Source: Dissulfurirhabdus thermomarina (lineage in GTDB: Bacteria > Desulfobacterota > Dissulfuribacteria > Dissulfuribacterales > Dissulfurirhabdaceae). From it: a stretch of 64,000 nt of DNA. Positions 1-64,000 of this stretch are shown piece after piece. The stretch covers positions 62,001 through 126,000 of the forward strand of contig NZ_JAATWC010000007.1 of NCBI RefSeq assembly GCF_012979235.1. Direction: 5' to 3'. Both the position numbers and the translations under genes were made by a program. The notes beneath the pieces are model-generated. The model did not search any database. It worked only from the letters and a program-made list of their open reading frames with translations, and was not told where the DNA came from. How positions within the stretch are numbered: the first letter of the stretch is position 1; each line of letters starts with the position of its first letter.

Positions 1-628
1 GCCGGTGTTCGCCCACCTTGTAGGCACGAAACGCCTCGTTCACCTCGCAGAAGGCCGTGGCCAGGGAGGCCCCCCGCCCGGCCCCGCTGGCGCCGGACTT
101 GGAATCGATGACGAGGCCCTCGGGGGCCACGAGCCCTTCCCGCAAGAGGGGCACGAGGGGGAGCAGGGCGCTGGTGGGATAGCAGCCCGGGTTGGCCACG
201 AGGCGGGCGGCGGCGATGCGCGGCCCGTAGACCTCGGGAAGGCCGTAGACGGCCTCGTCCAGGAGCTCGGGGGCCTCGTGGGCCTGGTACCACGCCTCGT
301 AGGTCTGCCGGTCCCGCAGGCGGAAGTCCGCGGAAAGATCCACCACCCGGCCCCCGGCGGCGAGGAGTCCGGGGACCACCTTCATGGCGGCCTGGTGGGG
401 CACGGCGGTGAAGAAGAACTCCGCCTGCCCGGCCAGGGCCGCCGGCTCCGGGGCCGTGAAGGCGAGTCCCCGGTATGGCTGGAGCGACGGGAAGACCTCG
501 GTGACCTCCCGGCCCTCGTACCGGCGCGAGGTGATCGCCGTGACACGCACCTCGGGGTGCCGGGCCAGCAGGCGGAGCAATTCGAGGCCGGTGTAGCCGG
601 ATCCCCCGACGATGGCCACCTTCAGCAT
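1..628 (-). CDS. argC: N-acetyl-gamma-glutamyl-phosphate reductase, 3' end missing
   Basis: ArgC reduces N-acetylglutamyl phosphate with NADPH, the third step of arginine synthesis in the cytoplasm. The N-terminus MLKVAIVGGSGYTG is the Rossmann nucleotide-binding loop, and the catalytic cysteine lies in NPGCYPTSALLPL near residue 150. The gene enters from position 628 and is cut by the window edge after about 209 codons, so roughly the last third is not seen. The ATG at 626-628 has a good GGAGG ribosome-binding site. It follows rpsI on the same strand, but a strong intrinsic terminator lies between them, so it is probably only partly co-transcribed with the ribosomal genes. Confidence 0.93.
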   Translation of the reverse strand, partial: MLKVAIVGGSGYTGLELLRLLARHPEVRVTAITSRRYEGREVTEVFPSLQPYRGLAFTAPEPAALAGQAEFFFTAVPHQAAMKVVPGLLAAGGRVVDLSADFRLRDRQTYEAWYQAHEAPELLDEAVYGLPEVYGPRIAAARLVANPGCYPTSALLPLVPLLREGLVAPEGLVIDSKSGASGAGRGASLATAFCEVNEAFRAYKVGEHR

Positions 629-670
629 GTTCGATCCTCCGCGGACGGCGGGCCCGGAACCGGCCCCACG

Positions 671-698
671 AAAAAGGGGGAAGGCGTGCCTTCCCCCC
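671..698 (-). terminator. Intrinsic terminator between rpsI and argC
   Basis: Read on the minus strand, a 9-10 bp perfect stem (GGGGGAAGG with CCTTCCCCC, 2-4 nt loop) is followed directly by five T residues. It sits after rpsI and before argC, so it should end most ribosomal-operon transcripts and leave low read-through into argC. Confidence 0.8.
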
Positions 699-722
699 GG
701 GCGGGTGCAGAGGTCGTGCCCA

Positions 723-1115
723 TCAGCGCTTGGAGTACTGGTAACGCTTCCGCGCGCCGGCCAGGCCGTACTTCTTGCGTTCCTTGACGCGGGCGTCGCG
801 GGTCAGGAGGCCCGCCTTCTTGAGCGTTCCTCGGTAGTCGTCGTTGACCGCCAGGAGGGCCCGGGCCACCGCGTGCCGCAGGGCCTCGGACTGGGCGTTC
901 TTCCCGCCGCCCTTGAGGGTGGCCTGGACATTGAACTTGCCCAGGGTGCCGGTGAGCACGAAGGGCTGCTCCGCGACGATGCGGGCCGTCTCGACGTCGA
1001 AGTACTCGTCGAAGGACTTGCCGTTGACGGTGATCTCGCCGTTGCCCGGGGTCAGCCAGGCGCGGGCGACGGCCGTCTTCCTCTTTCCGGTGGCGTAGTA
1101 TCTGGCTTCGGCCAT
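723..1115 (-). CDS. rpsI: 30S ribosomal protein S9
   Basis: S9 is a small-subunit protein whose C-terminal tail reaches the P-site tRNA. The 130-residue product is full length for the family. It starts MAEARYYATGKRKTAVAR and ends in the hallmark basic tail KRYQYSKR, with the terminal SKR conserved. It follows rplM with a 13 bp gap and an AAGGA ribosome-binding site, the conserved rplM-rpsI order of bacteria. Expression should depend on the promoter upstream of rplM. Confidence 0.98.
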   Translation of the reverse strand: MAEARYYATGKRKTAVARAWLTPGNGEITVNGKSFDEYFDVETARIVAEQPFVLTGTLGKFNVQATLKGGGKNAQSEALRHAVARALLAVNDDYRGTLKKAGLLTRDARVKERKKYGLAGARKRYQYSKR

Positions 1116-1128
1116 GGTGGTTGGATCC

Positions 1129-1563
1129 TTACGGCGTGAACCGGAGGGGTTCGGGTTTCTGGGCCTGGTGGGGGTGTTCGGGCCCCCGGTAGATCTTGAG
1201 CTTCTTGAGCTGGCGGCGGCCGAGCCGGTTCTTGGGGAGCATGCGGCGGACCGCCAGGCGGAGGACCTCCTCGGGCCGCTTCTCGAGCATGGTCCGGGCG
1301 GTGGCCGTCTTGAGGCCGCCGAGGTAGCCGGTGTGGCGCCGGTAGAGCTTCTTGTCGAGCTTGCCGCCGGTGAGACGAACCTTCTCGGCGTTGACCACGA
1401 CGACGAAGTCGCCGGTGTCGAGGTGGGGGGTGAAGATGGGCTTGTGCTTGCCCCGCAGACGGGTCGCGATTCGGGAGGCGAGGCGCCCCAGGACCTCCCC
1501 GTCGGCGTCCACCACGTACCAGTTCCGCTGGATGTCGTTCACCTTGGGCAACGGTGTCTTCAT
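1129..1563 (-). CDS. rplM: 50S ribosomal protein L13
   Basis: L13 is an early-assembling large-subunit protein. The 144-residue product has the family start region ([19 protein letters not shown]) and the conserved centre [18 protein letters not shown] and HTGYLGGLK, and matches the usual length of about 142 residues. It is the first gene of the rplM-rpsI operon. A strong promoter lies 64 bp upstream and the leader can form a hairpin, so L13 autoregulation of the kind known in other bacteria is possible but not shown here. Confidence 0.98.
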
Positions 1564-1592
1564 GGATCCGGGTTCCCCTCAGTAGGTTGGGC

Positions 1593-1609
1593 CGAAGGCC
1601 GAGCCTTCG
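1593..1609 (-). promoter_or_regulatory. Hairpin in the rplM leader
   Basis: CGAAGG and CCTTCG form a perfect 6 bp stem around a 5 nt loop in the untranslated leader of rplM. Ribosomal-protein leaders often carry feedback sites. I see the hairpin but cannot match it to a named L13 leader family. Confidence 0.4.
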
Positions 1610-1626
1610 ACGCAAGGCAAGCTCGG

Positions 1627-1655
1627 TTCATAAAAGAATTGGGCCGGGTTGTCAA
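1627..1655 (-). promoter_or_regulatory. Sigma-70 type promoter of rplM-rpsI
   Basis: On the minus strand a perfect -35 TTGACA (1650-1655) is followed by a 17 bp spacer and -10 TATGAA (1627-1632). This is among the best housekeeping promoter matches in the window, as expected for a ribosomal operon. The leader would be about 55-60 nt. Confidence 0.8.
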
Positions 1656-1679
1656 GGGGAGGGGCGTCGGCCCGCCGGG

Positions 1680-2282
1680 TCAGGAGGTCCGGCGGAAGCG
1701 CTCCCAGAGCTGGATGACCCGCCGGATGTAGGCGCGGGTCTCGGGGATGGGCGGCACGCCGCCCGCCGCCTCCACGCGGTTCGGGCCGGCGTTGTAGGCG
1801 GCCAGGGCCAGGACCACGTTGCCGCCGAAACGGTCCAGGAGCTTCTTGAGGTAGGCGACGCCGCCGCGGATGTTGGCCGCGGGATCGAAGGGGTCGGCCA
1901 CGGCGACCTCCTCGGCGGTCTCCGGCATGAGCTGCATGAGCCCCATGGCCCCCTTCCGGGATCGGGCCAGGGGGTTGCCCGCGGACTCGGCGTGGATCAC
2001 CGCGCGGACGAGGGCGGGGTCAAGGCCGTGGGCCCGGGCCGCCCTCGTGATGAGGTCGTCGAGGCGCTCCCTGCAGCGGCGGTGTCTTGCCGCCTCCAGG
2101 GGCCGGTACCGGGGGTCGGTGGGGACGTTGGTGACGTGGAGCACGCCGCGGGAGTCGACGTAGGCGTAGAGCCCCCCCGCCAGGGCGGGCGCGGCGGCCG
2201 CCGACACGATCACGAGGGCCGCCAGCGCGGCGGCGGCGGGAGACACCACTCCCCACCCGTCATGTCCGGTGCGGCGTTCCAT
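1680..2282 (-). CDS. Lytic transglycosylase (SLT domain, DUF4124-like N-terminus)
   Basis: This enzyme cleaves peptidoglycan glycan strands with formation of 1,6-anhydro ends, in the periplasm. The 200-residue product has an N-terminal signal or anchor segment, then a DUF4124-like stretch (LYAYVDSRGVLHVTNVPTD). The SLT domain follows: the catalytic glutamate is in HAESAGNPLARSRKGAMGLM, followed by QLMPETA and AAYNAGPNRV. The ATG at 2282 lies 3 nt after the transaldolase stop codon and lacks a clear ribosome-binding site, suggesting translational coupling. An in-frame TTG one codon earlier is the alternative start. Confidence 0.9.
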   Translation of the reverse strand: MERRTGHDGWGVVSPAAAALAALVIVSAAAAPALAGGLYAYVDSRGVLHVTNVPTDPRYRPLEAARHRRCRERLDDLITRAARAHGLDPALVRAVIHAESAGNPLARSRKGAMGLMQLMPETAEEVAVADPFDPAANIRGGVAYLKKLLDRFGGNVVLALAAYNAGPNRVEAAGGVPPIPETRAYIRRVIQLWERFRRTS

Positions 2283-2285
2283 CAA

Positions 2286-2933
2286 TCACTTCTTCGGCAC
2301 TTTCTCCCAATCGGCTAAAAATTTTTCGAGGCCCCGGTCCGTGAGGGGGTGGGAGGCCAGCTGGCGGATGACCTTGAAGGGGATGGTGGCGATGTCCGCG
2401 CCGATGCGGGCCGCCTCCAGCACGTGGACGGGGTGGCGGACGCTCGCCACGATGATCTCGGTGTCGTAGGCGTAGTTCTCGTAGATCAGGGCGAGGTCCC
2501 GGATGAGGTCCATCCCGTCCTGGGAGATGTCGTCCAGCCGGCCCACGAAGGGGCTGGCGTAGGCCGCGCCGGCCTTGGCGGCCAGCAGCCCCTGGAGCGG
2601 CGAGAAGACGAGGGTCACGTTGACGCGGATGCCCTCCCCGGCGAGCCGCCGCGTGGCCTTGAGGCCCTCGGGGGTCATGGGGACCTTGACCACCACGTTG
2701 GGGGCGATCTGGGCCAGGCGCCGGCCTTCGGTCACCATGCCCTCGGCGTCGAGGCTCACCACCTCGGCGTTGACCGGGCCGTCCACGATCTGGCAGATCT
2801 CCCGGATCCGGTCTTCCAGCGGGCAGCCCTCCTTGGCCACCAGGGAGGGGTTGGTGGTGACGCCGTCCACCATCCCGAGGTCGGCGGCTTCGCGGATTTC
2901 GTCCAGGTTGGCGGTATCGATGAAGAATTGCAT
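2286..2933 (-). CDS. fsa: Fructose-6-phosphate aldolase / small transaldolase
   Basis: This is a class I aldolase of the short transaldolase family (TalB-unlike, FSA/TalC type), acting on C3 aldol transfer or cleavage in central carbon metabolism. The 215-residue product begins [16 protein letters not shown], contains [13 protein letters not shown], and has the Schiff-base lysine in [14 protein letters not shown]; the length fits the family (about 215). The ATG at 2933 follows GAGAGGAGGAGCGAGG, which decides the start over an upstream in-frame codon. Whether it acts as transaldolase or fructose-6-phosphate aldolase cannot be told from sequence. It forms a two-gene unit with the transglycosylase. 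Confidence 0.93.
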
Positions 2934-3063
2934 CCTCGCTCCTCCTCTCGGCACGCTGGGGATGGATGGTCCAGCCTACCAAATCCCCCGGGGGAAGGAA
3001 AGCCGGGTGCCCCGTACAGGATTCCGGCACGGCGGCCGATAAGGGTATGGAGAAGGAGGTCCC

Positions 3064-4497
3064 ATGACCCCGGAAGAACTCACGAACGGTGTCTTCGTCC
3101 TGGACGGCGCCCTCAAGCTCAAGGTCTCCAAGGACCGGATGGAGGCGGTGGCGTCCCCGGTGGAGGGGGAACTCACCCCGGAGCTGGAACGGGTGCTGCC
3201 CCAGGTGCTCGACGAGGCCGGTATCGTCCACGGCCGCCTCCCCGTGCCGGAGCGGACCCGGGACGGCTGGGTGGTGGCCCGGGGGACCCCGCCGGAGAAG
3301 GGCGAGGACGGCACCATCGAGTACCTGGTCCGGCTCCCCGACGGCCGCCCGGTGATGCGCCCGCCCGAGGAGGGCGAGGGCGACCCGGATGCCGGTCCGC
3401 TCTACGTGGACCCGAACATGCTGAACCTGGTGGTGAACGTCCGGGAGGGGGAGACCATCGCCCGGAAGGTCCCGCCGACCCCCGGTGTCCCGGGGCAGGA
3501 CGTCTTCGGCGGCGAGATCCCGGCAAAGCCCGGCCAGTACGCGGCCTTCAAGCCCGGGGCCGGGGTGGAGATCTCCCAGGACGGGATGACCATGGTAGCG
3601 GCGCTCAGCGGGAAGATCGAGCTCGAGGGCGAGGGGAAGATCTCCGTCCGGGACGAGTGGACCCTGGAGGGCGACGTGGACGCCGGCACCGGCCACATCG
3701 AGTTCATCGGCCGGCACATGAAGATATCTGGGTCCGTCCAGCACGGGTTCCGCGTCCAGGTGGAGGGGGACCTCGAGGTCGGGAAGGACATCGAGGACGG
3801 GGCCCACGTGGAGGTCCGGGGGAGCCTCGACGTGGGGGGCATCATCCGGGCGGCCAAGACCGTGATCAAGGTGGGCGGGGTGCTCACCTGCCAAAGCATC
3901 GAGTATGCCGATGTCACCGTGGGGGGGCGGATGGAGGTCAAGGACTACGTGCTCGACGCCACCTGCCGGGTCCGGGGGGACGTTCAGGTGGTGGAGGGCA
4001 AGGGGCAGATCGCCGGCGGCGCGGTCTATGCCGGCGGCTCCCTCGAGGCCAAGGTGTTCGGGACCTCCGCCAACGTGCCCACCCGGATCTCGGTGGGCCG
4101 GGATCTCGCCCTGGAGGAGCGCTACGAGAAGGTCGTGGCCGAGGTGGAGACGTGGGGGGCGAAGCTCAAGGAGGTCAAGAAGGGCCTGGCCGCCCTGGCG
4201 GCCATGGAGGCCAAGGGGCCCCTCGGCCGCAAGCCCAAGTTCATCAAGGACCGCCTCACCGATCTCCGCCCCAAGATCGAGGCGCGGCTCCGCGAGGCCA
4301 CACGGCTGCTGGCCGAGATGGAGCCCCACCTCGTGAACAAGCGCGACGCCCGTGCCCGCGCCCTGGTCAAGGCCTACGCCAAGACCGTGGTGGAGATCAA
4401 GGACGTCCGCCTCCACCTGGACCGCAACGTGGAACAGCCCGTGGAGTTCCGGTTCCGCGACGGGGAGGTCCAGGTGGCCCCCATCCAGGCGGGCTAG
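3064..4497 (+). CDS. DUF342 / FapA-family beta-helix protein
   Basis: The 477-residue protein belongs to the DUF342 (FapA) family. Residues about 1-170 form the N-terminal domain. A glycine-rich repeated region follows (EGDVDAGTGHIEFIGRHMKI, then repeats of the type VQHGFRVQVEGDLEVG), typical of a right-handed parallel beta-helix like that of bactofilins. The C-terminal third (about 365-460) is charged and helical, probably a coiled coil. The start ATG has a near-perfect AAGGAGGT site. In other bacteria members are linked to cytoskeleton, motility or stress signalling; the role here is unknown. It is divergent from the transaldolase gene. Confidence 0.85.
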   Translation: MTPEELTNGVFVLDGALKLKVSKDRMEAVASPVEGELTPELERVLPQVLDEAGIVHGRLPVPERTRDGWVVARGTPPEKGEDGTIEYLVRLPDGRPVMRPPEEGEGDPDAGPLYVDPNMLNLVVNVREGETIARKVPPTPGVPGQDVFGGEIPAKPGQYAAFKPGAGVEISQDGMTMVAALSGKIELEGEGKISVRDEWTLEGDVDAGTGHIEFIGRHMKISGSVQHGFRVQVEGDLEVGKDIEDGAHVEVRGSLDVGGIIRAAKTVIKVGGVLTCQSIEYADVTVGGRMEVKDYVLDATCRVRGDVQVVEGKGQIAGGAVYAGGSLEAKVFGTSANVPTRISVGRDLALEERYEKVVAEVETWGAKLKEVKKGLAALAAMEAKGPLGRKPKFIKDRLTDLRPKIEARLREATRLLAEMEPHLVNKRDARARALVKAYAKTVVEIKDVRLHLDRNVEQPVEFRFRDGEVQVAPIQAG

Positions 4498-4624
4498 CCC
4501 GCCTGTCCCGCCGCCGCCGCTTCCTGAGGCGCCGTTCAGTGATTGCCGCCCGGGACTTGGCAAAGTCGGGGCGGTGTGCTACATCAAGGCACGGTTACCC
4601 TTGCCAGGAGTGCCCCGAAGAGGC

Positions 4625-4643
4625 CCCCCGGCCGCTCCGGGGG
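4625..4643 (+). promoter_or_regulatory. GC hairpin in the ppaC leader
   Basis: CCCCCGG pairs with CCGGGGG around a 5 nt loop, about 60 nt upstream of the ppaC start. It has no T-tract, so it is not an intrinsic terminator. A weak promoter (TTGGCA at 4557-4562, 17 bp, TACATC) lies before it. I could not match the leader to a known riboswitch. Confidence 0.3.
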
Positions 4644-4704
4644 CATGAGCCGGCTTTCATCGCCGGTCCGCCGCCATACATTCAATACGAGGAGGATTCG
4701 CACC

Positions 4705-5631
4705 ATGTCCGTCATCATCCTTGGCCACAAGAGCCCCGATACCGATTCCGTCACCGCCGCCATCGCCTTCGCCGAGCTGCAGAAGGCCCTGGGCGTGGAT
4801 GCCGTCCCGGGGCGGCAGGGCGAGCTCAACCCCGAGACCGCGCTCGTGCTCGAGAAGTTCGGCTACGCCGCCCCCGAGCTCGTCACCGACGTCAGCGGCC
4901 GGAAGTACATGCTGGTGGACCACAGCGACATCAAGCAGGCCCCGGACAACTGGGACCAGGGCGAGCTCATGGCCATCGTGGACCACCACAAGATCGGCGA
5001 CATCACCACCGGCAACCCGATCTTCTTCTGCGCCATGCCCGTGGGCTGCACCGGGACGGTCCTCTACAAGCTCTACACCGACCTCTACAAGAAGCCCATC
5101 CCGGAGAAGGTGGCGGGGCTCATGCTGTCGGCCATCCTGAGCGACACGGTCCTCTTCAAGTCCGCCACCTGCACCCCCGACGACAAGGCGGCCGCCGAGG
5201 CCCTGGCCAAGATCGCCGGCATCTCCGACATGATGGCCTGGGGCATGGAGATGGCCAAGGCCAAGAGCGCCGTGGAGGGCGTGGCGCCGCGGGATCTCAT
5301 CTTCCGCGACTACAAGGACTTCGACATGGGTGGCAAGACCGTGGGCATCGGCCAGCTCGAGTTGGTCTCCCTCGACCTCGTGGCCGACATGAAGGACGCC
5401 CTCTACGCCGAGATGGAGAAGGTCAAGGCCGAGGGGAACCGCCACAGCGTCTTCCTCATGCTGACCGACATCATGAAGGAAGGGACCGAGCTGCTGGCGG
5501 CCACGGACGACCCCGGGGTGGTGGACAAGGCCTTCGGGACCGCCCTCCAGGGCCGCTCGGTCTGGCTGGACGGCGTCATGAGCCGCAAGAAGCAGATGGT
5601 GCCGCCGCTCCAGAAGGCCTTCGGCGCCTGA
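4705..5631 (+). CDS. ppaC: Manganese-dependent inorganic pyrophosphatase (family II)
   Basis: This enzyme hydrolyses pyrophosphate to two phosphates in the cytoplasm, pulling biosynthetic reactions forward. The 308-residue product carries the family II (DHH) signatures: GHKSPDTDSV at the N-terminus, VDHHKIGD, ILSDTVLFKS, and the C-terminal substrate-binding SRKKQMVPP. Length fits the family (about 309). The ATG at 4705 is preceded by AGGAGG; an upstream in-frame extension has no ribosome-binding site. It is a single-gene unit with its own leader and a strong terminator. Family II enzymes are common in anaerobic delta-type bacteria and Firmicutes. Confidence 0.96.
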   Translation: MSVIILGHKSPDTDSVTAAIAFAELQKALGVDAVPGRQGELNPETALVLEKFGYAAPELVTDVSGRKYMLVDHSDIKQAPDNWDQGELMAIVDHHKIGDITTGNPIFFCAMPVGCTGTVLYKLYTDLYKKPIPEKVAGLMLSAILSDTVLFKSATCTPDDKAAAEALAKIAGISDMMAWGMEMAKAKSAVEGVAPRDLIFRDYKDFDMGGKTVGIGQLELVSLDLVADMKDALYAEMEKVKAEGNRHSVFLMLTDIMKEGTELLAATDDPGVVDKAFGTALQGRSVWLDGVMSRKKQMVPPLQKAFGA

Positions 5632-5654
5632 TCCGTCCCTGCGGACGATTCCAC

Positions 5655-5690
5655 CGGGGCCGGGCCGCCTGTGCCCGGCCCCGTCTTTTT
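5655..5690 (+). terminator. Intrinsic terminator of ppaC
   Basis: CGGGGCCGGGC (5655-5665) pairs perfectly with GCCCGGCCCCG (5673-5683) around a 7 nt loop and is followed by TCTTTTT. This is a textbook rho-independent terminator 23 bp after the ppaC stop. Confidence 0.93.
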
Positions 5691-5699
5691 CGGCCGGGC

Positions 5700-5728
5700 T
5701 TGCCCCGGTCGACCCGCCGCCTTATGTT
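5700..5728 (+). promoter_or_regulatory. Candidate promoter of the TPR gene
   Basis: TTGCCC (5700-5705), a 17 bp spacer and TATGTT (5723-5728) lie just after the ppaC terminator and 36 bp before the next start codon. Confidence 0.5.
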
Positions 5729-5764
5729 CTTCGCGTCACCCTATCGCAGGAGGCACGAGCACCC

Positions 5765-6214
5765 ATGGCCACGGACATCGACGACCTCTTCGCCGACGGG
5801 CAGTTCCGCTTCATGGACGAGGATTTCGAGGGGAGCATCGAGATCTTCACCCGGGTCTTGGAGATGGACCCCGCCTACGCCAAGGCCTACCAGGCCCGGG
5901 GGATCTCCCGGCTGCGGCTCGGCGACCGGGAGAGCGCCCTGGCGGACCTCCGGGAGGCCCTCCGCCTGGATCCCGAAAACCCCCGCTTCCACTACCACCA
6001 CGCGGCGGTCCTGATGCAGATGGATCGGCTGGAGGAGGCCGTGGAGGCCGTCTCCCGCGCCATCGACCTCGATCCCGCCTATGCCGCCGCCTACTACATC
6101 CGGGGGCAGCTCTACGAGCGGCTCGGCGACGAGGAGAGCGCCGCCGCCGATACCAGCCACGCCATGAACCTCCGCAAGGAGCAGATGAAGGCCAACCGCT
6201 GGGTGGACATGTAG
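5765..6214 (+). CDS. TPR-repeat protein
   Basis: The 149-residue acidic protein consists almost entirely of tetratricopeptide repeats: about three copies of a 34-residue helix-turn-helix unit, each ending in the DP boundary (LEMDPAYAKAYQARG, LRLDPENPRFHYHHA, IDLDPAYAAAYYIRG). There is no signal peptide or catalytic motif, so it is probably a cytoplasmic protein-protein adaptor of unknown partner. The ATG has an AGGAGG site. It stands alone between the ppaC terminator and a convergent histidine kinase gene. Confidence 0.85.
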   Translation: MATDIDDLFADGQFRFMDEDFEGSIEIFTRVLEMDPAYAKAYQARGISRLRLGDRESALADLREALRLDPENPRFHYHHAAVLMQMDRLEEAVEAVSRAIDLDPAYAAAYYIRGQLYERLGDEESAAADTSHAMNLRKEQMKANRWVDM

Positions 6215-6242
6215 CGCCCGGGACGGCGCCCGCTCGCCGGCC

Positions 6243-7694
6243 TCAGGCGAGGCGGCCCGCGGCGGGCGCCCGCCGCGGCGGCCCCGGCGGCCCCGGCGGC
6301 CCTTCCGGCGTCGTCCGGGCGAGGGGCAGGGTGAGGACGGCGGTGACCCCCGGCGGGCCCTCGCAGGCCAGGCGGAGGCTGCCGCCGTGGCGTTCCATGA
6401 TCTGCTTGGCCACGGCGAGCCCGAGGCCCATTCCCCCGGGCTTCAGGGTGAAGAAGGGCTCCATGGCCTGGGAGAGGTGGCCCCGGGCGAGGCCGGGGCC
6501 CGTGTCCGAGACCCGGATCTCCACCCGGTCTCCGACGATCCGGGTGCCCACGGTGAGGGTGCCGCCCCCCGGCATGGCCTCCAGGGCGTTCTTCAGCACG
6601 TTCAGGAGGCAGCGCCGGAATTGTTCCGGGTCGAGGTCGGGGGCCGGCTCCCCGGGATCGAGGCGGGTGAGGCAGCAGATGCCCCGCCGCTCCATCTCCG
6701 ACCGGAGGAGCACCAGGACCTCGTGGACGAGGCCGTGGAGGGGGACCCGTTCCGGGCGGAGGCCGGGCGGCGGCTCGGCGAAGTCCATCAGGCGGTCCAG
6801 GATCGTTTCCACCCGGCGGCATTCCTGCAAGATCGCATCGGCATGCAGGCGGGTGCCGTCCGCCGCCTCCCGGTGAAGCCGGCGGGCCAGGCCGCCCATG
6901 GCCGCCACGGGGTTGCGGAGTTCGTGGAGGAGCTGGTCCGCCATGCGGCCCAGGGCGGCATAGCGTTCCGCCTGGACCAGGAGGTCCTTGTTCCGCTCGA
7001 TCTCCTCGTTCATCCGGGCCAGTTCCCGAAGCTGGGCGCCGAGCACCTCGCAGGTCCGGGCCTTGTCCACTGCCAGGGAGGCGAGGCCGGCGAAGAACCG
7101 GAGGGCCTCCATGTCCTCGGGCGTGATGGGGCGCCCGGTGTAGCGGTTGTCCACCAGGATGAGCCCGTAGGGGGCCTCGGCGGAGGAGAGGGGCGCGGCC
7201 GCGAAGCGGCCGGTGCCGAGGAGCCGGGCCAGGGGCTCGGGCGCCGGCTCGGCGCCGGGGCCCGCCAGCACCTCCCGGTTCTCCAGGAGGGCCCGGACGA
7301 GGAGATGTCCCCGCTCCGCCAGGGGGACCCGGATGGCCCGGGCCGTCTCTCCCAGGGGCGGGGCGACCGGTGTCTCCCCGGAGTGGTCGATGAGGTCGAA
7401 GAGGGAGAGCTGGCGGCGCTGCACCTCGTGCCAGATCCGGCCGGCCTCTTCCCGGCTCGCCGGCCCCACGGCCATCTCGCCGGCGAGGATCCCCTCCGCG
7501 GGGAGGACCCGGAGGAGGAAGGCCCGGTTGAAGCCGAGGCCCTCCCCGGCGGTGACCCCCACCAGGACGGCCCTGAGGATGCCCTCGAGGTCACGCGCCC
7601 GGAGGAAGGCCCGGTTCATCTGGGCCGCCAGCTCCAGCAGCAGCCGCGCCGGGTAACGTGTGCCGCCCGCCGGTTCGAGGTCCTGCTCCGCCAT
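6243..7694 (-). CDS. GAF-domain sensor histidine kinase
   Basis: This is a 483-residue cytoplasmic two-component sensor. Residues about 20-240 form a GAF-like sensory domain (GLILVDNRYTGRPITPEDME is typical of the last GAF strand and helix). A coiled coil (ELARMNEEIERNKDLLVQAE) leads to the HisKA segment with the phospho-accepting His in LLHELRNPVAAMGG. The ATPase part has the N-box NVLKNALEAM and G-boxes SDTGPGL and GMGLGLAVAKQI. The C-terminus is a low-complexity PPGPPGPP tail. I chose the ATG at 7694; an in-frame ATG at 7880 would add 62 unlikely residues through the promoter region. No response regulator is adjacent, so its partner is unknown. Confidence 0.9.
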   Translation of the reverse strand: MAEQDLEPAGGTRYPARLLLELAAQMNRAFLRARDLEGILRAVLVGVTAGEGLGFNRAFLLRVLPAEGILAGEMAVGPASREEAGRIWHEVQRRQLSLFDLIDHSGETPVAPPLGETARAIRVPLAERGHLLVRALLENREVLAGPGAEPAPEPLARLLGTGRFAAAPLSSAEAPYGLILVDNRYTGRPITPEDMEALRFFAGLASLAVDKARTCEVLGAQLRELARMNEEIERNKDLLVQAERYAALGRMADQLLHELRNPVAAMGGLARRLHREAADGTRLHADAILQECRRVETILDRLMDFAEPPPGLRPERVPLHGLVHEVLVLLRSEMERRGICCLTRLDPGEPAPDLDPEQFRRCLLNVLKNALEAMPGGGTLTVGTRIVGDRVEIRVSDTGPGLARGHLSQAMEPFFTLKPGGMGLGLAVAKQIMERHGGSLRLACEGPPGVTAVLTLPLARTTPEGPPGPPGPPRRAPAAGRLA

Positions 7695-7814
7695 GGTCCG
7701 CCCGGTCTCCCCTGCGTCTCCCCCCGCGGCGCCGGGACCGTTCCGGCCCTTGTACAGCGGCGGGGGGCGGCTGGGTGAAAGGTCGTTCTTCCTCCCTTTT
7801 TCCCTCGCATGCTT

Positions 7815-7856
7815 CCTATACACCAACTTGACACGCCCGTAAATTGCCGTCATAGT
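7815..7856. promoter_or_regulatory. Overlapping divergent promoters, kinase / small secreted protein
   Basis: Plus strand: TTGACA (7828-7833), 17 bp, CATAGT (7851-7856), reading toward the small secreted protein. Minus strand: TTTACG (7838-7843), 17 bp, TATAGG (7815-7820), reading toward the histidine kinase. The two elements interleave, so polymerase can occupy only one direction at a time. Confidence 0.6.
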
Positions 7857-7927
7857 AACGTGGAATTTCGGGTTTTCCATTATGCGGCCCAGCCGGGTCG
7901 AAGAAGCCGAGCCAAAGGAGGAGACGC

Positions 7928-8176
7928 ATGCAGAAGAAGATTTTGAGCCTGGTCTTGAGTCTGGTGTTCGCCCTGGGTGTCGCCGGGGTTGCCATCGCCA
8001 AGAAGTGCAAGGGCAAGGTGACGGCCGTCGAGGGCAACACCCTGGTGATCGACTCCGCCAAGTGCGGCGAGATGAAGGTCGAGGTCAAGAAGGCCAAGGA
8101 GTTCGAGGTCGGCGACGAGGTCACCGTGAAGAACGGGAAGGTCAAGAAGGCCCGGAAGAAGATCGAGGGCTGCTAA
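7928..8176 (+). CDS. Small secreted lysine-rich protein
   Basis: This is an 82-residue product with a clear Sec signal peptide (residues 1-24, ending AIAKK). The mature part of about 58 residues is rich in Lys, Val and Glu and alternates like a small beta-barrel (GKVTAVEGNTLVID, VEVKKAKEFEVGDEVTV). Three cysteines remain (27, 46 and the C-terminal residue 82). A strong AAAGGAGG site, a good promoter and a strong terminator mark it as a single, probably well-expressed gene. I do not recognise the family with certainty; a metal- or thiol-related periplasmic role is possible but unproven. Confidence 0.8.
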   Translation: MQKKILSLVLSLVFALGVAGVAIAKKCKGKVTAVEGNTLVIDSAKCGEMKVEVKKAKEFEVGDEVTVKNGKVKKARKKIEGC

Positions 8177-8207
8177 GGCCGACCGGGCACGGTCAATAAG
8201 GTTTCGA

Positions 8208-8239
8208 GGGGGGAGGGCCATCGGCCTTCCCCCTTTTTT
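8208..8239 (+). terminator. Intrinsic terminator of the small secreted protein gene
   Basis: A stem of about 11 bp (GGGGGAGGGCC with GGCCTTCCCCC, one G-U pair) closes on the 3 nt loop ATC and is followed by six T residues. It lies 31 bp after the stop codon. Confidence 0.92.
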
Positions 8240-8248
8240 GATGGCGTT

Positions 8249-8356
8249 GCGAGCATCCCCCATGCCTGTGTGCTTCCCATCGCATCGTCACTGCGGCGTA
8301 TCATGAATGCGCCGCGATCCTCGCGATGGCCGCCTCTTGTCCTTGGCGATGCTCGC
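8249..8356. repeat. Three nested inverted repeats in a gene-free gap
   Basis: The gap before rpe holds three concentric inverted repeats. The outer arm is GCGAGCATC (8249-8257) with GATGCTCGC (8348-8356); the middle is CCATCGC (8277-8283) with GCGATGG (8323-8329); the inner is GCGGCG (8293-8298) with CGCCGC (8310-8315). Together they could fold into one long interrupted hairpin of about 108 nt. No open frame is credible here. It may be a structured RNA or the remnant of a small palindromic element. Confidence 0.5.
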
Positions 8357-8402
8357 TGGGCGGTCCTTGGTTGCATTCGGCGCGTTTTTGGGCTCGCGGC
8401 GC

Positions 8403-9071
8403 CTAAGGGTCGCCGGCCTCGGCCAGGCGCTTGAGCTCGTCGATGGCCGCGGCGTAGTCCCCGGCGCCGTATACGGCGGAGCCGGCCACGCAGACGTCGG
8501 CCCCGGCCGCCGCCACGGCGGCGATGGTCTCGGGGTTGACGCCGCCGTCCACCTCGAGGTCCACGCCGCCGCCGAGGCGGTCGATCATGCCCCGGATGGT
8601 CCGGATCTTGGCCAGCGAGCCCGGGATGAAGGACTGGCCCCCGAAGCCCGGGTTCACGCTCATGACCAGGACGAAGTCGAGGTCCGGGAGGATGGCCTCC
8701 AGGCAGGCGGCCGGGGTGGCGGGGTTCAGCACGGCGCCGGCCCTGGCCCCGAGTTCCCGGATGGTCTGGACGGTCCGGTGGAGGTGGCGGCAGGCCTCCA
8801 CGTGGACGCTCACCCAGTCGGCGCCGGCCGCCACGAAGGCCTCGATGTAGCGGTCCGGGTCTTCGATCATGAGGTGGACGTCGAGGGGGAGGCGGGTCAC
8901 GGGGCGGATGGCCCGGACCACCGGCGGGCCGATGGTGATGTTGGGCACGAAGCGGCCGTCCATGACGTCCACGTGGAGGAGGTCGGCCCCGGCGGCCTCC
9001 ACGGCGCGGATCTCGTCGGCGAGGCGGCCGAAGTCGGCGGAGAGGATGGAGGGGGCGATGCGCACGGGCAT
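8403..9071 (-). CDS. rpe: Ribulose-phosphate 3-epimerase
   Basis: Rpe interconverts ribulose-5-phosphate and xylulose-5-phosphate in the pentose phosphate pathway. The 222-residue TIM-barrel product shows the family signatures IAPSILSADFGRL, LLHVDVMDGRFVPNITIG, VDVHLMIEDP, MSVNPGFGGQSF and LEVDGGVNPETI, which include the metal-binding His and Asp residues. Length is normal. I chose ATG 9071 because the family starts there; a longer frame to 9200 would cross the promoter. There is no ribosome-binding site, and a perfect TATAAT ends 6 nt before the ATG, so the mRNA is probably leaderless. Confidence 0.97.
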   Translation of the reverse strand: MPVRIAPSILSADFGRLADEIRAVEAAGADLLHVDVMDGRFVPNITIGPPVVRAIRPVTRLPLDVHLMIEDPDRYIEAFVAAGADWVSVHVEACRHLHRTVQTIRELGARAGAVLNPATPAACLEAILPDLDFVLVMSVNPGFGGQSFIPGSLAKIRTIRGMIDRLGGGVDLEVDGGVNPETIAAVAAAGADVCVAGSAVYGAGDYAAAIDELKRLAEAGDP

Positions 9072-9077
9072 GGAGGC

Positions 9078-9106
9078 ATTATAAGGGCTTCCCGCCCGGG
9101 CGTCAT
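9078..9106 (-). promoter_or_regulatory. rpe promoter giving a leaderless transcript
   Basis: On the minus strand ATGACG (9101-9106), a 17 bp spacer and a perfect TATAAT (9078-9083) precede rpe. The usual start site, 7 nt after the -10, falls on the A of the rpe ATG at 9071. Confidence 0.65.
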
Positions 9107-9178
9107 TGACATTTTCGCCGTCGGGTGCTTCGCTTGACGGAACGGGGTGCCGGGGCCCCGCGGACGGAGGACGCGGAC

Positions 9179-10396
9179 ATGAAAGACGGGATGGATCCAT
9201 CGGCGGTCTCCCGCAAGATGCGGGCCTTCATGGAGGGGGGCTCGTGGATCCGGAAGATGTTCGAGGAGGGTGCGCGCCTCAAGGCCCGCCACGGGGCCGA
9301 CGCGGTCTGCGACTTCAGCCTCGGCAACCCCGACCTCTCCCCCCCGGAGGCCTTCACCCGTTCCCTCTGGCGGGCCTGCGGGGAAGAGGCCCCCCTGGCC
9401 CACGGCTACATGCCCAACGCCGGCTACGGGGAGGTCCGGGAGCGGGTGGCGCGCCACGCCGCCGTGGAGCAGGGGGTCCCGCTCGGCGCGGACGACGTCC
9501 TCATGACCTGCGGGGCGGCCGGCGGGCTCAACGTCGTCTTCAAGGCCATCCTCGACCCGGGGGACGAGGTCGTGGTCCCCGCCCCCTACTTCGTGGAATA
9601 CCGCTACTACGTGGACAACCACGGCGGGGTGCTCGTCCCGGTGCCGTCGCGGCCCGACTTCGGCCTCGATCTTGCGGCCATCGAGGCCGCCGTCGGCCCC
9701 CGGACCCGGGCCGTCCTCCTCAACTCGCCCAACAACCCCACGGGCGTGATCTACGACGCCGAAAGCCTCGCCGAGCTGGCGGGGCTGCTCCGGCGGGTCT
9801 CGGCCCGCCGCGGGCGTCCCGTCTACCTCGTGGCCGACGAGCCCTACCGGCGGCTGGCCTTTTCGGGGCACCGGGTGCCGCCCTTCCTGGCCCTCTACCC
9901 CGACAGCCTGGTGGCGACGTCCTTCTCGAAGGATCTGTCCGTGCCCGGGGAGCGGATCGGCTACGTGGCCGTGAACCCCGCGGCCGCGGGCCGGGGGGAG
10001 CTGCTCGGCGCCCTCACCCTGGCCAACCGGATCCTGGGCTACGTCAACGCCCCCGCCCTCATGCAGCGGGCGGTGGCCGCGTGTCTCGACGCCTGCGTGG
10101 ACGTCGGCGTCTACGAGCGGCGCCGCGACCGGCTGGCCGCCGTCCTCGAGGCGGCAGGCTACGAGTTTCAGCTCCCCATGGGCACCTTCTACTTCTTCCC
10201 CAAGACCCCCATCCCCGACGACCGCGCCTTCGTCCGCCTCCTCCAGGAGGAACGGATCCTGGCGGTGCCCGGCTCCGGTTTCGGCGCCCCGGGGTACATG
10301 CGGGTCGCCTTCTGCGTGGCCGACGAGGTGATCGACCGGGCGGCGGAGGGGTTCCGGCGCGCCAGGGAGCGGGCCCTGGCCGGGGCGGCGGCCTAG
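9179..10396 (+). CDS. PLP-dependent class I/II aminotransferase
   Basis: This is a 405-residue fold-type I aminotransferase. It has the substrate-side motif FSLGNPDLSPPEAF, the cofactor-ring segment NSPNNPTGVIYDAESL, the Asp and Tyr of VADEPYRRL, and the Schiff-base lysine in SFSKDLSVPGERIGYV, with the substrate-binding Arg in YMRVAFCV. The amino donor cannot be told from sequence; aspartate/alanine-type transaminases are nearest in style. ATG 9179 has GGAGG at 9166-9170, which favours it over an in-frame start at 9125. Its TAG stop overlaps the rsmB stop in a shared CTAG. Confidence 0.9.
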   Translation: MKDGMDPSAVSRKMRAFMEGGSWIRKMFEEGARLKARHGADAVCDFSLGNPDLSPPEAFTRSLWRACGEEAPLAHGYMPNAGYGEVRERVARHAAVEQGVPLGADDVLMTCGAAGGLNVVFKAILDPGDEVVVPAPYFVEYRYYVDNHGGVLVPVPSRPDFGLDLAAIEAAVGPRTRAVLLNSPNNPTGVIYDAESLAELAGLLRRVSARRGRPVYLVADEPYRRLAFSGHRVPPFLALYPDSLVATSFSKDLSVPGERIGYVAVNPAAAGRGELLGALTLANRILGYVNAPALMQRAVAACLDACVDVGVYERRRDRLAAVLEAAGYEFQLPMGTFYFFPKTPIPDDRAFVRLLQEERILAVPGSGFGAPGYMRVAFCVADEVIDRAAEGFRRARERALAGAAA

Positions 10397-11754
10397 GCCG
10401 GGGCCTCCATCACGGCGGCGAAGAACCCGTCCGGCCCCCCGGGTTCGGGCCGTATCTCGAGGCACCCATCGGGCGTCACGAACCGGCGGGCCGCCGGGGG
10501 CAGGGCCGCCGCCACCGGGACGAGCCGCCAGCCGGGGGCCGCCTCCAGGAAGGCCCGGACCACGCCGGAGGTCTCCTCGGGTTCCAGGGTGCAGGTGGCG
10601 TAGGCAAGGCGGCCCCCGGGCCGGAGGAGGGGGGCGGCGCCGCGGAGGAGGTCCAGCTGCAGGGCGGCCAGGCGCGGGACGTCCGCGGGGGTGCGGTTCC
10701 ACTTGATGTCCGGGTGGCGGCGGATGACCCCGAGCCCGGAGCACGGGGCGTCCACCAGGATGCGGTCGAAGGCGGGCCGTCCCGCCGCCCGGAGTCGCCG
10801 GAAGTCGCCCGGCGGCAGGATCTCCACGGCGCGGAGCCCCAGGCGGCGGGCGTTTTCGGCGAGGCGCCCGAGCCGGCCGGCGTCGGGGTCCGCCGCCGCC
10901 ACCCGCCCCCGGTCGTCCATGAGGGCGGCGATGTGGGTGGTCTTACCGCCGACACCGGCGCAGGCGTCCAGGACCGCCTCCCCGGGGGCGGGGGCGAGGC
11001 AGTGGGAGACGAGCTGGGCCGCCTCGTCCTGGACGAGGCAGAGGCCCTCCGCCAGGCCGGGGATCTCCGCCGGGTCGCCCCGCCACCCCGGCAGCACCAC
11101 CGCCTCCGGGGCGAGGCCGCCCGGCACCGCCTCGATCCCTGCATCCTGCAGCCGGTCCAGCAGGACCGAGCGCGAAAGGCGCCGGGTGTTGGCCCGGAGG
11201 GTGAGGGGGGCCCGGGTGTTGTTCGTCCGGCACAGGGCGGCCGCCGCCTCCAGGCCGAGCCGGCCGGCCCACCGGCGGACCATCCAGGCGGGGTGGGCGG
11301 TCTCGCGGGCGAGCCGTTCCACCGGATCGGCGCCGGCGTGGGGTGGCCCCTCCCCCTCCCGCGCCAGGCGGCGGAGGACGGCGTTGACGAGCCCCGCCGC
11401 CCGGCGCTCGGGCCCCGCCTTGACGGCGGCCACCGCCTCGTGGACGGCGGCCCGGTCCGGCACCCGGTCGAGGAAGAGCACCTGGTAGGCGGCCACCCGG
11501 AGGTGCTGCCGGACCCGCGGCGAGAGGCGGCGGGCCGGGCCGTGGAGGCACCGGTCCACGGCGGCGTCGATCCGGCTGCGCCACCGGACGACGCCCAGGA
11601 CGAGCTCCCGGCAGAGGGCCCGGTCCCTCGGGTCCCAGGCGGCGCCGGCGGTCTCTCGCTCCAGCAGCCGCTCCAGGGGCGGCCGTCGCCCCGGGCCTTC
11701 GGCCTCCCATGCGAGCAGGATTTCGGCGGCCCGTCGCCGGGGAGAGGGCCTCAA
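10393..11754 (-). CDS. rsmB: 16S rRNA m5C967 methyltransferase RsmB
   Basis: RsmB methylates C967 of 16S rRNA using SAM. The 453-residue product has an N-terminal NusB-like domain (RRRAAEILLAWEAEG to about residue 150) and a C-terminal Rossmann methyltransferase domain with the SAM loop DACAGVGGKTTHIA, the motif IV cysteine in DAPCSGLGVIRRHPDIKWNR, and the catalytic cysteine in YATCTLEPEE. I chose the TTG at 11752-11754, overlapping the fmt TGA as TTGA. That start gives the usual family length, whereas the longer open frame only adds a proline/glycine-rich shadow of fmt. It closes the def-fmt-rsmB operon. Confidence 0.93.
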   Translation of the reverse strand: MRPSPRRRAAEILLAWEAEGPGRRPPLERLLERETAGAAWDPRDRALCRELVLGVVRWRSRIDAAVDRCLHGPARRLSPRVRQHLRVAAYQVLFLDRVPDRAAVHEAVAAVKAGPERRAAGLVNAVLRRLAREGEGPPHAGADPVERLARETAHPAWMVRRWAGRLGLEAAAALCRTNNTRAPLTLRANTRRLSRSVLLDRLQDAGIEAVPGGLAPEAVVLPGWRGDPAEIPGLAEGLCLVQDEAAQLVSHCLAPAPGEAVLDACAGVGGKTTHIAALMDDRGRVAAADPDAGRLGRLAENARRLGLRAVEILPPGDFRRLRAAGRPAFDRILVDAPCSGLGVIRRHPDIKWNRTPADVPRLAALQLDLLRGAAPLLRPGGRLAYATCTLEPEETSGVVRAFLEAAPGWRLVPVAAALPPAARRFVTPDGCLEIRPEPGGPDGFFAAVMEAPA

Positions 11755-12704
11755 GGCGAAAGACGGGTTCCCGGGGCCAGGGGGCGGCCCCGGAGGAAGT
11801 CCGCCACGGGCAGGCGGCGCCCCCCGGGCCGCTGGAGTTCCCGGATACCCAGGGGGGCGTCGGCCGCCGCCACCACGAGGCCGTCGGCGCCGGCCGAAAG
11901 GACCGTTCCCGGCGGGGCGGTCGGGGCGGGGCCGCCCGGGAGAAACGGGCGGAACAGCCGAAGCCGTTCCCCTGCCCACGTGGTATAGGCGCCGGGCCTC
12001 GGGTCGAGGGCCCGGAGGAGGCCGGCGAGCCGGGCCGCGGGGGTGTGCCAGTCCACCCGGGCCATCTCCGGGCGGATGGGGGGCGCGAGGCTGATCCCCT
12101 CGCCGGGCTGGGGCATGGGTTGGATCTCACCGGCCGCCAGGCGGTCGAGACCCTCCACCAGGACCTCGGCCCCGAGGCGGGCCATCCGCGGCAGGAGTTC
12201 CCCGAAGGTCTCGTCCGGCCCGATCTCCAGGGCGCGCTGGAGGAGCACCGGGCCGGTGTCCATGCCGCGGTCCATCACCATGAGGGTGATGCCGGTCTCC
12301 GTCTCGCCGTTCAGGATCGCCCACTGGATGGGGGCCGCGCCCCGGTAGGCGGGCAGCAGCGAGGCGTGGACGTTGACGGGATGCCGCCGGGGGACGGCGA
12401 GGAGCGCCTCGGGGAGGATCTGGCCGTAGGCGGCCACCACCAGGAAGTCCGGGGCCAGCTCCCGGACGCGGGCGATGAAGGCCGGGTCGCGGACCGACTC
12501 GGGCTGGAGGACTTCGATGCCCGCCCGGGTCGCGGCCTCCTTGACCGGCGAAGGGCGCGGCGCCCGGCCCCGGCCGCGGGGGCGGTCGGGTTGCGTCACC
12601 ACGGCCGCCACGCGGTGGCCGCGGCGGAGGAGGGCCTCGAGGGACGGCACGGCGAACTCCGGCGTGCCCATGAAGACGATGCGGAGGGGGGGCGCCCCGG
12701 TCAC
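11751..12704 (-). CDS. fmt: Methionyl-tRNA formyltransferase
   Basis: Fmt formylates initiator Met-tRNA using 10-formyl-THF. The 317-residue product has the N-terminal FMGTPEFAVPSLEALL, the folate-site VNVHASLLPAYRGAAPIQWA with its catalytic Asn-His, and GITLMVMDRGMDTGPVL; a C-terminal OB-type domain follows from about residue 205. The start is GTG at 12704, one base after the def stop codon. It is expressed with def and rsmB, a conserved cluster for starting translation and processing the new N-terminus. Confidence 0.97.
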   Translation of the reverse strand: MTGAPPLRIVFMGTPEFAVPSLEALLRRGHRVAAVVTQPDRPRGRGRAPRPSPVKEAATRAGIEVLQPESVRDPAFIARVRELAPDFLVVAAYGQILPEALLAVPRRHPVNVHASLLPAYRGAAPIQWAILNGETETGITLMVMDRGMDTGPVLLQRALEIGPDETFGELLPRMARLGAEVLVEGLDRLAAGEIQPMPQPGEGISLAPPIRPEMARVDWHTPAARLAGLLRALDPRPGAYTTWAGERLRLFRPFLPGGPAPTAPPGTVLSAGADGLVVAAADAPLGIRELQRPGGRRLPVADFLRGRPLAPGTRLSP

Positions 12705-12705
12705 G

Positions 12706-13209
12706 TCAGGCGTCCTTCGGGCGGAGCTTGGTCCACTTTCTCCGGAAGAGGGCCTTCTTCACCGGGGCCAGCCGGTCCACGAAGCAGATGCCCTCCAGGT
12801 GGTCCAGCTCGTGCTGGATGCAACGGGCGAGCAGCCCCTCGGCCTCGATGCAGACCTCCTTCTCGTTCCGGTCGTAGCCGCAGACTTGCACCCGCTGGGC
12901 GCGCTTGACCCGCGCGCTGTATTCCGGCACGCTGAGGCAGCCTTCCTCGCAGACGTCTTCGCCCTCGGCCAGGGTGATGCGGGGGTTGACGAGGACGATG
13001 GGGCTGGGCCCCTGCTCCCGGGGGGTGACGTCCATGACCACCAGGCGCTTGAGCTCCCCCACCTGGTTGGCCGCCAGCCCCACGCCGGAGGCCGCGTACA
13101 TGGTCTCGAGCATCTCGTCGATGAGCTCCTGGATCGCCTGGTCCACCCGGTGGACGGGCTCGGCGGGGGTGCGGAGGATATCGTGCGGATAGACGAGGAT
13201 TTTTTTCAT
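12706..13209 (-). CDS. def: Peptide deformylase
   Basis: Def removes the formyl group from nascent proteins. The 167-residue product carries all three active-site motifs: GVGLAANQ (residues 42-49), EEGCLSVP with the metal-binding Cys91, and QHELDHLEG with His133, catalytic Glu134 and His137. Length matches type 1 enzymes. It is the first gene of def-fmt-rsmB. The ATG at 13209 has no ribosome-binding site and lies only 9 nt after a good -10 element, so the transcript has almost no leader. Confidence 0.98.
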   Translation of the reverse strand: MKKILVYPHDILRTPAEPVHRVDQAIQELIDEMLETMYAASGVGLAANQVGELKRLVVMDVTPREQGPSPIVLVNPRITLAEGEDVCEEGCLSVPEYSARVKRAQRVQVCGYDRNEKEVCIEAEGLLARCIQHELDHLEGICFVDRLAPVKKALFRRKWTKLRPKDA

Positions 13210-13218
13210 GACGGAAAG

Positions 13219-13247
13219 ATAATAAGGCCTTGCCGCGGCGGCGGCAA
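13219..13247 (-). promoter_or_regulatory. def-fmt-rsmB promoter with minimal leader
   Basis: On the minus strand TTGCCG (13242-13247), 17 bp, then TATTAT (13219-13224). The predicted start site is 2-3 nt before the def ATG, so the transcript is leaderless or nearly so. Confidence 0.65.
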
Positions 13248-13265
13248 CCGCGGCGCCCCGGGGCC

Positions 13266-13937
13266 GTGAGGGATCGACCCTTCCGGGAGGACAGGTGGCG
13301 GCCGGCGGCGCGGGACCTCCGCTGGCTGCTCGACCGGGGCTACCCCAGGCAACCGGCGCTGGCCTTCGTGGGGAACCATTTCCAGCTGCACCAGGGCGAG
13401 CGGGACCTCCTCTACCGCGGCATCTTCCGGCGGGACCAGGCCCGGGCCCGGCGGGCCCGGCGGGTGCGGCTCCGGGACCTTGCCGGCCGCGGTCTCGCCA
13501 TCGACGGGCACAACGTCCTCATCACCCTGGAGAGCGCCCTCCGCGGGCGGCCGCTGCTCGTGGCCGACGACGGGTTCGTCCGGGACGTGAGCCGGGTCTT
13601 CCGGCGTTTCCGCCCCACGGACCGGACCCGGGCCGCCTGGGGCCTGGTGGGCGCCTGCCTCCGGGACCATCCCCCGGCGGAGGTCCTGGTCGTCCTGGAC
13701 GCGCCGCTTCCCCGGAGCGGCGAGCTGGCGGGGCGGATCCGGAGGTGGATGCGCGAGGCCGGGATCCCGGGGGAGGTGCGGGCCGTCCGGCGGCCGGAGG
13801 GCGTCCTGGCGGCCTTCGACGGGGTGGCCGCCACGGCGGATTCCGTGGTGCTGGACCGCCACCCCGCCCTCCTCGACCTGGCGGGGCACATCATCCGGCG
13901 CCGGCTCCGGGTGCGGCCCTGGCGGATGCCCCGCTGA
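13266..13937 (+). CDS. DUF434/DUF5616-like conserved protein
   Basis: This is a product of about 223 residues rich in Arg. It resembles the two-part DUF434 plus DUF5616 family: an N-terminal helical stretch (DLRWLLDRGYPRQPALAFVGNHF, cut here as DLRWLLDRGY and ALAFVGNHFQL), then a globular part with GLAIDGHNVLITLE, LLVADDGFVRDVS, EVLVVLDAPLP and a C-terminal TADSVVLDRHPALLDLA. The acidic residues resemble a metal-dependent nuclease-like fold, but no function is established. The start is uncertain: GTG 13266 or TTG 13230, neither with a strong ribosome-binding site. It is divergent from def, whose promoter lies over its 5' end. Confidence 0.75.
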   Translation: MRDRPFREDRWRPAARDLRWLLDRGYPRQPALAFVGNHFQLHQGERDLLYRGIFRRDQARARRARRVRLRDLAGRGLAIDGHNVLITLESALRGRPLLVADDGFVRDVSRVFRRFRPTDRTRAAWGLVGACLRDHPPAEVLVVLDAPLPRSGELAGRIRRWMREAGIPGEVRAVRRPEGVLAAFDGVAATADSVVLDRHPALLDLAGHIIRRRLRVRPWRMPR

Positions 13938-13946
13938 GGCCGGCCC

Positions 13947-16037
13947 TCACAGGAGGTGCTGGGGGTCCACGTCCACGTCCACCCGGATGCCGGAGGGGAG
14001 ATCCCCGGCCTCCGCCGACGCCACCCGCTGCCATATCCGCCGGAGGGCCGCCCCGGAGGGCCCCTTGAGCAGGAGCTGCCAGCGGAAACGGTTCCGGAGC
14101 TTCGGGCGCGGGGCCGGCGCGGGGCCCAGGACCTCGGTGCCGTCCCGGCAGGCGGCGGCCAGGCGCCCCGCCGCCCGGCCGAGCCGCGCGGCGGCGGCCG
14201 CCACGCGCTCGCCGTCGGCCCCGGAGAGCCGGATGTTGACCAGGCGTCCGTAGGGGGGGTAGCCGAGGGCGCGGCGCAGTGCCATCTCCGCTTCGAAGAA
14301 GGCGGCGAAGTCGTGGCGCGTCGCCGCCTGGAGGGCGTAGTGGTCCGCGGACCAGGTCTGGACCACGACGCGGCCGGGCCGGTCGCCGCGGCCCGCCCGC
14401 CCGGCCACCTGGGCCAGGAGCTGAAAGGTCCGCTCCGCCGCCGTGTACTCGGGGAAGTGGAGGGAGAGATCCGCCCACAGCACCCCCACCAGGGTGAGCC
14501 CGGGAAAGTCGTGGCCCTTGGTGACCATCTGGGTGCCCACCAGGACGTCCACCGCGCCGTCCCGGACGGCCCGGAGGGTGGCCTCCGTGTCCTGCCGGTG
14601 GCGCACCACGTCGCGGTCGAGGCGGGCGACCCGGACGCCGGGGAAGAGCCCGGCCAGGTCCTCGGCCACCCGCTCCGTCCCCCAGCCCGCCGCCCGGACG
14701 GTATGGCCCTGGCACTGGGGGCAGACCGGGAGGGCGGGGGCCGTGAGGCCGCAGTAGTGGCAGGCGAGGCGGCCGTCCCCCTTGGCCGCCCCGGGGCCGG
14801 CGTCCGCCTTGTGCCAGGTGAGGGAGATCTCGCACCGGGGGCACCGGAAGACGTGGCCGCAGTCCTGGCAGAAGAGGAAGGTGGCGAAGCCCCGGCGGTT
14901 GACGAAGAGGAGGGCCTGCTCGCCTCTCTCCAGGGTCTCGCCCAGGGCGCGGTGGAGCTCCGGCGAGAGCCACGGCGGAGCCCCGGCCTCCCGGCGCCGG
15001 GGGCGGCGCCGGGGCGGCCGGTGCGCCTTCCGGTCCACCAGGACGACCTCGGGGAGGGGGCGGCGTTCCACGCGGTGGTCCAGGGAGAGGAGGCGGTAGC
15101 GCTCGTCGAGGGCGTTCCGGAAGGAGGCCAGGGAGGGGGTGGCGGAACCGAGCACCACCGCGGCGCCCTGGAGCTTGGCCCGCATCACGGCCACGTCCCG
15201 GGCGTGGTACCGGAACTTGTCGTCCTGCTTGTAGGAGGGGTCGTGCTCCTCGTCCACCACCACCAGGCCGAGGTCGGCCACCGGCGCGAAGACCGCCGAC
15301 CGGGTCCCCACCGCGAGCCGCCGCTTGCCCTGCCGGAGCAGCAGCCACTGGCCGAGGCGCTCGGCCTCGGTGAGGCCGCTGTGGAGCACGGCCACCGCCT
15401 CGCCGAACCGGTCGATGAAGCGGCCTACCGTCTGCGCCGTCATGGCGATCTCCGGCACCAGTACCAGGACCCCGCGGCCCCGGGCCAGGCAGGCGGCGGC
15501 GGCCCGGAGGTAGACCTCGGTCTTGCCGCTTCCCGTCACCCCGTGGAGGAGAAAGGGGGCGAAGCCCCCCCGGGAGAGCGCGGCGTCCAACTCGCCGAGC
15601 ACGGCGGCCTGCGCCGGGGTGGGCTCGGGCGGAGGGCCGCCGGGCCAGGCGGCGAGCCCCGGGTCCCGTTCCCGGAGGGGGGCGCGGCGGCCCAGGATGC
15701 GGTCGAGCCGCCGGGCGCGGGCCGAGAGGAGCCCAGGCGGCAGGGCCTCGGCGGCGGCGAGCCCCGGCGGGTAGAGGTAGTAGCCCGCGGCCCATTCCAC
15801 GAGCCCGTCGAGGGGGGCGGGGAGGACCGCCTCCGGGTCGAGGCAGTCCCGGACGGCCTTGAGCCGCGCCCCGGCCGGGGGGCGGGCCGGCCGGCCCCAG
15901 GCGAGGCCCACCAGGGTCCGCCGTCCCACCGGAACCACCACGCGGGCCCCCTTCGGCGGGGGCGCCTTCCGCATCCCGCCGGCGAGCGCGTAGGTGAGGG
16001 GGCCCGGCAGGGGAAGCGGCACCAGGACGTCGATCAC
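13947..16037 (-). CDS. priA: Primosomal replication helicase PriA
   Basis: PriA recognises stalled forks and reloads the replicative helicase. The 696-residue product has the N-terminal 3'-DNA-binding domain, Walker A in GVTGSGKTEVY (about residue 165), the Walker B variant VVVDEEHD, and motifs GSATPSLAS and QVAGRAGRG. Two zinc-binding clusters sit between the helicase lobes (CQDCGHVFRCPRC and CHYCG...CPQC, eight cysteines). The start is GTG, overlapping the galU stop as GTGA, so it is translationally coupled to galU. It is convergent with the DUF434-like gene. Confidence 0.97.
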   Translation of the reverse strand: MIDVLVPLPLPGPLTYALAGGMRKAPPPKGARVVVPVGRRTLVGLAWGRPARPPAGARLKAVRDCLDPEAVLPAPLDGLVEWAAGYYLYPPGLAAAEALPPGLLSARARRLDRILGRRAPLRERDPGLAAWPGGPPPEPTPAQAAVLGELDAALSRGGFAPFLLHGVTGSGKTEVYLRAAAACLARGRGVLVLVPEIAMTAQTVGRFIDRFGEAVAVLHSGLTEAERLGQWLLLRQGKRRLAVGTRSAVFAPVADLGLVVVDEEHDPSYKQDDKFRYHARDVAVMRAKLQGAAVVLGSATPSLASFRNALDERYRLLSLDHRVERRPLPEVVLVDRKAHRPPRRRPRRREAGAPPWLSPELHRALGETLERGEQALLFVNRRGFATFLFCQDCGHVFRCPRCEISLTWHKADAGPGAAKGDGRLACHYCGLTAPALPVCPQCQGHTVRAAGWGTERVAEDLAGLFPGVRVARLDRDVVRHRQDTEATLRAVRDGAVDVLVGTQMVTKGHDFPGLTLVGVLWADLSLHFPEYTAAERTFQLLAQVAGRAGRGDRPGRVVVQTWSADHYALQAATRHDFAAFFEAEMALRRALGYPPYGRLVNIRLSGADGERVAAAAARLGRAAGRLAAACRDGTEVLGPAPAPRPKLRNRFRWQLLLKGPSGAALRRIWQRVASAEAGDLPSGIRVDVDVDPQHLL

Positions 16038-16915
16038 ACCTTTTCGGCCTCGAGTACCTGGCGGAGGTAGGCCCGGAACCGGCGCCCGAGTTCCGGGTGG
16101 TCCAGGGCGAAGCGGACCGTGGCCTGGAGGTAGCCGAACTTGTCGCCGGCGTCGAAGCGCTGCCCGTGGAACTCGTAGGCGTAGAGGCCCCGCTCGGCCC
16201 GGAGGAGGTCCAGGGCGTCGGTGAGCTGGATCTCGCCGCCCACGCCGGGGGTCGTCCGGCGGAGGCAGTCGAAGATCTCGGGCCGGAGGATGTAGCGGCC
16301 GATGATGGCCAGGTTGGAGTCCGTGGTGCCCGGGCGGGGTTTTTCGATGAGCCGGGTCACCTTGTAGACCCCCTCGGCCACGGGCTCGCCCTCCACGATC
16401 CCGTAGCGGTAGGTCTCCTCCGGCGGGACCCGCTGCACCGCCACCACGGCCTCGCCCACCTCCTGGAAGACGCCGCGCATCTGGAAGACGCAGGGGATGT
16501 CGGCGTCCACGAGGTCGTCGCCGAGCACCACGGCGAAGGGCTCGTCGCCCACCACGGTCTCGGTGGCCCGGACGGCGTGGCCGAGGCCGAGGGGCTCCTT
16601 CTGCCGCACCGAGACCACGTCGATGAGCCGGGAGATGTGCTGGACCTCCCGGAGCAGGTCCTCCTTTCCCTTCTGGGCCAGGAAGGTCTCGAGCTCGAAG
16701 GAATAGTCGAAGTGGTCCTCGATGGCGGATTTCCCCGAGGCGGTGACCAGGATGACCTCCTTGAGCCCCGAGGCCACCACCTCTTCCACGATGTACTGGA
16801 TGGTGGGGCGGTCCACGATGGTGAGCATCTCCTTGGGGATCGCCTTGGTGGCCGGGAGGAATCGGGTGCCGAGGCCGGCCACGGGCACCACCGCCTTGCG
16901 GATCTCATCGGTCAT
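16034..16915 (-). CDS. galU: UTP-glucose-1-phosphate uridylyltransferase
   Basis: GalU makes UDP-glucose for envelope polysaccharides. The 293-residue product has the nucleotidyltransferase loop VPVAGLGTRFLPATKAIPKEM, then ILVTASGKSAIEDHFD, FAVVLGDDLVD with the metal-binding Asp, and LIEKPRPGTTDSNLAIIGRYI. Length is normal. The ATG has an AGGA-type site. It lies 37 bp after the SOD-like gene and overlaps priA, so all three are probably co-transcribed even though their functions differ. Confidence 0.97.
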   Translation of the reverse strand: MTDEIRKAVVPVAGLGTRFLPATKAIPKEMLTIVDRPTIQYIVEEVVASGLKEVILVTASGKSAIEDHFDYSFELETFLAQKGKEDLLREVQHISRLIDVVSVRQKEPLGLGHAVRATETVVGDEPFAVVLGDDLVDADIPCVFQMRGVFQEVGEAVVAVQRVPPEETYRYGIVEGEPVAEGVYKVTRLIEKPRPGTTDSNLAIIGRYILRPEIFDCLRRTTPGVGGEIQLTDALDLLRAERGLYAYEFHGQRFDAGDKFGYLQATVRFALDHPELGRRFRAYLRQVLEAEKV

Positions 16916-16952
16916 GTCCTGCTCCCAGTTCGACTTTTCGGGGGGCCGTCGG

Positions 16953-17642
16953 TCATGCGCCGCCTCGGGCGGCCTCGAGCCGGGCCGCCACCACGTTCCA
17001 ATCCACGCGCTTCCTCCAGGCGGCGAGGTAGGCCTCGGGCCGGCCCAGGTAGTCGAGGACCCAGGCGTGCTCGTGGAGGTCCACCACCAGGAGGGGGGCG
17101 GCCGTGGCGGGCCACTGGCGGTCGTCGTCGGTGCCCACGTTCCGGAGCCCGCCGCCGGCCGGGTCCCACACCAGGGCGGCCCAGGCCCGCGCGGCCAGGG
17201 CCGTGGCCCGAAGGTGCACCCACCAGCGGTCGAGGGAGCCGAAGGCCCTTCGCAGGGCCGCTTCCAGGGCGGGGGGCGGGGTCACGGACCGGGGGGTCAG
17301 GGCGCCGAAGTAGCTCTGGTGCAGGACGAGGGCGTTTCGGCACTCGAGCCACTCGGCCTGGTGGGCGCGCAACCGGCCGGTGCCGGCGTCCGCCTCCGCC
17401 AGGTCCAGCCGGGCCTCCGCCTGGTCCAGGGCCTGGAGCCGCCGCCGGAGGGTCTCGTAGAGGGCGAGGTGTTCCCGGATCAGGCTGGCGGAGAAGCCTT
17501 CCAGGGCCCCGGCCAGGCGGGCGGGATCGAACCCGGTGGCGGCTGCGGGGGCCGCCGCGGCCAGGGGCGCCGCGACCACGGCCGCCGCCGAGCCCGCCAG
17601 CCCGAGGAGGAACCGCCGCCGGTCTTCGGTTTTGTCGGCCAT
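16953..17642 (-). CDS. Exported Fe/Mn superoxide dismutase-like protein (diverged)
   Basis: The 229-residue protein begins with a Tat-type signal (DRRRFLLGLAGSAAAVV, cleavage near residue 35). The rest aligns with Fe/Mn superoxide dismutases. Four candidate metal ligands are kept: His58 (REHLALYETL), His108 (LVLHQSYF), Asp188 and His192 (VDLHEHAWVLDY). The C-terminus (YLAAWRKRVDWNVVAARL) matches the family closely. The conserved Trp of the DxWEHxxY signature is His190 here, and the N-terminal half is poorly conserved. It may be a periplasmic dismutase or a relative with a changed activity. It heads the galU-priA unit. Confidence 0.78.
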   Translation of the reverse strand: MADKTEDRRRFLLGLAGSAAAVVAAPLAAAAPAAATGFDPARLAGALEGFSASLIREHLALYETLRRRLQALDQAEARLDLAEADAGTGRLRAHQAEWLECRNALVLHQSYFGALTPRSVTPPPALEAALRRAFGSLDRWWVHLRATALAARAWAALVWDPAGGGLRNVGTDDDRQWPATAAPLLVVDLHEHAWVLDYLGRPEAYLAAWRKRVDWNVVAARLEAARGGA

Positions 17643-17751
17643 GTGAACCGTTCCGTGCAGGTTGAAGGGGGGACGTCCGACATGCCACGAACCCTGCCCA
17701 ACTTACTTGATGGAGCGGGAATTTCAAGCTTGCCCGGGCCCGCCGGGTGTC

Positions 17752-18414
17752 TCAGAAGAGCTCGGAGTCCACCATGGCCCGGCTGTCGAGGAAGGCCTTG
17801 TACCGGGCGTGCTTTTGCTCCAGTCCCTGCTTGAGGAGGTGGGCGAAGTCGCTGAGATCCAGGGGCGTGATGTTGAGGTCCACGCTGAGGAGGAAGCTCT
17901 TCAGGGTATCGTGCTTGTTGCCCCCCAGGTGGACCAGGACCAGGAACATCTCGCGCCGGACGTCCATGGGGAGCTGGTGGACGAAGCGAAGGATGGCCCG
18001 GGAATCGTCCGTGGCCTCGGCACCGCCCTGGTAGACCACCAGGACGTCGTAGACGTGGTAGCGGAGGCGGACGGCGAGTTCCCGCTCCTTCCGGACGGTG
18101 CGGACCTCGTAGCCCATCTCCGTGAGGGACTTCTCGATCTGGGTTCGGGCGTCGTACTCCGTGCAGTGGATGAGGGCGGTCTGCGTCCCGGGCGGGAAGT
18201 ATTCCTGGAGGTCCTCCTCGCCGCCGCCGGGCTCGGGGGCGGCGGGCGCGGTTGTGGCCGAGGGGCCGGGGGGCGGCGGCGCTGCCGCGGGTCGGGCCTG
18301 GACGGGGAACCGTTGCTGGCACTGGGGGCAGGTCACGTAGGCCGTGCCCGTGGCCGGGATCTTCTCGTCGGGGATGTTGTAGCTTCGCTGGCAACCGGGG
18401 CAGGTGACGTTCAC
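17752..18414 (-). CDS. Zinc-ribbon protein downstream of pilT-like genes
   Basis: The 220-residue protein starts with an MJ0042-type zinc ribbon (CPGCQRSYNIPDEKIP then VTCPQCQQRFPV, residues 5-38), then a Pro/Ala linker to about residue 65. A globular alpha/beta domain follows (TALIHCTEYDARTQIEKSL, YHVYDVLVVYQGG, REMFLVLVHLGG) that looks like a receiver-type fold without clear phosphorylation residues. GTG start with CAGGAGAAAG. It is the third gene of a pilT-pilT paralog-zinc ribbon operon (21 bp gap), suggesting a regulatory role in type IV pilus function; this is inference. Confidence 0.8.
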   Translation of the reverse strand: MNVTCPGCQRSYNIPDEKIPATGTAYVTCPQCQQRFPVQARPAAAPPPPGPSATTAPAAPEPGGGEEDLQEYFPPGTQTALIHCTEYDARTQIEKSLTEMGYEVRTVRKERELAVRLRYHVYDVLVVYQGGAEATDDSRAILRFVHQLPMDVRREMFLVLVHLGGNKHDTLKSFLLSVDLNITPLDLSDFAHLLKQGLEQKHARYKAFLDSRAMVDSELF

Positions 18415-18435
18415 GGCTTTCTCCTGGCGCGGGCC

Positions 18436-19593
18436 CTACCGGTAGTCCTGTTCCAGGGAGAGCCCCTCGATGTCCGAGGTCTTCTCGCCCTTGGCGCTCT
18501 TGATCTGGTCCACGCCCTGGCGGACCTTGGCCTGGCTGGTGGCGTAGGCCACGGCGGTCTCCTCGGAGATGATGCCGGCCCGGAAGAGCTCGATGATGTG
18601 CTGGTCGAAGGTCTGCATCTTGTAGGCGCTGCCGGCGTCCATGATCTCGTAGAAGGTCTTTCCCTCGCGCTCGCCGTGGAGGATGCTGTCCTTGACCCGG
18701 AGGTTGTTCTGGAGGATCTCGAAGGCGGCCTGGCGCCCGCCGCCCACCTTGGGGAGCAGCCGCTGGGCCACCACCCAGCGCAGGGTGTCGGCCAGGCGGA
18801 ACCGGACCTGCTGCTCCTCCTCGGCGGAGAAGAGACCGATGATCCGGTTGATGGTGTGGCCGGCGTTGACCGTGTGCAGGGTGCTGAAGACCAGGTGGCC
18901 GGTCTCGGCGGCGTTGAGGGCGATCTCCATGGTCTCCCGGTCGCGGATCTCGCCCACCAGGATGACGTGGGGGGCCTGGCGCATGGCCGCCCGCAGGCCG
19001 TTGGCGAAGGTGTCGAAGTCCTTTCCCAGCTCCCGCTGGTTGAAGGTGGCCTTTTTGTGGTGGTGGACGTACTCGATGGGGTCCTCGAGGGAGATGATGT
19101 GGAGCGGCTCGTTCTCGTTGATCTCGTCGAGGATGGCCGCCAGCGACGTGGTCTTGCCCGTCCCGGTGGCGCCCACGAAGAGGATGATCCCGTTCTTCTC
19201 CTTGGCCATGTCGTGAAAGCATTCCGGCAGGTCGAGGCCCTGGATGGTGGGGATCTCGCTCTCGAGTTTCCGCATCACGATGCTGATGTAGCCCTTCTGG
19301 GAGAAGATGTTGACGCGGAAGCGGGGGCCGTCGGGGATGAAGTAGGAGAAGTCGCAGGAGCCGTGGGTGAAGAGGTCCGTCAGGAGCCGGCGGTTGTTGT
19401 CGATGAGGGCCAGCGCCAGCTGTTCCGTCTGGAAGCCGGTCAGCTCCCCGGTGGCCAGTTCCATGTCCACGGGGTGGAGGAGGCCGTCGGCGGCGATCTG
19501 GAAGGGGCGGCCCACGGCGAAGTTGAGGTCCGAGATCCGGGGATGGGCCTGGAGGAGCCGCGTGAGCAGGATGTCGAGTTCCGCCTTTCTCAT
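18436..19593 (-). CDS. PilT/PilU-family pilus retraction ATPase
   Basis: This is a 385-residue hexameric secretion ATPase. An N-terminal PAS-like domain (about 1-110) precedes the core with Walker A GATGTGKTTSLAA, the Asp box LHIISLEDPIEYVH, Walker B ILVGEIRDRETM, and the His box TGHLVFSTLHTVNAGHTINR. It starts with ATG overlapping the pilT stop (ATGA). As the second copy behind pilT it probably plays the PilU role, an accessory ATPase aiding pilus disassembly at the inner membrane, but PilU identity is inferred from order and not from a diagnostic motif. Confidence 0.9.
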   Translation of the reverse strand: MRKAELDILLTRLLQAHPRISDLNFAVGRPFQIAADGLLHPVDMELATGELTGFQTEQLALALIDNNRRLLTDLFTHGSCDFSYFIPDGPRFRVNIFSQKGYISIVMRKLESEIPTIQGLDLPECFHDMAKEKNGIILFVGATGTGKTTSLAAILDEINENEPLHIISLEDPIEYVHHHKKATFNQRELGKDFDTFANGLRAAMRQAPHVILVGEIRDRETMEIALNAAETGHLVFSTLHTVNAGHTINRIIGLFSAEEEQQVRFRLADTLRWVVAQRLLPKVGGGRQAAFEILQNNLRVKDSILHGEREGKTFYEIMDAGSAYKMQTFDQHIIELFRAGIISEETAVAYATSQAKVRQGVDQIKSAKGEKTSDIEGLSLEQDYR

Positions 19594-20678
19594 CCCCCGA
19601 CCTCCGTGAAGTCCTGGGGCGCGCTGGTGGCGAAGGGCCGGAACTTGGCCTTGTCCACGCACTTGGTGTAGGCCTCGTCGGCGCTGATCCAGCCCTTCTG
19701 GAGGAGTTCCATGATGGCGTCGTCCAGGGTCTGCATGCCGAACTTGCGCCCGGTTTGCATGGCGGAGGGCAGCTGGTAGGTCTTGCTCTCGCGGATGAGG
19801 TTCCGGACGCCCGGGGTGGCGACGAGGATCTCGAAGGCCACGCAGCGGCCGAGGATGTCGATCCGCTTGAACATGGTCTGGGAGATGACGGCCCGGATGG
19901 CGTCGGCGAAGCTGGCCCGCACCTGGGCCTGCTGGGTCTCGGGGAAGATCTCGATCACCCGGTCCACGGTCTTGGCGGCGCTGATGGTGTGGAGGGTCCC
20001 CATGACGAGGTGCCCGGTCATGGCGGCCTCGATGGCCAGCGAGATGGTCTCGAGGTCGCGGAGCTCGCCCACCAGGATGATGTCCGGGTCCTCGCGGAGG
20101 GCCCCCCGGAGCGCGGCGCTGAAGGACTGGGTGTGGGTCCCCACCTCCCGGTGGTTCACCAGGCAGTTCTTGCTCTCGTGGACGAACTCGATGGGGTCCT
20201 CGATGGTGATGATGTGGTCTTTCCGGACGCGGTTGGCGTGGTCCACGATGGCGGCGAGGGTGGTGGATTTCCCGCTCCCCGTGGGGCCGGTGACCAGGAC
20301 GAGCCCGCGCGGCAGCTCCGCCAGCTTGGTCATGACCGGGGGGAGGCCCAGCTCCTCGGCCGTCATTATTTTGTCGGGGATCTCCCGGAAGACCGCGGCC
20401 ACCCCGAGCCGCTGCCGGAAGAAGTTGGCGCGGTAGCGCGCCAGCCCCGGGATCTCGTAGCCGAAGTCCACGTCGCCCGTCTCCTCGAACTGCTTGATCT
20501 TGATTTCCGGGGCGATCTCGTAGAGCATGGCCTTGAGCTCGTCGTTGTCGAGCGGCGGATACTTCACCCGCTGGAGATCCCCGGCGATCCTGAGGATGGG
20601 CTGGGAGCCCGCGGCGAGGTGGAGGTCCGAGGCCTTCTGCTCGTGCATCAACTTGAAGAATGCGTCTATCTTCGCCAT
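19590..20678 (-). CDS. pilT: Type IV pilus twitching motility ATPase PilT
   Basis: PilT drives retraction of type IV pili by depolymerising pilin. The 362-residue product starts MAKIDAFFKLMHEQKASDLHL (cut: KIDAFFKLMHEQKASDLHL) and has Walker A VTGPTGSGKSTTLAAIVDH, the Asp box IITIEDPIEFVH, Walker B ILVGELRDLETI, the His box TGHLVMGTLHTISAAKTVDR, and the PilT-specific C-terminal region around GMQTLDDAIMELL. Length is near the usual 345-360. ATG 20678 has GAGGG; an in-frame start at 20705 lacks one. First gene of a three-gene operon, divergent from ftsE. No pilin or pilus assembly gene is in the window. Confidence 0.95.
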   Translation of the reverse strand: MAKIDAFFKLMHEQKASDLHLAAGSQPILRIAGDLQRVKYPPLDNDELKAMLYEIAPEIKIKQFEETGDVDFGYEIPGLARYRANFFRQRLGVAAVFREIPDKIMTAEELGLPPVMTKLAELPRGLVLVTGPTGSGKSTTLAAIVDHANRVRKDHIITIEDPIEFVHESKNCLVNHREVGTHTQSFSAALRGALREDPDIILVGELRDLETISLAIEAAMTGHLVMGTLHTISAAKTVDRVIEIFPETQQAQVRASFADAIRAVISQTMFKRIDILGRCVAFEILVATPGVRNLIRESKTYQLPSAMQTGRKFGMQTLDDAIMELLQKGWISADEAYTKCVDKAKFRPFATSAPQDFTEVGG

Positions 20679-20821
20679 GTGCGTGCCCTCGATGGTGCCT
20701 GGCATCCCCGGCCCGGGGGGCGGGGGGTCCGTCGCGGCGCCGCCGGCGCCGGACCACTTCTCCTATCGGCCGAAGCCGGTCTCCGGTTTAGCATTCCCGG
20801 CGCCGGCCCGGACCCGGAACG

Positions 20822-20837
20822 TGGCCCGGGGATTGCT
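20822..20837 (+). promoter_or_regulatory. Candidate sigma-54 promoter of the ftsE operon
   Basis: TGGCCCG, 4 nt, TTGCT gives GG (20823-20824) and GC (20835-20836) with the required 10 bp between them. It differs from the consensus TGGCACG-N4-TTGC[AT] at one position. It lies 120 bp upstream of the ftsE ATG in the pilT-ftsE divergent gap, where I see no good sigma-70 promoter. No clear activator site is visible upstream. Confidence 0.5.
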
Positions 20838-20957
20838 TCCCCACGGTCCGGGGCCCGGCCCCGGCCCGGGCTTTCCGCCGCCGCCGGATCGTGGTAGAGA
20901 CCTGCCGGGGCCCGGCGGGGCCCAGCCGACAATCCATCACCCGCGGGAGTGGCCGAC

Positions 20958-21629
<672 letters not shown>

Positions 21630-21632
21630 GCC

Positions 21633-22514
21633 ATGATGGGGGTCTTTCTCCGGCGGGCGGCCTCGGACCTCCGCCAGCACCTCGGGATGCAGTTCGTGAC
21701 CACGGTGGTGGTGGCGCTCTCCATCCTCATCTTCGTCTTTTTTGCACTCATCTACCACAACCTGCAACGCTTCGTGGAGCGGTTCGGCCGGGAACTCGGG
21801 GTGGTGGTCTACCTCCAGCCGGACATCGACCAGGAGCGGATCCCCCAGATGTACCAGGACCTCATCGGGCTGCCGGAGGTGGCCACGGTGCGCTACGTCT
21901 CCTCCGAAGAGGCCTTCAAGCGGCTCCAGGGCTACCTCGAGTCGGAGCCGGGAATCCTGGAGGGGGTCGATCCCCGGATCATCCCGCCCGCCTTCGAGAT
22001 CCAGATCGACAAGGCCGTCTTCAACGTGGGCCGCGTCCGCGAGCTGGCCGAGAAGGTCCAGAAGTGGCCCGGTGTGGCCCAGGTCCAGTACGGACGTGAG
22101 TGGCTGCACCGGCTGGAGCTCTTCTCCGGCTTCCTCCGGGCGGTGGTGGCGGCGAGCGGGCTCCTGCTGCTGCTCACCGCCACCTTCGTGGTGGCCAACA
22201 CCATCAAGCTCACCGTCTACGCCCGGCAGGACGAACTGGAGATCCTCCGCCTGGTGGGCGCCACCAACGCCTACATCCAGGGCCCCTTCCTCTTCGAGGC
22301 CTTCCTCCAGGGCTTCGTGGGGTCCGCGGCCGCCCTGGCGGCGCTCTACGTGGGCTACCGCTACGTCCAGGGCCTCATGACGGGCTCGGGGCTCCTCCGG
22401 GACGTCCACTTGGCCTTTCTCCCGCCCGAGGCGGTGGCCGCCGTGGTGGGGGGGAGCGTCTTCCTGTGCGTCCTCGGCACCGCCCTGGCCATGAGGAGAT
22501 TCCTCCGGCTGTGA
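21633..22514 (+). CDS. ftsX: Cell division permease-like protein FtsX
   Basis: The 293-residue membrane partner of FtsE has the family topology: one TM helix near residues 22-44 ([19 protein letters not shown]), an extracytoplasmic domain (about 45-170) of the FtsX ECD type that contacts EnvC, then three TM helices (about 172-195, 228-245, 265-285). The conserved cytoplasmic loop [18 protein letters not shown] is the coupling segment. It starts 3 bp after ftsE ends and overlaps envC as GTGA, so stoichiometric synthesis is likely. FtsEX transports nothing known; it transmits ATP-driven shape change to the periplasm. Confidence 0.97.
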
Positions 22515-23716
22515 AGGTCCTCCGGTTCCTCCTCCTGCTCCTCCTCTTGTGCCCGTCCGGCCCGGTCCAGGCCGACGACGTGATCCAGGAGGAGCTCCGC
22601 CAGCAGCGCCAGCGCCTCGAGGCGGTGGAGTCCGAGATCGCCGAGCAGCGGCTCCGGGCCGAGGAGGTGGCCGCCAGCGAGAAGACCGTCCTCGGCGAGC
22701 TGGCGGCCCTGGAGGCCCGGATCTCCCGCCAGTGGGAGCAGCTGGACGCCACGCGGCGGGCCTGGACCCAGAAGGAGCTCGCCCTCATGGAGACCCAGGA
22801 GTCCCTCGCCAAGCAGCGGAAGGCCCTGGCCGATCTCCGCCGCCAGCTGGAGCGGCGCCTCCGGGCCTACTACCAGATGGGGACGGTGGGCACCCTGAAC
22901 GTCCTCTTCGCGGCGGATTCCTTCCCGGAGATGATCTCCCGCGAGGCCTACATCCGGCGCATCCTCTCCCGCGACAAGGACCTGCGCGGGCGGTACCGGC
23001 GGCGCCTGGCGGAGCTCAAGGCCACCGCCGCGCGGCTCGAACGGGACCGGGCGGCCCTCAAGAAGGCGGCGGCCCGCCTCGAGGCCGAGGCCCTTCGGCT
23101 CGAGGAACGAAAGCGCGAGCGCGAGGCCTTCGTCCAGGAGCTTCGCCAGCAGGGGGAGCGCTACCGGGCCCTCCTCGCCGAGCTGGAATCGGCCAAGCAG
23201 TCCCTCGAGGCGGTCATCGGGCAGCTGTCCCGGGCGGTTGCCCGGGCGAAGGCGGGCGTCCCGGACACGGCCGCCTTCGAGGCCCAGAAGGGGCGGCTTC
23301 TGCCCCCCGTCCGGCGGGGCCGCCTCCTCTATTCCACCTCCAAGGCGGACGACGCCGCCGGCCACCTGGTGCTCCAGGGGGCGGGGGTGGTCTTCGGCGC
23401 CCCGTACGGGAGCGAGATCCGGGCGGTCTTCGACGGCCACGTGGTCTACAACGACGTGCTGCCCGGCTACGGGAAGGTGCTCATCATCGACCACGGGGAG
23501 GGGTTCTACAGCCTGGTGGCCCAGGGGGCGAAGTACTTCAAGGCCGTGGGTGACGAGGTGAGCGAGGGGGAAACGGTGGGCCTCGTCGGCGGCGGACCGT
23601 GGGCCGACGAGGGCGTCTATTTCGAGATACGCTACAAGGGAAAGGCCGAGGATCCCCTGGCCTGGCTGGACCGGGAGGTGCTCGACCAGATGGCGGCGCA
23701 GGCGGAGCAGCCCTGA
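22511..23716 (+). CDS. envC: Murein hydrolase activator EnvC
   Basis: This is a 401-residue periplasmic protein. A signal peptide (residues 1-19) is followed by a long coiled coil (about 22-255, for example [20 protein letters not shown] and [18 protein letters not shown]) that docks on FtsX. A C-terminal LytM/M23-fold domain follows (about 285-395: [38 protein letters not shown]). The HxxxD and HxH zinc ligands of active LytM enzymes are not all present, as expected for an activator of amidases and not a hydrolase. GTG start overlapping the ftsX stop. Together with ftsEX and ctpA it forms a septal cell-wall splitting module. Confidence 0.94.
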
Positions 23717-23759
23717 GGCGGCGGCCCGGACCGCGCCCGGGAGAACGGAGTCGATGGAG

Positions 23760-25055
23760 ATGAAGAGACGTGCATGGATGCTGCGGCCCGCGGCCTGGGT
23801 CCTCTTGGCGGTCCTTTTCCTGGGGGGCGGGGCGCCGGGGGCCCTCGCCGGCGAAGACGACACCTACCGGCATCTTAAGACCTTCGCCGCCGTGCTGGAC
23901 CTCGTGGAACGCAACTACGTGGAGGAGGTGGACCCCCAGAAGGCCATCTACGGGGCCATCAACGGGATGCTGGCCGCCCTCGATCCCTACTCCTCGTTCC
24001 TCACCCCCGAGGAATACGGCGAGATGAACGTGGAGACCGAGGGCCGCTTCACCGGGATCGGGATCGAGATCTCCATCCGGGACGGCGTCCTCACGGTGGT
24101 GGCGCCCATCGAGGGGACGCCGGCGGACCGGGCGGGGATCCGCTCCAACGACCGCATCCTCAAGATCGACGGGGTCTCCACCAAGAACATGACCATGTTC
24201 GAGGCGGTCAAGCGGCTCCGGGGCCCCAAGGGATCCAAGGTGACGCTCTCCATCTACCGGGAGGGCTGGCAGCAGCTCCAGGACGTGGAGATCGTCCGCG
24301 ACGTCATCCCCATCCGGAGCGTCCGGTGGGGGCGGCTCGAGGACGGCTACGGCTACGTCCGCATCTCCACCTTCCAGCACAAGCACACCACCGCCGACGT
24401 CCGAAAGGCCCTTCGCGCCCTGGAGGGGAAGGCCGGGCTCCGGGGGCTCGTCCTGGACCTCCGGAACAACCCCGGCGGCCTCCTCGACCAGGCCATCGGG
24501 GTGGCCGACCTCTTCCTGGACGAGGGACTCATCGTCTACACCGACGGCCGGCTCAAGGAGCAGCAGAAGAAGTACTACGCCCGCAAGAACGGGCACCCGC
24601 GCACCTACCCCGTAGTGGTTTTGGTCAACGGGGGCAGCGCCAGCGCCTCGGAGATCGTGACGGGCGCCCTCCAGGACCACCACCGGGCCCTCGTCCTGGG
24701 GACCAAGACCTTCGGCAAGGCCTCCGTCCAGACCATCATCCCCCTGGAGGACGGCGCCGCCCTCCGGCTGACCACGGCCCACTACTTCACCCCGGCCGGG
24801 CGTTCCATCCACGAAAAGGGCATCGTCCCCGACCTCGTGGTGCCCTACGTCGAGGCGGCGCCGGAGGCGGAGGAGGCCGGGCAGGGGCTCTACGAGCGCC
24901 TCGGCGTGGCGGAGCGGCAGAAGCCGGAGGCCGCCAAGGCCGAGAGCGGCGGCAGCCAGGTTCCCATGGACAACCAGATCGAGGAGGCGCTCCGGATCCT
25001 CAAGGCCTGGGACGTCTTCTCCCGGGCCGCCGCGGCGGGCGAGGTCCGGGGCTAG
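23760..25055 (+). CDS. ctpA: C-terminal processing peptidase (S41 family)
   Basis: This is a 431-residue periplasmic serine protease. A signal peptide (1-30) is followed by a helical N-terminal region ([20 protein letters not shown]), a PDZ domain (about 95-175, [13 protein letters not shown] to [11 protein letters not shown]) and the S41 core. The Ser-Lys dyad is in [15 protein letters not shown] and [11 protein letters not shown], and [15 protein letters not shown] is conserved. Such proteases trim periplasmic proteins and often control murein hydrolases, which fits its place after envC. ATG 23760 has GGAG 9 nt away; ATG 23754 is too close to that site. Confidence 0.95.
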
Positions 25056-25064
25056 GGGGCGCGG

Positions 25065-25952
25065 GTGGCCGGCCGGCGGCGCACTCGAAGGCGGCGGAGA
25101 CCGCGGCCCCGGCGCCGTCTCTGGCCCGCGGTCTTCGCCTGTTCCCTGGCGGGCGTGGCCGCGGCCGCCGTGGCCCTGGCCTACCTCTGGCCCCTGGGCG
25201 GTCCCGCCGGCGGCGGGGCCCGGCCGCCCTTCGAGGAGCGGGTTCGGCCGGGGCCGCCGCCCGCCCCCGCCGCGCGCTCTCCGCGGCCCCACGCCCGCCC
25301 GCGGGTGGCGCTCCTCATCGACGACCTCGGCTATGACCTCGAGCTGGACCGGGCCTTCTACGAGATCGACGCCGACCTGTCCTTCTCCTTCCTCCCCGGG
25401 GCGCCCTATACGGAGGTCCTGGCGGGGGAGGCGGCGCGCCGGGGACGGGACGTCTTGGTCCACGTGCCCATGGAACCCATGGACCCCGGGGTGGACCCCG
25501 GCCCGGGGGCCCTCCGGGTGGACCTTCCCCCGGGGGAACTCCGGGCGCGCCTGCGCTGGTGCCTCTCGGAGGTGCCCGGGGCGGTGGGCGCCAACAACCA
25601 CATGGGGTCCCGCTTCACCCGGGACGCCGCGGCCATGTCCGTGGTGCTGGCGGAACTCAGGCACCGGGGGCTCTTCTTCGTGGACAGCCGCACCGCCTCC
25701 GGGAGCACGGGGCTTGCCACCGCCGCCGCGCTGGGGGTCCCCGCGGCGGCCCGGACGGTCTTCCTGGACGACGATCCCTCCCCGCGGGCCATCCGACGCC
25801 AGCTGCGCCGGGTGGTGGCGGCGGCCCGCCGCCGGGGCGAGGTGGTGGCCATCGGGCATCCCTACCCCGCCACCTGGGAGGTGCTGTCCGAGGAACTGCC
25901 CCGGCTCCGGTCCCAGGTGGAGCTGGTGCCGGTGCACGTCCTGGTCAAGTAG
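25065..25952 (+). CDS. Divergent polysaccharide deacetylase (YibQ / DUF610 family)
   Basis: The 295-residue protein has an extremely Arg-rich N-terminus (about 20 residues), a TM helix (20-43), a proline-rich linker, then a NodB-like fold of the divergent deacetylase family: [58 protein letters not shown] and [14 protein letters not shown]. The Asp-His-His metal set is recognisable, and a peptidoglycan or other polysaccharide substrate is likely but unproven. GTG start 9 bp after ctpA. The order envC-ctpA-yibQ-like is widespread in Proteobacteria. Confidence 0.9.
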
Positions 25953-25998
25953 GACGGCTGCTTGTCAGTCAAAGAAATCTCGGCCGAGGAGGGCTGCC

Positions 25999-26427
25999 AT
26001 GACGGCAGGAGAAGACGGCCCGAAGTACGGCGAGGCGGCGGTGGCGGCGGCCCGGCTCGAACCCTGGCCCAACCCCTGCCCCGAGCGGGACTACACCGTG
26101 GAGATCTCCTTCCCGGAGTTCACGTGCCTGTGCCCGCGCTCGGGCTACCCGGACTTCGCCACCATCCGGATCCGCTACGTGCCCGACCGCTTCATCGTGG
26201 AGCTCAAGTCCCTCAAGCTCTACCTGAACGGGTTCCGGCAGACCTACATCTCCCACGAGGAGGCCACCAACCGCATCTACGCGGACCTCGTGGCGGTCAT
26301 CCAGCCCCGGTCCATCGAGGTGGTGGGGGACTTCCACCCCCGGGGCAACGTCCACACGGTGGTCCGGGTCGCCGGGCCCCAGACGGGGGACTCGCCGGGG
26401 AGGAGCGGCCCGGCCGCGTCCGGGTGA
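25999..26427 (+). CDS. queF: NADPH-dependent 7-cyano-7-deazaguanine reductase
   Basis: QueF reduces preQ0 to preQ1, a four-electron nitrile reduction in queuosine biosynthesis. The 142-residue product is the short (type I, unimodular) form. The thioimide-forming cysteine is in [17 protein letters not shown], the QueF motif is [16 protein letters not shown], and HEEATNRI supplies the conserved substrate Glu. ATG with GAGGAGGG. It lies 46 bp after the deacetylase gene on the same strand and may be the last member of the ftsE operon. Confidence 0.97.
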
Positions 26428-26437
26428 TGCCGCATCC

Positions 26438-26482
26438 TTGACAAAGCGGGCGCAGTTTGGAAACCATGCAATCTTATTGCAT
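26438..26482 (+). promoter_or_regulatory. acs promoter region with a perfect palindrome
   Basis: A perfect -35 TTGACA (26438-26443) has only a weak -10 at 17-18 bp. Just downstream is a perfect 7+3+7 inverted repeat, ATGCAAT-CTT-ATTGCAT (26466-26482), 38 bp before the acs ATG. Its place over or just after the start site suggests an operator. The regulator is unknown. Confidence 0.5.
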
Positions 26483-26520
26483 TGGGTCCGCCGCCGTGCC
26501 TCATCCACAGGAGTCGCGTC

Positions 26521-28512
26521 ATGAGTGACAAGTCCACCAACATCGAAAGCCTTCTCAAGGAGAAACGCATCTTCGAGCCCCCCGAGGAGGGACGGGCCGC
26601 GGCCTGGGTGAAGAGTCTCGACGAATACCGGGCCCACTACCGGCGGTCCATGGAAGACCCGGAGGGCTTCTGGGGGGACCGCGCCCGCGAGCTCGTCACC
26701 TGGGACCGGCCGTGGGACAAGGTCCTCGAGGCCGACTTCCACGAGCCGTCCATCCGCTGGTTCTCGGGCGCCCGGCTCAACGTGGCCGCCAATTGCCTCG
26801 ACCGGCACCTCGCCGTCGGCCGGCGCAACAAGGCCGCCCTCGTCTGGCAGGGCGAGCCCGAGGACGACGTCCGGGTCTACACCTACCAGCGGCTTCACAC
26901 CGAGGTCTGCCGCTTCGCCAACGTCCTCCGCAAGATGGGGGTCGGAAAGGGCGACCGGGTCTCCATCTACCTCCCCATGATCCCGGAACTCCCCATCGCC
27001 ATGCTGGCCTGCGCCCGGATCGGCGCCGTCCACAGCGTGGTCTTCGCCGGCTTCAGCGCTCACAGCCTCGAAAACCGCATCCGCGACTGCGAGGCCAAGG
27101 TCCTGGTCACCGCTGACGCCGTGCTCCGGGCCGGTCGGACCATCCCGCTCAAGCCCAACGCCGACGAGGCCCTGCGCAACTGCCCCTCGGTCAGCCGCTG
27201 CATCGTGGTGCGCCGGGCGGGCAACGAGGTGGCCATGGAGCCGGGGCGGGATTCCTGGTGGCACGACGAGATGGCCGCCGACGACATCACCGACCGGTGC
27301 GAGCCCGAGTCCATGGACGCGGAGGACATCCTCTTCATCCTCTACACCAGCGGCAGCACCGGGAAGCCCAAGGGGGTGATCCACACCACCGGCGGTTACC
27401 TCACCTACGCCGCCCACACCACCCAGTGGGTCTTCGACCTCAAGGACGACGACATCTTCTGGTGCACCGCCGACATCGGCTGGATCACCGGGCATACCTA
27501 CATCGTCTACGGCCCGCTGGCCCTCGGGGGTACCTCCCTCATGTTCGAGGGGGTCCCCACCTGGCCCGCCCCGGACCGTTTCTGGCAGGTGGTGGAGAAG
27601 TTCAAGGTGGACATCTTCTACACCGCCCCCACCGTCATCCGGGCCCTCATGCGGGAGGGCGTGGAGTGGACCCGGAAGCGGGATCTGTCCTCCCTGCGGC
27701 TTTTGGGCAGCGTGGGCGAGCCCATCAACCCGGAGGCCTGGATGTGGTACCACCAGCACGTGGGCGGCGGCCGCCTGCCCATCGTGGACACCTGGTGGCA
27801 GACCGAGACGGGGGGCATCCTGATATCGGCCCTCCCCTATGCCACCCCCCTCAAGCCGGGCTCGGCCACCCTGCCGCTGCCCGGCGTGGACGCCGACGTC
27901 TTCCGCGAGGAGGGGACGCCGGCGCCGCCGAACGAGGGCGGCCACCTGGTGGTCAAGCGGCCGTGGCCCGGGATGCTCCGGGGCGTCTTCGGCGACCCCG
28001 AGCGCTTCCGCACCACCTATTTCGAGCGTTTCCCCGGGGTGTACGACGCCGGCGACGGCGCCCGGAAGGACGAGGACGGCTACTTCTGGATCATGGGCCG
28101 CCTCGACGACGTGATCAACGTCTCGGGTCACCGGCTCGGGACCGCCGAGATCGAGTCCGCCCTGGTGGCTCACCCCGCGGTGGCCGAGGCCGCCGTGGTG
28201 GGGATGCCGCACCCCGTCAAGGGGCAGACCATCTACGCCTACGTCATCCTCAAGGCGGGCGTGGAGGGGACGGACGAGCTTCGGGCCGAACTCCGCACCC
28301 ACGTCCGGAAGGAGATCGGGCCCATCGCCTCCCCCGAGGTGATCCAGTTCTCCTCCGGGCTGCCCAAGACCCGGAGCGGCAAGATCATGCGGCGCATCCT
28401 CCGGAAGATCGCCGCCGGCGACTACGGCGACTTCGGGGACACCTCGACCCTGGCGGACCCGGTGGTGATCGAGGACCTCATGGCCGGGAAGAAGGCGCTG
28501 CTCGGGGAATGA
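26521..28512 (+). CDS. acs: Acetyl-CoA synthetase (AMP-forming)
   Basis: Acs activates acetate to acetyl-CoA through acetyl-AMP. The 663-residue product has the family N-terminus, the P-loop [20 protein letters not shown], the adenylate motifs ([28 protein letters not shown]) and the C-terminal hinge and catalytic lysine in [13 protein letters not shown], the site acetylated in regulated enzymes. Length fits (about 650). ATG 26521 has AGGAG. It overlaps the following hydrolase gene as ATGA. A palindrome upstream suggests local control. Confidence 0.97.
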
Positions 28513-29093
28513 CGGCCGAGGCGGGCGGGCCGCGGACGGGAGGCGGGCGAGCGGCGCCGGAGGCGTGCGGCCTCATCCTCGTGGATCCCCAGGCCCGGCT
28601 CCTCGACGTGGTCTCCAACGGCCGGGAGGTGGTGCAGCGGATGGCCCTCCTGGCCCGGGCCGCCGCCGTCCTCCGGGTGCCCGCCCTGGTGACCACGCAG
28701 TATGCCAGGGGGCTCGGCGGGCTGGACCCGGCCCTCGATGCCCTCCTGGCGGAGGTCCCGCGGGTCGACAAGGTGGAGTTCGACGCCCTCGAGGCCCCCG
28801 GGGTGCAGGAGGTCCTCGGTTCCTGGCCCCGGTCGGTGGAGACCCTGGTGCTGGCCGGTGTCGAGGCCCATATCTGCGTGGCGCAGACCGCCCTCGGCGC
28901 CCTGGCGGCCGGCTACCGCGTCTGGATGGTGGCGGACGCCGCGGGGTCCCGGGATCCGGCCCACGCGGAGTGGGCCTTCCGCCGGGTCGCCGCGGCCGGC
29001 GGGCTGGTCGGCCCGGCGGAGATGCTGGTCTACGAGTGGCTCGGCCGGGCGGGGACGCCGGCCTTCAAGGCCCTGCATCCCCACCTCGTCTGA
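28509..29093 (+). CDS. Isochorismatase-family cysteine hydrolase
   Basis: This is a 194-residue alpha/beta hydrolase of the isochorismatase/nicotinamidase superfamily. The catalytic triad is visible: Asp in [12 protein letters not shown], Lys in VDKVEFDAL, and Cys in [13 protein letters not shown]. The substrate is unknown; the members most like this (about 185 residues, YcaC-like) are mostly uncharacterised. It starts with ATG inside the acs stop (ATGA), so it is translationally coupled to acs, which may point to removal of an acyl or amide by-product, but that is only an inference. Confidence 0.88.
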
Positions 29094-29105
29094 CCGGGGG
29101 CGCCG

Positions 29106-31094
29106 TTACGGCCAGTCGAGCTTGAGGACGTTCTCCCGGGCGTCCACCTTTCGGACCGTCACCTCCACGGCGTCGCCCACCGGGTAGTGGCGCCCGGGCC
29201 GGCGCGGCAGTTCCCCCACCATGAGGTAGTCTTCCAGCAACACCAGGACGCGGCGGGGTCCGCTCTCCAGCACCCGGCCGCGGAGCCGGGCGGGGGCGCG
29301 TTGCTCCAGGTGCCGGAGGATCCAGTAGCGGACCCGGGCCTGGCGGGCGGCGGCGGCCTTGCGGAGCCCCTCGCCCAGCACGGCCCCGTAACGGGCCAGG
29401 TCCTCCGGCCCGTGGAGCGGCCGCCCGTCCCTGAGGGTGGACGCGATCTGCTGCTGCATGAGGAGGTCCAGCGCCCGGCGCAGGGGCGAGGTCACCGTGG
29501 TGTAGGCGGCCACGCCGAGCCCGTGGTGGAACTCGGGTTCCGGGCCGAGGACGCCCCGGCTGATGAGGCGCCGCTGGCGGAAGTTGGCCACGAGGTCCGT
29601 CTCGATGCCGTCGATGAGGCGCTGCTTCGGCGGCGGCTGGCTGCGGAAGAGTCCCGGGATCCGGTGATCCCGGAGGAACGCGGCGGCCAGGCTGTTGGCC
29701 AGGATCATGCATTCGGCCACCAGGAACCGCGAGGGACCGGGCTCCTCCACCGAGACGTGAACCGTGCCGTCCGGGTCCACCCGGATGACGAGGTCCGGGA
29801 TGGGAAGCGGCAGCGCCCCCGCCTCCACGCGGCGGCGCTGAAGCTCCCGGCAGACCCCGTGGAGGGCCTTCAAGGGGCCCTCCGCCGCCAGGCGGGCGTC
29901 GGCCTCCCGGTACCCCAGCCGTTCCCGGATGCGGACGAGGCTCCGGGTGATGCGGTAGTCCCGGAGTTCTCCCTCCGGGGTCAGCCGGGCGAGGAAGGAG
30001 ACCGCCGGCATCTCGGCCCCCTCGCGCAGGCTCCAGGCCTCCTGGGAGAGGACCTCCGGCAGCATGGGGAGGCGCTGGTCCGGGAGGTAGATGCTGGTCC
30101 CCCGGGCCATGGCCTCCTCGAAGGCGGGCGAGCCGGGTGGGAGGCGGAGACCGATGTCGGTGATGTGGACGCCCACCTCGAGGCCCTCCGCCCACGGGCG
30201 CAGGCTCAGGGCGTCGTCGAGGTCTTGGCTCTCCGGGGCGTCCACGGTGAAGGTGTCGAGGTCCCGGAGGTCTTCGCGTCCGTCCGGTTCGGTGGGGGCG
30301 GCGGCCAGGCGCCGGGCCTCGGCCTCGACCTCGGCGGAGAAGTCCGCCTGGAGGTCGAGGCGGAGGAGTTCCAGGTTTTCGTCCCTGGAGAAGACCCCGG
30401 CCCGGACCAGGGTCTCGAAGGCCCCCGCCGGGGAGGCCCGGTGCACGGTCTTCAAGACCTGCCGGGCCTCGGCCGCGTGAGGGGCCTCGTCCCCGTGGAG
30501 GCAGTAGCCGCGGAGGGCCTCGGTCCAGAACCGGACCTGCTCCGGGTCGAGGCCCGGCGGCGGCGCGCCTTGTCCCCAGAGGGCCTGGAGCCAGGCCGAG
30601 CCGGCGGAGAGACGCGCGGCGCGCTCGGCCTCCTGGCGCCGCCTTTCCAGCGAGCGGGCCACCTCCTCGGGGGATCGGACCTGGATGGCGCCGTCCCGGA
30701 ACTTGAAGTGGACCTGCTCCGTGATGACGGCCCGGATGAGGGCGGCGGCGTGGTCGTCGGAGACGGGGCCGGAGAAGGCGAGCCCGGCCAGCTCCGCCGG
30801 CGACCAGGCGGGCCTTTCGTCGTGGACCAGGTTCCAGAGCTCCACGATGTCCACCCGGGCGGCCAGCGCGTCGCGGCGTTCCCAGATCCGGCGGAGCCGG
30901 TCCAGGTGCTCCTCGCGGGTCCCGGCCGGCAGGCGCTGCCGGGAGACGTGCAGGAAGCGGTTCGGGGCCAGGTTCACCTCGCGGCCGAGGTGGGTCAGGA
31001 CGTGGCTCCGCGCCCCCTTCCGCCCCAGGCAGAGGCCGCAGATGAACCGCTGCGCCTCCAGGTATTCCACCACCTGGCCGATATCGAGGGTCAT
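29106..31094 (-). CDS. RNB-domain ribonuclease (RNase II/R superfamily)
   Basis: The 662-residue protein has an unusual N-terminal region (1-270) that starts VVEYLEAQRFICGLCLGRKG with a CxxC pair (Cys19, Cys22) and lacks obvious cold-shock domains. The RNB core from about residue 275 has the metal-binding aspartates in DAPESQDLDDALSL (Asp285, 291, 293, 294), then HITDIGLRLPPGSPAFEEA, ISRGVLG and TSPLRRALDLLMQQQI. A C-terminal S1-like segment ends the protein. It should degrade RNA 3' to 5' in the cytoplasm. It resembles the shorter RNB proteins of delta-type bacteria, not classic RNase R. Nothing upstream on its strand overlaps it. Confidence 0.88.
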   Translation of the reverse strand: MTLDIGQVVEYLEAQRFICGLCLGRKGARSHVLTHLGREVNLAPNRFLHVSRQRLPAGTREEHLDRLRRIWERRDALAARVDIVELWNLVHDERPAWSPAELAGLAFSGPVSDDHAAALIRAVITEQVHFKFRDGAIQVRSPEEVARSLERRRQEAERAARLSAGSAWLQALWGQGAPPPGLDPEQVRFWTEALRGYCLHGDEAPHAAEARQVLKTVHRASPAGAFETLVRAGVFSRDENLELLRLDLQADFSAEVEAEARRLAAAPTEPDGREDLRDLDTFTVDAPESQDLDDALSLRPWAEGLEVGVHITDIGLRLPPGSPAFEEAMARGTSIYLPDQRLPMLPEVLSQEAWSLREGAEMPAVSFLARLTPEGELRDYRITRSLVRIRERLGYREADARLAAEGPLKALHGVCRELQRRRVEAGALPLPIPDLVIRVDPDGTVHVSVEEPGPSRFLVAECMILANSLAAAFLRDHRIPGLFRSQPPPKQRLIDGIETDLVANFRQRRLISRGVLGPEPEFHHGLGVAAYTTVTSPLRRALDLLMQQQIASTLRDGRPLHGPEDLARYGAVLGEGLRKAAAARQARVRYWILRHLEQRAPARLRGRVLESGPRRVLVLLEDYLMVGELPRRPGRHYPVGDAVEVTVRKVDARENVLKLDWP

Positions 31095-31104
31095 GGGGCT
31101 CCGG

Positions 31105-31809
31105 TCAGGGCAGGCGGCGGCGGAGGTCGGCCAGGGCCGCTTCGAGCCCCATGCGCGCCAGCTCGGCCGCCGTCAGCCAACGCACGGCCCGGCGGCGGTA
31201 GGTGTCCAGGGCCAGGAGGTTCTCGGACACGGGCTTCTGGGTCTCGTCGAAGGCGGCCCGCCACAGCACGGCCCCGTCCGCCACCCGGATGAGGTGCAGG
31301 TTGAAGGCCACCGAGGCCGGCCTCCGGACGCCGTAGGCCGTCCCCTCCCGCTCCGAGAAGCGGAAGAGCTTCACGTAGAGCACCGCGTCGGCGCCGAGCT
31401 CCCGGCCGAAGGCCCGGATGAGCCGGAGCTGGGTGGCCTTGACGTCCGCCGCCAGGAGGGCGCCCAGGAGCCCGAGGCACCGGCCCTCCGGCACCGGCCG
31501 GAAGCGGGGATCGCCCTCCACGAGCTCGAAGAGGACGCGGGTCACCGCCTCGGCCTGTTCCGGGTTGACCTCGGAGGCGGCGAAGGTGGTGTCGCTCAGG
31601 GCGCAGGTGGCCTTTTCCTGTCCCGGGCGCACGGAGGCCCGGTCCACCGGGAGGACGGCGATCCGGGACAGGTCGGGAAGGGGCGGCCCGGGGGCCGGCC
31701 GGGTGCGGGCGCAGCCCGCGGCCAGGGCCATGGCCATGGCCAGGGCCATGGCCAGGGCCAGGGCGGGGGGCGGGCCGGGACGGCCGGTGCGAGACGGGTG
31801 TGCGGCCAC
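31105..31809 (-). CDS. Lipoprotein, LpoB/CsgG-like character
   Basis: The 234-residue protein has a signal peptide ending in the lipobox LAAGC at residue 33, so it is a predicted lipoprotein. The mature part starts RIAVLPVDRASV and contains ELGADAVLYVKLFRFSE and VAFNLHLIRVADGAVLWRA, a pattern seen in LpoB/CsgG/TolB-N type lipoproteins that bind envelope partners. The hydrophobic core of the signal peptide is encoded by a perfect 6-bp repeat. GTG start with AAGGAG. It follows hisB by 27 bp on the same strand. The function is not known. Confidence 0.75.
   Translation of the reverse strand: MAAHPSRTGRPGPPPALALAMALAMAMALAAGCARTRPAPGPPLPDLSRIAVLPVDRASVRPGQEKATCALSDTTFAASEVNPEQAEAVTRVLFELVEGDPRFRPVPEGRCLGLLGALLAADVKATQLRLIRAFGRELGADAVLYVKLFRFSEREGTAYGVRRPASVAFNLHLIRVADGAVLWRAAFDETQKPVSENLLALDTYRRRAVRWLTAAELARMGLEAALADLRRRLP
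31720..31764 (-). repeat. Hexanucleotide repeat in a signal-peptide coding region
   Basis: About 7.5 units of GGCCA[GT] in tandem (minus strand GCC-MTG) encode an Ala-Leu/Met array in the hydrophobic core of the lipoprotein signal peptide. Unit gain or loss keeps the reading frame but changes core length. Confidence 0.85.
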
Positions 31810-31836
31810 GCGGGAGACTCCTTTCTCTCGGGGCGC

Positions 31837-32424
31837 CTAGAGGGTCCCCTTGGAGGAGAGGGGGCCCTTGAGCCGGGGATCCAGCCCGGTGCCTTGGTCC
31901 ATGGCCCGGCCGAGGGCCTTGAAGACGGCCTCGGCCATGTGGTGGCCGTTGCCCCCGTAGGGGACCTCCACGTGGAGGGTGAGCCCCGCGTTCACGGCCA
32001 GGGCCCTGAGGAACTCCTCCACCAGCTCCAGGTCGAACCCGCCCACGGTGGGCGCCGGGAACTTCGCCCGGAACCGCAGGTAGGGGCGCCGGCAGAAGTC
32101 CACCGTCGCCCGGGCGAGGGCGTCTTCCATGGGGACCACCGCGTGGCCGAAGCGCCGCAGGCCGTGGAAGTCCCCCAGGGCCTCGCGCATGGCCCGCCCG
32201 AGGCAGATCCCCACGTCTTCCACCGTGTGGTGGCCGTCCACCTCGATGTCGCCCCGGGCCTGGACCTCCAGGTCGAAAAAGCCGTGGACCGCCCAGAGGG
32301 TGAGCATGTGGTCGAAGAAGGGGAGGCCCGTGGCCACGGAGGCATCGCCCCGCCCGTCCACGTTCAGGGCGACCCGGATGTCGGTCTCGGCGGTGGTGCG
32401 CTGGATGGTGCTGGTGCGGTCCAT
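31837..32424 (-). CDS. hisB: Imidazoleglycerol-phosphate dehydratase
   Basis: HisB dehydrates IGP to imidazole-acetol phosphate, step seven of histidine synthesis. The 195-residue monofunctional form shows the duplicated His-rich metal sites: FFDHMLTLWAVHGFF with GDIEVDGHHTVEDVGICLG, and VEEFLRALAVNAGLTLHV with GNGHHMAEAVFKALGRA. Length is the usual one. ATG 32424 has GGGGGA close by and gives the family start MDRTSTIQRTTAETDI. Another histidine gene, hisD, lies 29 kb away, so the pathway is split into separate loci. Confidence 0.96.
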   Translation of the reverse strand: MDRTSTIQRTTAETDIRVALNVDGRGDASVATGLPFFDHMLTLWAVHGFFDLEVQARGDIEVDGHHTVEDVGICLGRAMREALGDFHGLRRFGHAVVPMEDALARATVDFCRRPYLRFRAKFPAPTVGGFDLELVEEFLRALAVNAGLTLHVEVPYGGNGHHMAEAVFKALGRAMDQGTGLDPRLKGPLSSKGTL

Positions 32425-32587
32425 TCGGTCCCCCTTCCAACCCCTTGCCATGAAAGGCGTTTTTCGTCCTTGTTCAAGCCTCCCGTTCCGGACGCCGAAT
32501 AGAACGGTGTGGCCCGCCATCGGGCCGACACGGGCCGGGAGGACGAGGTGAAATATTTTCCCCTCTTATTTCAATATATTGCGGCTT

Positions 32588-32622
32588 GCCGGGCCGTCTT
32601 CTCCCCGAAGGGCCGGCCCGGC
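32588..32622 (+). promoter_or_regulatory. Strong hairpin at the 5' end of a hypothetical gene
   Basis: GCCGGGCC (32588-32595) pairs perfectly with GGCCCGGC (32615-32622), with a second inner stem CTTC/GAAG. The hairpin ends 4 nt before the ribosome-binding site GAGGTGG of the following gene. An AT-rich tract (about 32550-32580) precedes it. It has no T-tract and could tune translation. Confidence 0.45.
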
Positions 32623-32639
32623 GGATGAGGTGGCCCGCT

Positions 32640-32969
32640 GTGCCCCGGCGAAAGAAGCGACCTCTTCCTGACATCCGGCCCCTCATCGCGCCTCTCCAGG
32701 AAGAGTTCCAGGTCCGGTTCTTCTCCCTCCAGGAGATCCCCCAGGCGGTGGCCTGGGCGGAGCGGGGGCACATCGCCATCCACGAGAACTACCATAGCCG
32801 CCGGCGCCGTTCTTTTCACGTCATCTGCGGGCGGCGGGACAACCTGGTGCGCTTCTGCGAGCGGCTCGGCGTCTCCCCCGAGTGCATGACGGCCTCGGAG
32901 TACTTCCGGTTCTGGCACCTGACCTGGTTCCCGGAGCCGGAGGGGCGGCCGCCCGGCCGGCCCTGCTAG
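32640..32969 (+). CDS. Hypothetical basic protein
   Basis: The 109-residue product is unrecognised. It begins with a basic patch (PRRKKRPLPDIRPL), then a helix-rich part with EEFQVRFFSLQEIPQAVAWAE, HENYHSRRRRSFHVICG and EYFRFWHLTWFPEP; no signal peptide is present. Codon usage matches its neighbours, and the aromatic and charged composition argues for a real protein. I chose GTG 32640 because GAGGTGG lies 7 nt upstream; an ATG at 32625 sits at the foot of a hairpin with no such site. It is convergent with the DsrE gene and shares a CTAG stop with it. Confidence 0.6.
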   Translation: MPRRKKRPLPDIRPLIAPLQEEFQVRFFSLQEIPQAVAWAERGHIAIHENYHSRRRRSFHVICGRRDNLVRFCERLGVSPECMTASEYFRFWHLTWFPEPEGRPPGRPC

Positions 32970-33313
32970 GCCCGGACGTAGCACCAGCCGTCGGCCTGGC
33001 GGTCGGCCAGGGCCCGGACGGCGGCGGGGACGGTGCCGAAGACGTCGGGCAGCCGCTCCCTGGGGATCTCGAACCGCCGCAGGGAGTTCTCGCACAGGTA
33101 GATCTCGCCGCCGTCGAGCTTGAGCTGCCGAAGGTGCTGGAAGAGCTTCGGGTCGCAGGCGGTGCACCGGGTGACGGCCCGGTCGTTGGCGATGACGGCC
33201 ACCCGGAGGTCTTCCCCTTCCGCCCTGGTCTTCAAGAAGTTCAGGGCGTTGGCCACGGCGACCTCCCAGCGCTCGGGCTCGGGGACGTGGATGACGAGCT
33301 TTCGGGTCTTCAT
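32966..33313 (-). CDS. DsrE-family protein
   Basis: This is a 115-residue product of the DsrE/DsrF-like fold: a short Rossmann-type protein with RKLVIHVPEP at strand 1, LRVAVIANDRAVTRC at strand 3 and GGEIYLCENSLRRF. Cys50, Cys53 and Cys74 are candidates for persulfide carriage as in sulfur-relay DsrE proteins, though the classic DsrE active-site cysteine cannot be placed with confidence. It follows ilvD by 24 bp on the same strand. A role in sulfur trafficking, perhaps supplying Fe-S cluster enzymes such as IlvD, is possible inference. Confidence 0.8.
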   Translation of the reverse strand: MKTRKLVIHVPEPERWEVAVANALNFLKTRAEGEDLRVAVIANDRAVTRCTACDPKLFQHLRQLKLDGGEIYLCENSLRRFEIPRERLPDVFGTVPAAVRALADRQADGWCYVRA

Positions 33314-33337
33314 GGGGTCTCTCCGGTCCTCCTGCGC

Positions 33338-34999
33338 CTAGTCCGGGAGCACGGCGCCGGTGGCGCCGCTTCCCACCTGCCGGGCATAGCGGGCGAGGTA
33401 GCCCGTCCGGACCCGGGGCGGCCGGGGCCGCCAGCGCTTTCGGCGCCGGGCCAGTTCCGCCTCGGGCACGCGGAGTTCGAGCTTGCGCCCGGGGATGTCG
33501 ATGGCGATGGTGTCGCCTTCCTGCACCAGGGCCACGGGGCCGCCTTCCGCGGCCTCGGGCGAGACGTGCCCGATGGCGGCGCCCTTGGTGCCCCCGCTGA
33601 AGCGGCCGTCGGTGATGAGGGCCACGTCCCGGTCGAGGCCCATGCCGACGATGGCGGCGGTGGGGGAGAGCATCTCGGGCATGCCCGGGCCGCCCTTGGG
33701 GCCCTCGTACCGGATGACCACCACGTCGCCCTTGCGGATGCGGCCGGCGAGGATGGCCTTGTAGGCCTCGTCCTCCGAGTCGAAGACCCGCGCCGGCCCC
33801 TGGTGGCGGAGCATCCTTTCGTCCACGGCGGCCTGTTTCACCACGGCGCCCTGGGGGGCGAGGTTCCCGTACAGGATGGCGATGCCGCCCTCCTGGTGGT
33901 AGGGGTCGGTGACCGGCCGGATGATCCCGGGGTCCCGCACCGCGGCCTCCTTCACGTTGGCCCACACCGTCCGCCCGGTGACCGTCATGGCCCGCTTGTG
34001 GAGGCCGCCGATCTCGGCCAGGGACCTCAGGACGGCGGGGATGCCGCCGGCGAGGTGGAGATCCTGGAGGCTGTGGGGCCCGGCGGGGATGAGGTTGCAC
34101 AGGTGGGGGGTGCGGCGGCTCACCTCGTTGAATCTCTCCAGCGGGAGCCGCACCCGGGCCTCCCGCGCGATGGCCGGTACGTGGAGCACGGTGTTGGTGG
34201 AGCATCCGAGGGCCATGTCCACCGCCATGGCGTTTTCGAAGGCGGCGCGGGTGGCGATGGCGCGGGGCCGGAGGTCCTCGGCCACCATCTCGACGATGCG
34301 CCGGCCCGTGGCCTTGGCCAGCCGCAGCCGCGCCGCGCTGACCGCCGGGATGGTGCCGTTGCCGGGCAGGGCCAGCCCCAGGGCCTCGGTGAGGCAGTTC
34401 ATGGAGTTGGCGGTGAACATGCCGGCGCACGAGCCGCAGGTGGGGCAGGCCTCGTCTTCCAGCTCCGCCAGGTCGCGCCGGGAGATCTCGCCGGCCTTCA
34501 CCCGGCCGACCCCCTCGAAGACGCTGATGAGGTTGACCGGGTGCCCCCGCCAGGAGCCGGTCAGCATGGGGCCGCCGCTGACGGCGATGGCCGGGATGTC
34601 CAGGCGGAGCATGGCCATGAGCATCCCGGGGGTGACCTTGTCGCAGCTCGGGATGAGGACGAGGCCGTCGAAGGGATGGGCCTGCGCCATGAGTTCCACG
34701 GAATCGGCGATGAGCTCCCGGCTGGCCAGGGAATAGCGCATGCCGAGGTGGTTCATGGCGATGCCGTCGCAAACCCCGATGCCGCCGAACTCCACCGGCG
34801 TTCCGCCCGCCATGCGGATGCCCGCCTTGACCGCCTCGGCCACCTGGCGCAGGTGCACGTGGCCCGGGATGATCTCGTTGAAGGAGTTGGCGACGCCGAT
34901 GAGCGGCCGCCGGATCTCCTCGTCGGTGTAGCCCATGGCCTTGAAGAGGGAGCGGTGCGGGGCCCGCTCCAGGCCCTTTTTCATCCTGTCGCTTCGCAT
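33338..34999 (-). CDS. ilvD: Dihydroxy-acid dehydratase
   Basis: IlvD dehydrates 2,3-dihydroxy acids in valine, isoleucine and CoA precursor synthesis. The 553-residue product has the Fe-S ligands in [12 protein letters not shown] and [16 protein letters not shown] and the substrate loop [15 protein letters not shown]. At the place where [2Fe-2S] enzymes have PCN.H it reads IPGHVHL, without the extra cysteine, so it is probably of the E. coli-like [4Fe-4S], oxygen-sensitive type. ATG 34999 has AAGGGGTG. It heads a two-gene unit with the DsrE protein and has its own promoter. Confidence 0.96.
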
Positions 35000-35061
35000 G
35001 ATTCACCCCTTTGCGGGAGGCCCGGCCGGCGCGGCGGGCCGGATCCTCCCCGTTTCGTCCC

Positions 35062-35089
35062 ACTTTACCCCGGATTTCGGCCCTGCCAA
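35062..35089 (-). promoter_or_regulatory. Candidate ilvD promoter
   Basis: On the minus strand TTGGCA (35084-35089), a 16 bp spacer and TAAAGT (35062-35067). The leader to ilvD would be about 55 nt. Confidence 0.5.
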
Positions 35090-35215
35090 GGGTCGGCGCC
35101 CGGGCGGCCCCGCAAAGGGATGGCGTGGGGCGAAAGTGCCGCTTTTTTTGTTTAAAGAAGTTGCGGCCGAATATCGATAACGAGACTGCAAGGGGGTCTT
35201 GTGTGCGTTTTTCCC

Positions 35216-35249
35216 TTGCCAACGAGGCGTTTCTTGGCTATGGAATAGC
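35216..35249 (+). promoter_or_regulatory. Candidate promoter and operator of the M23 peptidase gene
   Basis: TTGCCA (35216-35221), 17 bp, TATGGA (35239-35244). The inverted repeat GCTAT-GGA-ATAGC (35237-35249) overlies the -10, a typical repressor position. The same DNA also fits GG-N10-GC spacing, but too poorly elsewhere for a sigma-54 call. Confidence 0.45.
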
Positions 35250-35429
35250 GAAGTGGCAGGGCGGCGCCCCGTTTTTTTGGGGAGGGGCGGCCGCCTCGAC
35301 GTCGCGTGGGGGGTACGGGCTGATCCATCTTCACGCCCATAGAAAGGGCCGCCCGGCGTTTCGGGCGGGCCGACCAGGCGCGGCGCCGGCATGGCCGGCG
35401 GCCGCGCGGGGGAAGAGGCAGGCGAAGGC

Positions 35430-36365
35430 ATGAAAGCCGGTACAGTCACCGTGATGTGGTTGCCGTCGGCGCGGTCGCGGCCGCGGATGTTCTCCAGCCC
35501 CGGGGTCGTCTTCTACGGGGTCTTGGCGCTGGTCGCGGCCTCCTGGGTCTCCCTGGCGGTCTCGGGCTACCTGGCCTACACCTACTACCGGGAGTATCGC
35601 GCCATCCGCCAGGAGCACGAGGTCCTGGCCCGGAAGGCCAGCCAGCTGGACGCCGTGATGGAGAAGGTGCGCCACCTCCAGAAGGACGAGGCCCTCATCC
35701 GCGATTTCCTCGGCCTCGAGAAGGAGGCCTCGGCCGACTCGCCCGAGGCCTTCCTCGGCCAGGGCGGGGTGCCGGGGGTGGACCTTTCCACCATCGCCCC
35801 GGAGGACACCGCCGCCCAGAGCACGGTCCAGGTGCCGCAGCGCCCGGCGGACCGGCCCGCGGTGGCCCAGGTGGAGGCCCTGGCCGACAGCGTCCAGGAG
35901 ATCCTCGCCTACATCAAGGAACGCCGGGAGCGCTGGGATCACACCCCCAGCATCGTCCCCGTCAAGGCCAGCGACTACTGGATTTCGTCGGGGTTCGGGT
36001 GGCGGGTGAACCCCTTCACCGGGGGGCGTGACTTCCACAACGGGCTCGACATCGCCGGCCGGCCCGGAACCCCCATCATCGCCCCCGCCGACGGCACGGT
36101 GGTCAAGGTCGGCCGCGACAAGTACCTCGGCCGCTACGTCCAGCTCCGCCACTCCCCCTCCTGCGTCACCATCTACGGGCACCTTTCCCGGTTCAACGTC
36201 CAGCGGGGCGACCGGGTCCGGCGGGGCGACGTGATCGCCTTCATGGGGAACACGGGGCTTTCCACGGGGCACCACGTCCACTACATCGTCAAGATCAACG
36301 GCAAGGCCGTCAACCCCACCCACTACATCCTCAACATGAAGACCAACTACGCCTGGGGCGGCTAG
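35430..36365 (+). CDS. M23 family murein endopeptidase (membrane-anchored)
   Basis: The 311-residue product has an N-terminal cytoplasmic stretch, one TM helix (about 25-50), a coiled coil (52-90, YREYRAIRQEHEVLARKASQ), a linker, and a C-terminal LytM/M23 domain. The zinc ligands are present: ISSGFGWRVNPFTGGRDFHNGLD (here FGWR, then His and Asp of FHNGLDIAGRPGTP) and GHHVHYIVKING. It should cut peptide cross-links in peptidoglycan from the inner-membrane side. ATG 35430 has an AAGG site. It is followed 16 bp later by a bactofilin, a pairing often seen in cell-shape modules. Confidence 0.93.
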   Translation: MKAGTVTVMWLPSARSRPRMFSSPGVVFYGVLALVAASWVSLAVSGYLAYTYYREYRAIRQEHEVLARKASQLDAVMEKVRHLQKDEALIRDFLGLEKEASADSPEAFLGQGGVPGVDLSTIAPEDTAAQSTVQVPQRPADRPAVAQVEALADSVQEILAYIKERRERWDHTPSIVPVKASDYWISSGFGWRVNPFTGGRDFHNGLDIAGRPGTPIIAPADGTVVKVGRDKYLGRYVQLRHSPSCVTIYGHLSRFNVQRGDRVRRGDVIAFMGNTGLSTGHHVHYIVKINGKAVNPTHYILNMKTNYAWGG

Positions 36366-36381
36366 GCGGAGGAAGCGGGCC

Positions 36382-36795
36382 GTGTTCACCAAGAAGAAGG
36401 AACTGCAAAAGCTCGATGCCATGATCGGTGCCAACACCCTCTTCGAGGGCAACTGTTTCTCGGAACGGAGCATCTGCGTGGAGGGGACCATCCGAGGCCG
36501 GGTGGAATCCAAGGGGAGCGTCATCCTCGGCACCAACGGCAAGGTGGAGGGCGACATCCTGGCCACCTCCGTGGTGGTGGGCGGCCAGGTCGTCGGCAAC
36601 ATCGTGGCCACCGGGCACCTCGAGGTGACCTCCACCGGCCGGGTCAAGGGCGACATCATGTCGCCCACCTTCGTGATCAACGAGGGGGGCATCGTGGACG
36701 GGATGTGCCGCATGATCGGCGTCGGGCAGGAGACGCCGCCGCAGCTGGAACAGGTGAGCGCCGTCCTCGAGGAAGAACCCGGCTCCGCCGGCTGA
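36382..36795 (+). CDS. Bactofilin
   Basis: This is a 137-residue polymer-forming cytoskeletal protein (DUF583). The central beta-helix (about 15-110) has repeated GxVxG turns: ICVEGTIRGRVESKGSVILG, KVEGDILATSVVVGGQVVGN and GRVKGDIMSPTFVINEGG. Short disordered ends flank it. GTG start with GGAGG. Bactofilins scaffold peptidoglycan enzymes, and its position directly behind an M23 endopeptidase gene supports a shared role in shape or local wall remodelling. Confidence 0.95.
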   Translation: MFTKKKELQKLDAMIGANTLFEGNCFSERSICVEGTIRGRVESKGSVILGTNGKVEGDILATSVVVGGQVVGNIVATGHLEVTSTGRVKGDIMSPTFVINEGGIVDGMCRMIGVGQETPPQLEQVSAVLEEEPGSAG

Positions 36796-36834
36796 CAGCC
36801 GGGGCGCCCTGGTCTTCCCCGCGCCGGAGTCCCG

Positions 36835-37578
36835 ATGCCCGAGGCGCCGACCTCGCCCTCTCCCGATCCCCTCGCCGAGCTTCAGCGCCGGGTCTCCCAC
36901 ACCTTTTCGTCTCCCGGGCTGCTGCGCCAGGCCCTCACCCACCGGTCCTACACCGTGGAGCACGGGGATACGTCTCCGGACAACGAGTTGCTCGAGTTCC
37001 TGGGCGACGCCGTGCTCGACCTCGTCATCAGCCGCCTGCTCTTCGACCGCTACGGCGGCCGTCTCCGGGAGGGCGATCTCACCAAGATGCGCGCCGGCCT
37101 GGTGAACGAGGGGCGGCTGGCCGCCGCGGCCCGCGAACTGGGCCTGGGCGCCCTCTTGCGCCTCGGGCGGGGGGAGGAACGGAGCGGGGGGCGGCACAAG
37201 GCCTCCATCCTGGCGGACGCCTTCGAGGCCCTGGTGGGGGCGCTCTACCTCGACGGGGGGCTCGAGGCCGTCTTCCGCTTCGTGCGGTCGAGTTTCGGCC
37301 CCCTCCTGGAACACGCCGAGGAGGTGGGGGGACTGGGCGATTACAAGAGCGCCTTGCAGGAGGTCACCCAGAGACGGTACCATGAGGCCCCCGCCTACGA
37401 GGTCGTCGAGGCCCGGGGCCCGGACCACGCCAAGCACTTCGTGGTGGCGCTCTCCCTGAAGGGCCGCCGCCTGGCCACCGGCGAGGGCGCCAGCAAGAAG
37501 GAGGCCGAGCAGGCGGCGGCCCGCAAGGCCCTCGAGGCCCTCGAGGCCGCCGGCGGGAAGGACGTCCCCCATGGATGA
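36835..37578 (+). CDS. rnc: Ribonuclease III
   Basis: RNase III cuts double-stranded RNA in rRNA processing and mRNA control. The 247-residue product has the endonuclease signature NELLEFLGDAVLDLVIS and the second metal site ILADAFEALVGALYLDGG, then a C-terminal dsRNA-binding domain (about 170-240: DYKSALQEVTQ, GEGASKKEAEQAAARKALEAL). Length is slightly above average because of a short N-terminal extension. It overlaps era by 8 bp, the usual rnc-era pair. Confidence 0.97.
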   Translation: MPEAPTSPSPDPLAELQRRVSHTFSSPGLLRQALTHRSYTVEHGDTSPDNELLEFLGDAVLDLVISRLLFDRYGGRLREGDLTKMRAGLVNEGRLAAAARELGLGALLRLGRGEERSGGRHKASILADAFEALVGALYLDGGLEAVFRFVRSSFGPLLEHAEEVGGLGDYKSALQEVTQRRYHEAPAYEVVEARGPDHAKHFVVALSLKGRRLATGEGASKKEAEQAAARKALEALEAAGGKDVPHG

Positions 37579-38518
37579 CCCGGCCAGGGAAGGACCCGAG
37601 AGGACCGCCGCCGGCTCCCGGCCCGGCCACCGCTCCGGAGTGGTGGCCATCGTCGGGGCCCCGAACGTCGGAAAGTCCACCCTCCTCAACCAGTTTCTCG
37701 GGGCCAAGGTGGCCATCACCACCCCGAAGCCCCAGACCACCCGGGGGCAGATCCGCGGTATCCTCACGGGGGAGAACTTCCAGGTGGTCTTCGTGGATAC
37801 CCCCGGCATCCACGACTCGAAGCGGCTCCTCAACCGGGTGCTGGTCCAGTGGGCCACCCGGGCCCTGCACGACGTGGACGTGGTGGTCTTCGTAGTGGAC
37901 GTCAGCCACCGCGACCGCGCCCGGGAGCTGGCCATCCTGGATCTTCTCCGGGAGGTGGGGTGTCCCGTGGTGGCGGTGCTCAACAAGATCGACAAGGTGG
38001 CCAAGGAGAACCTGCTGCCCATCCTCGATGAACTCGGCCGGCTTCACCCCTTCGCCGCCCTGGTGCCCGTGGCCGCCCGGGACGGTGACGGGGTGGAGGC
38101 GGTGCTGGACGAGATCCTGCGCCTCCTCCCCGAGGGCCCGCCGTATTACGACGCCGAGACCCTCACGGACCAGGGCCCGGCCCAGCTGGCCGCGGAGATC
38201 ATCCGCGAGAAGGTCTTCCTCCTGGCGGGCCAGGAAGTCCCCTATTCCACCGCCGTGGAGGTGGAGGACATCGCCGACGAGCCGGAGACCGGGCTCCGGC
38301 GGGTCACGGCCACCATCTACGTGGAGCGTCCCTCCCAGAAGGGGATCCTCATCGGCAAGGGCGGGCGCTTCATCAAGAAGGTCGGACGGATGGCCCGGGA
38401 GGAGATGGAAGAACTCTGGCGCCGCAAGGTGTACCTGGATCTCCGGGTCAAGGTCCTCAAGGACTGGTCCCGGGACGAAAAGGCCCTGCGCCGGCTCGGG
38501 CTGGCCCGCCAGGAGTGA
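37571..38518 (+). CDS. era: GTPase Era
   Basis: Era is a GTPase that assists 30S subunit maturation by binding the 3' end of 16S rRNA. The 315-residue product has G1 GAPNVGKSTLLNQFLG, the switch TTPKPQTTRGQIRGI, G3 DTPGIHD, G4 NKID, and a C-terminal KH domain with GILIGKGGRFIKKVG. A 20-residue charged N-terminal extension precedes the G domain. The start overlaps rnc by 8 bp, giving coupled translation. A GC hairpin 67 bp downstream may end the transcript. Confidence 0.97.
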   Translation: MDDPAREGPERTAAGSRPGHRSGVVAIVGAPNVGKSTLLNQFLGAKVAITTPKPQTTRGQIRGILTGENFQVVFVDTPGIHDSKRLLNRVLVQWATRALHDVDVVVFVVDVSHRDRARELAILDLLREVGCPVVAVLNKIDKVAKENLLPILDELGRLHPFAALVPVAARDGDGVEAVLDEILRLLPEGPPYYDAETLTDQGPAQLAAEIIREKVFLLAGQEVPYSTAVEVEDIADEPETGLRRVTATIYVERPSQKGILIGKGGRFIKKVGRMAREEMEELWRRKVYLDLRVKVLKDWSRDEKALRRLGLARQE

Positions 38519-38585
38519 GGGCGGGCGCCGCCGGCGCGCCGCTGCCGGGGCCTTCCGCCTTCCGCGCCGGTCCCCGTTTCTTCTC

Positions 38586-38604
38586 GACCCCGGCGGCCGG
38601 GGTC
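38586..38604 (+). terminator. Hairpin after era, possible weak terminator
   Basis: GACCCCGG and CCGGGGTC form a perfect 8 bp stem with a 3 nt loop. No T-tract follows, so intrinsic termination is doubtful; it may stop exonucleases or belong to the regulatory array before lpxC. Confidence 0.45.
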
Positions 38605-38663
38605 GTCTCAAGGTGAGACATTTTGGTCCCATTTCGGGACGGCGGATGGGACATCGAGGTCCC
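38605..38663. promoter_or_regulatory. Three successive inverted repeats upstream of lpxC
   Basis: GTCTCA-AGG-TGAGAC (38605-38619), GTCCC-ATTTC-GGGAC (38626-38640) and GGGAC-N6-GTCCC (38648-38663) follow each other closely. All are perfect. The GTCCC/GGGAC arms recur in both orientations, as expected for several sites of one DNA-binding protein. Confidence 0.55.
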
Positions 38664-38678
38664 GCCCCGGGGTGTTGA

Positions 38679-38690
38679 TGTACCGGTACA
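38679..38690. promoter_or_regulatory. 12-bp perfect palindrome, candidate activator site
   Basis: TGTACCGGTACA is a perfect palindrome centred about 75 bp upstream of the predicted lpxC start site, the usual distance for a sigma-54 activator site. An A/T-rich stretch (38698-38728) that could bend separates it from the promoter. Confidence 0.5.
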
Positions 38691-38733
38691 CATATAACTG
38701 GCTGGAATAAAAGAATAAAAATTTATCTCCAGA

Positions 38734-38750
38734 TTGGCACCCTTTTTGCT
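38734..38750 (+). promoter_or_regulatory. Sigma-54 (RpoN) promoter of lpxC
   Basis: TTGGCACCCTTTTTGCT matches the consensus [CT]TGGCACG-N4-TTGC[AT] at all but one position, with GG (38736-38737) and GC (38748-38749) exactly 10 bp apart. The predicted start site is near 38761. This is the best sigma-54 element in the window and lies in its most AT-rich regulatory stretch. Confidence 0.8.
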
Positions 38751-38818
38751 CATAGACCGGCGGATCAAGGATTCGACGTCGGGGTGTGCCCTCGCCGCCC
38801 CGGTCCAAGGAGATGCCA

Positions 38819-39745
38819 GTGGTCGTCATGCAAAAGACGTTGCAAAGGAGTGTCGCCGCCCGGGGGGTGGGGCTCCATTCCGGCCGGGTCGTGACCGTTC
38901 GCCTCCACCCGGCCGATCCGGGCGCCGGGATCACCTTCGTCCGGGTGGACGAGACGCCCGCGCGGTGGATCGCCGCCCGCACCGCCAACGTGGTGGATAC
39001 CCGCATGGCCACCACCATCGGCGACGGCACCTGCTCTGTGGGCACCATCGAGCACCTCATGGCGGCTTTGGCGGGGCTGGGGGTGGACAACGCCAGGGTC
39101 GAGGTGGACGGCCCGGAGGTCCCGGCCATGGACGGCAGCGCCGGGCCCTTCTTGAAGCTCATCGAGGCGGCGGGGATCGAGGAGCAGTCCGCCCCGCGGC
39201 GTTACCTCGAGATCCTCGAGCCGGTGGAGGTCCGGGAGGGCGACAAGTTCGTCCGGCTGGAGCCCTTCGACGGTTTCCGGGTGGCCTTCGAGATCGACTT
39301 CGACCATCCGCTCATCGCCCGGCAGCGGTTCTCGGCCGACGTGGGTCCCGAGGCCTTCGCGCGTCAGCTCGGCCGCGCCCGGACCTTCGGGTTCCTCCAC
39401 GAGGTGGAATACCTCAAGCGCAACGGCCTGGCCCAGGGCGGCTCCCTCGACAACGCCGTGGTCCTCGGCGACGACGGGGTGCTGAACCGGGGCGGGCTCC
39501 GCTTCCCCGACGAGTTCGTCCGCCACAAGGTCCTGGACCTCCTCGGGGACCTCTACCTCTGCGGCCTGCCCCTGATCGGGCGGGTCGTGGCCAGGAAGAG
39601 CGGCCACGCCCTGCACCACGCCCTGCTCGCCGAGCTGGAGGCCCGGCCCGGCACCTGGTGCGTGGTGGAGCGCCGGCGCTCCGACGCCGAGGTCCGACCC
39701 GTCCCGAAGCGGCCGCGCCCGGCCGTGGCCGTGGCCGTGGCCTGA
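38819..39745 (+). CDS. lpxC: UDP-3-O-acyl-N-acetylglucosamine deacetylase
   Basis: LpxC carries out the committed step of lipid A synthesis, a zinc-dependent deacetylation. The 308-residue product has the zinc ligands in GTIEHLMAALAGLGVDN and FVRHKVLDLLGDLYL, the catalytic Glu-Asp region AMDGSAGPF and the C-terminal His in KSGHALHHALL. I chose GTG 38819, 6 nt after AAGGAG; ATG 38828 is further away and ATG 38813 overlaps that site. The protein ends KRPRPAVAVAVA, a hydrophobic tail reminiscent of the FtsH degron of E. coli LpxC. It stands alone behind a complex sigma-54 region. Confidence 0.96.
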   Translation: MVVMQKTLQRSVAARGVGLHSGRVVTVRLHPADPGAGITFVRVDETPARWIAARTANVVDTRMATTIGDGTCSVGTIEHLMAALAGLGVDNARVEVDGPEVPAMDGSAGPFLKLIEAAGIEEQSAPRRYLEILEPVEVREGDKFVRLEPFDGFRVAFEIDFDHPLIARQRFSADVGPEAFARQLGRARTFGFLHEVEYLKRNGLAQGGSLDNAVVLGDDGVLNRGGLRFPDEFVRHKVLDLLGDLYLCGLPLIGRVVARKSGHALHHALLAELEARPGTWCVVERRRSDAEVRPVPKRPRPAVAVAVA

Positions 39746-39775
39746 GGCCCCTTCTCCCCCGCCCTCCCTTCCGGC

Positions 39776-42136
39776 TCACCCGCCGGCGGCCTGGTCCAGG
39801 GCCCGCCGGAGGACCCGCAGCAGTTCCTCGCGCTTGTAGGGCTTGAGCACCAGGCCCGCCGCCCCCGCCCGGAGGAGTTCCTGGGCCGTCTGGTCCTTGG
39901 TGTAGCCGGTGGCGAGGATGACGGGCAGGCCCGGGGCCCGGGCCCGCAGCCGCTCGAAGGCCTCCCGCCCCCCCATCCCGGGCATGATGATGTCCAGGAG
40001 CACCGCCTGGATCTCCGCCTCTTCCCCGAGGCGCTCCAGGGCCTCTGCCCCGTCGGCGGCGGTCACCACCCGGTACCCCGCCGGGGCGAGGATGTCGGTG
40101 GACAGCTCCCGGATCATCTCCTCGTCGTCCACCACCAGGATCAGCTCGCCCCGCCCCAGCGCCTCCACGGGGCCGGGCTCCGGCCGCGTCTCGGCCGCCG
40201 CCCCGCCGGTCTCCTGCGCCGCCGGGAGGTAGAGGCGGAAGGTGGTCCCGCCGCCGGGCCGGGAGGCCACCGAGATGTGGCCCCCGTGGTTCTGGACGAT
40301 GCCGTAGACCATGGCGAGGCCGAGGCCCGTGCCCTCCCGGGGGCCCTTGGTGGTGAAGAAGGGCTCGAAGATCTTGGCCCGGACCTCTTCGTCCATGCCG
40401 TGGCCGGTGTCGGAGAGGGTGAGCCGGACGTAGTCGCCGGGGGGGACGAGGGTGCCCTGGCAGTCGAATGCCTCCTCGAGCCGCAGGTGCTCGGTGGCCA
40501 GGGTCAGGACGCCGCCCTCCGGCATGGCGTCCCGGGCGTTGATGCAGATGTTGAGGATCGCCTGGTGGATCTGGTCGCCGTCGGCCTGGACGGGGGGCAG
40601 GCCCGGGGCCAGCTCGGTCCGGATCTCGATGCGACGGTCGAAGGTCTCGCGGAGCAGGCGGGCCACCTCTTCCAGCAGCTGGTTGAGGTCCACCAGGGTC
40701 TCCTGGTACTTGCCCTTGCGGGCGAAGGCGAGGAGCTGGCCGGTGAGGTGGGCGGCGCGGTCGGCGCTCTTCTCGATGGCGGCCACGGCCTTGGCGAGGA
40801 GGGGGTGCGACCGCACCTCCGGCAGCGGCCGGATCATGCTCACGTAGCCGGAGATGCCGGTCAGGATGTTGTTGAAGTCGTGGGCGATGCCCCCGGCCAG
40901 GGTGCCGACGGCCTCCATCTTCTGGGCGTGGCGGAGTTGGCTCTCGAGGTTGCGGAGCGTGGTGACGTCCACCACCATGGCCTCGGCGTTTTGCAGCCGC
41001 CCGGTCTCGTCGCGGTGGGCGACCACCGAGAAGAGGGTCTCGAGCCGGCCGCCGTGACGCGCCCGGAGGGCGAGCGGCCAGTCGTGCACCCCGCCCCGGG
41101 CCTCCAGGGCCTCCCAGAGCGCGTCTGCGCCCGCCGGGTCCCAGGCGAAGTCGTCCAGGCGGTGGCCCGCGGCGCCGCCGCACTCCTGGATACCCAGCAG
41201 CTCCAGGAAGGCGGGGTTGCAGTCGAGGATCTCGCGCCCGGGGCCCAGGTGGACCAGCCCGTGGCGGATCCCCTCGAAGAGTCGCCGGTAACGCGATTCC
41301 GAGGCCTGCAGCCGCTCCCGCCGTTCCTCCAGTGCCGCCATCATGTGGTTGAAGTCCTCGGCGAGCTGGCGGATCTCGGCGGGGCCCGCCTCGGGCACGG
41401 GACGGTGGATCCCTTCCCACTCCACCGAGCGGATGACCGCCGCGAGGTCGGAGAGGGGCCGGGCGAGGCGCCGGACGAGGACGAGGATGAGCCCGGCCAG
41501 TCCCAGGAGGAGCGGGACGCCGATGAGGAGCCCGTCGCGCAGCAGGCGGCGCGCGGTGGCGGCGAGTTCCTCCCCGGAGACGGCGAGGCACAGGGTGCCG
41601 ATGGACTGGATCTCGCCCTCCGCCTCGCCGTCCCCGAGGCCGCCGAGGAGGTCGATCTCCGTCATCCGCCGGGAGGCCACCGAGTGCCAGAATTCGTAGG
41701 AACGGCCCTGGGGCCCGGCCAGCTCCCGGATCTCCACGGCGCCGGGGGCGAGGGGCGGCGCCGGGGCGGCCCGGAGGCGGTCGAAGGCGCACCGGGCCTC
41801 CGGCCGGAAGAGCTCGCCGGCCAGGTATTCCCCCTTGGCATTGTAGAAGACGGCGTAGAGGACGGCGTCCCGGGACCGAAGCCCCCGGACCATGGCGCGG
41901 AGCCGGTCCCCGTCCTCGGCCAGGAGGGGGATGCGGCTTCCGGAGGCGAGGCCCTCCACCAGGCTTTCCCCGCGCTTCAAGAAGTTCTCGCGCAGGAAGC
42001 GCATCTCGTGGTAGCCCGTGACCCCGAGCAGCACCAGGAAGGCCCCCGCCACCGCGGCCAGCGTGGCGGCCATGAGCTTGGCCCGGAAGGTGACGGGCCG
42101 CCGCTGGGGCTGGGGAGAGATCCGGTTCATCGCCAC
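39776..42136 (-). CDS. Hybrid sensor histidine kinase (TM-HAMP-PAS-HK-REC)
   Basis: This is a 786-residue membrane sensor. TM1 (about 22-45) and TM2 (about 200-222) enclose a periplasmic domain, followed by HAMP ([17 protein letters not shown]), PAS (about 285-400), HisKA with the phospho-His in [17 protein letters not shown], HATPase with [16 protein letters not shown] and [19 protein letters not shown], and a C-terminal receiver with the acceptor Asp in [16 protein letters not shown] start with GGAGG. It lies 30 bp after a periplasmic substrate-binding protein gene, which probably presents the ligand to the periplasmic domain. No separate output regulator is adjacent on this strand. Confidence 0.93.
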
Positions 42137-42166
42137 CGTGTGCCTCCGCCGCCGGGGCGGCGCCGG

Positions 42167-43123
42167 CTAGTCGAAGAGGCGCGAGGCCTTGGCCAGGTCC
42201 TCGGGGACCCGGACCCCGATCTTCTCGGCCGTCTTCATGTTGATGATCAGCCGCGGCCGCGGCGACCACCGCAACGGCACCTTGGACGGCGGGACGCCGC
42301 TCTGCAGGACCTTGACGATCTCGCCGGCCGCCCGGCCCATGGCCCGGATGTCGAAATCGAAGGAGAAGAGCGCCCCGGCCGCCACCTGCTTGTCGGAGAG
42401 CGCCATGAGCACGAACTTGTACCGGAGGGAGTTGAGCAGGAGGTAATCGAGGATCTCCCGGCGGATCACGGTGGTGTCCGGGAGCAGCCAGAAGGCGTCG
42501 ATCTCGGGGGAGATCTCCTTGATGGCGTGGAGGGCCTCGGCCGGGCTCGAGACCGCCCGCGCCACGAGGACCTGGTGGTGCTTCCGGGTCATCCGCTGGG
42601 CCTCCTCCACCAGGAAGGCCGACTGGGTGGGGTCGTAGACCAGGCCCACCCGGCGGGCGTTCGGGCGGAGGGTGAGCAGCGCCCACCAGTAGTCCTCCGG
42701 GGCGATGTTCATGGCCACCCCGGTGACGTTCTTCGGCCGGGAGTTGAAGAAGGTCCAGGGATTCAGGACCAGGCCGTAGACCATGGGGGCCTTGATCTGC
42801 GAGGTCAGGAGCAGCCGGAGCACCTTGGACCCCATGGCCACGATGATCTTGGGGTGCCGCGCCCGGATCCGGCGCAGCAGCTCCCGCTGCGGCACGGGGG
42901 TGTCCAGCCAGACCGCGGCGGGCTGGCACCCGCACCCCTCGGAGATGCCCTGGTAGGCCTCGAGGTAGGGCAGGAGCCGTCCCTCCAGCACCGCCACCAC
43001 CTCGGTGGTCTCGGCGGCCGGCGCCGCCGGGGGGCCGAGGGCGAGGAGCAGGGCGCAGAGCGCCGCCAGGGTCGCGGCCCGGCCCACCCGGGGGCGGGGG
43101 TTCTTATGGGAGGAAGATTCCAC
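42167..43123 (-). CDS. ABC-type substrate-binding protein (TrpX-like family), probable sensor partner
   Basis: This is a 318-residue periplasmic binding protein: a signal peptide (to about residue 37), then two alpha/beta lobes of the family that includes TrpX-like proteins (KIIVAMGSKVLRLLLTSQ, VGLVYDPTQSAFLVEEAQ, IDAFWLLPDTTVIRREILDY, RPRLIINMKTAEKIG). No permease or ATPase gene is nearby. Instead it precedes a hybrid kinase by 30 bp, so it probably works as a ligand-sensing subunit and not in transport. GTG start without an evident ribosome-binding site. The ligand is unknown. Candidate promoter: TTGGCA-16 bp-GATAAG at 43233-43260. Confidence 0.88.
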   Translation of the reverse strand: MESSSHKNPRPRVGRAATLAALCALLLALGPPAAPAAETTEVVAVLEGRLLPYLEAYQGISEGCGCQPAAVWLDTPVPQRELLRRIRARHPKIIVAMGSKVLRLLLTSQIKAPMVYGLVLNPWTFFNSRPKNVTGVAMNIAPEDYWWALLTLRPNARRVGLVYDPTQSAFLVEEAQRMTRKHHQVLVARAVSSPAEALHAIKEISPEIDAFWLLPDTTVIRREILDYLLLNSLRYKFVLMALSDKQVAAGALFSFDFDIRAMGRAAGEIVKVLQSGVPPSKVPLRWSPRPRLIINMKTAEKIGVRVPEDLAKASRLFD

Positions 43124-43232
43124 AGTCGAACACGCGTCGCCTTCGTGGGGCCGGCGCCCGCGGGCATGCCCGGGGCGCCGTTCCGGCCCCGGCTATGGGA
43201 GGAACGGGACGTCCAACCTCCAACCTCTTCAA

Positions 43233-43260
43233 CTTATCGAACCCATCGGGATTTTGCCAA
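43233..43260 (-). promoter_or_regulatory. Candidate promoter of the binding protein-hybrid kinase pair
   Basis: On the minus strand TTGGCA (43255-43260), 16 bp, GATAAG (43233-43238), in the only AT-rich part of the gap. The leader would be about 100 nt. Confidence 0.4.
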
Positions 43261-43381
43261 AAAAATTTTAACGGCGGCAAGCGGCGCCGCGGGCGCGGCG
43301 GCTCAACCTTCCCCGCCGGGGTACCGATAGAGAAAAGGGACCCCTTCGCGGGGCCGCCGCGGTTTTCCCGGAGGAACGCCC

Positions 43382-45103
43382 ATGCCCGCATCCGATCACC
43401 CGTCCCTGATCGACCTCATCCCCCAGGCGGCCTTCCGGGCCACGCCCGGGGGCCGGCTCGTCGAGCTCAACGTCCACGGGCGCCGCGTCCTCGGCCTGGC
43501 TCCCGGCAAGGGGAAGAAGGCCGCCCTCCGGGCCTGCTGCCGGCCGCCCGAGCGGTGGGACCACCTCGTGGCCGCGCTCCGGGCGGAGGGGTACGCCGAG
43601 GACTTCGAGTGCGAGTGGGAGTTCCCCGGGGGAGGGCCGGCCTTCCTCTCGGTGACCGCGGCGCTCGTGCCGGAGGCGGCGGACGGCGGGACGGTGGTGG
43701 GCCTCCTCCTCGACATGGGCGGGGCCCGCGAGCTCCAGGCCCGGCTCATCGAGAGCCGGAACCGCCTCCGGGCCGTGGCCGACGCGGTCCCCGACCTGAT
43801 CCTCGCCGTGGACCGGGACTTCCGGGTGACCCTGGCGAACCACGCGGCGGCCCACTGGATGGGGTGCCGGGTGGAGGAGGCGGCGGGGCGGCCCTGCACC
43901 GAGCTGCACGGGGGGCGCGAATGCCCGACGGAGGCGGACCCGGCGGCGTGTCCCGTCCGGCAGGTGTTCTCGGAGGGCCGGGCCGTCGCCAGGGTGCTGG
44001 AGCTCTCCGGCCGCCTCGGGCGGCGGATCTTCGGGGTCAATGCCGCGTCCGTTCCGGACGGCGAGGGGCGCTGCGGGCAGGTGGCCCTGGTCCTCCGGGA
44101 CATCACCGAGAGCCGGGCGGCGGAGGAGGAGATCCGGCGGCTCAACCGGGAGATCCAGGGCAACCTCGAAAAGCTCGAGGACCGCAACGCCCAGCTCGAG
44201 AAGGCCCTCCGGGAACTCAAGGAGGCCCAGTCGCATCTCCTCCAGTCGGAAAAGATGGCCTCGGTGGGGCAGCTCGCCGCGGGCGTCGCCCACGAGATCA
44301 ACAACCCCGTGGGATTCGTGAGCAGCAACCTCCAGACGCTCCGGTCCTACGCGGCGGACTTCCGCCGGGTGATCGAACTCTACCGGGAACTGGCCGCCCT
44401 CGTGGAACGGGAGGGCCCCGGGGAGGCGGCGGACCTCGCCGCCCGCGTCCGCGCCGCGGAACGGGAGGCGGACCTCGACTTCCTGCTCGCCGACCTGGAC
44501 GACCTCGTGGCGCAGTCGCTCGAGGGGACGGAGCGGGTCCGGAAGATCGTGGCGGATCTGAAGGACTTCTCCCAAGTGGACCGGGCGGAGCTCAAGCGGG
44601 CCGATCTCAACCGGGGGATCGAGAGCACCCTGAACGTGGTCTGGAACGAGCTCAAGTACAAGGCCGAGGTCCACAAGGACCTGGGCGACATCCCGCTCCT
44701 CCTCTGTTACCCCCAGCAGCTCAACCAGGTCTTCATGAACCTCCTGGTGAACGCCGCCCAGGCCATCGAGGGCCGGGGCGAGATCACCGTCTCCACCCGG
44801 GCGGTGGACGCGCCGCGGCCGGGGGTGGAGATCGTGGTGCACGACACCGGAAAGGGCATCCCCGAGGAGATCCGCCACCGGATCTTCGAGCCCTTCTTCA
44901 CCACGAAGCCCGTGGGGAAGGGGACGGGGCTCGGCCTTCACGTCACCTACAAGATCGTCCAGCGCCACCAGGGGACCATCGAGGTGGAGAGCGAACCCGG
45001 CAGGGGCACCACCTTCCGGGTCTTCCTCCCGGTCCTCGAGGAGGCGGACTTCGCCGGGGAGCCGGACCCGGCGGCGCCCGCCGCCGGCGCGGCCGGGGGG
45101 TAG
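43382..45103 (+). CDS. Cytoplasmic PAS-domain sensor histidine kinase
   Basis: This is a 573-residue kinase with no membrane segment. Two PAS-like modules (about 10-110 and 128-245, the second with [20 protein letters not shown] and a Cys-rich loop [17 protein letters not shown]) are followed by a coiled coil, HisKA with the phospho-His in [18 protein letters not shown], an unusually long insert (about 325-400), and HATPase with [14 protein letters not shown] and [19 protein letters not shown]. The cysteines in PAS2 could bind a metal or Fe-S centre, but this is inference. ATG with GGAGG. First gene of a five-gene signalling operon. Confidence 0.93.
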
Positions 45104-45109
45104 CGGGGC

Positions 45110-45958
45110 ATGGCGGAACGAGAGACCGTCCTCATCGTGGACGACGAGGAGAACGTGCTTGCGGCCCTCCGGCGCCTCCTCCGACGCGAGGGGTACCGGA
45201 TCCTCACCGCCACGGGGGGCGAGGAGGCCCTGGCCCTCCTCCGGGAGACGCCGGCGGACGTCATCGTCGCCGACCAGCGCATGCCGGGGATGAGCGGCAC
45301 GGAGTTCCTGGAACGGGCCCGGGAGATCTCCCCCCTCTCGGTCCGGATGATCCTCTCCGGCTACACCGCCGTGGACGCCATCACAGAGGCCGTCAACCGG
45401 GGCCACGTCTTCAAGTTCCTCTTGAAACCCTGGGACGACGACGAGCTCAAGGCCGTCGTCCGGGAGGCCCTGGAGGTGGCCCGGCTCCGGCGGGAAAACG
45501 ACCGCCTCGCCCGGGAACTCCGGGAGCGCAACCGGGAACTCGAGGACTGGAACCGCCGCCTCGAGGAGCGGGTGGCGGACCGGACCCGGGAGCTCGAACT
45601 CCGAAACCGGGTGCTCGAGAACTACCAGCACGTCCTCCACCAGGTGCCGGTGGGCGTCCTGGGGGTGGGCGACGACGGCCTCGTGGCCTTCGCCAACGAC
45701 CGGGCCCGCCGGATCCTGGGCGGGGCCGATCCGGTGCTCCTCGAGGCCCCGGTGGCGGCGGTGCTCGGCCCGGAGACGGCCCGGGAGGTCGCCGGAGTCG
45801 GCCCCGGCCGCCCCTCCTTCCGGGGCGTCCTCCAGCGGCCCGGGGGGTCGCCGGTGGAGGTCCGGGCGGCGCCGGTGCGCTACCCCCACGGGGCCGTGGG
45901 GCGGGTGGTGGTCTTGATCGAACGGGACGGCGGCCCGGAAGAAGGAGGTCTACCGTGA
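45110..45958 (+). CDS. Response regulator with REC and PAS-like domains
   Basis: This is a 282-residue protein. The REC domain (1-120) has VLIVDDEENVLAALRRLLRR (cut: VLIVDDEENV), acceptor Asp in VIVADQRMPGMSG, and KFLLKPWDDDEL with the conserved Lys. A long coiled coil (about 125-175) follows, then a PAS-like domain (180-275, VPVGVLGVGDDGLVAFANDR). There is no kinase, DNA-binding or enzymatic output, so it is probably a signalling adaptor. It lies 6 bp after the kinase gene and overlaps the next regulator gene as GTGA. Confidence 0.9.
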   Translation: MAERETVLIVDDEENVLAALRRLLRREGYRILTATGGEEALALLRETPADVIVADQRMPGMSGTEFLERAREISPLSVRMILSGYTAVDAITEAVNRGHVFKFLLKPWDDDELKAVVREALEVARLRRENDRLARELRERNRELEDWNRRLEERVADRTRELELRNRVLENYQHVLHQVPVGVLGVGDDGLVAFANDRARRILGGADPVLLEAPVAAVLGPETAREVAGVGPGRPSFRGVLQRPGGSPVEVRAAPVRYPHGAVGRVVVLIERDGGPEEGGLP

Positions 45959-47283
45959 CGGACCAGGTGATGGAGACCCCGCCGCGGGGCGGGGCGGCGG
46001 CTCCCGGCGGAAACGTCCAGACCGTCCTCCTCGTGGACGACGAGGAGAACATCCTCAAGGCCCTCAACCGGCTGCTCCGGCGGGAAGGCTACCGGGTGCT
46101 GGCCACCACGAGCCCCATGGAGGCCATGGACCTCGTCCTGGAACACCCGGTGGCCGTGGTGATCTCCGACCAGCGGATGCCCGAGGTGAGCGGGACGGAG
46201 CTCCTCGCCGCCATCAAGGAGGCCGCCCCGGACGTGGTGCGCGTGATGCTCACGGGCTACGCCGACATGGAGGCGGCCATGGACGCCATCAACAAGGGGG
46301 AGGTCTTCCGCTTCATCACCAAGCCCTGGCAGGAGTCGGACCTCGTGGCCACGGTGCGCCAGGCGGCCCTGCAGCACTTCCTGGTCACCGAGAACCGGCG
46401 CCTCCTCCAGGTGACCGAGGAGCAGAACCAGCGGCTCCAGGAACTCAACGCCCGGCTGGAGGAGAAGGTCCTCGAGCGGACCCGGGAGCTGGAGGACCGC
46501 CACCGGGAGCTCCAGGAACTCCACGCCCGGCTCCAGACCAACTTTCGCGACACGGTCCGGGTCTTCGTGGAGATCATGGAGCTCTACGACCCCTTCCTCG
46601 GGGGGCACGCCAACCGGGTGGCCGCCCTCGCCCGCCGCCTGGCCGAGCGCATGGGGATCGAGGGCGTGGACCTCGACCTCGTGGAGATCGGGGCGGCCCT
46701 CCACGACATCGGGCTCATCGGGGCGCCCAAGGAGGTGGTCAAGGTGCCCGCCGACCGCCTGACCCCGGCCCAGCAGGAGATCTACCGCGGCCACCCGGCG
46801 CTCGGCCAGCGCCTGCTGAAGAAGATCGAGTTCCTCCGCCAGGCCGCCCTCCTCGTCCGGAGTCACCACGAGCGGTTCGACGGGCAGGGGTTCCCGGACG
46901 GGCTCCCGGGGGTGGCGATCCCCGTGGGCGCCATGATCACCCACGCGGCGAGCTACCTGGACGGCCTGGTCCACCGGGAGGGCGTGGCCCCGGCCAAGGC
47001 CCTGGAGCGGATGTCGGGCCTCGCCGGCACGGTGTTCGACCCGGAGGTGGTGCGGGTCCTGGCGGAGCTGGTCCCCGCCCAGGCGCCGCCCCGGAAGGTG
47101 GTGGCGCTTCCCCTCGAGGAACTCGAGCCCGGGATGCGCCTTGCCGCCGACATCAAGACGGCCTCGGGGCGGTTCCTCGTGCCCCGCGGCACGCGGCTCA
47201 ACGAGGTCCAGATCATGCGGCTCCGGAACTTCCACCAGGTGGACCCCATCGCGGGCCGGGTCCGCGTGAGCCTGGAGGACTGA
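45955..47283 (+). CDS. Response regulator with diverged HD-GYP domain
   Basis: This is a 442-residue protein: REC (20-135, acceptor Asp72 in VVISDQRMPEVSG), coiled coil (145-195), an HD-GYP-type domain (198-370), then a tail domain (383-435). HD-GYP enzymes hydrolyse c-di-GMP. Here His250-Asp251, His280 and His304-His305 are kept, but the Lys of HDxGK is Leu254, GYP reads GFP (312-314), and the metal-binding Asp of the ADVFD motif is Ser333. Activity may be altered or lost. GTG start with AAGGAGGT. The tail domain recurs as a separate gene immediately downstream. Confidence 0.9.
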   Translation: MTDQVMETPPRGGAAAPGGNVQTVLLVDDEENILKALNRLLRREGYRVLATTSPMEAMDLVLEHPVAVVISDQRMPEVSGTELLAAIKEAAPDVVRVMLTGYADMEAAMDAINKGEVFRFITKPWQESDLVATVRQAALQHFLVTENRRLLQVTEEQNQRLQELNARLEEKVLERTRELEDRHRELQELHARLQTNFRDTVRVFVEIMELYDPFLGGHANRVAALARRLAERMGIEGVDLDLVEIGAALHDIGLIGAPKEVVKVPADRLTPAQQEIYRGHPALGQRLLKKIEFLRQAALLVRSHHERFDGQGFPDGLPGVAIPVGAMITHAASYLDGLVHREGVAPAKALERMSGLAGTVFDPEVVRVLAELVPAQAPPRKVVALPLEELEPGMRLAADIKTASGRFLVPRGTRLNEVQIMRLRNFHQVDPIAGRVRVSLED

Positions 47284-47289
47284 GGGCGC

Positions 47290-47634
47290 ATGGCGGGGGC
47301 CGTCCGCATGCCGGTGGGCGAGGTGCCGGAGGGCGCGGTGCTCGCCCGTGACCTCCATACCCCGGAGGGGCAGCTGCTGCTCCGGGCCGGGACGGCGCTC
47401 ACGCCGGAGGCCCTCGCCTGGCTGGCGGAGAAGGGGATCGACTCGGTGCCGGTGGCCGAGACCCCGGAGGCGGCGGCCGAGGGCGGGGCGGACATGGCCG
47501 TCCGGGCGGCCCTCGATGCCCTGGCCCCCCGGTTCCGGCGGGTGGCGGGGGACCCCCTCATGGAGGCCATCCGCCTGGCGCTGGCGCGGCACCTGGCCGG
47601 GCACGGGGGAGGGGAGGGGCGTGGAACGGATTGA
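47290..47634 (+). CDS. Stand-alone HD-GYP-associated tail domain
   Basis: The N-terminal half of this 114-residue protein (VGEVPEGAVLARDLHTPEGQ then LLLRAGTALTPEALAWLAEK) parallels the C-terminal tail of the preceding HD-GYP regulator (LEELEPGMRLAADIKTASGR then FLVPRGTRLNEVQIMRLRN). The second half is a short helical region. No catalytic residue is seen. Such tails occur at the ends of many HD-GYP and HDOD proteins. Here it forms an independent gene between the two, overlapping the HDOD gene by 14 bp, so it may be a shared adaptor. Confidence 0.75.
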   Translation: MAGAVRMPVGEVPEGAVLARDLHTPEGQLLLRAGTALTPEALAWLAEKGIDSVPVAETPEAAAEGGADMAVRAALDALAPRFRRVAGDPLMEAIRLALARHLAGHGGGEGRGTD

Positions 47635-48487
47635 CGTCCGCGAGCGCCTCCAGAAGGCCCCGGATCTCCCGGCGCTCCCGCAGACCGTCTCGCGGCTCCT
47701 CGAGGCCCTGCGCGATCCCGACGTCCGGGTGGAGGCCCTGTCGGAGGAGATCGCCTTCGACCAGGCCCTGGCCGCCCGGATCCTCCGGCTGGTGAACTCC
47801 TCCTTCTACGGCCTGCCGAACCGGGTGGCGGACCTCCGCCAGGCGGTGGTGGTGCTGGGGCTCCAGACGGTCCAGAACGTGGTGCTCTCCATCTCCCTGG
47901 CGGATGCCTTCCGGGGGATCGCCAGCCGGGACTTCCCGCCGGAGCCCTTCTGGGTCCACACCATCGCCGCGGGGCTCGTCAGCCAGCGCCTGGCCGCCCG
48001 GGCCGCCCTCCCCGAGGCGAACGACGCCTTCGTGGCGGGGCTCCTCCACGACATCGGAAAGCTCCTCCTCCTCCGCCTCTTCCCCGAGGGCTTCGCCGGG
48101 GTGCTCCAGGCGGCCCGGGCGGAGGATCGTTTCATCCGCGAGGTCGAAAAGAGGGCCTTCACGGTGGGTCACGCGGGCCTCGGCGGTTGGCTGGCCGCGG
48201 AGTGGCGGCTCCCCGAGGGCATCGTCCACGGGATCCGGTATCACCACGCCCCCGGAAAGAGCGAGCATCCCTTCGCCGCCGTGGTCCACGTGGCCGACGC
48301 CCTGGTCCGGGCCTTCGGCGTGGGGTCCGGAGGGACGGACCTCGTTCCGCCCATCGACGCCGGGGCCTGGCGGCGGCTGGGGCTCGATGGCGTGGACCTC
48401 GACGACCTCGTGGCCGAACTCCACTGGTGCCTGGCGGGGGTCGGCGAGACGGCGGCCGTCCTCTTCGACGGGGGCGGCCGGGGCTAG
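47621..48487 (+). CDS. HDOD domain protein
   Basis: The 288-residue protein is almost wholly an HDOD domain: LQKAPDLPALPQTVSRLLEA at the start, IAFDQALAARILRLVNSSFYG, VVLGLQTVQNVVLSISLADA, FVAGLLHDIGKLLLLRLF with the HD pair, and AEWRLPEGIVHGIRYHHAPG. HDOD proteins regulate signalling, stress or motility through protein contacts; most have no proven enzymatic activity. GTG 47621 with GGGGAGGGG is the chosen start. Last gene of the PAS-HK operon, convergent with the EndoQ-like gene with a shared CTAG stop. Confidence 0.9.
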   Translation: MERIDVRERLQKAPDLPALPQTVSRLLEALRDPDVRVEALSEEIAFDQALAARILRLVNSSFYGLPNRVADLRQAVVVLGLQTVQNVVLSISLADAFRGIASRDFPPEPFWVHTIAAGLVSQRLAARAALPEANDAFVAGLLHDIGKLLLLRLFPEGFAGVLQAARAEDRFIREVEKRAFTVGHAGLGGWLAAEWRLPEGIVHGIRYHHAPGKSEHPFAAVVHVADALVRAFGVGSGGTDLVPPIDAGAWRRLGLDGVDLDDLVAELHWCLAGVGETAAVLFDGGGRG

Positions 48488-49794
48488 AAGAGGGGGAGCT
48501 GCGCCGGCCGGCCGGCGTCGTCCTCTTCGGCCGGTTCCTCCCCGTAGAGGGAGATCCGGCCGTAGACCCCGTCGTGGCCGGGGCGGATGGAGACCCGTCC
48601 CTGGCGCATCCGGCGGATGCCGAGGAGGATCCGCTCCGGCACCACCGCGGCCAGTTCCTCCAGGGGCCGCCAGAGCAGGATCTCCATCTCGGGGCCCGCC
48701 AGGGCCACGAGCCGCGCGTACTCCCTTCGGACCCGGCTCGTCACGGATTTCACCCCCAGGGCCTCGGCGACGATTTCCTCGAGGGGCACGAGGTGCACCG
48801 CCGGCCGGTCCCTGTCGGGCGTCCCGGGCTCGGGCCGGTCGGCCAGTTCCTCCACCCGGTGGAGGACGCCCACGGTGAGGGGCCGGCCGCAGGCCGGGCA
48901 GCGGCCGCCGAGGCGGCGGGTGGCGGCCGGGGCGAGTTCCACCCCGCAGGCCCGGTGGCCGTCGTGGTGGTATTTCCCCTCCTCGGGGAAGAATTCGATG
49001 GTTCCCTCGAAGCCCCGGTCCGGGTCCCGGATGGCGGCCAGGACGGCATCGTAGCCGAGGGGGCAGGAGAAGACGTTGGCCTCCCGGCCGAGCTTCTCCG
49101 GGGAATGGGCGTCGGAGTTGGAAAGGAGCGTGTAGCGATCCAGGGCCGACAGGCGCCGGTTCATCCCCGGGTCGGAGGACAGCCCCGTCTCCAGGGCGCG
49201 GATGTGCCCGCTCTCCTCCTCGAAGCAGTCCTCCAGGGCGTCGAAGCCGGACTTGGCCCCGAAGAGGGAGAACCACGGGGTCCAGACGTGGGCCGGGAGG
49301 ACGAAGCTGGCGGGGTCGGCCTCCAGGGCGAGGCGCACCAGGCGCTTCACCGGGAAGCCGAAGATGGGGCGGCCGTCCGAGGCGACGTTTCCCAGGAGGC
49401 GGAGCCGGGCCTGGATGTCGCGGGCCACCTCGAGGTCGCGGGCGAAGAGCACCGTGTGGATCCGGCGGTTGCGCCCGCCCTGGGTGAAGATGTTGGCCAC
49501 CTCGGCGGTGAGGACGAACCGGGTGCCCTCGGGGTTGCCCCGCCAGGCGTAGAGGCCGGTGCCGTCGGGGACGAGTTCCCGCTCGAGCTCCGCCAGCCAG
49601 CCGGGGTGGGTGAAGTCGCCGGTTCCCACCAGTGCCAGGCCCTTCAGGCGGGCCCAGCGGTCGAGTTCCGGGACGGTCATCCGGCGGCTGGTGGCCCGGC
49701 TGAACCGGGAGTGGATGTGGAAGTCGGCCAGGAAGACGTCCCGCCGCCAGGGCGGAAAGGGGCGCCCGCCCCGGGCCTTCGTGGGCGCTGGCAT
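48484..49794 (-). CDS. PHP-domain endonuclease Q-like protein
   Basis: The 436-residue protein matches the EndoQ/YqxK-like family, which nicks DNA 5' of deaminated bases such as uracil and hypoxanthine. PHP domain: FHIHSRFSRATS (His26, His28), GTGDFTHPGWL, LTAEVANIFTQGG, LPAHVWTPWFSLFG and LLSNSDAHSPEKLGREAN supply the metal ligands. A Cys4-type zinc site (ACGVEL then CPACGRPL) follows near residues 275-300, then a helical domain. The extreme C-terminus AQLPLF resembles a bacterial beta-clamp binding motif. ATG with GGAGG. It lies 37 bp after an HD-GYP regulator gene. Confidence 0.85.
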   Translation of the reverse strand: MPAPTKARGGRPFPPWRRDVFLADFHIHSRFSRATSRRMTVPELDRWARLKGLALVGTGDFTHPGWLAELERELVPDGTGLYAWRGNPEGTRFVLTAEVANIFTQGGRNRRIHTVLFARDLEVARDIQARLRLLGNVASDGRPIFGFPVKRLVRLALEADPASFVLPAHVWTPWFSLFGAKSGFDALEDCFEEESGHIRALETGLSSDPGMNRRLSALDRYTLLSNSDAHSPEKLGREANVFSCPLGYDAVLAAIRDPDRGFEGTIEFFPEEGKYHHDGHRACGVELAPAATRRLGGRCPACGRPLTVGVLHRVEELADRPEPGTPDRDRPAVHLVPLEEIVAEALGVKSVTSRVRREYARLVALAGPEMEILLWRPLEELAAVVPERILLGIRRMRQGRVSIRPGHDGVYGRISLYGEEPAEEDDAGRPAQLPLF

Positions 49795-49831
49795 GTCGCT
49801 GCCTCCGGTGCTCGGGGATCCGGGGGGGATT

Positions 49832-50905
49832 CTACCCGATGGCGGCGCCGGCGTCGTCCCGGAGGTCTTCGCGGATCCGGCGCAGCTCCGGCAGGAGGTC
49901 GAGGAAGCAGTCGAGGACCCGGGGGTCGAAGTGGGTGCCCCGCCCCTCCCGGAGGATGTCGAGGGCCTGGCGCTCGGTGAGGGCCGGCCGGTAGACCCGG
50001 TCGTGGACCAGGCTGTCGTAGACGTCGCAGACCGCGGTGATGCGGGCGCTCTCCGGGATGTCCCCGCCGGAGAGGCCGTCGGGGTAGCCGGAGCCGTCCC
50101 ACTTCTCGTGGTGGCGGAGCGCGATCTCGGCGGCCATCTGGAGGAGGGGGATGTCGGAGCCGCCGAGCACCCGGGCCCCGATATCGGCGTGGCGCTCCAT
50201 GACGGCGAATTCCTCGGGAGTCAGGGGGCCGGGCTTGAGCAGGATGGCGTCGGGGATCCCGATCTTCCCCACGTCGTGCATGGGGGCCGCGAGGCGGATG
50301 TCTTCCACCGCCGCCGCCGGCCAGCCCAGGGCCCCGGCCACCGCGGCGGCGAAGCGGCCGATGCGCTGGACGTGGGCGCCGGTCTCGCGGTTCCGGTACT
50401 CCAGGGCGGAGACGAGGCGGAGGGCGATCTCCTCCTCCCGGCGCTTGATGTCGCGGGTGCGCTGTTCGACCTTGGCCTCGAGGCGTTCCTCGTAGTCGCG
50501 GCTCTCCTGGATGAGGCGCCGCCGTTCCAGGGCGTTCAGGATGTTGATGGCCACCTCGTGGCGGTCGAAGGGCTTGATCATGTAGCCGTAGGCCCCGAGG
50601 GAAAGGGCCCGGACGGCGGTCTCCCGGTCGTCCACGGCGGTGGCCATGATGACGGCCACGTCCGGGTGGCGGCTCCGGATGTCCGAGAGGAGCTCGATGC
50701 CGGAGCGCCCCGGCATCATGATGTCGGAGAGGACCACGGCGATCTCGGGATGCTCCCGCAGGCGGTCCAGGGCCTCGTCCGCGCCGCCGGCGGTGAGGCA
50801 GGTGAAGCCCTCGGTCCGGAGGAGCCGCGAGAGGCTGTCGCAGACGAAGGGTTCGTCGTCCACGACCAGGACGGTGGTGTCAGTCCTCGCCCGTTCGGAT
50901 GCCAT
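49832..50905 (-). CDS. Response regulator with canonical HD-GYP phosphodiesterase domain
   Basis: This 357-residue protein is predicted to hydrolyse c-di-GMP when its receiver is phosphorylated. REC (10-125) has VVDDEPFVCDSLSRLLR and acceptor Asp in VVLSDIMMPGRSG. A coiled coil (130-160) leads to HD-GYP with RNRETGAHVQRIG, HDVGKIGIPDAILLKPG, MERHADIGARVL, HHEKWDGSGYPDGLSG and AVCDVYDSL: all metal and substrate residues are intact, unlike the paralog at 45955. ATG with GGGGAGGGG. It probably forms a unit with the EndoQ-like gene. Confidence 0.95.
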   Translation of the reverse strand: MASERARTDTTVLVVDDEPFVCDSLSRLLRTEGFTCLTAGGADEALDRLREHPEIAVVLSDIMMPGRSGIELLSDIRSRHPDVAVIMATAVDDRETAVRALSLGAYGYMIKPFDRHEVAINILNALERRRLIQESRDYEERLEAKVEQRTRDIKRREEEIALRLVSALEYRNRETGAHVQRIGRFAAAVAGALGWPAAAVEDIRLAAPMHDVGKIGIPDAILLKPGPLTPEEFAVMERHADIGARVLGGSDIPLLQMAAEIALRHHEKWDGSGYPDGLSGGDIPESARITAVCDVYDSLVHDRVYRPALTERQALDILREGRGTHFDPRVLDCFLDLLPELRRIREDLRDDAGAAIG

Positions 50906-51008
50906 GCGCCCCTCCCCGCGGCGGAAGTCCGGGGCGCGCCCCGGCGGCGGCCCCCGCTGCCTTCCTTATCGGGCGGTCCGCCGGGCGGCATGAGCTGCGG
51001 CGGGGCGT

Positions 51009-51281
51009 TCAGAACTTGGGCGCCCGGGACCAGTCGCAGGAGAGCCCGCCGCGGCGGAGGCTCTTGTACTCGATGCAGGTGACGCCGTTGATCCGGACCA
51101 GGCGGTAGAGGTTCCGCTCGTCCCAGTCCGTGAGGACCTCCACCCGGGTCTTCTTGAGCGTCTTGTCGGTGTCGGCCTTGCGGGACTTGGCGAGGGCCGG
51201 CGGGCCCGGGGGGAAGAGGGCCCAGGCGGCCAGGGCGGCGGCGAGCACGGTGGCGGAAAGGGCGGTTCGGATGGCTTTCAT
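51009..51281 (-). CDS. Small secreted protein
   Basis: This 90-residue product has a signal peptide (to about residue 31, ALAKS) and a short mature domain of about 59 residues. The mature part is basic at first (SRKADTDKTLKKTRVEV), then LYRLVRINGVTCIEYKSLRRGGLSCDW, with Cys70 and Cys83 that could form a disulfide. The family is not recognised. Its ATG overlaps the stop of the MinD-like gene (ATGA), so it is the third gene of a tightly coupled unit with the diguanylate cyclase. Confidence 0.7.
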   Translation of the reverse strand: MKAIRTALSATVLAAALAAWALFPPGPPALAKSRKADTDKTLKKTRVEVLTDWDERNLYRLVRINGVTCIEYKSLRRGGLSCDWSRAPKF

Positions 51282-52114
51282 GGGTGATGACCTCCTTCGC
51301 GGGCATGGGCGCGCGCGGGCCGGGGCGCCTGCCCCCGGGCCCGCGGCAGCCAGGTGAGGATCCTTTCGGCGAGTTCCCGGACGGCCCGGGCCGCGGGCCG
51401 GTCCGGGTCGTTCCGGAGCAGGGGCACCTGGGCGCGGACGGCCCGTTCCACGGCGGGGTCGCGGGGGACGGCGCCGAGGAGCTCCGGCCGGAGGCCCAGG
51501 AACCGCTCCGTCACCCGGGCGAGGTTGTCGTGGATGCGGCGGGCCTCGCGGTCGTCCCGGACCATGTTGGCCACCACGGTGACCCGCCGCCGGTGATGCT
51601 CGCGGCAGAGGACCTTCACCAGGGCGTAGGCGTCGGTGAGGGAGGTGGGGTCCGGCGTGAGGACCAGGAGGTTGCGGTCCGCGAAGGCGTTGAACCAGAG
51701 GACCGAGGGGCCGATCCCCGCCGCCGTGTCCACCAGGACGAGGTCGTGGTCCGCGGCTAGGTCCTCGAGGACCTCCTCGAGGGCGGAGCGGTCGTCCGGC
51801 CCGAGGGCCGCCATGTCGGGCACGCCCGAGCTGGCGGGCAGGACGGCCAGGTTCGGCGCCGGGGTGACGAGGACCTCCCGCGGGTCTCCCCCCGCCGCCA
51901 GCACGTCCCGGATGGTGCCCCGGACGTCGAGGCCCAGCATCACGTCGATGTTGGCGAGGCCGAGGTCGCCGTCCACCAGGAGGATACGCCGCCCGACCCC
52001 GGCCATGGCCAGGGCGAGGTTCAGGGCGAGGCTCGTCTTGCCCACGCCGCCCTTGCCGCTGCTGACGGCCACGAAGGGGGCGGGCGGAGGTGCCGGGGAG
52101 GGCTTTGGGCTCAT
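51278..52114 (-). CDS. MinD/FlhG-like ATPase
   Basis: This is a 278-residue deviant Walker ATPase: SSGKGGVGKTSLALNLALAM with the signature lysine, ILLVDGDLGLANIDVMLGLD (the FlhG/YlxH-type form), VLVDTAAGIGPSVLWF and VVANMVRDDREA. A basic C-terminus (PRARGQAPRPARAHARE) could bind membrane or nucleic acid. FlhG-type proteins count or place flagella and control FlhF or activators. No flagellar gene is in the window; here the gene sits between a diguanylate cyclase and a small secreted protein, both overlapping by 4 bp, so a role in placing a c-di-GMP-linked structure is inference. Confidence 0.85.
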   Translation of the reverse strand: MSPKPSPAPPPAPFVAVSSGKGGVGKTSLALNLALAMAGVGRRILLVDGDLGLANIDVMLGLDVRGTIRDVLAAGGDPREVLVTPAPNLAVLPASSGVPDMAALGPDDRSALEEVLEDLAADHDLVLVDTAAGIGPSVLWFNAFADRNLLVLTPDPTSLTDAYALVKVLCREHHRRRVTVVANMVRDDREARRIHDNLARVTERFLGLRPELLGAVPRDPAVERAVRAQVPLLRNDPDRPAARAVRELAERILTWLPRARGQAPRPARAHAREGGHHP

Positions 52115-52803
52115 TCGCGGTGCCGGCGGCCCGGGCCCCCGCCGTCGGCCAGGGCCGAGCGTTCCTCCGGGGTGAGGGCCGTGGGGGCCGTCCCGGCGCC
52201 GAGATCCCGGTGGTGGACGCGGTTTCTCCCGGCGGCCTTGGCGGCCAGGAGGAAGGCGTCGGTGCGCTTGATGAAGGCCTCGGGCGAGAAGGTGTGTCGC
52301 GGGAGGTAGACGTCCACCCCGAAGCTGGCCGTGAGGGCGACCCGGCGGCCGTCGAGTTCCATGGGGGTCTCGGCCAGGGCCCGCCGGAGCCGCTCGGCCG
52401 TCTGGACGGCCCGGGGCAGCGGCGTCGCCGGCAGGATGGCCACGAACTCCTCCCCGCCGTACCGGCACAGGACGTCGAGCCGGCGCAGCGCCTTGCGCCA
52501 GAGGCCGCTCGCCCACCGGAGGGCCTGGTTGCCCGCCTCGTGCCCGTGGGTGTCGTTGATGGCCTTGAAGTGGTCGAGGTCCATCATGACGAGGGATGTG
52601 GGGAGCCCGGTCCGGCGGGTGCGCTCGAGCTCCCGGTCGAGGCATTCCATGAGGTGGCGGAGGTTGAAGAGGCCCGTCAGCGGATCGGTCTGGACGAGCC
52701 CGGTCAGGCGCCGGTGTTCCTCCTTGAGGCGGGTGAGCTCGTCCTGGACGGGGCACCTCGCCCCGAGGGGGCAGAGTTCGGCCCGGGCGGCGGTCTCTGG
52801 CAC
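52111..52803 (-). CDS. Diguanylate cyclase (GGDEF)
   Basis: The 230-residue protein makes c-di-GMP. A short N-terminus with two cysteines (Cys11, Cys17 in LCPLGARCPVQ) and a coiled coil precede the GGDEF domain: TDPLTGLFNLRHL, MMDLDHFKAINDTHGHEAGN, active site RYGGEEF (116-120) and a product-inhibition I-site RRLD (107-110) five residues before it. No sensory domain of normal size is present; the cysteine pair may sense redox or bind a metal, which is inference. GTG start with TAGGAG. First gene of the GGDEF-MinD-like-secreted protein unit. Confidence 0.94.
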   Translation of the reverse strand: MPETAARAELCPLGARCPVQDELTRLKEEHRRLTGLVQTDPLTGLFNLRHLMECLDRELERTRRTGLPTSLVMMDLDHFKAINDTHGHEAGNQALRWASGLWRKALRRLDVLCRYGGEEFVAILPATPLPRAVQTAERLRRALAETPMELDGRRVALTASFGVDVYLPRHTFSPEAFIKRTDAFLLAAKAAGRNRVHHRDLGAGTAPTALTPEERSALADGGGPGRRHRE

Positions 52804-52932
52804 GGCGTGCTCCTATGGCTGCGGCCGGGCGCCGGGGGCCCGGCCGGGTTCCCGGCCTCCCTTTCCCTCCGGCTTCCGGGATCCAGACTAGCAAAACCCG
52901 GCCCCGGGCGCCAGGGGGCGGCGTCTCCCGCC

Positions 52933-52959
52933 TTGACGCGCGGATGCCCCCGGTATAGC
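52933..52959 (+). promoter_or_regulatory. Candidate promoter before the left-handed beta-helix gene
   Basis: TTGACG (52933-52938), a short 15 bp spacer and TATAGC (52954-52959). A leader of about 120 nt would follow. Confidence 0.4.
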
Positions 52960-53086
52960 CTGCCCTTGTGCGCACGGTCCGTTTCACCGCCCCCGGGTGC
53001 GGGGTGCCGCCTCTTGCGTTCCCCCCGGGGCGCCTTCCCTCCAGGCCGCCTTCCGCCCCGGCGCGGCCGGGTCCCCGCTTCACGCC

Positions 53087-53890
53087 ATGAACACGGGTCT
53101 TGCCGCCGCCGACTACTTCGCCCGGATCCCGCCCCGGTGGGCCGCCCTCTTCGACGGGGAGGGCCCGGTCTGGGCGGTCCTCGACCGGCTCGGGGCCTTC
53201 CTGGCGGACCAGGTCGCCGGCAATCTCGGCCCGGCGGTCCGGCCGGGTGTGCCCCTCGACCGCCCCCTGGTGCTGGCGCCCGGGGGACCCGTCGAGGGCC
53301 GCGTGGAGGTCCGCTGCGCCGATGCCGCCAAGGGCCGGCTGGAGGTGGCGGTGGACGGCCGGGTGGTCCCCGGGGCCTCCCTGCTCTCGGCGGGTGCGGT
53401 CTTCGCCGGGGCCGACGTGGAGATCGGCCGCGGCGTCCTCGTGGAGCCCGGGGCCTTCGTCGCCGGGCCGACCCTCGTCGGCGACCACACCGAGATCCGC
53501 CAGGGGGCCTACATCCGGGGCCACTGCCTCGTGGGCACGGGCTGCGTGGTGGGCCACGCCACCGAGGTCAAGCACGCCGTCTTCCTCGACGGGGCCAAGG
53601 CCGGGCACTTCGCCTACGTGGGCGACAGCCTCCTCGGCAACGACGTGAACCTCGGCGCCGGCACCAAGCTGGCCAACCTCCGGTTCACGCCCGGAAACGT
53701 CCGCCTCCGGCACGGGGGGCGCGCCCTGGACACCGGCCGCCGCAAGTTCGGGGCCGTCCTGGGCGACGGGGTCCAGACGGGGTGCAACGCCGTCACGAGC
53801 CCGGGGACGCTCCTCGGCCCGGGCGCCATGGTGCTGCCCAACGTCACGGTCCGTTCGGGGGTCTATCCCCCGAGGCATATCGCCAGATGA
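53087..53890 (+). CDS. Left-handed beta-helix (hexapeptide) protein
   Basis: The 267-residue product has an N-terminal domain of about 85 residues (DYFARIPPRWAALFDGEGPVW without the last residue), then repeated hexapeptides from about residue 70 to 250: VEIGRGVLVEPGAFVAGPTL, EIRQGAYIRGHCLVGTGCVV, VGDSLLGNDVNLGAGTKLAN and GDGVQTGCNAVTSPGTLLGP. This is the fold of the acyltransferase domain of GlmU and related enzymes, and NDVNLGAGTKLANLR resembles the GlmU acetyltransferase site. No nucleotidyltransferase domain is present. An N- or O-acetyltransferase for a sugar nucleotide is likely, but the substrate is not shown. ATG 53087 was chosen because upstream sequence is a shadow. Confidence 0.85.
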   Translation: MNTGLAAADYFARIPPRWAALFDGEGPVWAVLDRLGAFLADQVAGNLGPAVRPGVPLDRPLVLAPGGPVEGRVEVRCADAAKGRLEVAVDGRVVPGASLLSAGAVFAGADVEIGRGVLVEPGAFVAGPTLVGDHTEIRQGAYIRGHCLVGTGCVVGHATEVKHAVFLDGAKAGHFAYVGDSLLGNDVNLGAGTKLANLRFTPGNVRLRHGGRALDTGRRKFGAVLGDGVQTGCNAVTSPGTLLGPGAMVLPNVTVRSGVYPPRHIAR

Positions 53891-53952
53891 GGCCGCCCCG
53901 GCGGCCCCCATTCACCCCACGGCTCCCGGCGAGCCCGAAAGGAGTGTTCCAG

Positions 53953-54864
53953 ATGAGAAACCTGATCCTAGCGGCGGTCCTGCTCCTGGCCATGGCCTGC
54001 GGCCCGGCCAACGGCGACGACAAGGACGGCGGCGTCCTGGCCCGGGTGGGCCCCTACCAGATGACCCTGGACCAGTTCCGACGCAACCTGGCCTCGCTGC
54101 CGCCCCAGATGAAGATGATGCTGGCCCAGGACCCGAGCCTCCAGGAGAAGTATCTCGAGCGCTGGGTGCAGATCACCCTCCTGGCCCAGGAGGCCCGGGC
54201 CCGGAAGCTCGACCGGCTCCCCGAGGTCAAGGCCCGCATGGACGACCTCGCCAACACCGTCCTCGCCCAGGAGATGCTCGAGCGGGAGATCGGGGCCAAG
54301 GTCTCCGTCACCGACGAGGAACTCAAGGCCTACTACGCCGAGAACAAGGACAAGTTCGCCCAGCCCGAGATGGTCCGGGCCCGGCACATCCTGATCCGGG
54401 TGGGCCAGGGCGCCGACGAGAAGACCCGGGCCAAGGCCGAGGCCAAGGCGCGCGACATCCGGAAGCAGATCCGCAAGGGCGCCGACTTCGCCGACCTGGC
54501 CAAGAAGTACTCCGAGGACCCCGGCACCCGGGACAAGGGCGGCGAACTCGGCTTCTTCCCGAAGGGCCGCATGGTGCCCGAGTTCGAGAAGGCGGCCTTC
54601 GCCCTGAAGAAGGGCGAGGTGAGCCAGCCGGTCCGGACCGCCTTCGGCTACCACCTCATCCAGGTGGAAGACCGCAAGGCCGCCTCCGTGCCCACTCTCG
54701 CCTCCGTGGAGGGCCAGGTGCGCCAGCAGCTCCAGCAGGAGAAGCAGCAGGAGGCCCTGGACGCCCTCCTCGCCGACCTCGAGAAGCGCTACAAGCCCGA
54801 GGTCCACAAGGAGGTCCTGAAGCAGGCCGACGCCGGCACCGGCGGCGGCAGCGGGACGAAGTAG
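53953..54864 (+). CDS. Parvulin-type peptidyl-prolyl isomerase lipoprotein
   Basis: This 303-residue product is a predicted periplasmic folding catalyst. The signal peptide ends in the lipobox LAMAC (Cys16). A SurA-like helical region (30-135) with PQMKMMLAQDPSLQEKYLER is followed by a parvulin domain (about 140-235): MVRARHILIRV, ADFADLAKKYSEDPGTRDKG, GELGFFPKGRMVPEFEKAAF and AFGYHLIQVED. A Lys/Gln-rich helical tail ends the protein. Length and layout fit PpiC/SurA-type chaperones for outer-membrane proteins. ATG with AAGGAG. Confidence 0.94.
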   Translation: MRNLILAAVLLLAMACGPANGDDKDGGVLARVGPYQMTLDQFRRNLASLPPQMKMMLAQDPSLQEKYLERWVQITLLAQEARARKLDRLPEVKARMDDLANTVLAQEMLEREIGAKVSVTDEELKAYYAENKDKFAQPEMVRARHILIRVGQGADEKTRAKAEAKARDIRKQIRKGADFADLAKKYSEDPGTRDKGGELGFFPKGRMVPEFEKAAFALKKGEVSQPVRTAFGYHLIQVEDRKAASVPTLASVEGQVRQQLQQEKQQEALDALLADLEKRYKPEVHKEVLKQADAGTGGGSGTK

Positions 54865-54884
54865 GCCGCCGGGGGCCGGCCGCC

Positions 54885-54913
54885 TTGACACCCGGCCGGC
54901 CCCTCCCTACCGT
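54885..54913 (+). promoter_or_regulatory. ftsH promoter giving a leaderless transcript
   Basis: A perfect TTGACA (54885-54890), 17 bp, then TACCGT (54908-54913). The expected start site, 7 nt after the -10, is the A of the ftsH ATG at 54920. No ribosome-binding site is present. Confidence 0.6.
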
Positions 54914-54919
54914 TCCCGC

Positions 54920-56875
54920 ATGGACGAAAAGCGCCAGAAGCTCGTATTTTCTACCATTTACTGGGCCGTCGGCCTGGCCCTCATCCTGATCCTGCCCCAG
55001 ATCTGGCTCCAGGCCCAGGTCCAGGAGATCCACTACGCGCGGTTCAAGCGCCTCCTGCGGGAAGGGCGGATCCTGCAGGTGCGCCTCGGGCCCGAGCGGA
55101 TCCAGGGGGTCTACCTCGACGGCCCCGAGGGCCTGGCGGCCAAGGTCCGGTCGCGGCTGGCCGAGGAAGGCGCCGCCCCCGCCGGGGGCCGGGTCTCGCT
55201 CCAGGCCCTCCGGCACCGGGCGGCGGAGCTCGCCGGCGGCGAGGGCCTCGCGGTGCTCTTCGAGACGGTCCGGGTGGAGGACCCAGGGCTCGTGGCCGCC
55301 CTCGATGCCGCCGGCACCGACTACGCCGGGGAGCGCGAGAGCACCCTGGGCCGGCTCTTCTGGAGCACCCTGCTCCCCGTCCTCTTCTGGGTGGGGCTCT
55401 GGTTCCTCCTGGTGCGCTCCATGGGGCGCCCCGGCGCGGGGCTCCTCTCCTTCGGCCGGACCAAGGCCCGCATCTCCCCCGAGCGGAGCACCGGGGTGGG
55501 CTTCGACGACGTGGCCGGCTGCGAGGAGGCCAAGGAGGAACTCCGGGAGGTGGTCCAGTTCCTCCGGGAGCCCGACCGCTACCGCCGGCTCGGGGCCACC
55601 ATTCCCAAGGGGGTCCTGCTGGTGGGCCCCCCGGGAACGGGGAAGACCCTGCTCGCCCGGGCCCTGGCCGGTGAGGCCCGGGTCCCCTTCTTCAGCATCT
55701 CGGGGTCGGAGTTCGTGGAGATGTTCGTGGGCGTGGGGGCGGCCCGGGTCCGCGACCTCTTCGACCAGGCCAAGAAGAGCGCCCCGTGCATCGTCTTCGT
55801 GGACGAGCTGGACGCCATCGGCAAGTTCCGGGGCGGCGGGGCGGTGCCCGGCGGCAACGAGGAGCGGGAGCAAACTCTCAACCAGCTCCTGGTGGAGATG
55901 GACGGCTTCGAGCCCAACCAGGGGGTCATCCTGCTGGCCGCCACCAACCGCCCGGAGGTCCTGGACCCGGCGCTGCTCCGGCCGGGCCGGTTCGACCGCC
56001 AGGTGGTGCTCGACGCCCCGGACGTCCGGGGCCGGAAGGCCATTCTCGAGGTCCACGCCCGGGGCAAGCCCCTGGCCGCCGACGTGGACCTCGGCGCCAT
56101 CGCGCTGCGGACCCCGGGGCTGGCCGGGGCGGACCTCGCCAACATCATGAACGAGGCGGCGCTGCTCGCCGCCCGCCGGGGCGGCCGGGAGATCCGCCAG
56201 GCCGATCTCGAGGAGGCCGTGGAGAAGGTGCTGGCCGGGCCCGAGAAGAAGAGCCGCCGGCTGGGCGACGAGGAGCGGCGGCGGGTCGCCGTCCACGAGG
56301 CGGGCCACGCCCTGGTGGCCGCGCACTGCCCCGGGGCGCCCCCGGTGAGCAAGATCTCCATCGTGCCCCGGGGACGGGCGGCCCTGGGCTACACCTTGCA
56401 GCTGCCCGAGGAGGAGCGCTATCTTGTGACCCGCGCGGAGCTCCTCGACAGGGTCTGCGTGGCCCTCGGCGGCCGGGCCGCCGAGATCCTGGCCTACGGC
56501 GAGCCGAGCACCGGGGCCCAGAACGACCTCGAGCACGCCACCGACATGGTCCGGGCCCTGGTGACCCGCTTCGGGATGAGCGAGAAGATCGGCCCCGTGG
56601 CCCTGGCCCGCGAGACGTCCCCCTTCCTCCGGGTGCCGGGGGCGCCGCCCGCCGAGCAGATGAGCCCGGCGCTGGCCGAGGAGGTGGACCGCGAACTCCG
56701 CGCCATCCTCGACGAGCAGGCCCGGCGGGCCGGCCGGATCCTCGAGGCCCACCGCGACGCCCTGGACCGGGTGGTGGCCGGGCTCGTGGAGCGGGAGGTC
56801 ATGAGCGCCGAGGAGTTCCGGCACCTGGTGGAGGGGGAGGAGGGCCCCCCTGGGAGGACCGCTTCGGAAGGGTGA
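54920..56875 (+). CDS. ftsH: ATP-dependent zinc metalloprotease FtsH
   Basis: FtsH is a membrane-bound AAA+ protease that removes misfolded membrane proteins and, in Gram-negatives, LpxC. The 651-residue product has TM1 (about 14-32) and TM2 (about 148-170) around a periplasmic domain, then Walker [19 protein letters not shown], pore loop [17 protein letters not shown], Walker [15 protein letters not shown], arginine fingers in RPGRFDRQ, and the protease site [11 protein letters not shown]. The C-terminal region is complete. The TM and periplasmic part differs from common FtsH, so it may be a second, lineage-specific copy. The ATG has no ribosome-binding site. Confidence 0.96.
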
Positions 56876-56944
56876 CCCGGCGGGCGGCCGGGCGGGGCGC
56901 GCGGGGGGCGCGGCCCGGGGCCGTCCATGACAAGGAGGCGATCC

Positions 56945-58423
<1,479 letters not shown>

Positions 58424-58490
58424 GCCCGGCCGCCGCGGCCCGCGGGGGGCGGTCCCGGCAGGGGCCGCCCCCGCCGCTTTGGAGGCCCCC

Positions 58491-59159
58491 GTGTTCCGCA
58501 CCCCCTTCGCCCTGGTCCTCTTCCTCTGTTCCCTGCTGGGCCTGGCCGTCCTCTTCGTGGTGGTCCACGTGGGGCTCATCACCGTGGCCTTCGACCGGAT
58601 CGGGCTCCCCCCGGGGGCCGTCTTCGGCGTGCTCCTCGCCTCCCTCCTCGGCAGCCGGGTGAACATCCCCGTGCGGCGGCTGGAGACGGGGGCCGTGGCA
58701 CCGGCCGCCCGGATCCGCGCCCTCGGGGTGACCTTCCGGGTGCCGGCCGCCTTTCGCCCCGGGACGGTGGTGGCGGTCAACGTGGGCGGCGCCCTGGTGC
58801 CGCTGCTGCTCTCCGCCTACCTCATGTGGCGGTGGGGGCTGTGGGGCCCGCCGCTTCTCGGGGCGGCCCTGGTGGCCGCCGCCGTCTATCCCCTGGCCCG
58901 GCCGGTTCCCGGCCTCGGCATCGTGTTGCCCCTCTTCGTGCCCCCGGTGCTGGGGGCGATGGCCGGTCTCTTGTTGGCCCCGCCGGGGGGCGCGCCGGTG
59001 GTGGCCTACGTGGCCGGGACGATGGGGACCCTCGCGGGGGCCGACCTCCTCCACCTGAAGGACGTCCGCCGGCTCGGGGCACCTGTGGCCGCCATCGGCG
59101 GCGCCGGGACCTTCGACGGGATCTTTCTTTCGGGGGTGCTGGCGGTCCTCTTGGCCTAG
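58491..59159 (+). CDS. DUF1614 membrane protein
   Basis: This 222-residue integral membrane protein has about six TM helices (for example FALVLFLCSLLGLAVLFVVV, LVPLLLSAYLMW, GIVLPLFVPPVLGAMAGLLL). It matches the DUF1614 family by SRVNIPVRRLE near the N-terminus and GADLLHLKDV and IGGAGTFDGIFLSGVLAVLL at the end, a region with conserved acidic residues in the membrane. The function is unknown. GTG 58491 with GGAGG 5 nt away decides the start. Confidence 0.88.
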   Translation: MFRTPFALVLFLCSLLGLAVLFVVVHVGLITVAFDRIGLPPGAVFGVLLASLLGSRVNIPVRRLETGAVAPAARIRALGVTFRVPAAFRPGTVVAVNVGGALVPLLLSAYLMWRWGLWGPPLLGAALVAAAVYPLARPVPGLGIVLPLFVPPVLGAMAGLLLAPPGGAPVVAYVAGTMGTLAGADLLHLKDVRRLGAPVAAIGGAGTFDGIFLSGVLAVLLA

Positions 59160-59172
59160 GCCCGCGCCGGGG

Positions 59173-60951
59173 TCAGCGGAGGACCTGGGCCGCCAGGGAC
59201 CAGGCGAGGTAGCCCACGCCGGCGGCGGCCGCCGCCAGCAGGATGCGGGCGAGGCCCTTGGCCGCCTTGAGCAGGCGGACGTCCCGCGCCACCACGTGGC
59301 GGTGGGCCTCCAGGAGTTCCCGCACCGCCCGGTCCCCGGCCTCGAGGCGCCGGTGGAGGTCCTTCAGGGTCTCCACGTTCTTCACGTGGCGCAGGAGGTG
59401 CCAGGCGTCCCGGATCTCGTCCCGGAGGGCGGCGGCCTCGTCGCGGATGCGCCGGCCCTGCTGGCTGTAGGCCGGCTGTTCCACCACGAGGTCCAGGGCC
59501 TCGTGGTGGGCCTCGAGCCGGGCCAGGGCGTCGCGGACCGCCTTGTGGCCCGCGTTCACCAGCCGCTGGCGGAAGTCGGTGAGGAAGTGCGAGGCCCGGG
59601 TGAGGCTCCCGCATCCCTGCCGCGCCCACGTGCCCCGCCAGTCCCGGAGTTCCAGGCGGAACGGCCGGGTGAAGTCGGGTCCCAGGGCCCCCTCCATCTG
59701 GTCCAGCAGGGTGTCGATCTGGGAGAGCTGGCGGTGGGCCCAGGCCTCGGATTCCCGGCAGATGGAGAGGAACTCCTCGTCCAGGTCGTCTTCGCAGACG
59801 AGGAAGTAGGGCTCGAGGATGGCCGCCATGAACCAGCGGGGATGGCGGGCCAGGGTGCGCACCGCCCACTTGACCTGGCTGGCGTTGCCCCGGAGGGCGG
59901 CCACCACGGCGTGCCAGTAGACCAGCTCGGGGGCACCCCCGTCGGCCTTGCGGCCGCGGACCAGGACGGCCTCGGCGTGGTCCGGGTGCCCGGCCAGGAG
60001 GTAGGCCCGGGCCTGGAGGAGGGCGCAGTAGGCCGTGCCCAGGGGCGTCTCGGCCAGCTCTTCCCCCCGCGCCCAGAAGGCGATGGCCTCGTGCACCTGG
60101 TCGGATCGGATGGCGAAGAAGCCGCGGATCACGTAGTAGGCGAACCCCGGGGGATCGTAGTCGAATTCGCGGAGGGCGGTCTCGGCCGCCTCGAGGTCTT
60201 GCCGTTCCAGGGCCTCGATCACCCGGTGGAGGCGGAGGAGGGTCGACGGCCGTTCCGGCGCCGTGGGCAGGTTGGCCAGGTGGGTGGCGGTGGTCCGGGC
60301 GACCCGGAGCATCGTCCGGACCTGGAACGGGCGCCGGAGGCAGGCGTGGAGGGCCTCGAGGCCGCCGGGCTCGGCGGCCAGGCCCCGGTAGTAGTCCCAC
60401 CGGGTGTCGGGCCCGATCTCCGCCAGCTCCGAGGGGAAGTCGCGCTCGGCGTCGAAGCCCCAGGGGTCGGGACAGGCCCCCGTGACGTGCTCGTAGCTGC
60501 CGCAGAAGAAGCATTCCCGGTTCTCGCGGCCGTGGAGCAGCAAGGGTCGGCAGGGAAAGGCCCGTTCCAGGGGGGAGCGTTTTCCCAGGTCCGCGATCCG
60601 CCAGCCCTCGATCCAGGAGAAGGCCGGGATGTCACCTTCCGGCGGCACCAGGAGGTAGTCGGGGAGGGCCAGGCGCCAGGCCGCGTCGTCGGCGGGTTCC
60701 TCGGAGGCCACCGCCAGGACGGGGAGCGGACGGCGGCTGGGCAGGAGGAGGGACTCGCGCATGGCCAGGGCGGCGGCCAGGTAGGCGTCCACGGCCCGGG
60801 AGAGGTCCGCCACCTGGAGGATCTCGGCGGCGTTTTCCGTCCGCCCGCCCCTGGCCGCCACGAAGGCGCGGAGATTTCGGGCGAGCGAGTTCCAGGGGAT
60901 GCCCGGGAAGACGCCCTGGTGGGCCGGCGACAGGCGGAACTGGAGATACAT
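59173..60951 (-). CDS. Tail-anchored helical (TPR-like) protein with a CCHC zinc knuckle
   Basis: The 592-residue protein is not recognised. The N-terminal 145 residues form an alpha/beta region (YLQFRLSPAHQGVFPGIPW). A perfect CX2CX4HX4C knuckle follows (Cys147, Cys150, His155, Cys160 in CFFCGSYEHVTGAC). Residues about 170-400 are helical repeats of TPR-like style (ALERQDLEAAETALREFDYD, AYLLAGHPDHAEAVLVRG). A long coiled coil (about 430-560) leads to a single C-terminal TM helix (LLAAAAAGVGYLAWSLAAQV), so it is predicted to be tail-anchored with the bulk in the cytoplasm. ATG 60951 with GGGGAGGAAG. Divergent from hisD. Confidence 0.8.
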   Translation of the reverse strand: MYLQFRLSPAHQGVFPGIPWNSLARNLRAFVAARGGRTENAAEILQVADLSRAVDAYLAAALAMRESLLLPSRRPLPVLAVASEEPADDAAWRLALPDYLLVPPEGDIPAFSWIEGWRIADLGKRSPLERAFPCRPLLLHGRENRECFFCGSYEHVTGACPDPWGFDAERDFPSELAEIGPDTRWDYYRGLAAEPGGLEALHACLRRPFQVRTMLRVARTTATHLANLPTAPERPSTLLRLHRVIEALERQDLEAAETALREFDYDPPGFAYYVIRGFFAIRSDQVHEAIAFWARGEELAETPLGTAYCALLQARAYLLAGHPDHAEAVLVRGRKADGGAPELVYWHAVVAALRGNASQVKWAVRTLARHPRWFMAAILEPYFLVCEDDLDEEFLSICRESEAWAHRQLSQIDTLLDQMEGALGPDFTRPFRLELRDWRGTWARQGCGSLTRASHFLTDFRQRLVNAGHKAVRDALARLEAHHEALDLVVEQPAYSQQGRRIRDEAAALRDEIRDAWHLLRHVKNVETLKDLHRRLEAGDRAVRELLEAHRHVVARDVRLLKAAKGLARILLAAAAAGVGYLAWSLAAQVLR

Positions 60952-61111
60952 CTTCCTCCCCGGGGTCTGTGTGTTCGCGGCCCGGCCCGGGCCCGGGCCC
61001 GGCGGCTCCCGGCCTCGGCCGCCGGCCGGGGCGCCTTGTGCCAACGGAAGGGTGACGGGGTATTATAGGACTCCGGTAACGTTCAAATCAACGTCCTCGG
61101 GAGCATCTGCC

Positions 61112-62434
61112 ATGCTGGAACCGGTGCCGCTTCATTCCCCGAGCGGAGAAGAGTGTCTCGAACGCCTCGTCACCCGTCGCTTCGACGTGCCGGCGGAGCT
61201 CGAGGCCCGGGTGCGGGCCATCCTCGACCGCGTCCGGGACGAGGGGGACCAGGCCGTCCTCGCCTATACACATCAGTTCGACGCGCCGGGGCTTCGACTT
61301 GAAGATCTGCGGGTGCCCGACGAGGAGATCCGCCGGGCCCGGTCGGAGCTGGACCCGGCCTTCCTCCGGAGCCTCGAGAAGGCGGCGGCCCACGTCCGGG
61401 CCTTCCACCGGCACCAGCTGCCCAACTCCTGGTTCACCACCCGGGAGGACGGGGCGGTGCTGGGCCAGCTCGTCCGGCCGGTGGACGCCGCCGGCCTCTA
61501 CGTGCCCGGCGGCCAGGCGGGGCAGACCCCCCTCGTCTCGTCCGTGCTCATGAACGCCCTGCCGGCGGCCATCGCCGGCGTCCCGCGGATCGTCCTCGCC
61601 ACGCCGCCCAACCGCGAGGGGGGCGTCCACCCGGCCATCCTCGCGGCGGCCGCCGAGGCCGGGGTCCACGAGGTCTACCGCATGGGGAGCGCCTGGGCGG
61701 TGGCCGCCATGGCCTTCGGCACCGAGACGGTGGCGCCGGTGGACGTGGTGGTGGGCCCCGGCAACATCTACGTGACCCTGGCCAAGCGGCTCGTGGCGGG
61801 GACGGTGGGGATCGACATGGTGGCCGGGCCGAGCGAGGTGCTGGTGATCGCCGACGAGGGGGCGCCGGCCGCCTACGTGGCGGCGGATCTCCTCTCCCAG
61901 GCCGAGCACGACCCCATGGCCACGGCGGTGCTGGTGACCCCCTCCGAGACCCTGGCCCGGCAGGCGGCGGCGGCGCTCGAGGACCAGCTCGCCCGGCTGC
62001 CCCGGGCCGAGACGGCCCGCCGGTCGCTGGCCGACCACGGGCTCGTCCTCGTGGTCCGGGATCTCGACGAGGCGGTGGAGGTCGCCAACCGCGTGGCGCC
62101 GGAGCACCTCGAGCTCCTCACGGCGGACCCGTGGGCGCTGCTGCCCCGCGTGCGCCACGCCGGGGCGGTCTTCCTGGGCCCCTACACCCCGGAGCCCGTG
62201 GGCGACTACGTGGCCGGGCCCAACCACGTGCTGCCCACCATGGGGACGGCCCGGTTCTCCTCCGCCCTGGGGGTGGAGACCTTCCTCAAGCGCTCCAGCG
62301 TCCTGGCCTATTCCGCCGGCGCCTTCGCCGCCGACGCCCGGGACGTCGTCCGCCTGGCGGCCCTGGAGGGCCTCGACGCCCACGCCCGGTCGGTGGAGGT
62401 GCGGCTCGAGGGACTGGGCCGGGACGCCGGGTAG
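61112..62434 (+). CDS. hisD: Histidinol dehydrogenase
   Basis: HisD oxidises histidinol to histidine in two NAD-dependent steps, the end of the pathway. The 440-residue product has the typical core: YVPGGQAGQTPLVSSVLMNA, VVGPGNIYVTLAKRLVAGTV, GIDMVAGPSEVLVIADEGA, the zinc ligand and catalytic region LLSQAEHDPMATAVLV, and VAPEHLELLT. Length is as expected. ATG with GGGAG. A TATTAT (61061-61066) with a poor -35 lies 45 bp upstream. It stands alone here; hisB lies elsewhere in the window. Confidence 0.97.
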   Translation: MLEPVPLHSPSGEECLERLVTRRFDVPAELEARVRAILDRVRDEGDQAVLAYTHQFDAPGLRLEDLRVPDEEIRRARSELDPAFLRSLEKAAAHVRAFHRHQLPNSWFTTREDGAVLGQLVRPVDAAGLYVPGGQAGQTPLVSSVLMNALPAAIAGVPRIVLATPPNREGGVHPAILAAAAEAGVHEVYRMGSAWAVAAMAFGTETVAPVDVVVGPGNIYVTLAKRLVAGTVGIDMVAGPSEVLVIADEGAPAAYVAADLLSQAEHDPMATAVLVTPSETLARQAAAALEDQLARLPRAETARRSLADHGLVLVVRDLDEAVEVANRVAPEHLELLTADPWALLPRVRHAGAVFLGPYTPEPVGDYVAGPNHVLPTMGTARFSSALGVETFLKRSSVLAYSAGAFAADARDVVRLAALEGLDAHARSVEVRLEGLGRDAG

Positions 62435-62444
62435 GCGCGCCGGC

Positions 62445-62720
62445 TCAGCGCTTGGGCCGGGCCGCCTCGTGGCAATGGAGGCACTGGGGCTTCGGCGGGT
62501 GCCCGGCGGCGAGCGGCGCCGGGCCCCGTTCCGAGTGGCAGGCCGGGCAGGCGGCCTCGGCCTCGGCCCGCGGGCGGGCCGGGAAGACCCGGTGATCGGC
62601 GTCGGCCGGCAGGCGCGGCCCCCGGGCCGAGGGGGCGGCCACCAGGACCCCCACCACCGCCGCCACGGCCGCCAGGAAGGCGACATCCAGGAGCCGGCGC
62701 CGTTTGGGATCCATGGCCAT
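62445..62720 (-). CDS. Small membrane-anchored cytochrome c (two CxxCH)
   Basis: This 91-residue product has one N-terminal TM helix (about 11-30, VAFLAAVAAVVGVLVAA), then a periplasmic tail with two heme-attachment sites, CPACH and CLHCH, near residues 58-62 and 80-84. Extra histidines (HSERG, GHPP, HEAARP) could be axial ligands. This is a minimal diheme protein of the NapC/Cyt c7-like style, consistent with periplasmic electron transfer in an anaerobe. It lies 6 bp after recR on the same strand, an unexpected partner. Confidence 0.8.
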   Translation of the reverse strand: MAMDPKRRRLLDVAFLAAVAAVVGVLVAAPSARGPRLPADADHRVFPARPRAEAEAACPACHSERGPAPLAAGHPPKPQCLHCHEAARPKR

Positions 62721-62726
62721 GGCGGC

Positions 62727-63329
62727 CTAGGCGCGGCGCCGGGCCTCGAGGGCCTTCTGGAGGGTCTGGCGGTCGGCGTACTTGATGTCCATGCCCATGG
62801 GGATGCCGCAGGCGATCCGCGTGGCCTCCACCCCCATCTCCCGGAGGAGGTCGGCGATGTAGCCCGCCGTGGCCTCGCCCGCCACCGTGGGGCTGGTGGC
62901 GAGGATCACCTCCCGAACGCCTTCCGCCCGCACCCGCTCCAAGAGTTCCCGGATCTTGAGCTGGTCCGGGCCCACCCCGTCCATGGGCGCGAGCACGCCG
63001 TGGAGGACGTGGTAGCGGCCGCGGAAGGCCCCGGCCTTCTCCACGGCGAGAAGATCCCCCGGGTCTTCCACCACGCAGAGGCGCGTGGTGTCGCGCCGGG
63101 GATCCGCGCAGACCGGGCAGGGGTCCGACTCGGAAAAGGTCTGGCACCGGGAGCAGAGCCGGATCCGGTCGTGGAGTTCCCCCACCGCCCGGGCCAGCTC
63201 CCGGGCCTGGGCCCTGGGCCAGCGCAGCACCTGGAGCGCCATGCGCGTGGCGGTCTTCTCCCCCACCCCGGGGAGCCGGGTGAGGGCCTGGACCAGCCGG
63301 GCCAGGGCCGGGGGGAGGGCGGCGGCCAT
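62727..63329 (-). CDS. recR: Recombination mediator RecR
   Basis: RecR works with RecF and RecO to load RecA at gaps. The 200-residue product has the HhH region LTRLPGVGEKTATRMALQVL, the Cys4 zinc site CSRCQTFSESDPCPVC, and the Toprim domain (VVEDPGDLLAVE, ILATSPTVAGEATAGYI, IACGIPMGMDIKYAD). Length is normal. It starts 4 bp after ybaB in the conserved dnaX-ybaB-recR order. Confidence 0.97.
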   Translation of the reverse strand: MAAALPPALARLVQALTRLPGVGEKTATRMALQVLRWPRAQARELARAVGELHDRIRLCSRCQTFSESDPCPVCADPRRDTTRLCVVEDPGDLLAVEKAGAFRGRYHVLHGVLAPMDGVGPDQLKIRELLERVRAEGVREVILATSPTVAGEATAGYIADLLREMGVEATRIACGIPMGMDIKYADRQTLQKALEARRRA

Positions 63330-63333
63330 GGGC

Positions 63334-63648
63334 TCAGGCCAGCCCCGGGATCCCGAGGCCGCCGGTGAGCCTGGCCATCTCGGTCTCCACCATCTGGCGG
63401 GCCCGGCCGAGGGCCTCGTTGACGGCGGCCGTCACCAGGTCCTGGAGCATCTCCACGTCGGCGGGATCCACCACCTCCGGGTCGATGCGGATCGAGACGA
63501 TCTCGGGCTTGCCGTTGGCCACGGCGGTGACCATGCCGCCGCCGGCGGAGGCCTCCACCGTCCGGGCGGCGAGTTCTTCCTGGAGCTGGGCCATCCGGGC
63601 CTGCAGCTGCTGGGCCTGTCGCATCATGGCCTTCATGTTGGGGGGCAT
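63334..63648 (-). CDS. ybaB: YbaB/EbfC nucleoid-associated protein
   Basis: This is a 104-residue DNA-binding dimer of the YbaB/EbfC family: a helical N-terminus MKAMMRQAQQLQARMAQLQE, the GGGMVTAVANGKPEIVSIRI strands, and VEMLQDLVTAAVNEALGRAR. Family members bind DNA as tweezers and affect nucleoid structure and gene expression. The ATG has AAGGAG. It lies 29 bp after dnaX and 4 bp before recR. Confidence 0.96.
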   Translation of the reverse strand: MPPNMKAMMRQAQQLQARMAQLQEELAARTVEASAGGGMVTAVANGKPEIVSIRIDPEVVDPADVEMLQDLVTAAVNEALGRARQMVETEMARLTGGLGIPGLA

Positions 63649-63677
63649 GGGCGGTGACTCCTTTCCGTTCGCGGCGT

Positions 63678-64000
63678 TCAGGGCCGCGGTTTGCCGCCGC
63701 CGAGGGGCTGGACGTCGTCGATCCGGCCGTTGAAGACCCGGAGGGCCTCCCGGACCAGCGGGGCCTCCTTGAGGGCCTGCTGGCGGGTCGCCGCGGCGGG
63801 TTTCCGCCCGCCCGGGGCCGCGGAGCCGTCCACACGGATGGGGACGTCGCGGCCGAAGTGCTCCCGGGCGAGGCGGGCCAGGATCGCCCGGTTCTCGGCA
63901 TCCTGCAGCATGTCCTGGTGGATGGGATGGTTGCAGGTGACCCGGACGCCGCCGGTGGCGGGGTCGACCTCGGCGCATTCGGCGAGGATCGGGGCGAGGC
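63678..64000 (-). CDS. dnaX: DNA polymerase III gamma/tau subunit, 5' part missing
   Basis: Only the last 107 residues or so are in the window. They match the C-terminal domain of a delta-type DnaX (LAPILAECAEVD, DMLQDAENRAILARLAREHFG and EALRVFNGRIDDVQPLGG), followed by the conserved ybaB and recR genes, which supports the call. The ATPase domain and start lie beyond position 64000. The Pro/Ala-rich segment GSAAPGGRKPAAATRQQ is the linker expected of tau. Confidence 0.8.
   Translation of the reverse strand, partial: LAPILAECAEVDPATGGVRVTCNHPIHQDMLQDAENRAILARLAREHFGRDVPIRVDGSAAPGGRKPAAATRQQALKEAPLVREALRVFNGRIDDVQPLGGGKPRP

What the first reader, a model, noticed from the sequence alone, without database searches (positions are those of the whole stretch)
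38586..38761. Elaborate sigma-54 control region in front of lpxC
TTGGCACCCTTTTTGCT (38734-38750) is a near-perfect RpoN promoter with exact GG-N10-GC spacing. Upstream lie a perfect 12-bp palindrome at about -75, an AT-rich bendable segment, and three perfect inverted repeats with recurrent GTCCC/GGGAC arms. LpxC is normally controlled by proteolysis and housekeeping transcription. Activator-dependent sigma-54 transcription of the committed lipid A step would be unusual and would tie LPS synthesis to a signal.
Basis: partly seen in the sequence, partly recalled or inferred. Interest (0 to 1): 0.72.

Follow-up and report, generated by a model that had tools for sequence, protein, structure and literature searches.

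The report
Sigma-54 enhancer-controlled lpxC promoter

Summary
The -24/-12 element (38735-38750) is real and conserved. Of 41 lpxC upstream regions from this order, 38 carry GG-N10-GC with at least 9/12 consensus matches (2 expected from shuffles). Alpha/beta/gamma controls: 3 of 47 (3.7 expected).

The conserved units are two 18-bp enhancer sites, TGAGACATTTTGGTCCCA (38614-38631) and TGGGACATCGAGGTCCCG (38647-38664), 33 bp apart. In relatives they read TGTG-N10-CACA, at about -122 and -88 from the -24 element. Six exact matches to a strict site pattern in ten whole genomes all lie upstream of lpxC, so the regulator looks dedicated. The 12-bp palindrome is not conserved.

NtrX is the best candidate activator, not proven. 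Across the phylum lpxC lies in an lpxC-DUF4390-ntrY-ntrX gene order, often behind paired TGTG-N10-CACA sites. Five genomes encode NtrX-LpxC or receiver-LpxC fusion proteins. Against this, one near-complete genome has the sites but no NtrX.

Sigma-54 control of lpxC is already reported in Desulfovibrio vulgaris (DVU2934, PMC3333781). New here: phylum-wide extent, enhancer architecture, the NtrYX link and fusions. It may bear on why sigma-54 is essential in Myxococcus and Geobacter.

The parts
38735..38750 (+). sigma-54 -24/-12 promoter element TGGCACCCTTTTTGCT; predicted transcription start about 38761
   Evidence: Sequence; GG-N10-GC at the corresponding place in 38/41 order regions with >=9/12 matches
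38614..38631 (.). enhancer site UAS1 TGAGACATTTTGGTCCCA (centre about -138 from the predicted start)
   Evidence: 10/10 match to TGNGAC-N6-GTCNCA; only exact genome-wide hit of TGNGACNTTTTNGTCNCA; conserved position about -122 from the -24 element in relatives
38647..38664 (.). enhancer site UAS2 TGGGACATCGAGGTCCCG (centre about -105), 33 bp from UAS1
   Evidence: 9/10 match; conserved position about -88 from the -24 element in relatives
38691..38734 (+). AT-rich spacer between enhancers and promoter, plausible DNA-looping segment (inferred)
   Evidence: Sequence; AT-rich in relatives too; no protein-binding test made
38679..38690 (.). 12-bp palindrome TGTACCGGTACA; not conserved, role unknown
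   Evidence: Sequence; absent at this place in relatives
38819..39745 (+). lpxC, UDP-3-O-acyl-N-acetylglucosamine deacetylase (GTG start with SD 38807-38812; alternative ATG 38828)
   Evidence: PF03331 E 3.4e-110; single copy in the genome
37571..38518 (+). era, upstream gene; era-lpxC adjacency is found only in this order
   Evidence: ORF; adjacency in 35 order loci, in none of the 80 other loci
38586..38619 (+). two hairpin-forming repeats after era; the second overlaps UAS1; weak terminator candidate

Best explanation
lpxC is transcribed from a sigma-54 promoter that starts near 38761 and needs an enhancer-binding ATPase bound at two dyad sites (38614-38631 and 38647-38664), which contacts RNA polymerase by looping over the AT-rich spacer. 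The activator is most likely NtrX (G000:C1:26090-27481), phosphorylated by NtrY (upstream gene, envelope sensor kinase). In this order lpxC has moved from the ancestral lpxC-DUF4390-ntrY-ntrX gene order to a place behind era, but the paired enhancers and the sigma-54 promoter are kept. Shown by comparison: promoter element, paired enhancers, their spacing, their near-exclusive link to lpxC, the NtrYX synteny and the NtrX-LpxC fusions. Inferred: that NtrX binds these sites, that transcription depends on it, the direction of the gene move, and the envelope signal.
For: Sigma-54 element: order 38/41 vs 2.0 expected; Myxococcota 14/14 vs 1.0; alpha/beta/gamma 3/47 vs 3.7. Enhancers: 41/41 order regions with >=8/10 matches vs 3.3 expected; properly spaced pair in 30/41 vs about 0; fixed spacing to promoter. 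All six exact hits of TGNGACNTTTTNGTCNCA in ten whole genomes lie upstream of lpxC. NtrX: lpxC-DUF4390-ntrY-ntrX in G049 and G058 and lpxC followed by DUF4390 and/or ntrY in Desulfobacterales, Geobacter and Desulfarculus loci; these outgroups carry sigma-54 elements in 6/13 (0.57 expected) and exact TGTG-N10-CACA in 3/13 (0.05 expected), often paired 32-33 bp apart; NtrX-LpxC fusions in five genomes; NtrX with intact GAFTGA and a conserved helix-turn-helix in the order. D. vulgaris DVU2934 has lpxC as its single target, and in S. fumaroxidans lpxC lies directly upstream of the orthologous regulator operon (PMC3333781).
Against: No transcript start, binding or mutant data. NtrX was not found in 5 of 45 order relatives that keep the enhancers, one of them (G029) 99% complete with two perfect sites. 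Two other enhancer-binding proteins (G000:C1:446005 and G000:C9:18450) are about as widespread in the order. The ntrYX operon of this genome carries no exact copy of the site. The outgroup half-site (TGTGNC) differs slightly from that of most order members (TGTGAC), though genus g9 bridges the two.
Confidence: 0.68

Rival explanations
1. Same sigma-54 promoter and enhancers, but the activator is another enhancer-binding protein: the orphan GAFTHA-type regulator (G000:C1:446005-447369), the order-specific orphan response regulator beside a lipid-kinase-like gene (G000:C9:18450-19841), or the PilR-like one (G000:C1:125077).
For: Orthologues of the first two in 40/46 and 42/46 order genomes, as common as NtrX; the GAFTHA and PilR-like proteins are present in G029 and G014, which lack NtrX. 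The order-specific one matches the order-specific form of the site.
Against: The first two are themselves missing from near-complete genomes with the sites (G003 and G018 lack the GAFTHA one, G027 the C9 one). None is linked or fused to lpxC in any genome seen; outgroups with TGTG-N10-CACA pairs lack the C9 one. PilR would be expected to have pilin targets, yet exact sites occur only at lpxC.
Confidence: 0.25
2. The kinase/receiver/HD-GYP cluster 3.6 kb downstream in the window (43382-47283) controls lpxC, as proposed for the DVU2931-DVU2933-DVU2934 operon of D. vulgaris.
For: Similar gene kinds (PAS kinase, receiver-PAS, receiver-HD-GYP) near lpxC; DVU2934 operon described in PMC3333781.
Against: The cluster has no enhancer-binding protein; none of the 14 PF00158 matches is on this contig.
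Confidence: 0.05
3. The -24/-12 match is a chance hit and lpxC uses a housekeeping promoter or read-through from era; the repeats are terminator hairpins.
For: The motif alone is not enriched genome-wide; hairpins and one weak terminator-like stem after era.
Against: Conservation of element, paired enhancers and spacing across the families of the order far above shuffles; no sigma-70-like site found in 38400-38900; hairpin folding no better than shuffles.
Confidence: 0.02

Closest known systems
DVU2934 - lpxC (DVU2917) regulatory unit of Desulfovibrio vulgaris Hildenborough (PMC3333781, PMC4641369)
   Same: Sigma-54-dependent response regulator with lpxC as its single mapped target.
   Different: The authors found their validated motif upstream of lpxC only in two other Desulfovibrio; the regulator operon has a kinase and an HD-GYP protein. 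Here: a paired TGNGAC-N6-GTCNCA / TGTG-N10-CACA enhancer, no linked activator gene, and evidence pointing to NtrYX. Whether DVU2934 is NtrX was not tested.
NtrYX control of the cell envelope in Rhodobacter sphaeroides (PMC7240162)
   Same: The same two-component family affects envelope genes, and lpxC transcript changes 8.8-fold in the mutant.
   Different: There lpxC goes up without NtrYX, no NtrX site was found at lpxC and the effect was judged indirect; here a direct sigma-54 activation is proposed.
Predicted sigma-54 regulons including lpxC in Myxococcia (COG0774, PMC12316311) and Leptospira (PMC12655853)
   Same: Sigma-54 promoter predicted upstream of lpxC.
   Different: No enhancer sites or activator for lpxC were reported in the passages read.
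FtsH/Lon proteolytic control of LpxC (established knowledge, E. coli and others)
   Same: Regulates the same committed step; many order members end in a nonpolar tail that resembles a degron (not tested).
   Different: Post-translational, not transcriptional.

Membership tests
sigma-54-dependent promoter | GG-N10-GC -24/-12 element | tested here: met
sigma-54-dependent promoter | rpoN and enhancer-binding proteins in the genome | tested here: met
sigma-54-dependent promoter | upstream activator sites, about -80 to -200 | tested here: met
   two conserved dyads
sigma-54-dependent promoter | mapped start and loss of transcription without rpoN | not testable with these tools
   needs 5'-end mapping or mutants
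NtrX regulon | NtrX and NtrY orthologues present | tested here: met
   G000:C1:23772-27484 (L210:5773-9485); Pfam domains, NtrX orthologues
NtrX regulon | presence of NtrX in every genome with the sites | tested here: not met
   missing in G029, G014, G017, G042, G045; assembly gaps possible, but G029 is 99% complete
NtrX regulon | NtrX binds the sites | not testable with these tools
   indirect only: synteny, fusion, shared site architecture
DVU2934-type lpxC regulation | dedicated single-target regulator of lpxC | tested here: met
   exact sites only at lpxC in ten genomes, a sequence-level test
DVU2934-type lpxC regulation | same validated binding motif and orthologous regulator | not tested

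The most novel reading that the evidence does not exclude
NtrYX and LpxC form an ancient dedicated control module in Desulfobacterota: an operon lpxC-DUF4390-ntrY-ntrX with NtrX enhancers and a sigma-54 promoter, a split but still wired version in this order, and a fused version in which the NtrX receiver (or a whole NtrX without its sigma-54 loop) is part of the LpxC enzyme, so that control passes from transcription to the protein. Dependence of lpxC on sigma-54 would help explain why rpoN cannot be deleted in Myxococcus xanthus and Geobacter sulfurreducens.
Probability: 0.5. Interest if true: 0.82.

Novelty: new variant of a known kind. Interest (0 to 1): 0.68.

Why it matters
LpxC is essential, an antibiotic target, and is known in model organisms mainly for proteolytic control. 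A conserved, activator-dependent promoter means that in a large part of the former Deltaproteobacteria lipid A synthesis is switched by a signalling cascade. Sigma-54 is reported as essential in M. [quoted passage not shown] sulfurreducens (PMC2725144); an lpxC promoter that needs sigma-54 is a simple, testable reason, alongside the dcuB and ammonia-assimilation explanations given by those authors. The NtrX-LpxC fusions suggest direct phosphorylation control of the enzyme.

Tried and rejected
Palindrome 38679-38690 as an activator site: not conserved. Hairpin/attenuator reading: folding no better than shuffles, no Rfam family in 38400-39000. The window's own HK/HD-GYP cluster as regulator: no enhancer-binding protein in it. 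Covariation of the NtrX recognition helix (H to Y) with the half-site TGTGAC to TGTGTC: looked promising in genus g9, but other Y-bearing genomes keep TGTGAC (vs 68), dropped. Phylogenetic profile of all 12 enhancer-binding proteins: does not single out one; the HK-linked one at C1:486690 is absent or divergent in family f2, so unlikely. Keseler and Kaiser 1997 could not be read and is cited through PMC2725144 and PMC12316311.

Full report
WHAT IS THERE. The window lies in a 2.46-Mb, high-GC genome (G000:C7:62001-126000) whose nearest named relative among the fetched loci is a deltaproteobacterial MAG (L032). The region reads rnc - era - 300 bp - lpxC. The -24/-12 element TGGCACCCTTTTTGCT (38735-38750) is as described. 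lpxC is PF03331 at E 3e-110 and is the only copy. The genome has one rpoN and 12 strong sigma-54 activators.

CHANCE. The motif alone proves little: six exact TGGCAC-N5-TTGC sites occur in the genome, and near matches are not enriched over the reversed pattern. I therefore compared the region upstream of lpxC in 45 order-level relatives, 14 other genomes of the phylum and 80 loci from a public genome collection. No other genome of the same family was available.

CONSERVATION. Against dinucleotide shuffles of the same regions, the sigma-54 element (>=9/12) is present in 38 of 41 order regions (own plus 40 relatives; 2.0 expected), 14 of 14 Myxococcota (1.0 expected; several are close relatives, so not independent) and 6 of 13 loci from groups where lpxC is mostly followed by DUF4390/ntrY genes (0.57 expected), but only 3 of 47 alpha/beta/gamma loci (3.7 expected). 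The three order regions below threshold still have GG-N10-GC with 8/12.

ENHANCERS. Upstream of the element the relatives show two copies of an 18-bp dyad. In most families it is TGTGAC-ATTTTT-GTCTCA-like, in genus g9 TGTGTC-N6-GACACA; TGTG-N10-CACA covers both. The copies sit at about -122 and -88 from the -24 T (a few families -135/-99), 33-36 bp apart. A correctly spaced pair (>=8/10 each) is found in 30 of 41 regions against about zero expected. In the window the copies are TGAGACATTTTGGTCCCA (38614-38631) and TGGGACATCGAGGTCCCG (38647-38664). In ten genomes the six exact hits of TGNGACNTTTTNGTCNCA all lie upstream of lpxC, so the regulator seems to have lpxC as its sole high-affinity target, as reported for DVU2934 in D. 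vulgaris (PMC3333781).

THE ACTIVATOR. Three lines point to NtrX. First, gene order: lpxC-DUF4390-ntrY-ntrX in G049 and G058, and lpxC followed by DUF4390 and/or ntrY (ntrX where the locus is long enough) in Desulfobacterales, Geobacter, Desulfarculus and other delta loci. Several of these loci carry a sigma-54 element and paired TGTG-N10-CACA sites 32-33 bp apart: Desulfarculus L096 has two perfect copies, L100 has one perfect copy, G049 two near copies. Second, fusions: five genomes of the phylum encode LpxC fused to an NtrX-type receiver (L415, L416, L417) or to a whole NtrX-like protein without the GAFTGA loop (L413, L414); in L414 the fusion gene follows DUF4390 and ntrY. Receiver and LpxC signature motifs are retained. 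Third, NtrX is present in 40 of 45 order relatives, with intact GAFTGA and a conserved helix-turn-helix in all those aligned. In this order lpxC sits behind era (35 order loci, none of the 80 others), yet the enhancers and promoter persist.

WEAK POINTS. NtrX was not found in five order genomes that keep the sites, one of them 99% complete. Two other activators have equally broad distributions. So NtrX is a well-supported candidate, about 0.65-0.7, whereas the sigma-54/enhancer promoter itself is close to certain as a conserved feature (about 0.95). Nothing here measures transcription or binding.

PRIOR KNOWLEDGE. Sigma-54/response-regulator control of lpxC was mapped in vitro in D. vulgaris (PMC3333781; listed in PMC4641369). 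The authors noted that in S. fumaroxidans lpxC lies directly upstream of the orthologous regulator operon, but found no conserved motif outside two Desulfovibrio. Sigma-54 enrichment at COG0774 in Myxococcia is stated in PMC12316311, and a prediction exists for Leptospira. In R. sphaeroides NtrYX loss raises lpxC transcript, judged indirect. No paper found in the library describes the paired enhancer, the lpxC-ntrYX gene order or the fusions; the library is not complete.

SIGNIFICANCE. rpoN is reported essential in M. xanthus and could not be deleted in G. sulfurreducens (PMC2725144; PMC12316311). Both lineages show a sigma-54 element upstream of lpxC here (Geobacter from one MAG locus). If lpxC has no sufficient sigma-70 promoter in those bacteria, this would account for the requirement; that is a hypothesis with a direct test. 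In D. vulgaris regulation by DVU2934 was regarded as a possible additional fine-tuning mechanism, so dependence may differ between lineages.

Noticed in passing
L413:3959-6190, L414:3151-5331, L415:5962-7329, L416:5993-7432, L417:5655-7016: NtrX-LpxC and NtrX-type-receiver-LpxC fusion proteins (453-743 aa) in five genomes of the phylum; the two long ones lack the GAFTGA loop. No paper found describing them.
   Followed up: partly
window 39675-39742 (LpxC C-terminus) and relatives: Many order LpxC proteins end in a nonpolar tail (here PAVAVAVA; others SAAVPA) like a proteolysis signal, whereas the LpxC fusions end at the domain edge with no tail.
   Followed up: partly
window 39776-50905: Dense signalling cluster after lpxC: hybrid kinase with adjacent ABC-type substrate-binding protein, PAS kinase, receiver-PAS, two receiver-HD-GYP proteins and an HDOD protein (several named from reading the translations only).
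   Followed up: partly
G000:C1:446005-447369 and orthologues L222, L363: Conserved orphan GAFTHA-type activator, followed in relatives by a conserved envelope-protein-like gene; orthologues in G004 and G014 lack the receiver domain.
   Followed up: partly
L040, L048, L058, L061, L079 upstream of lpxC: Myxococcal lpxC promoters share a TTCCAAGGGGTTGG-like repeat about 60 bp upstream of the sigma-54 element, a possible different enhancer.
   Followed up: no
L045 (BNCN01000006.1): Record titled Comamonas sp. carries an lpxC region very similar to that of Myxococcus; probably mislabelled.
   Followed up: no
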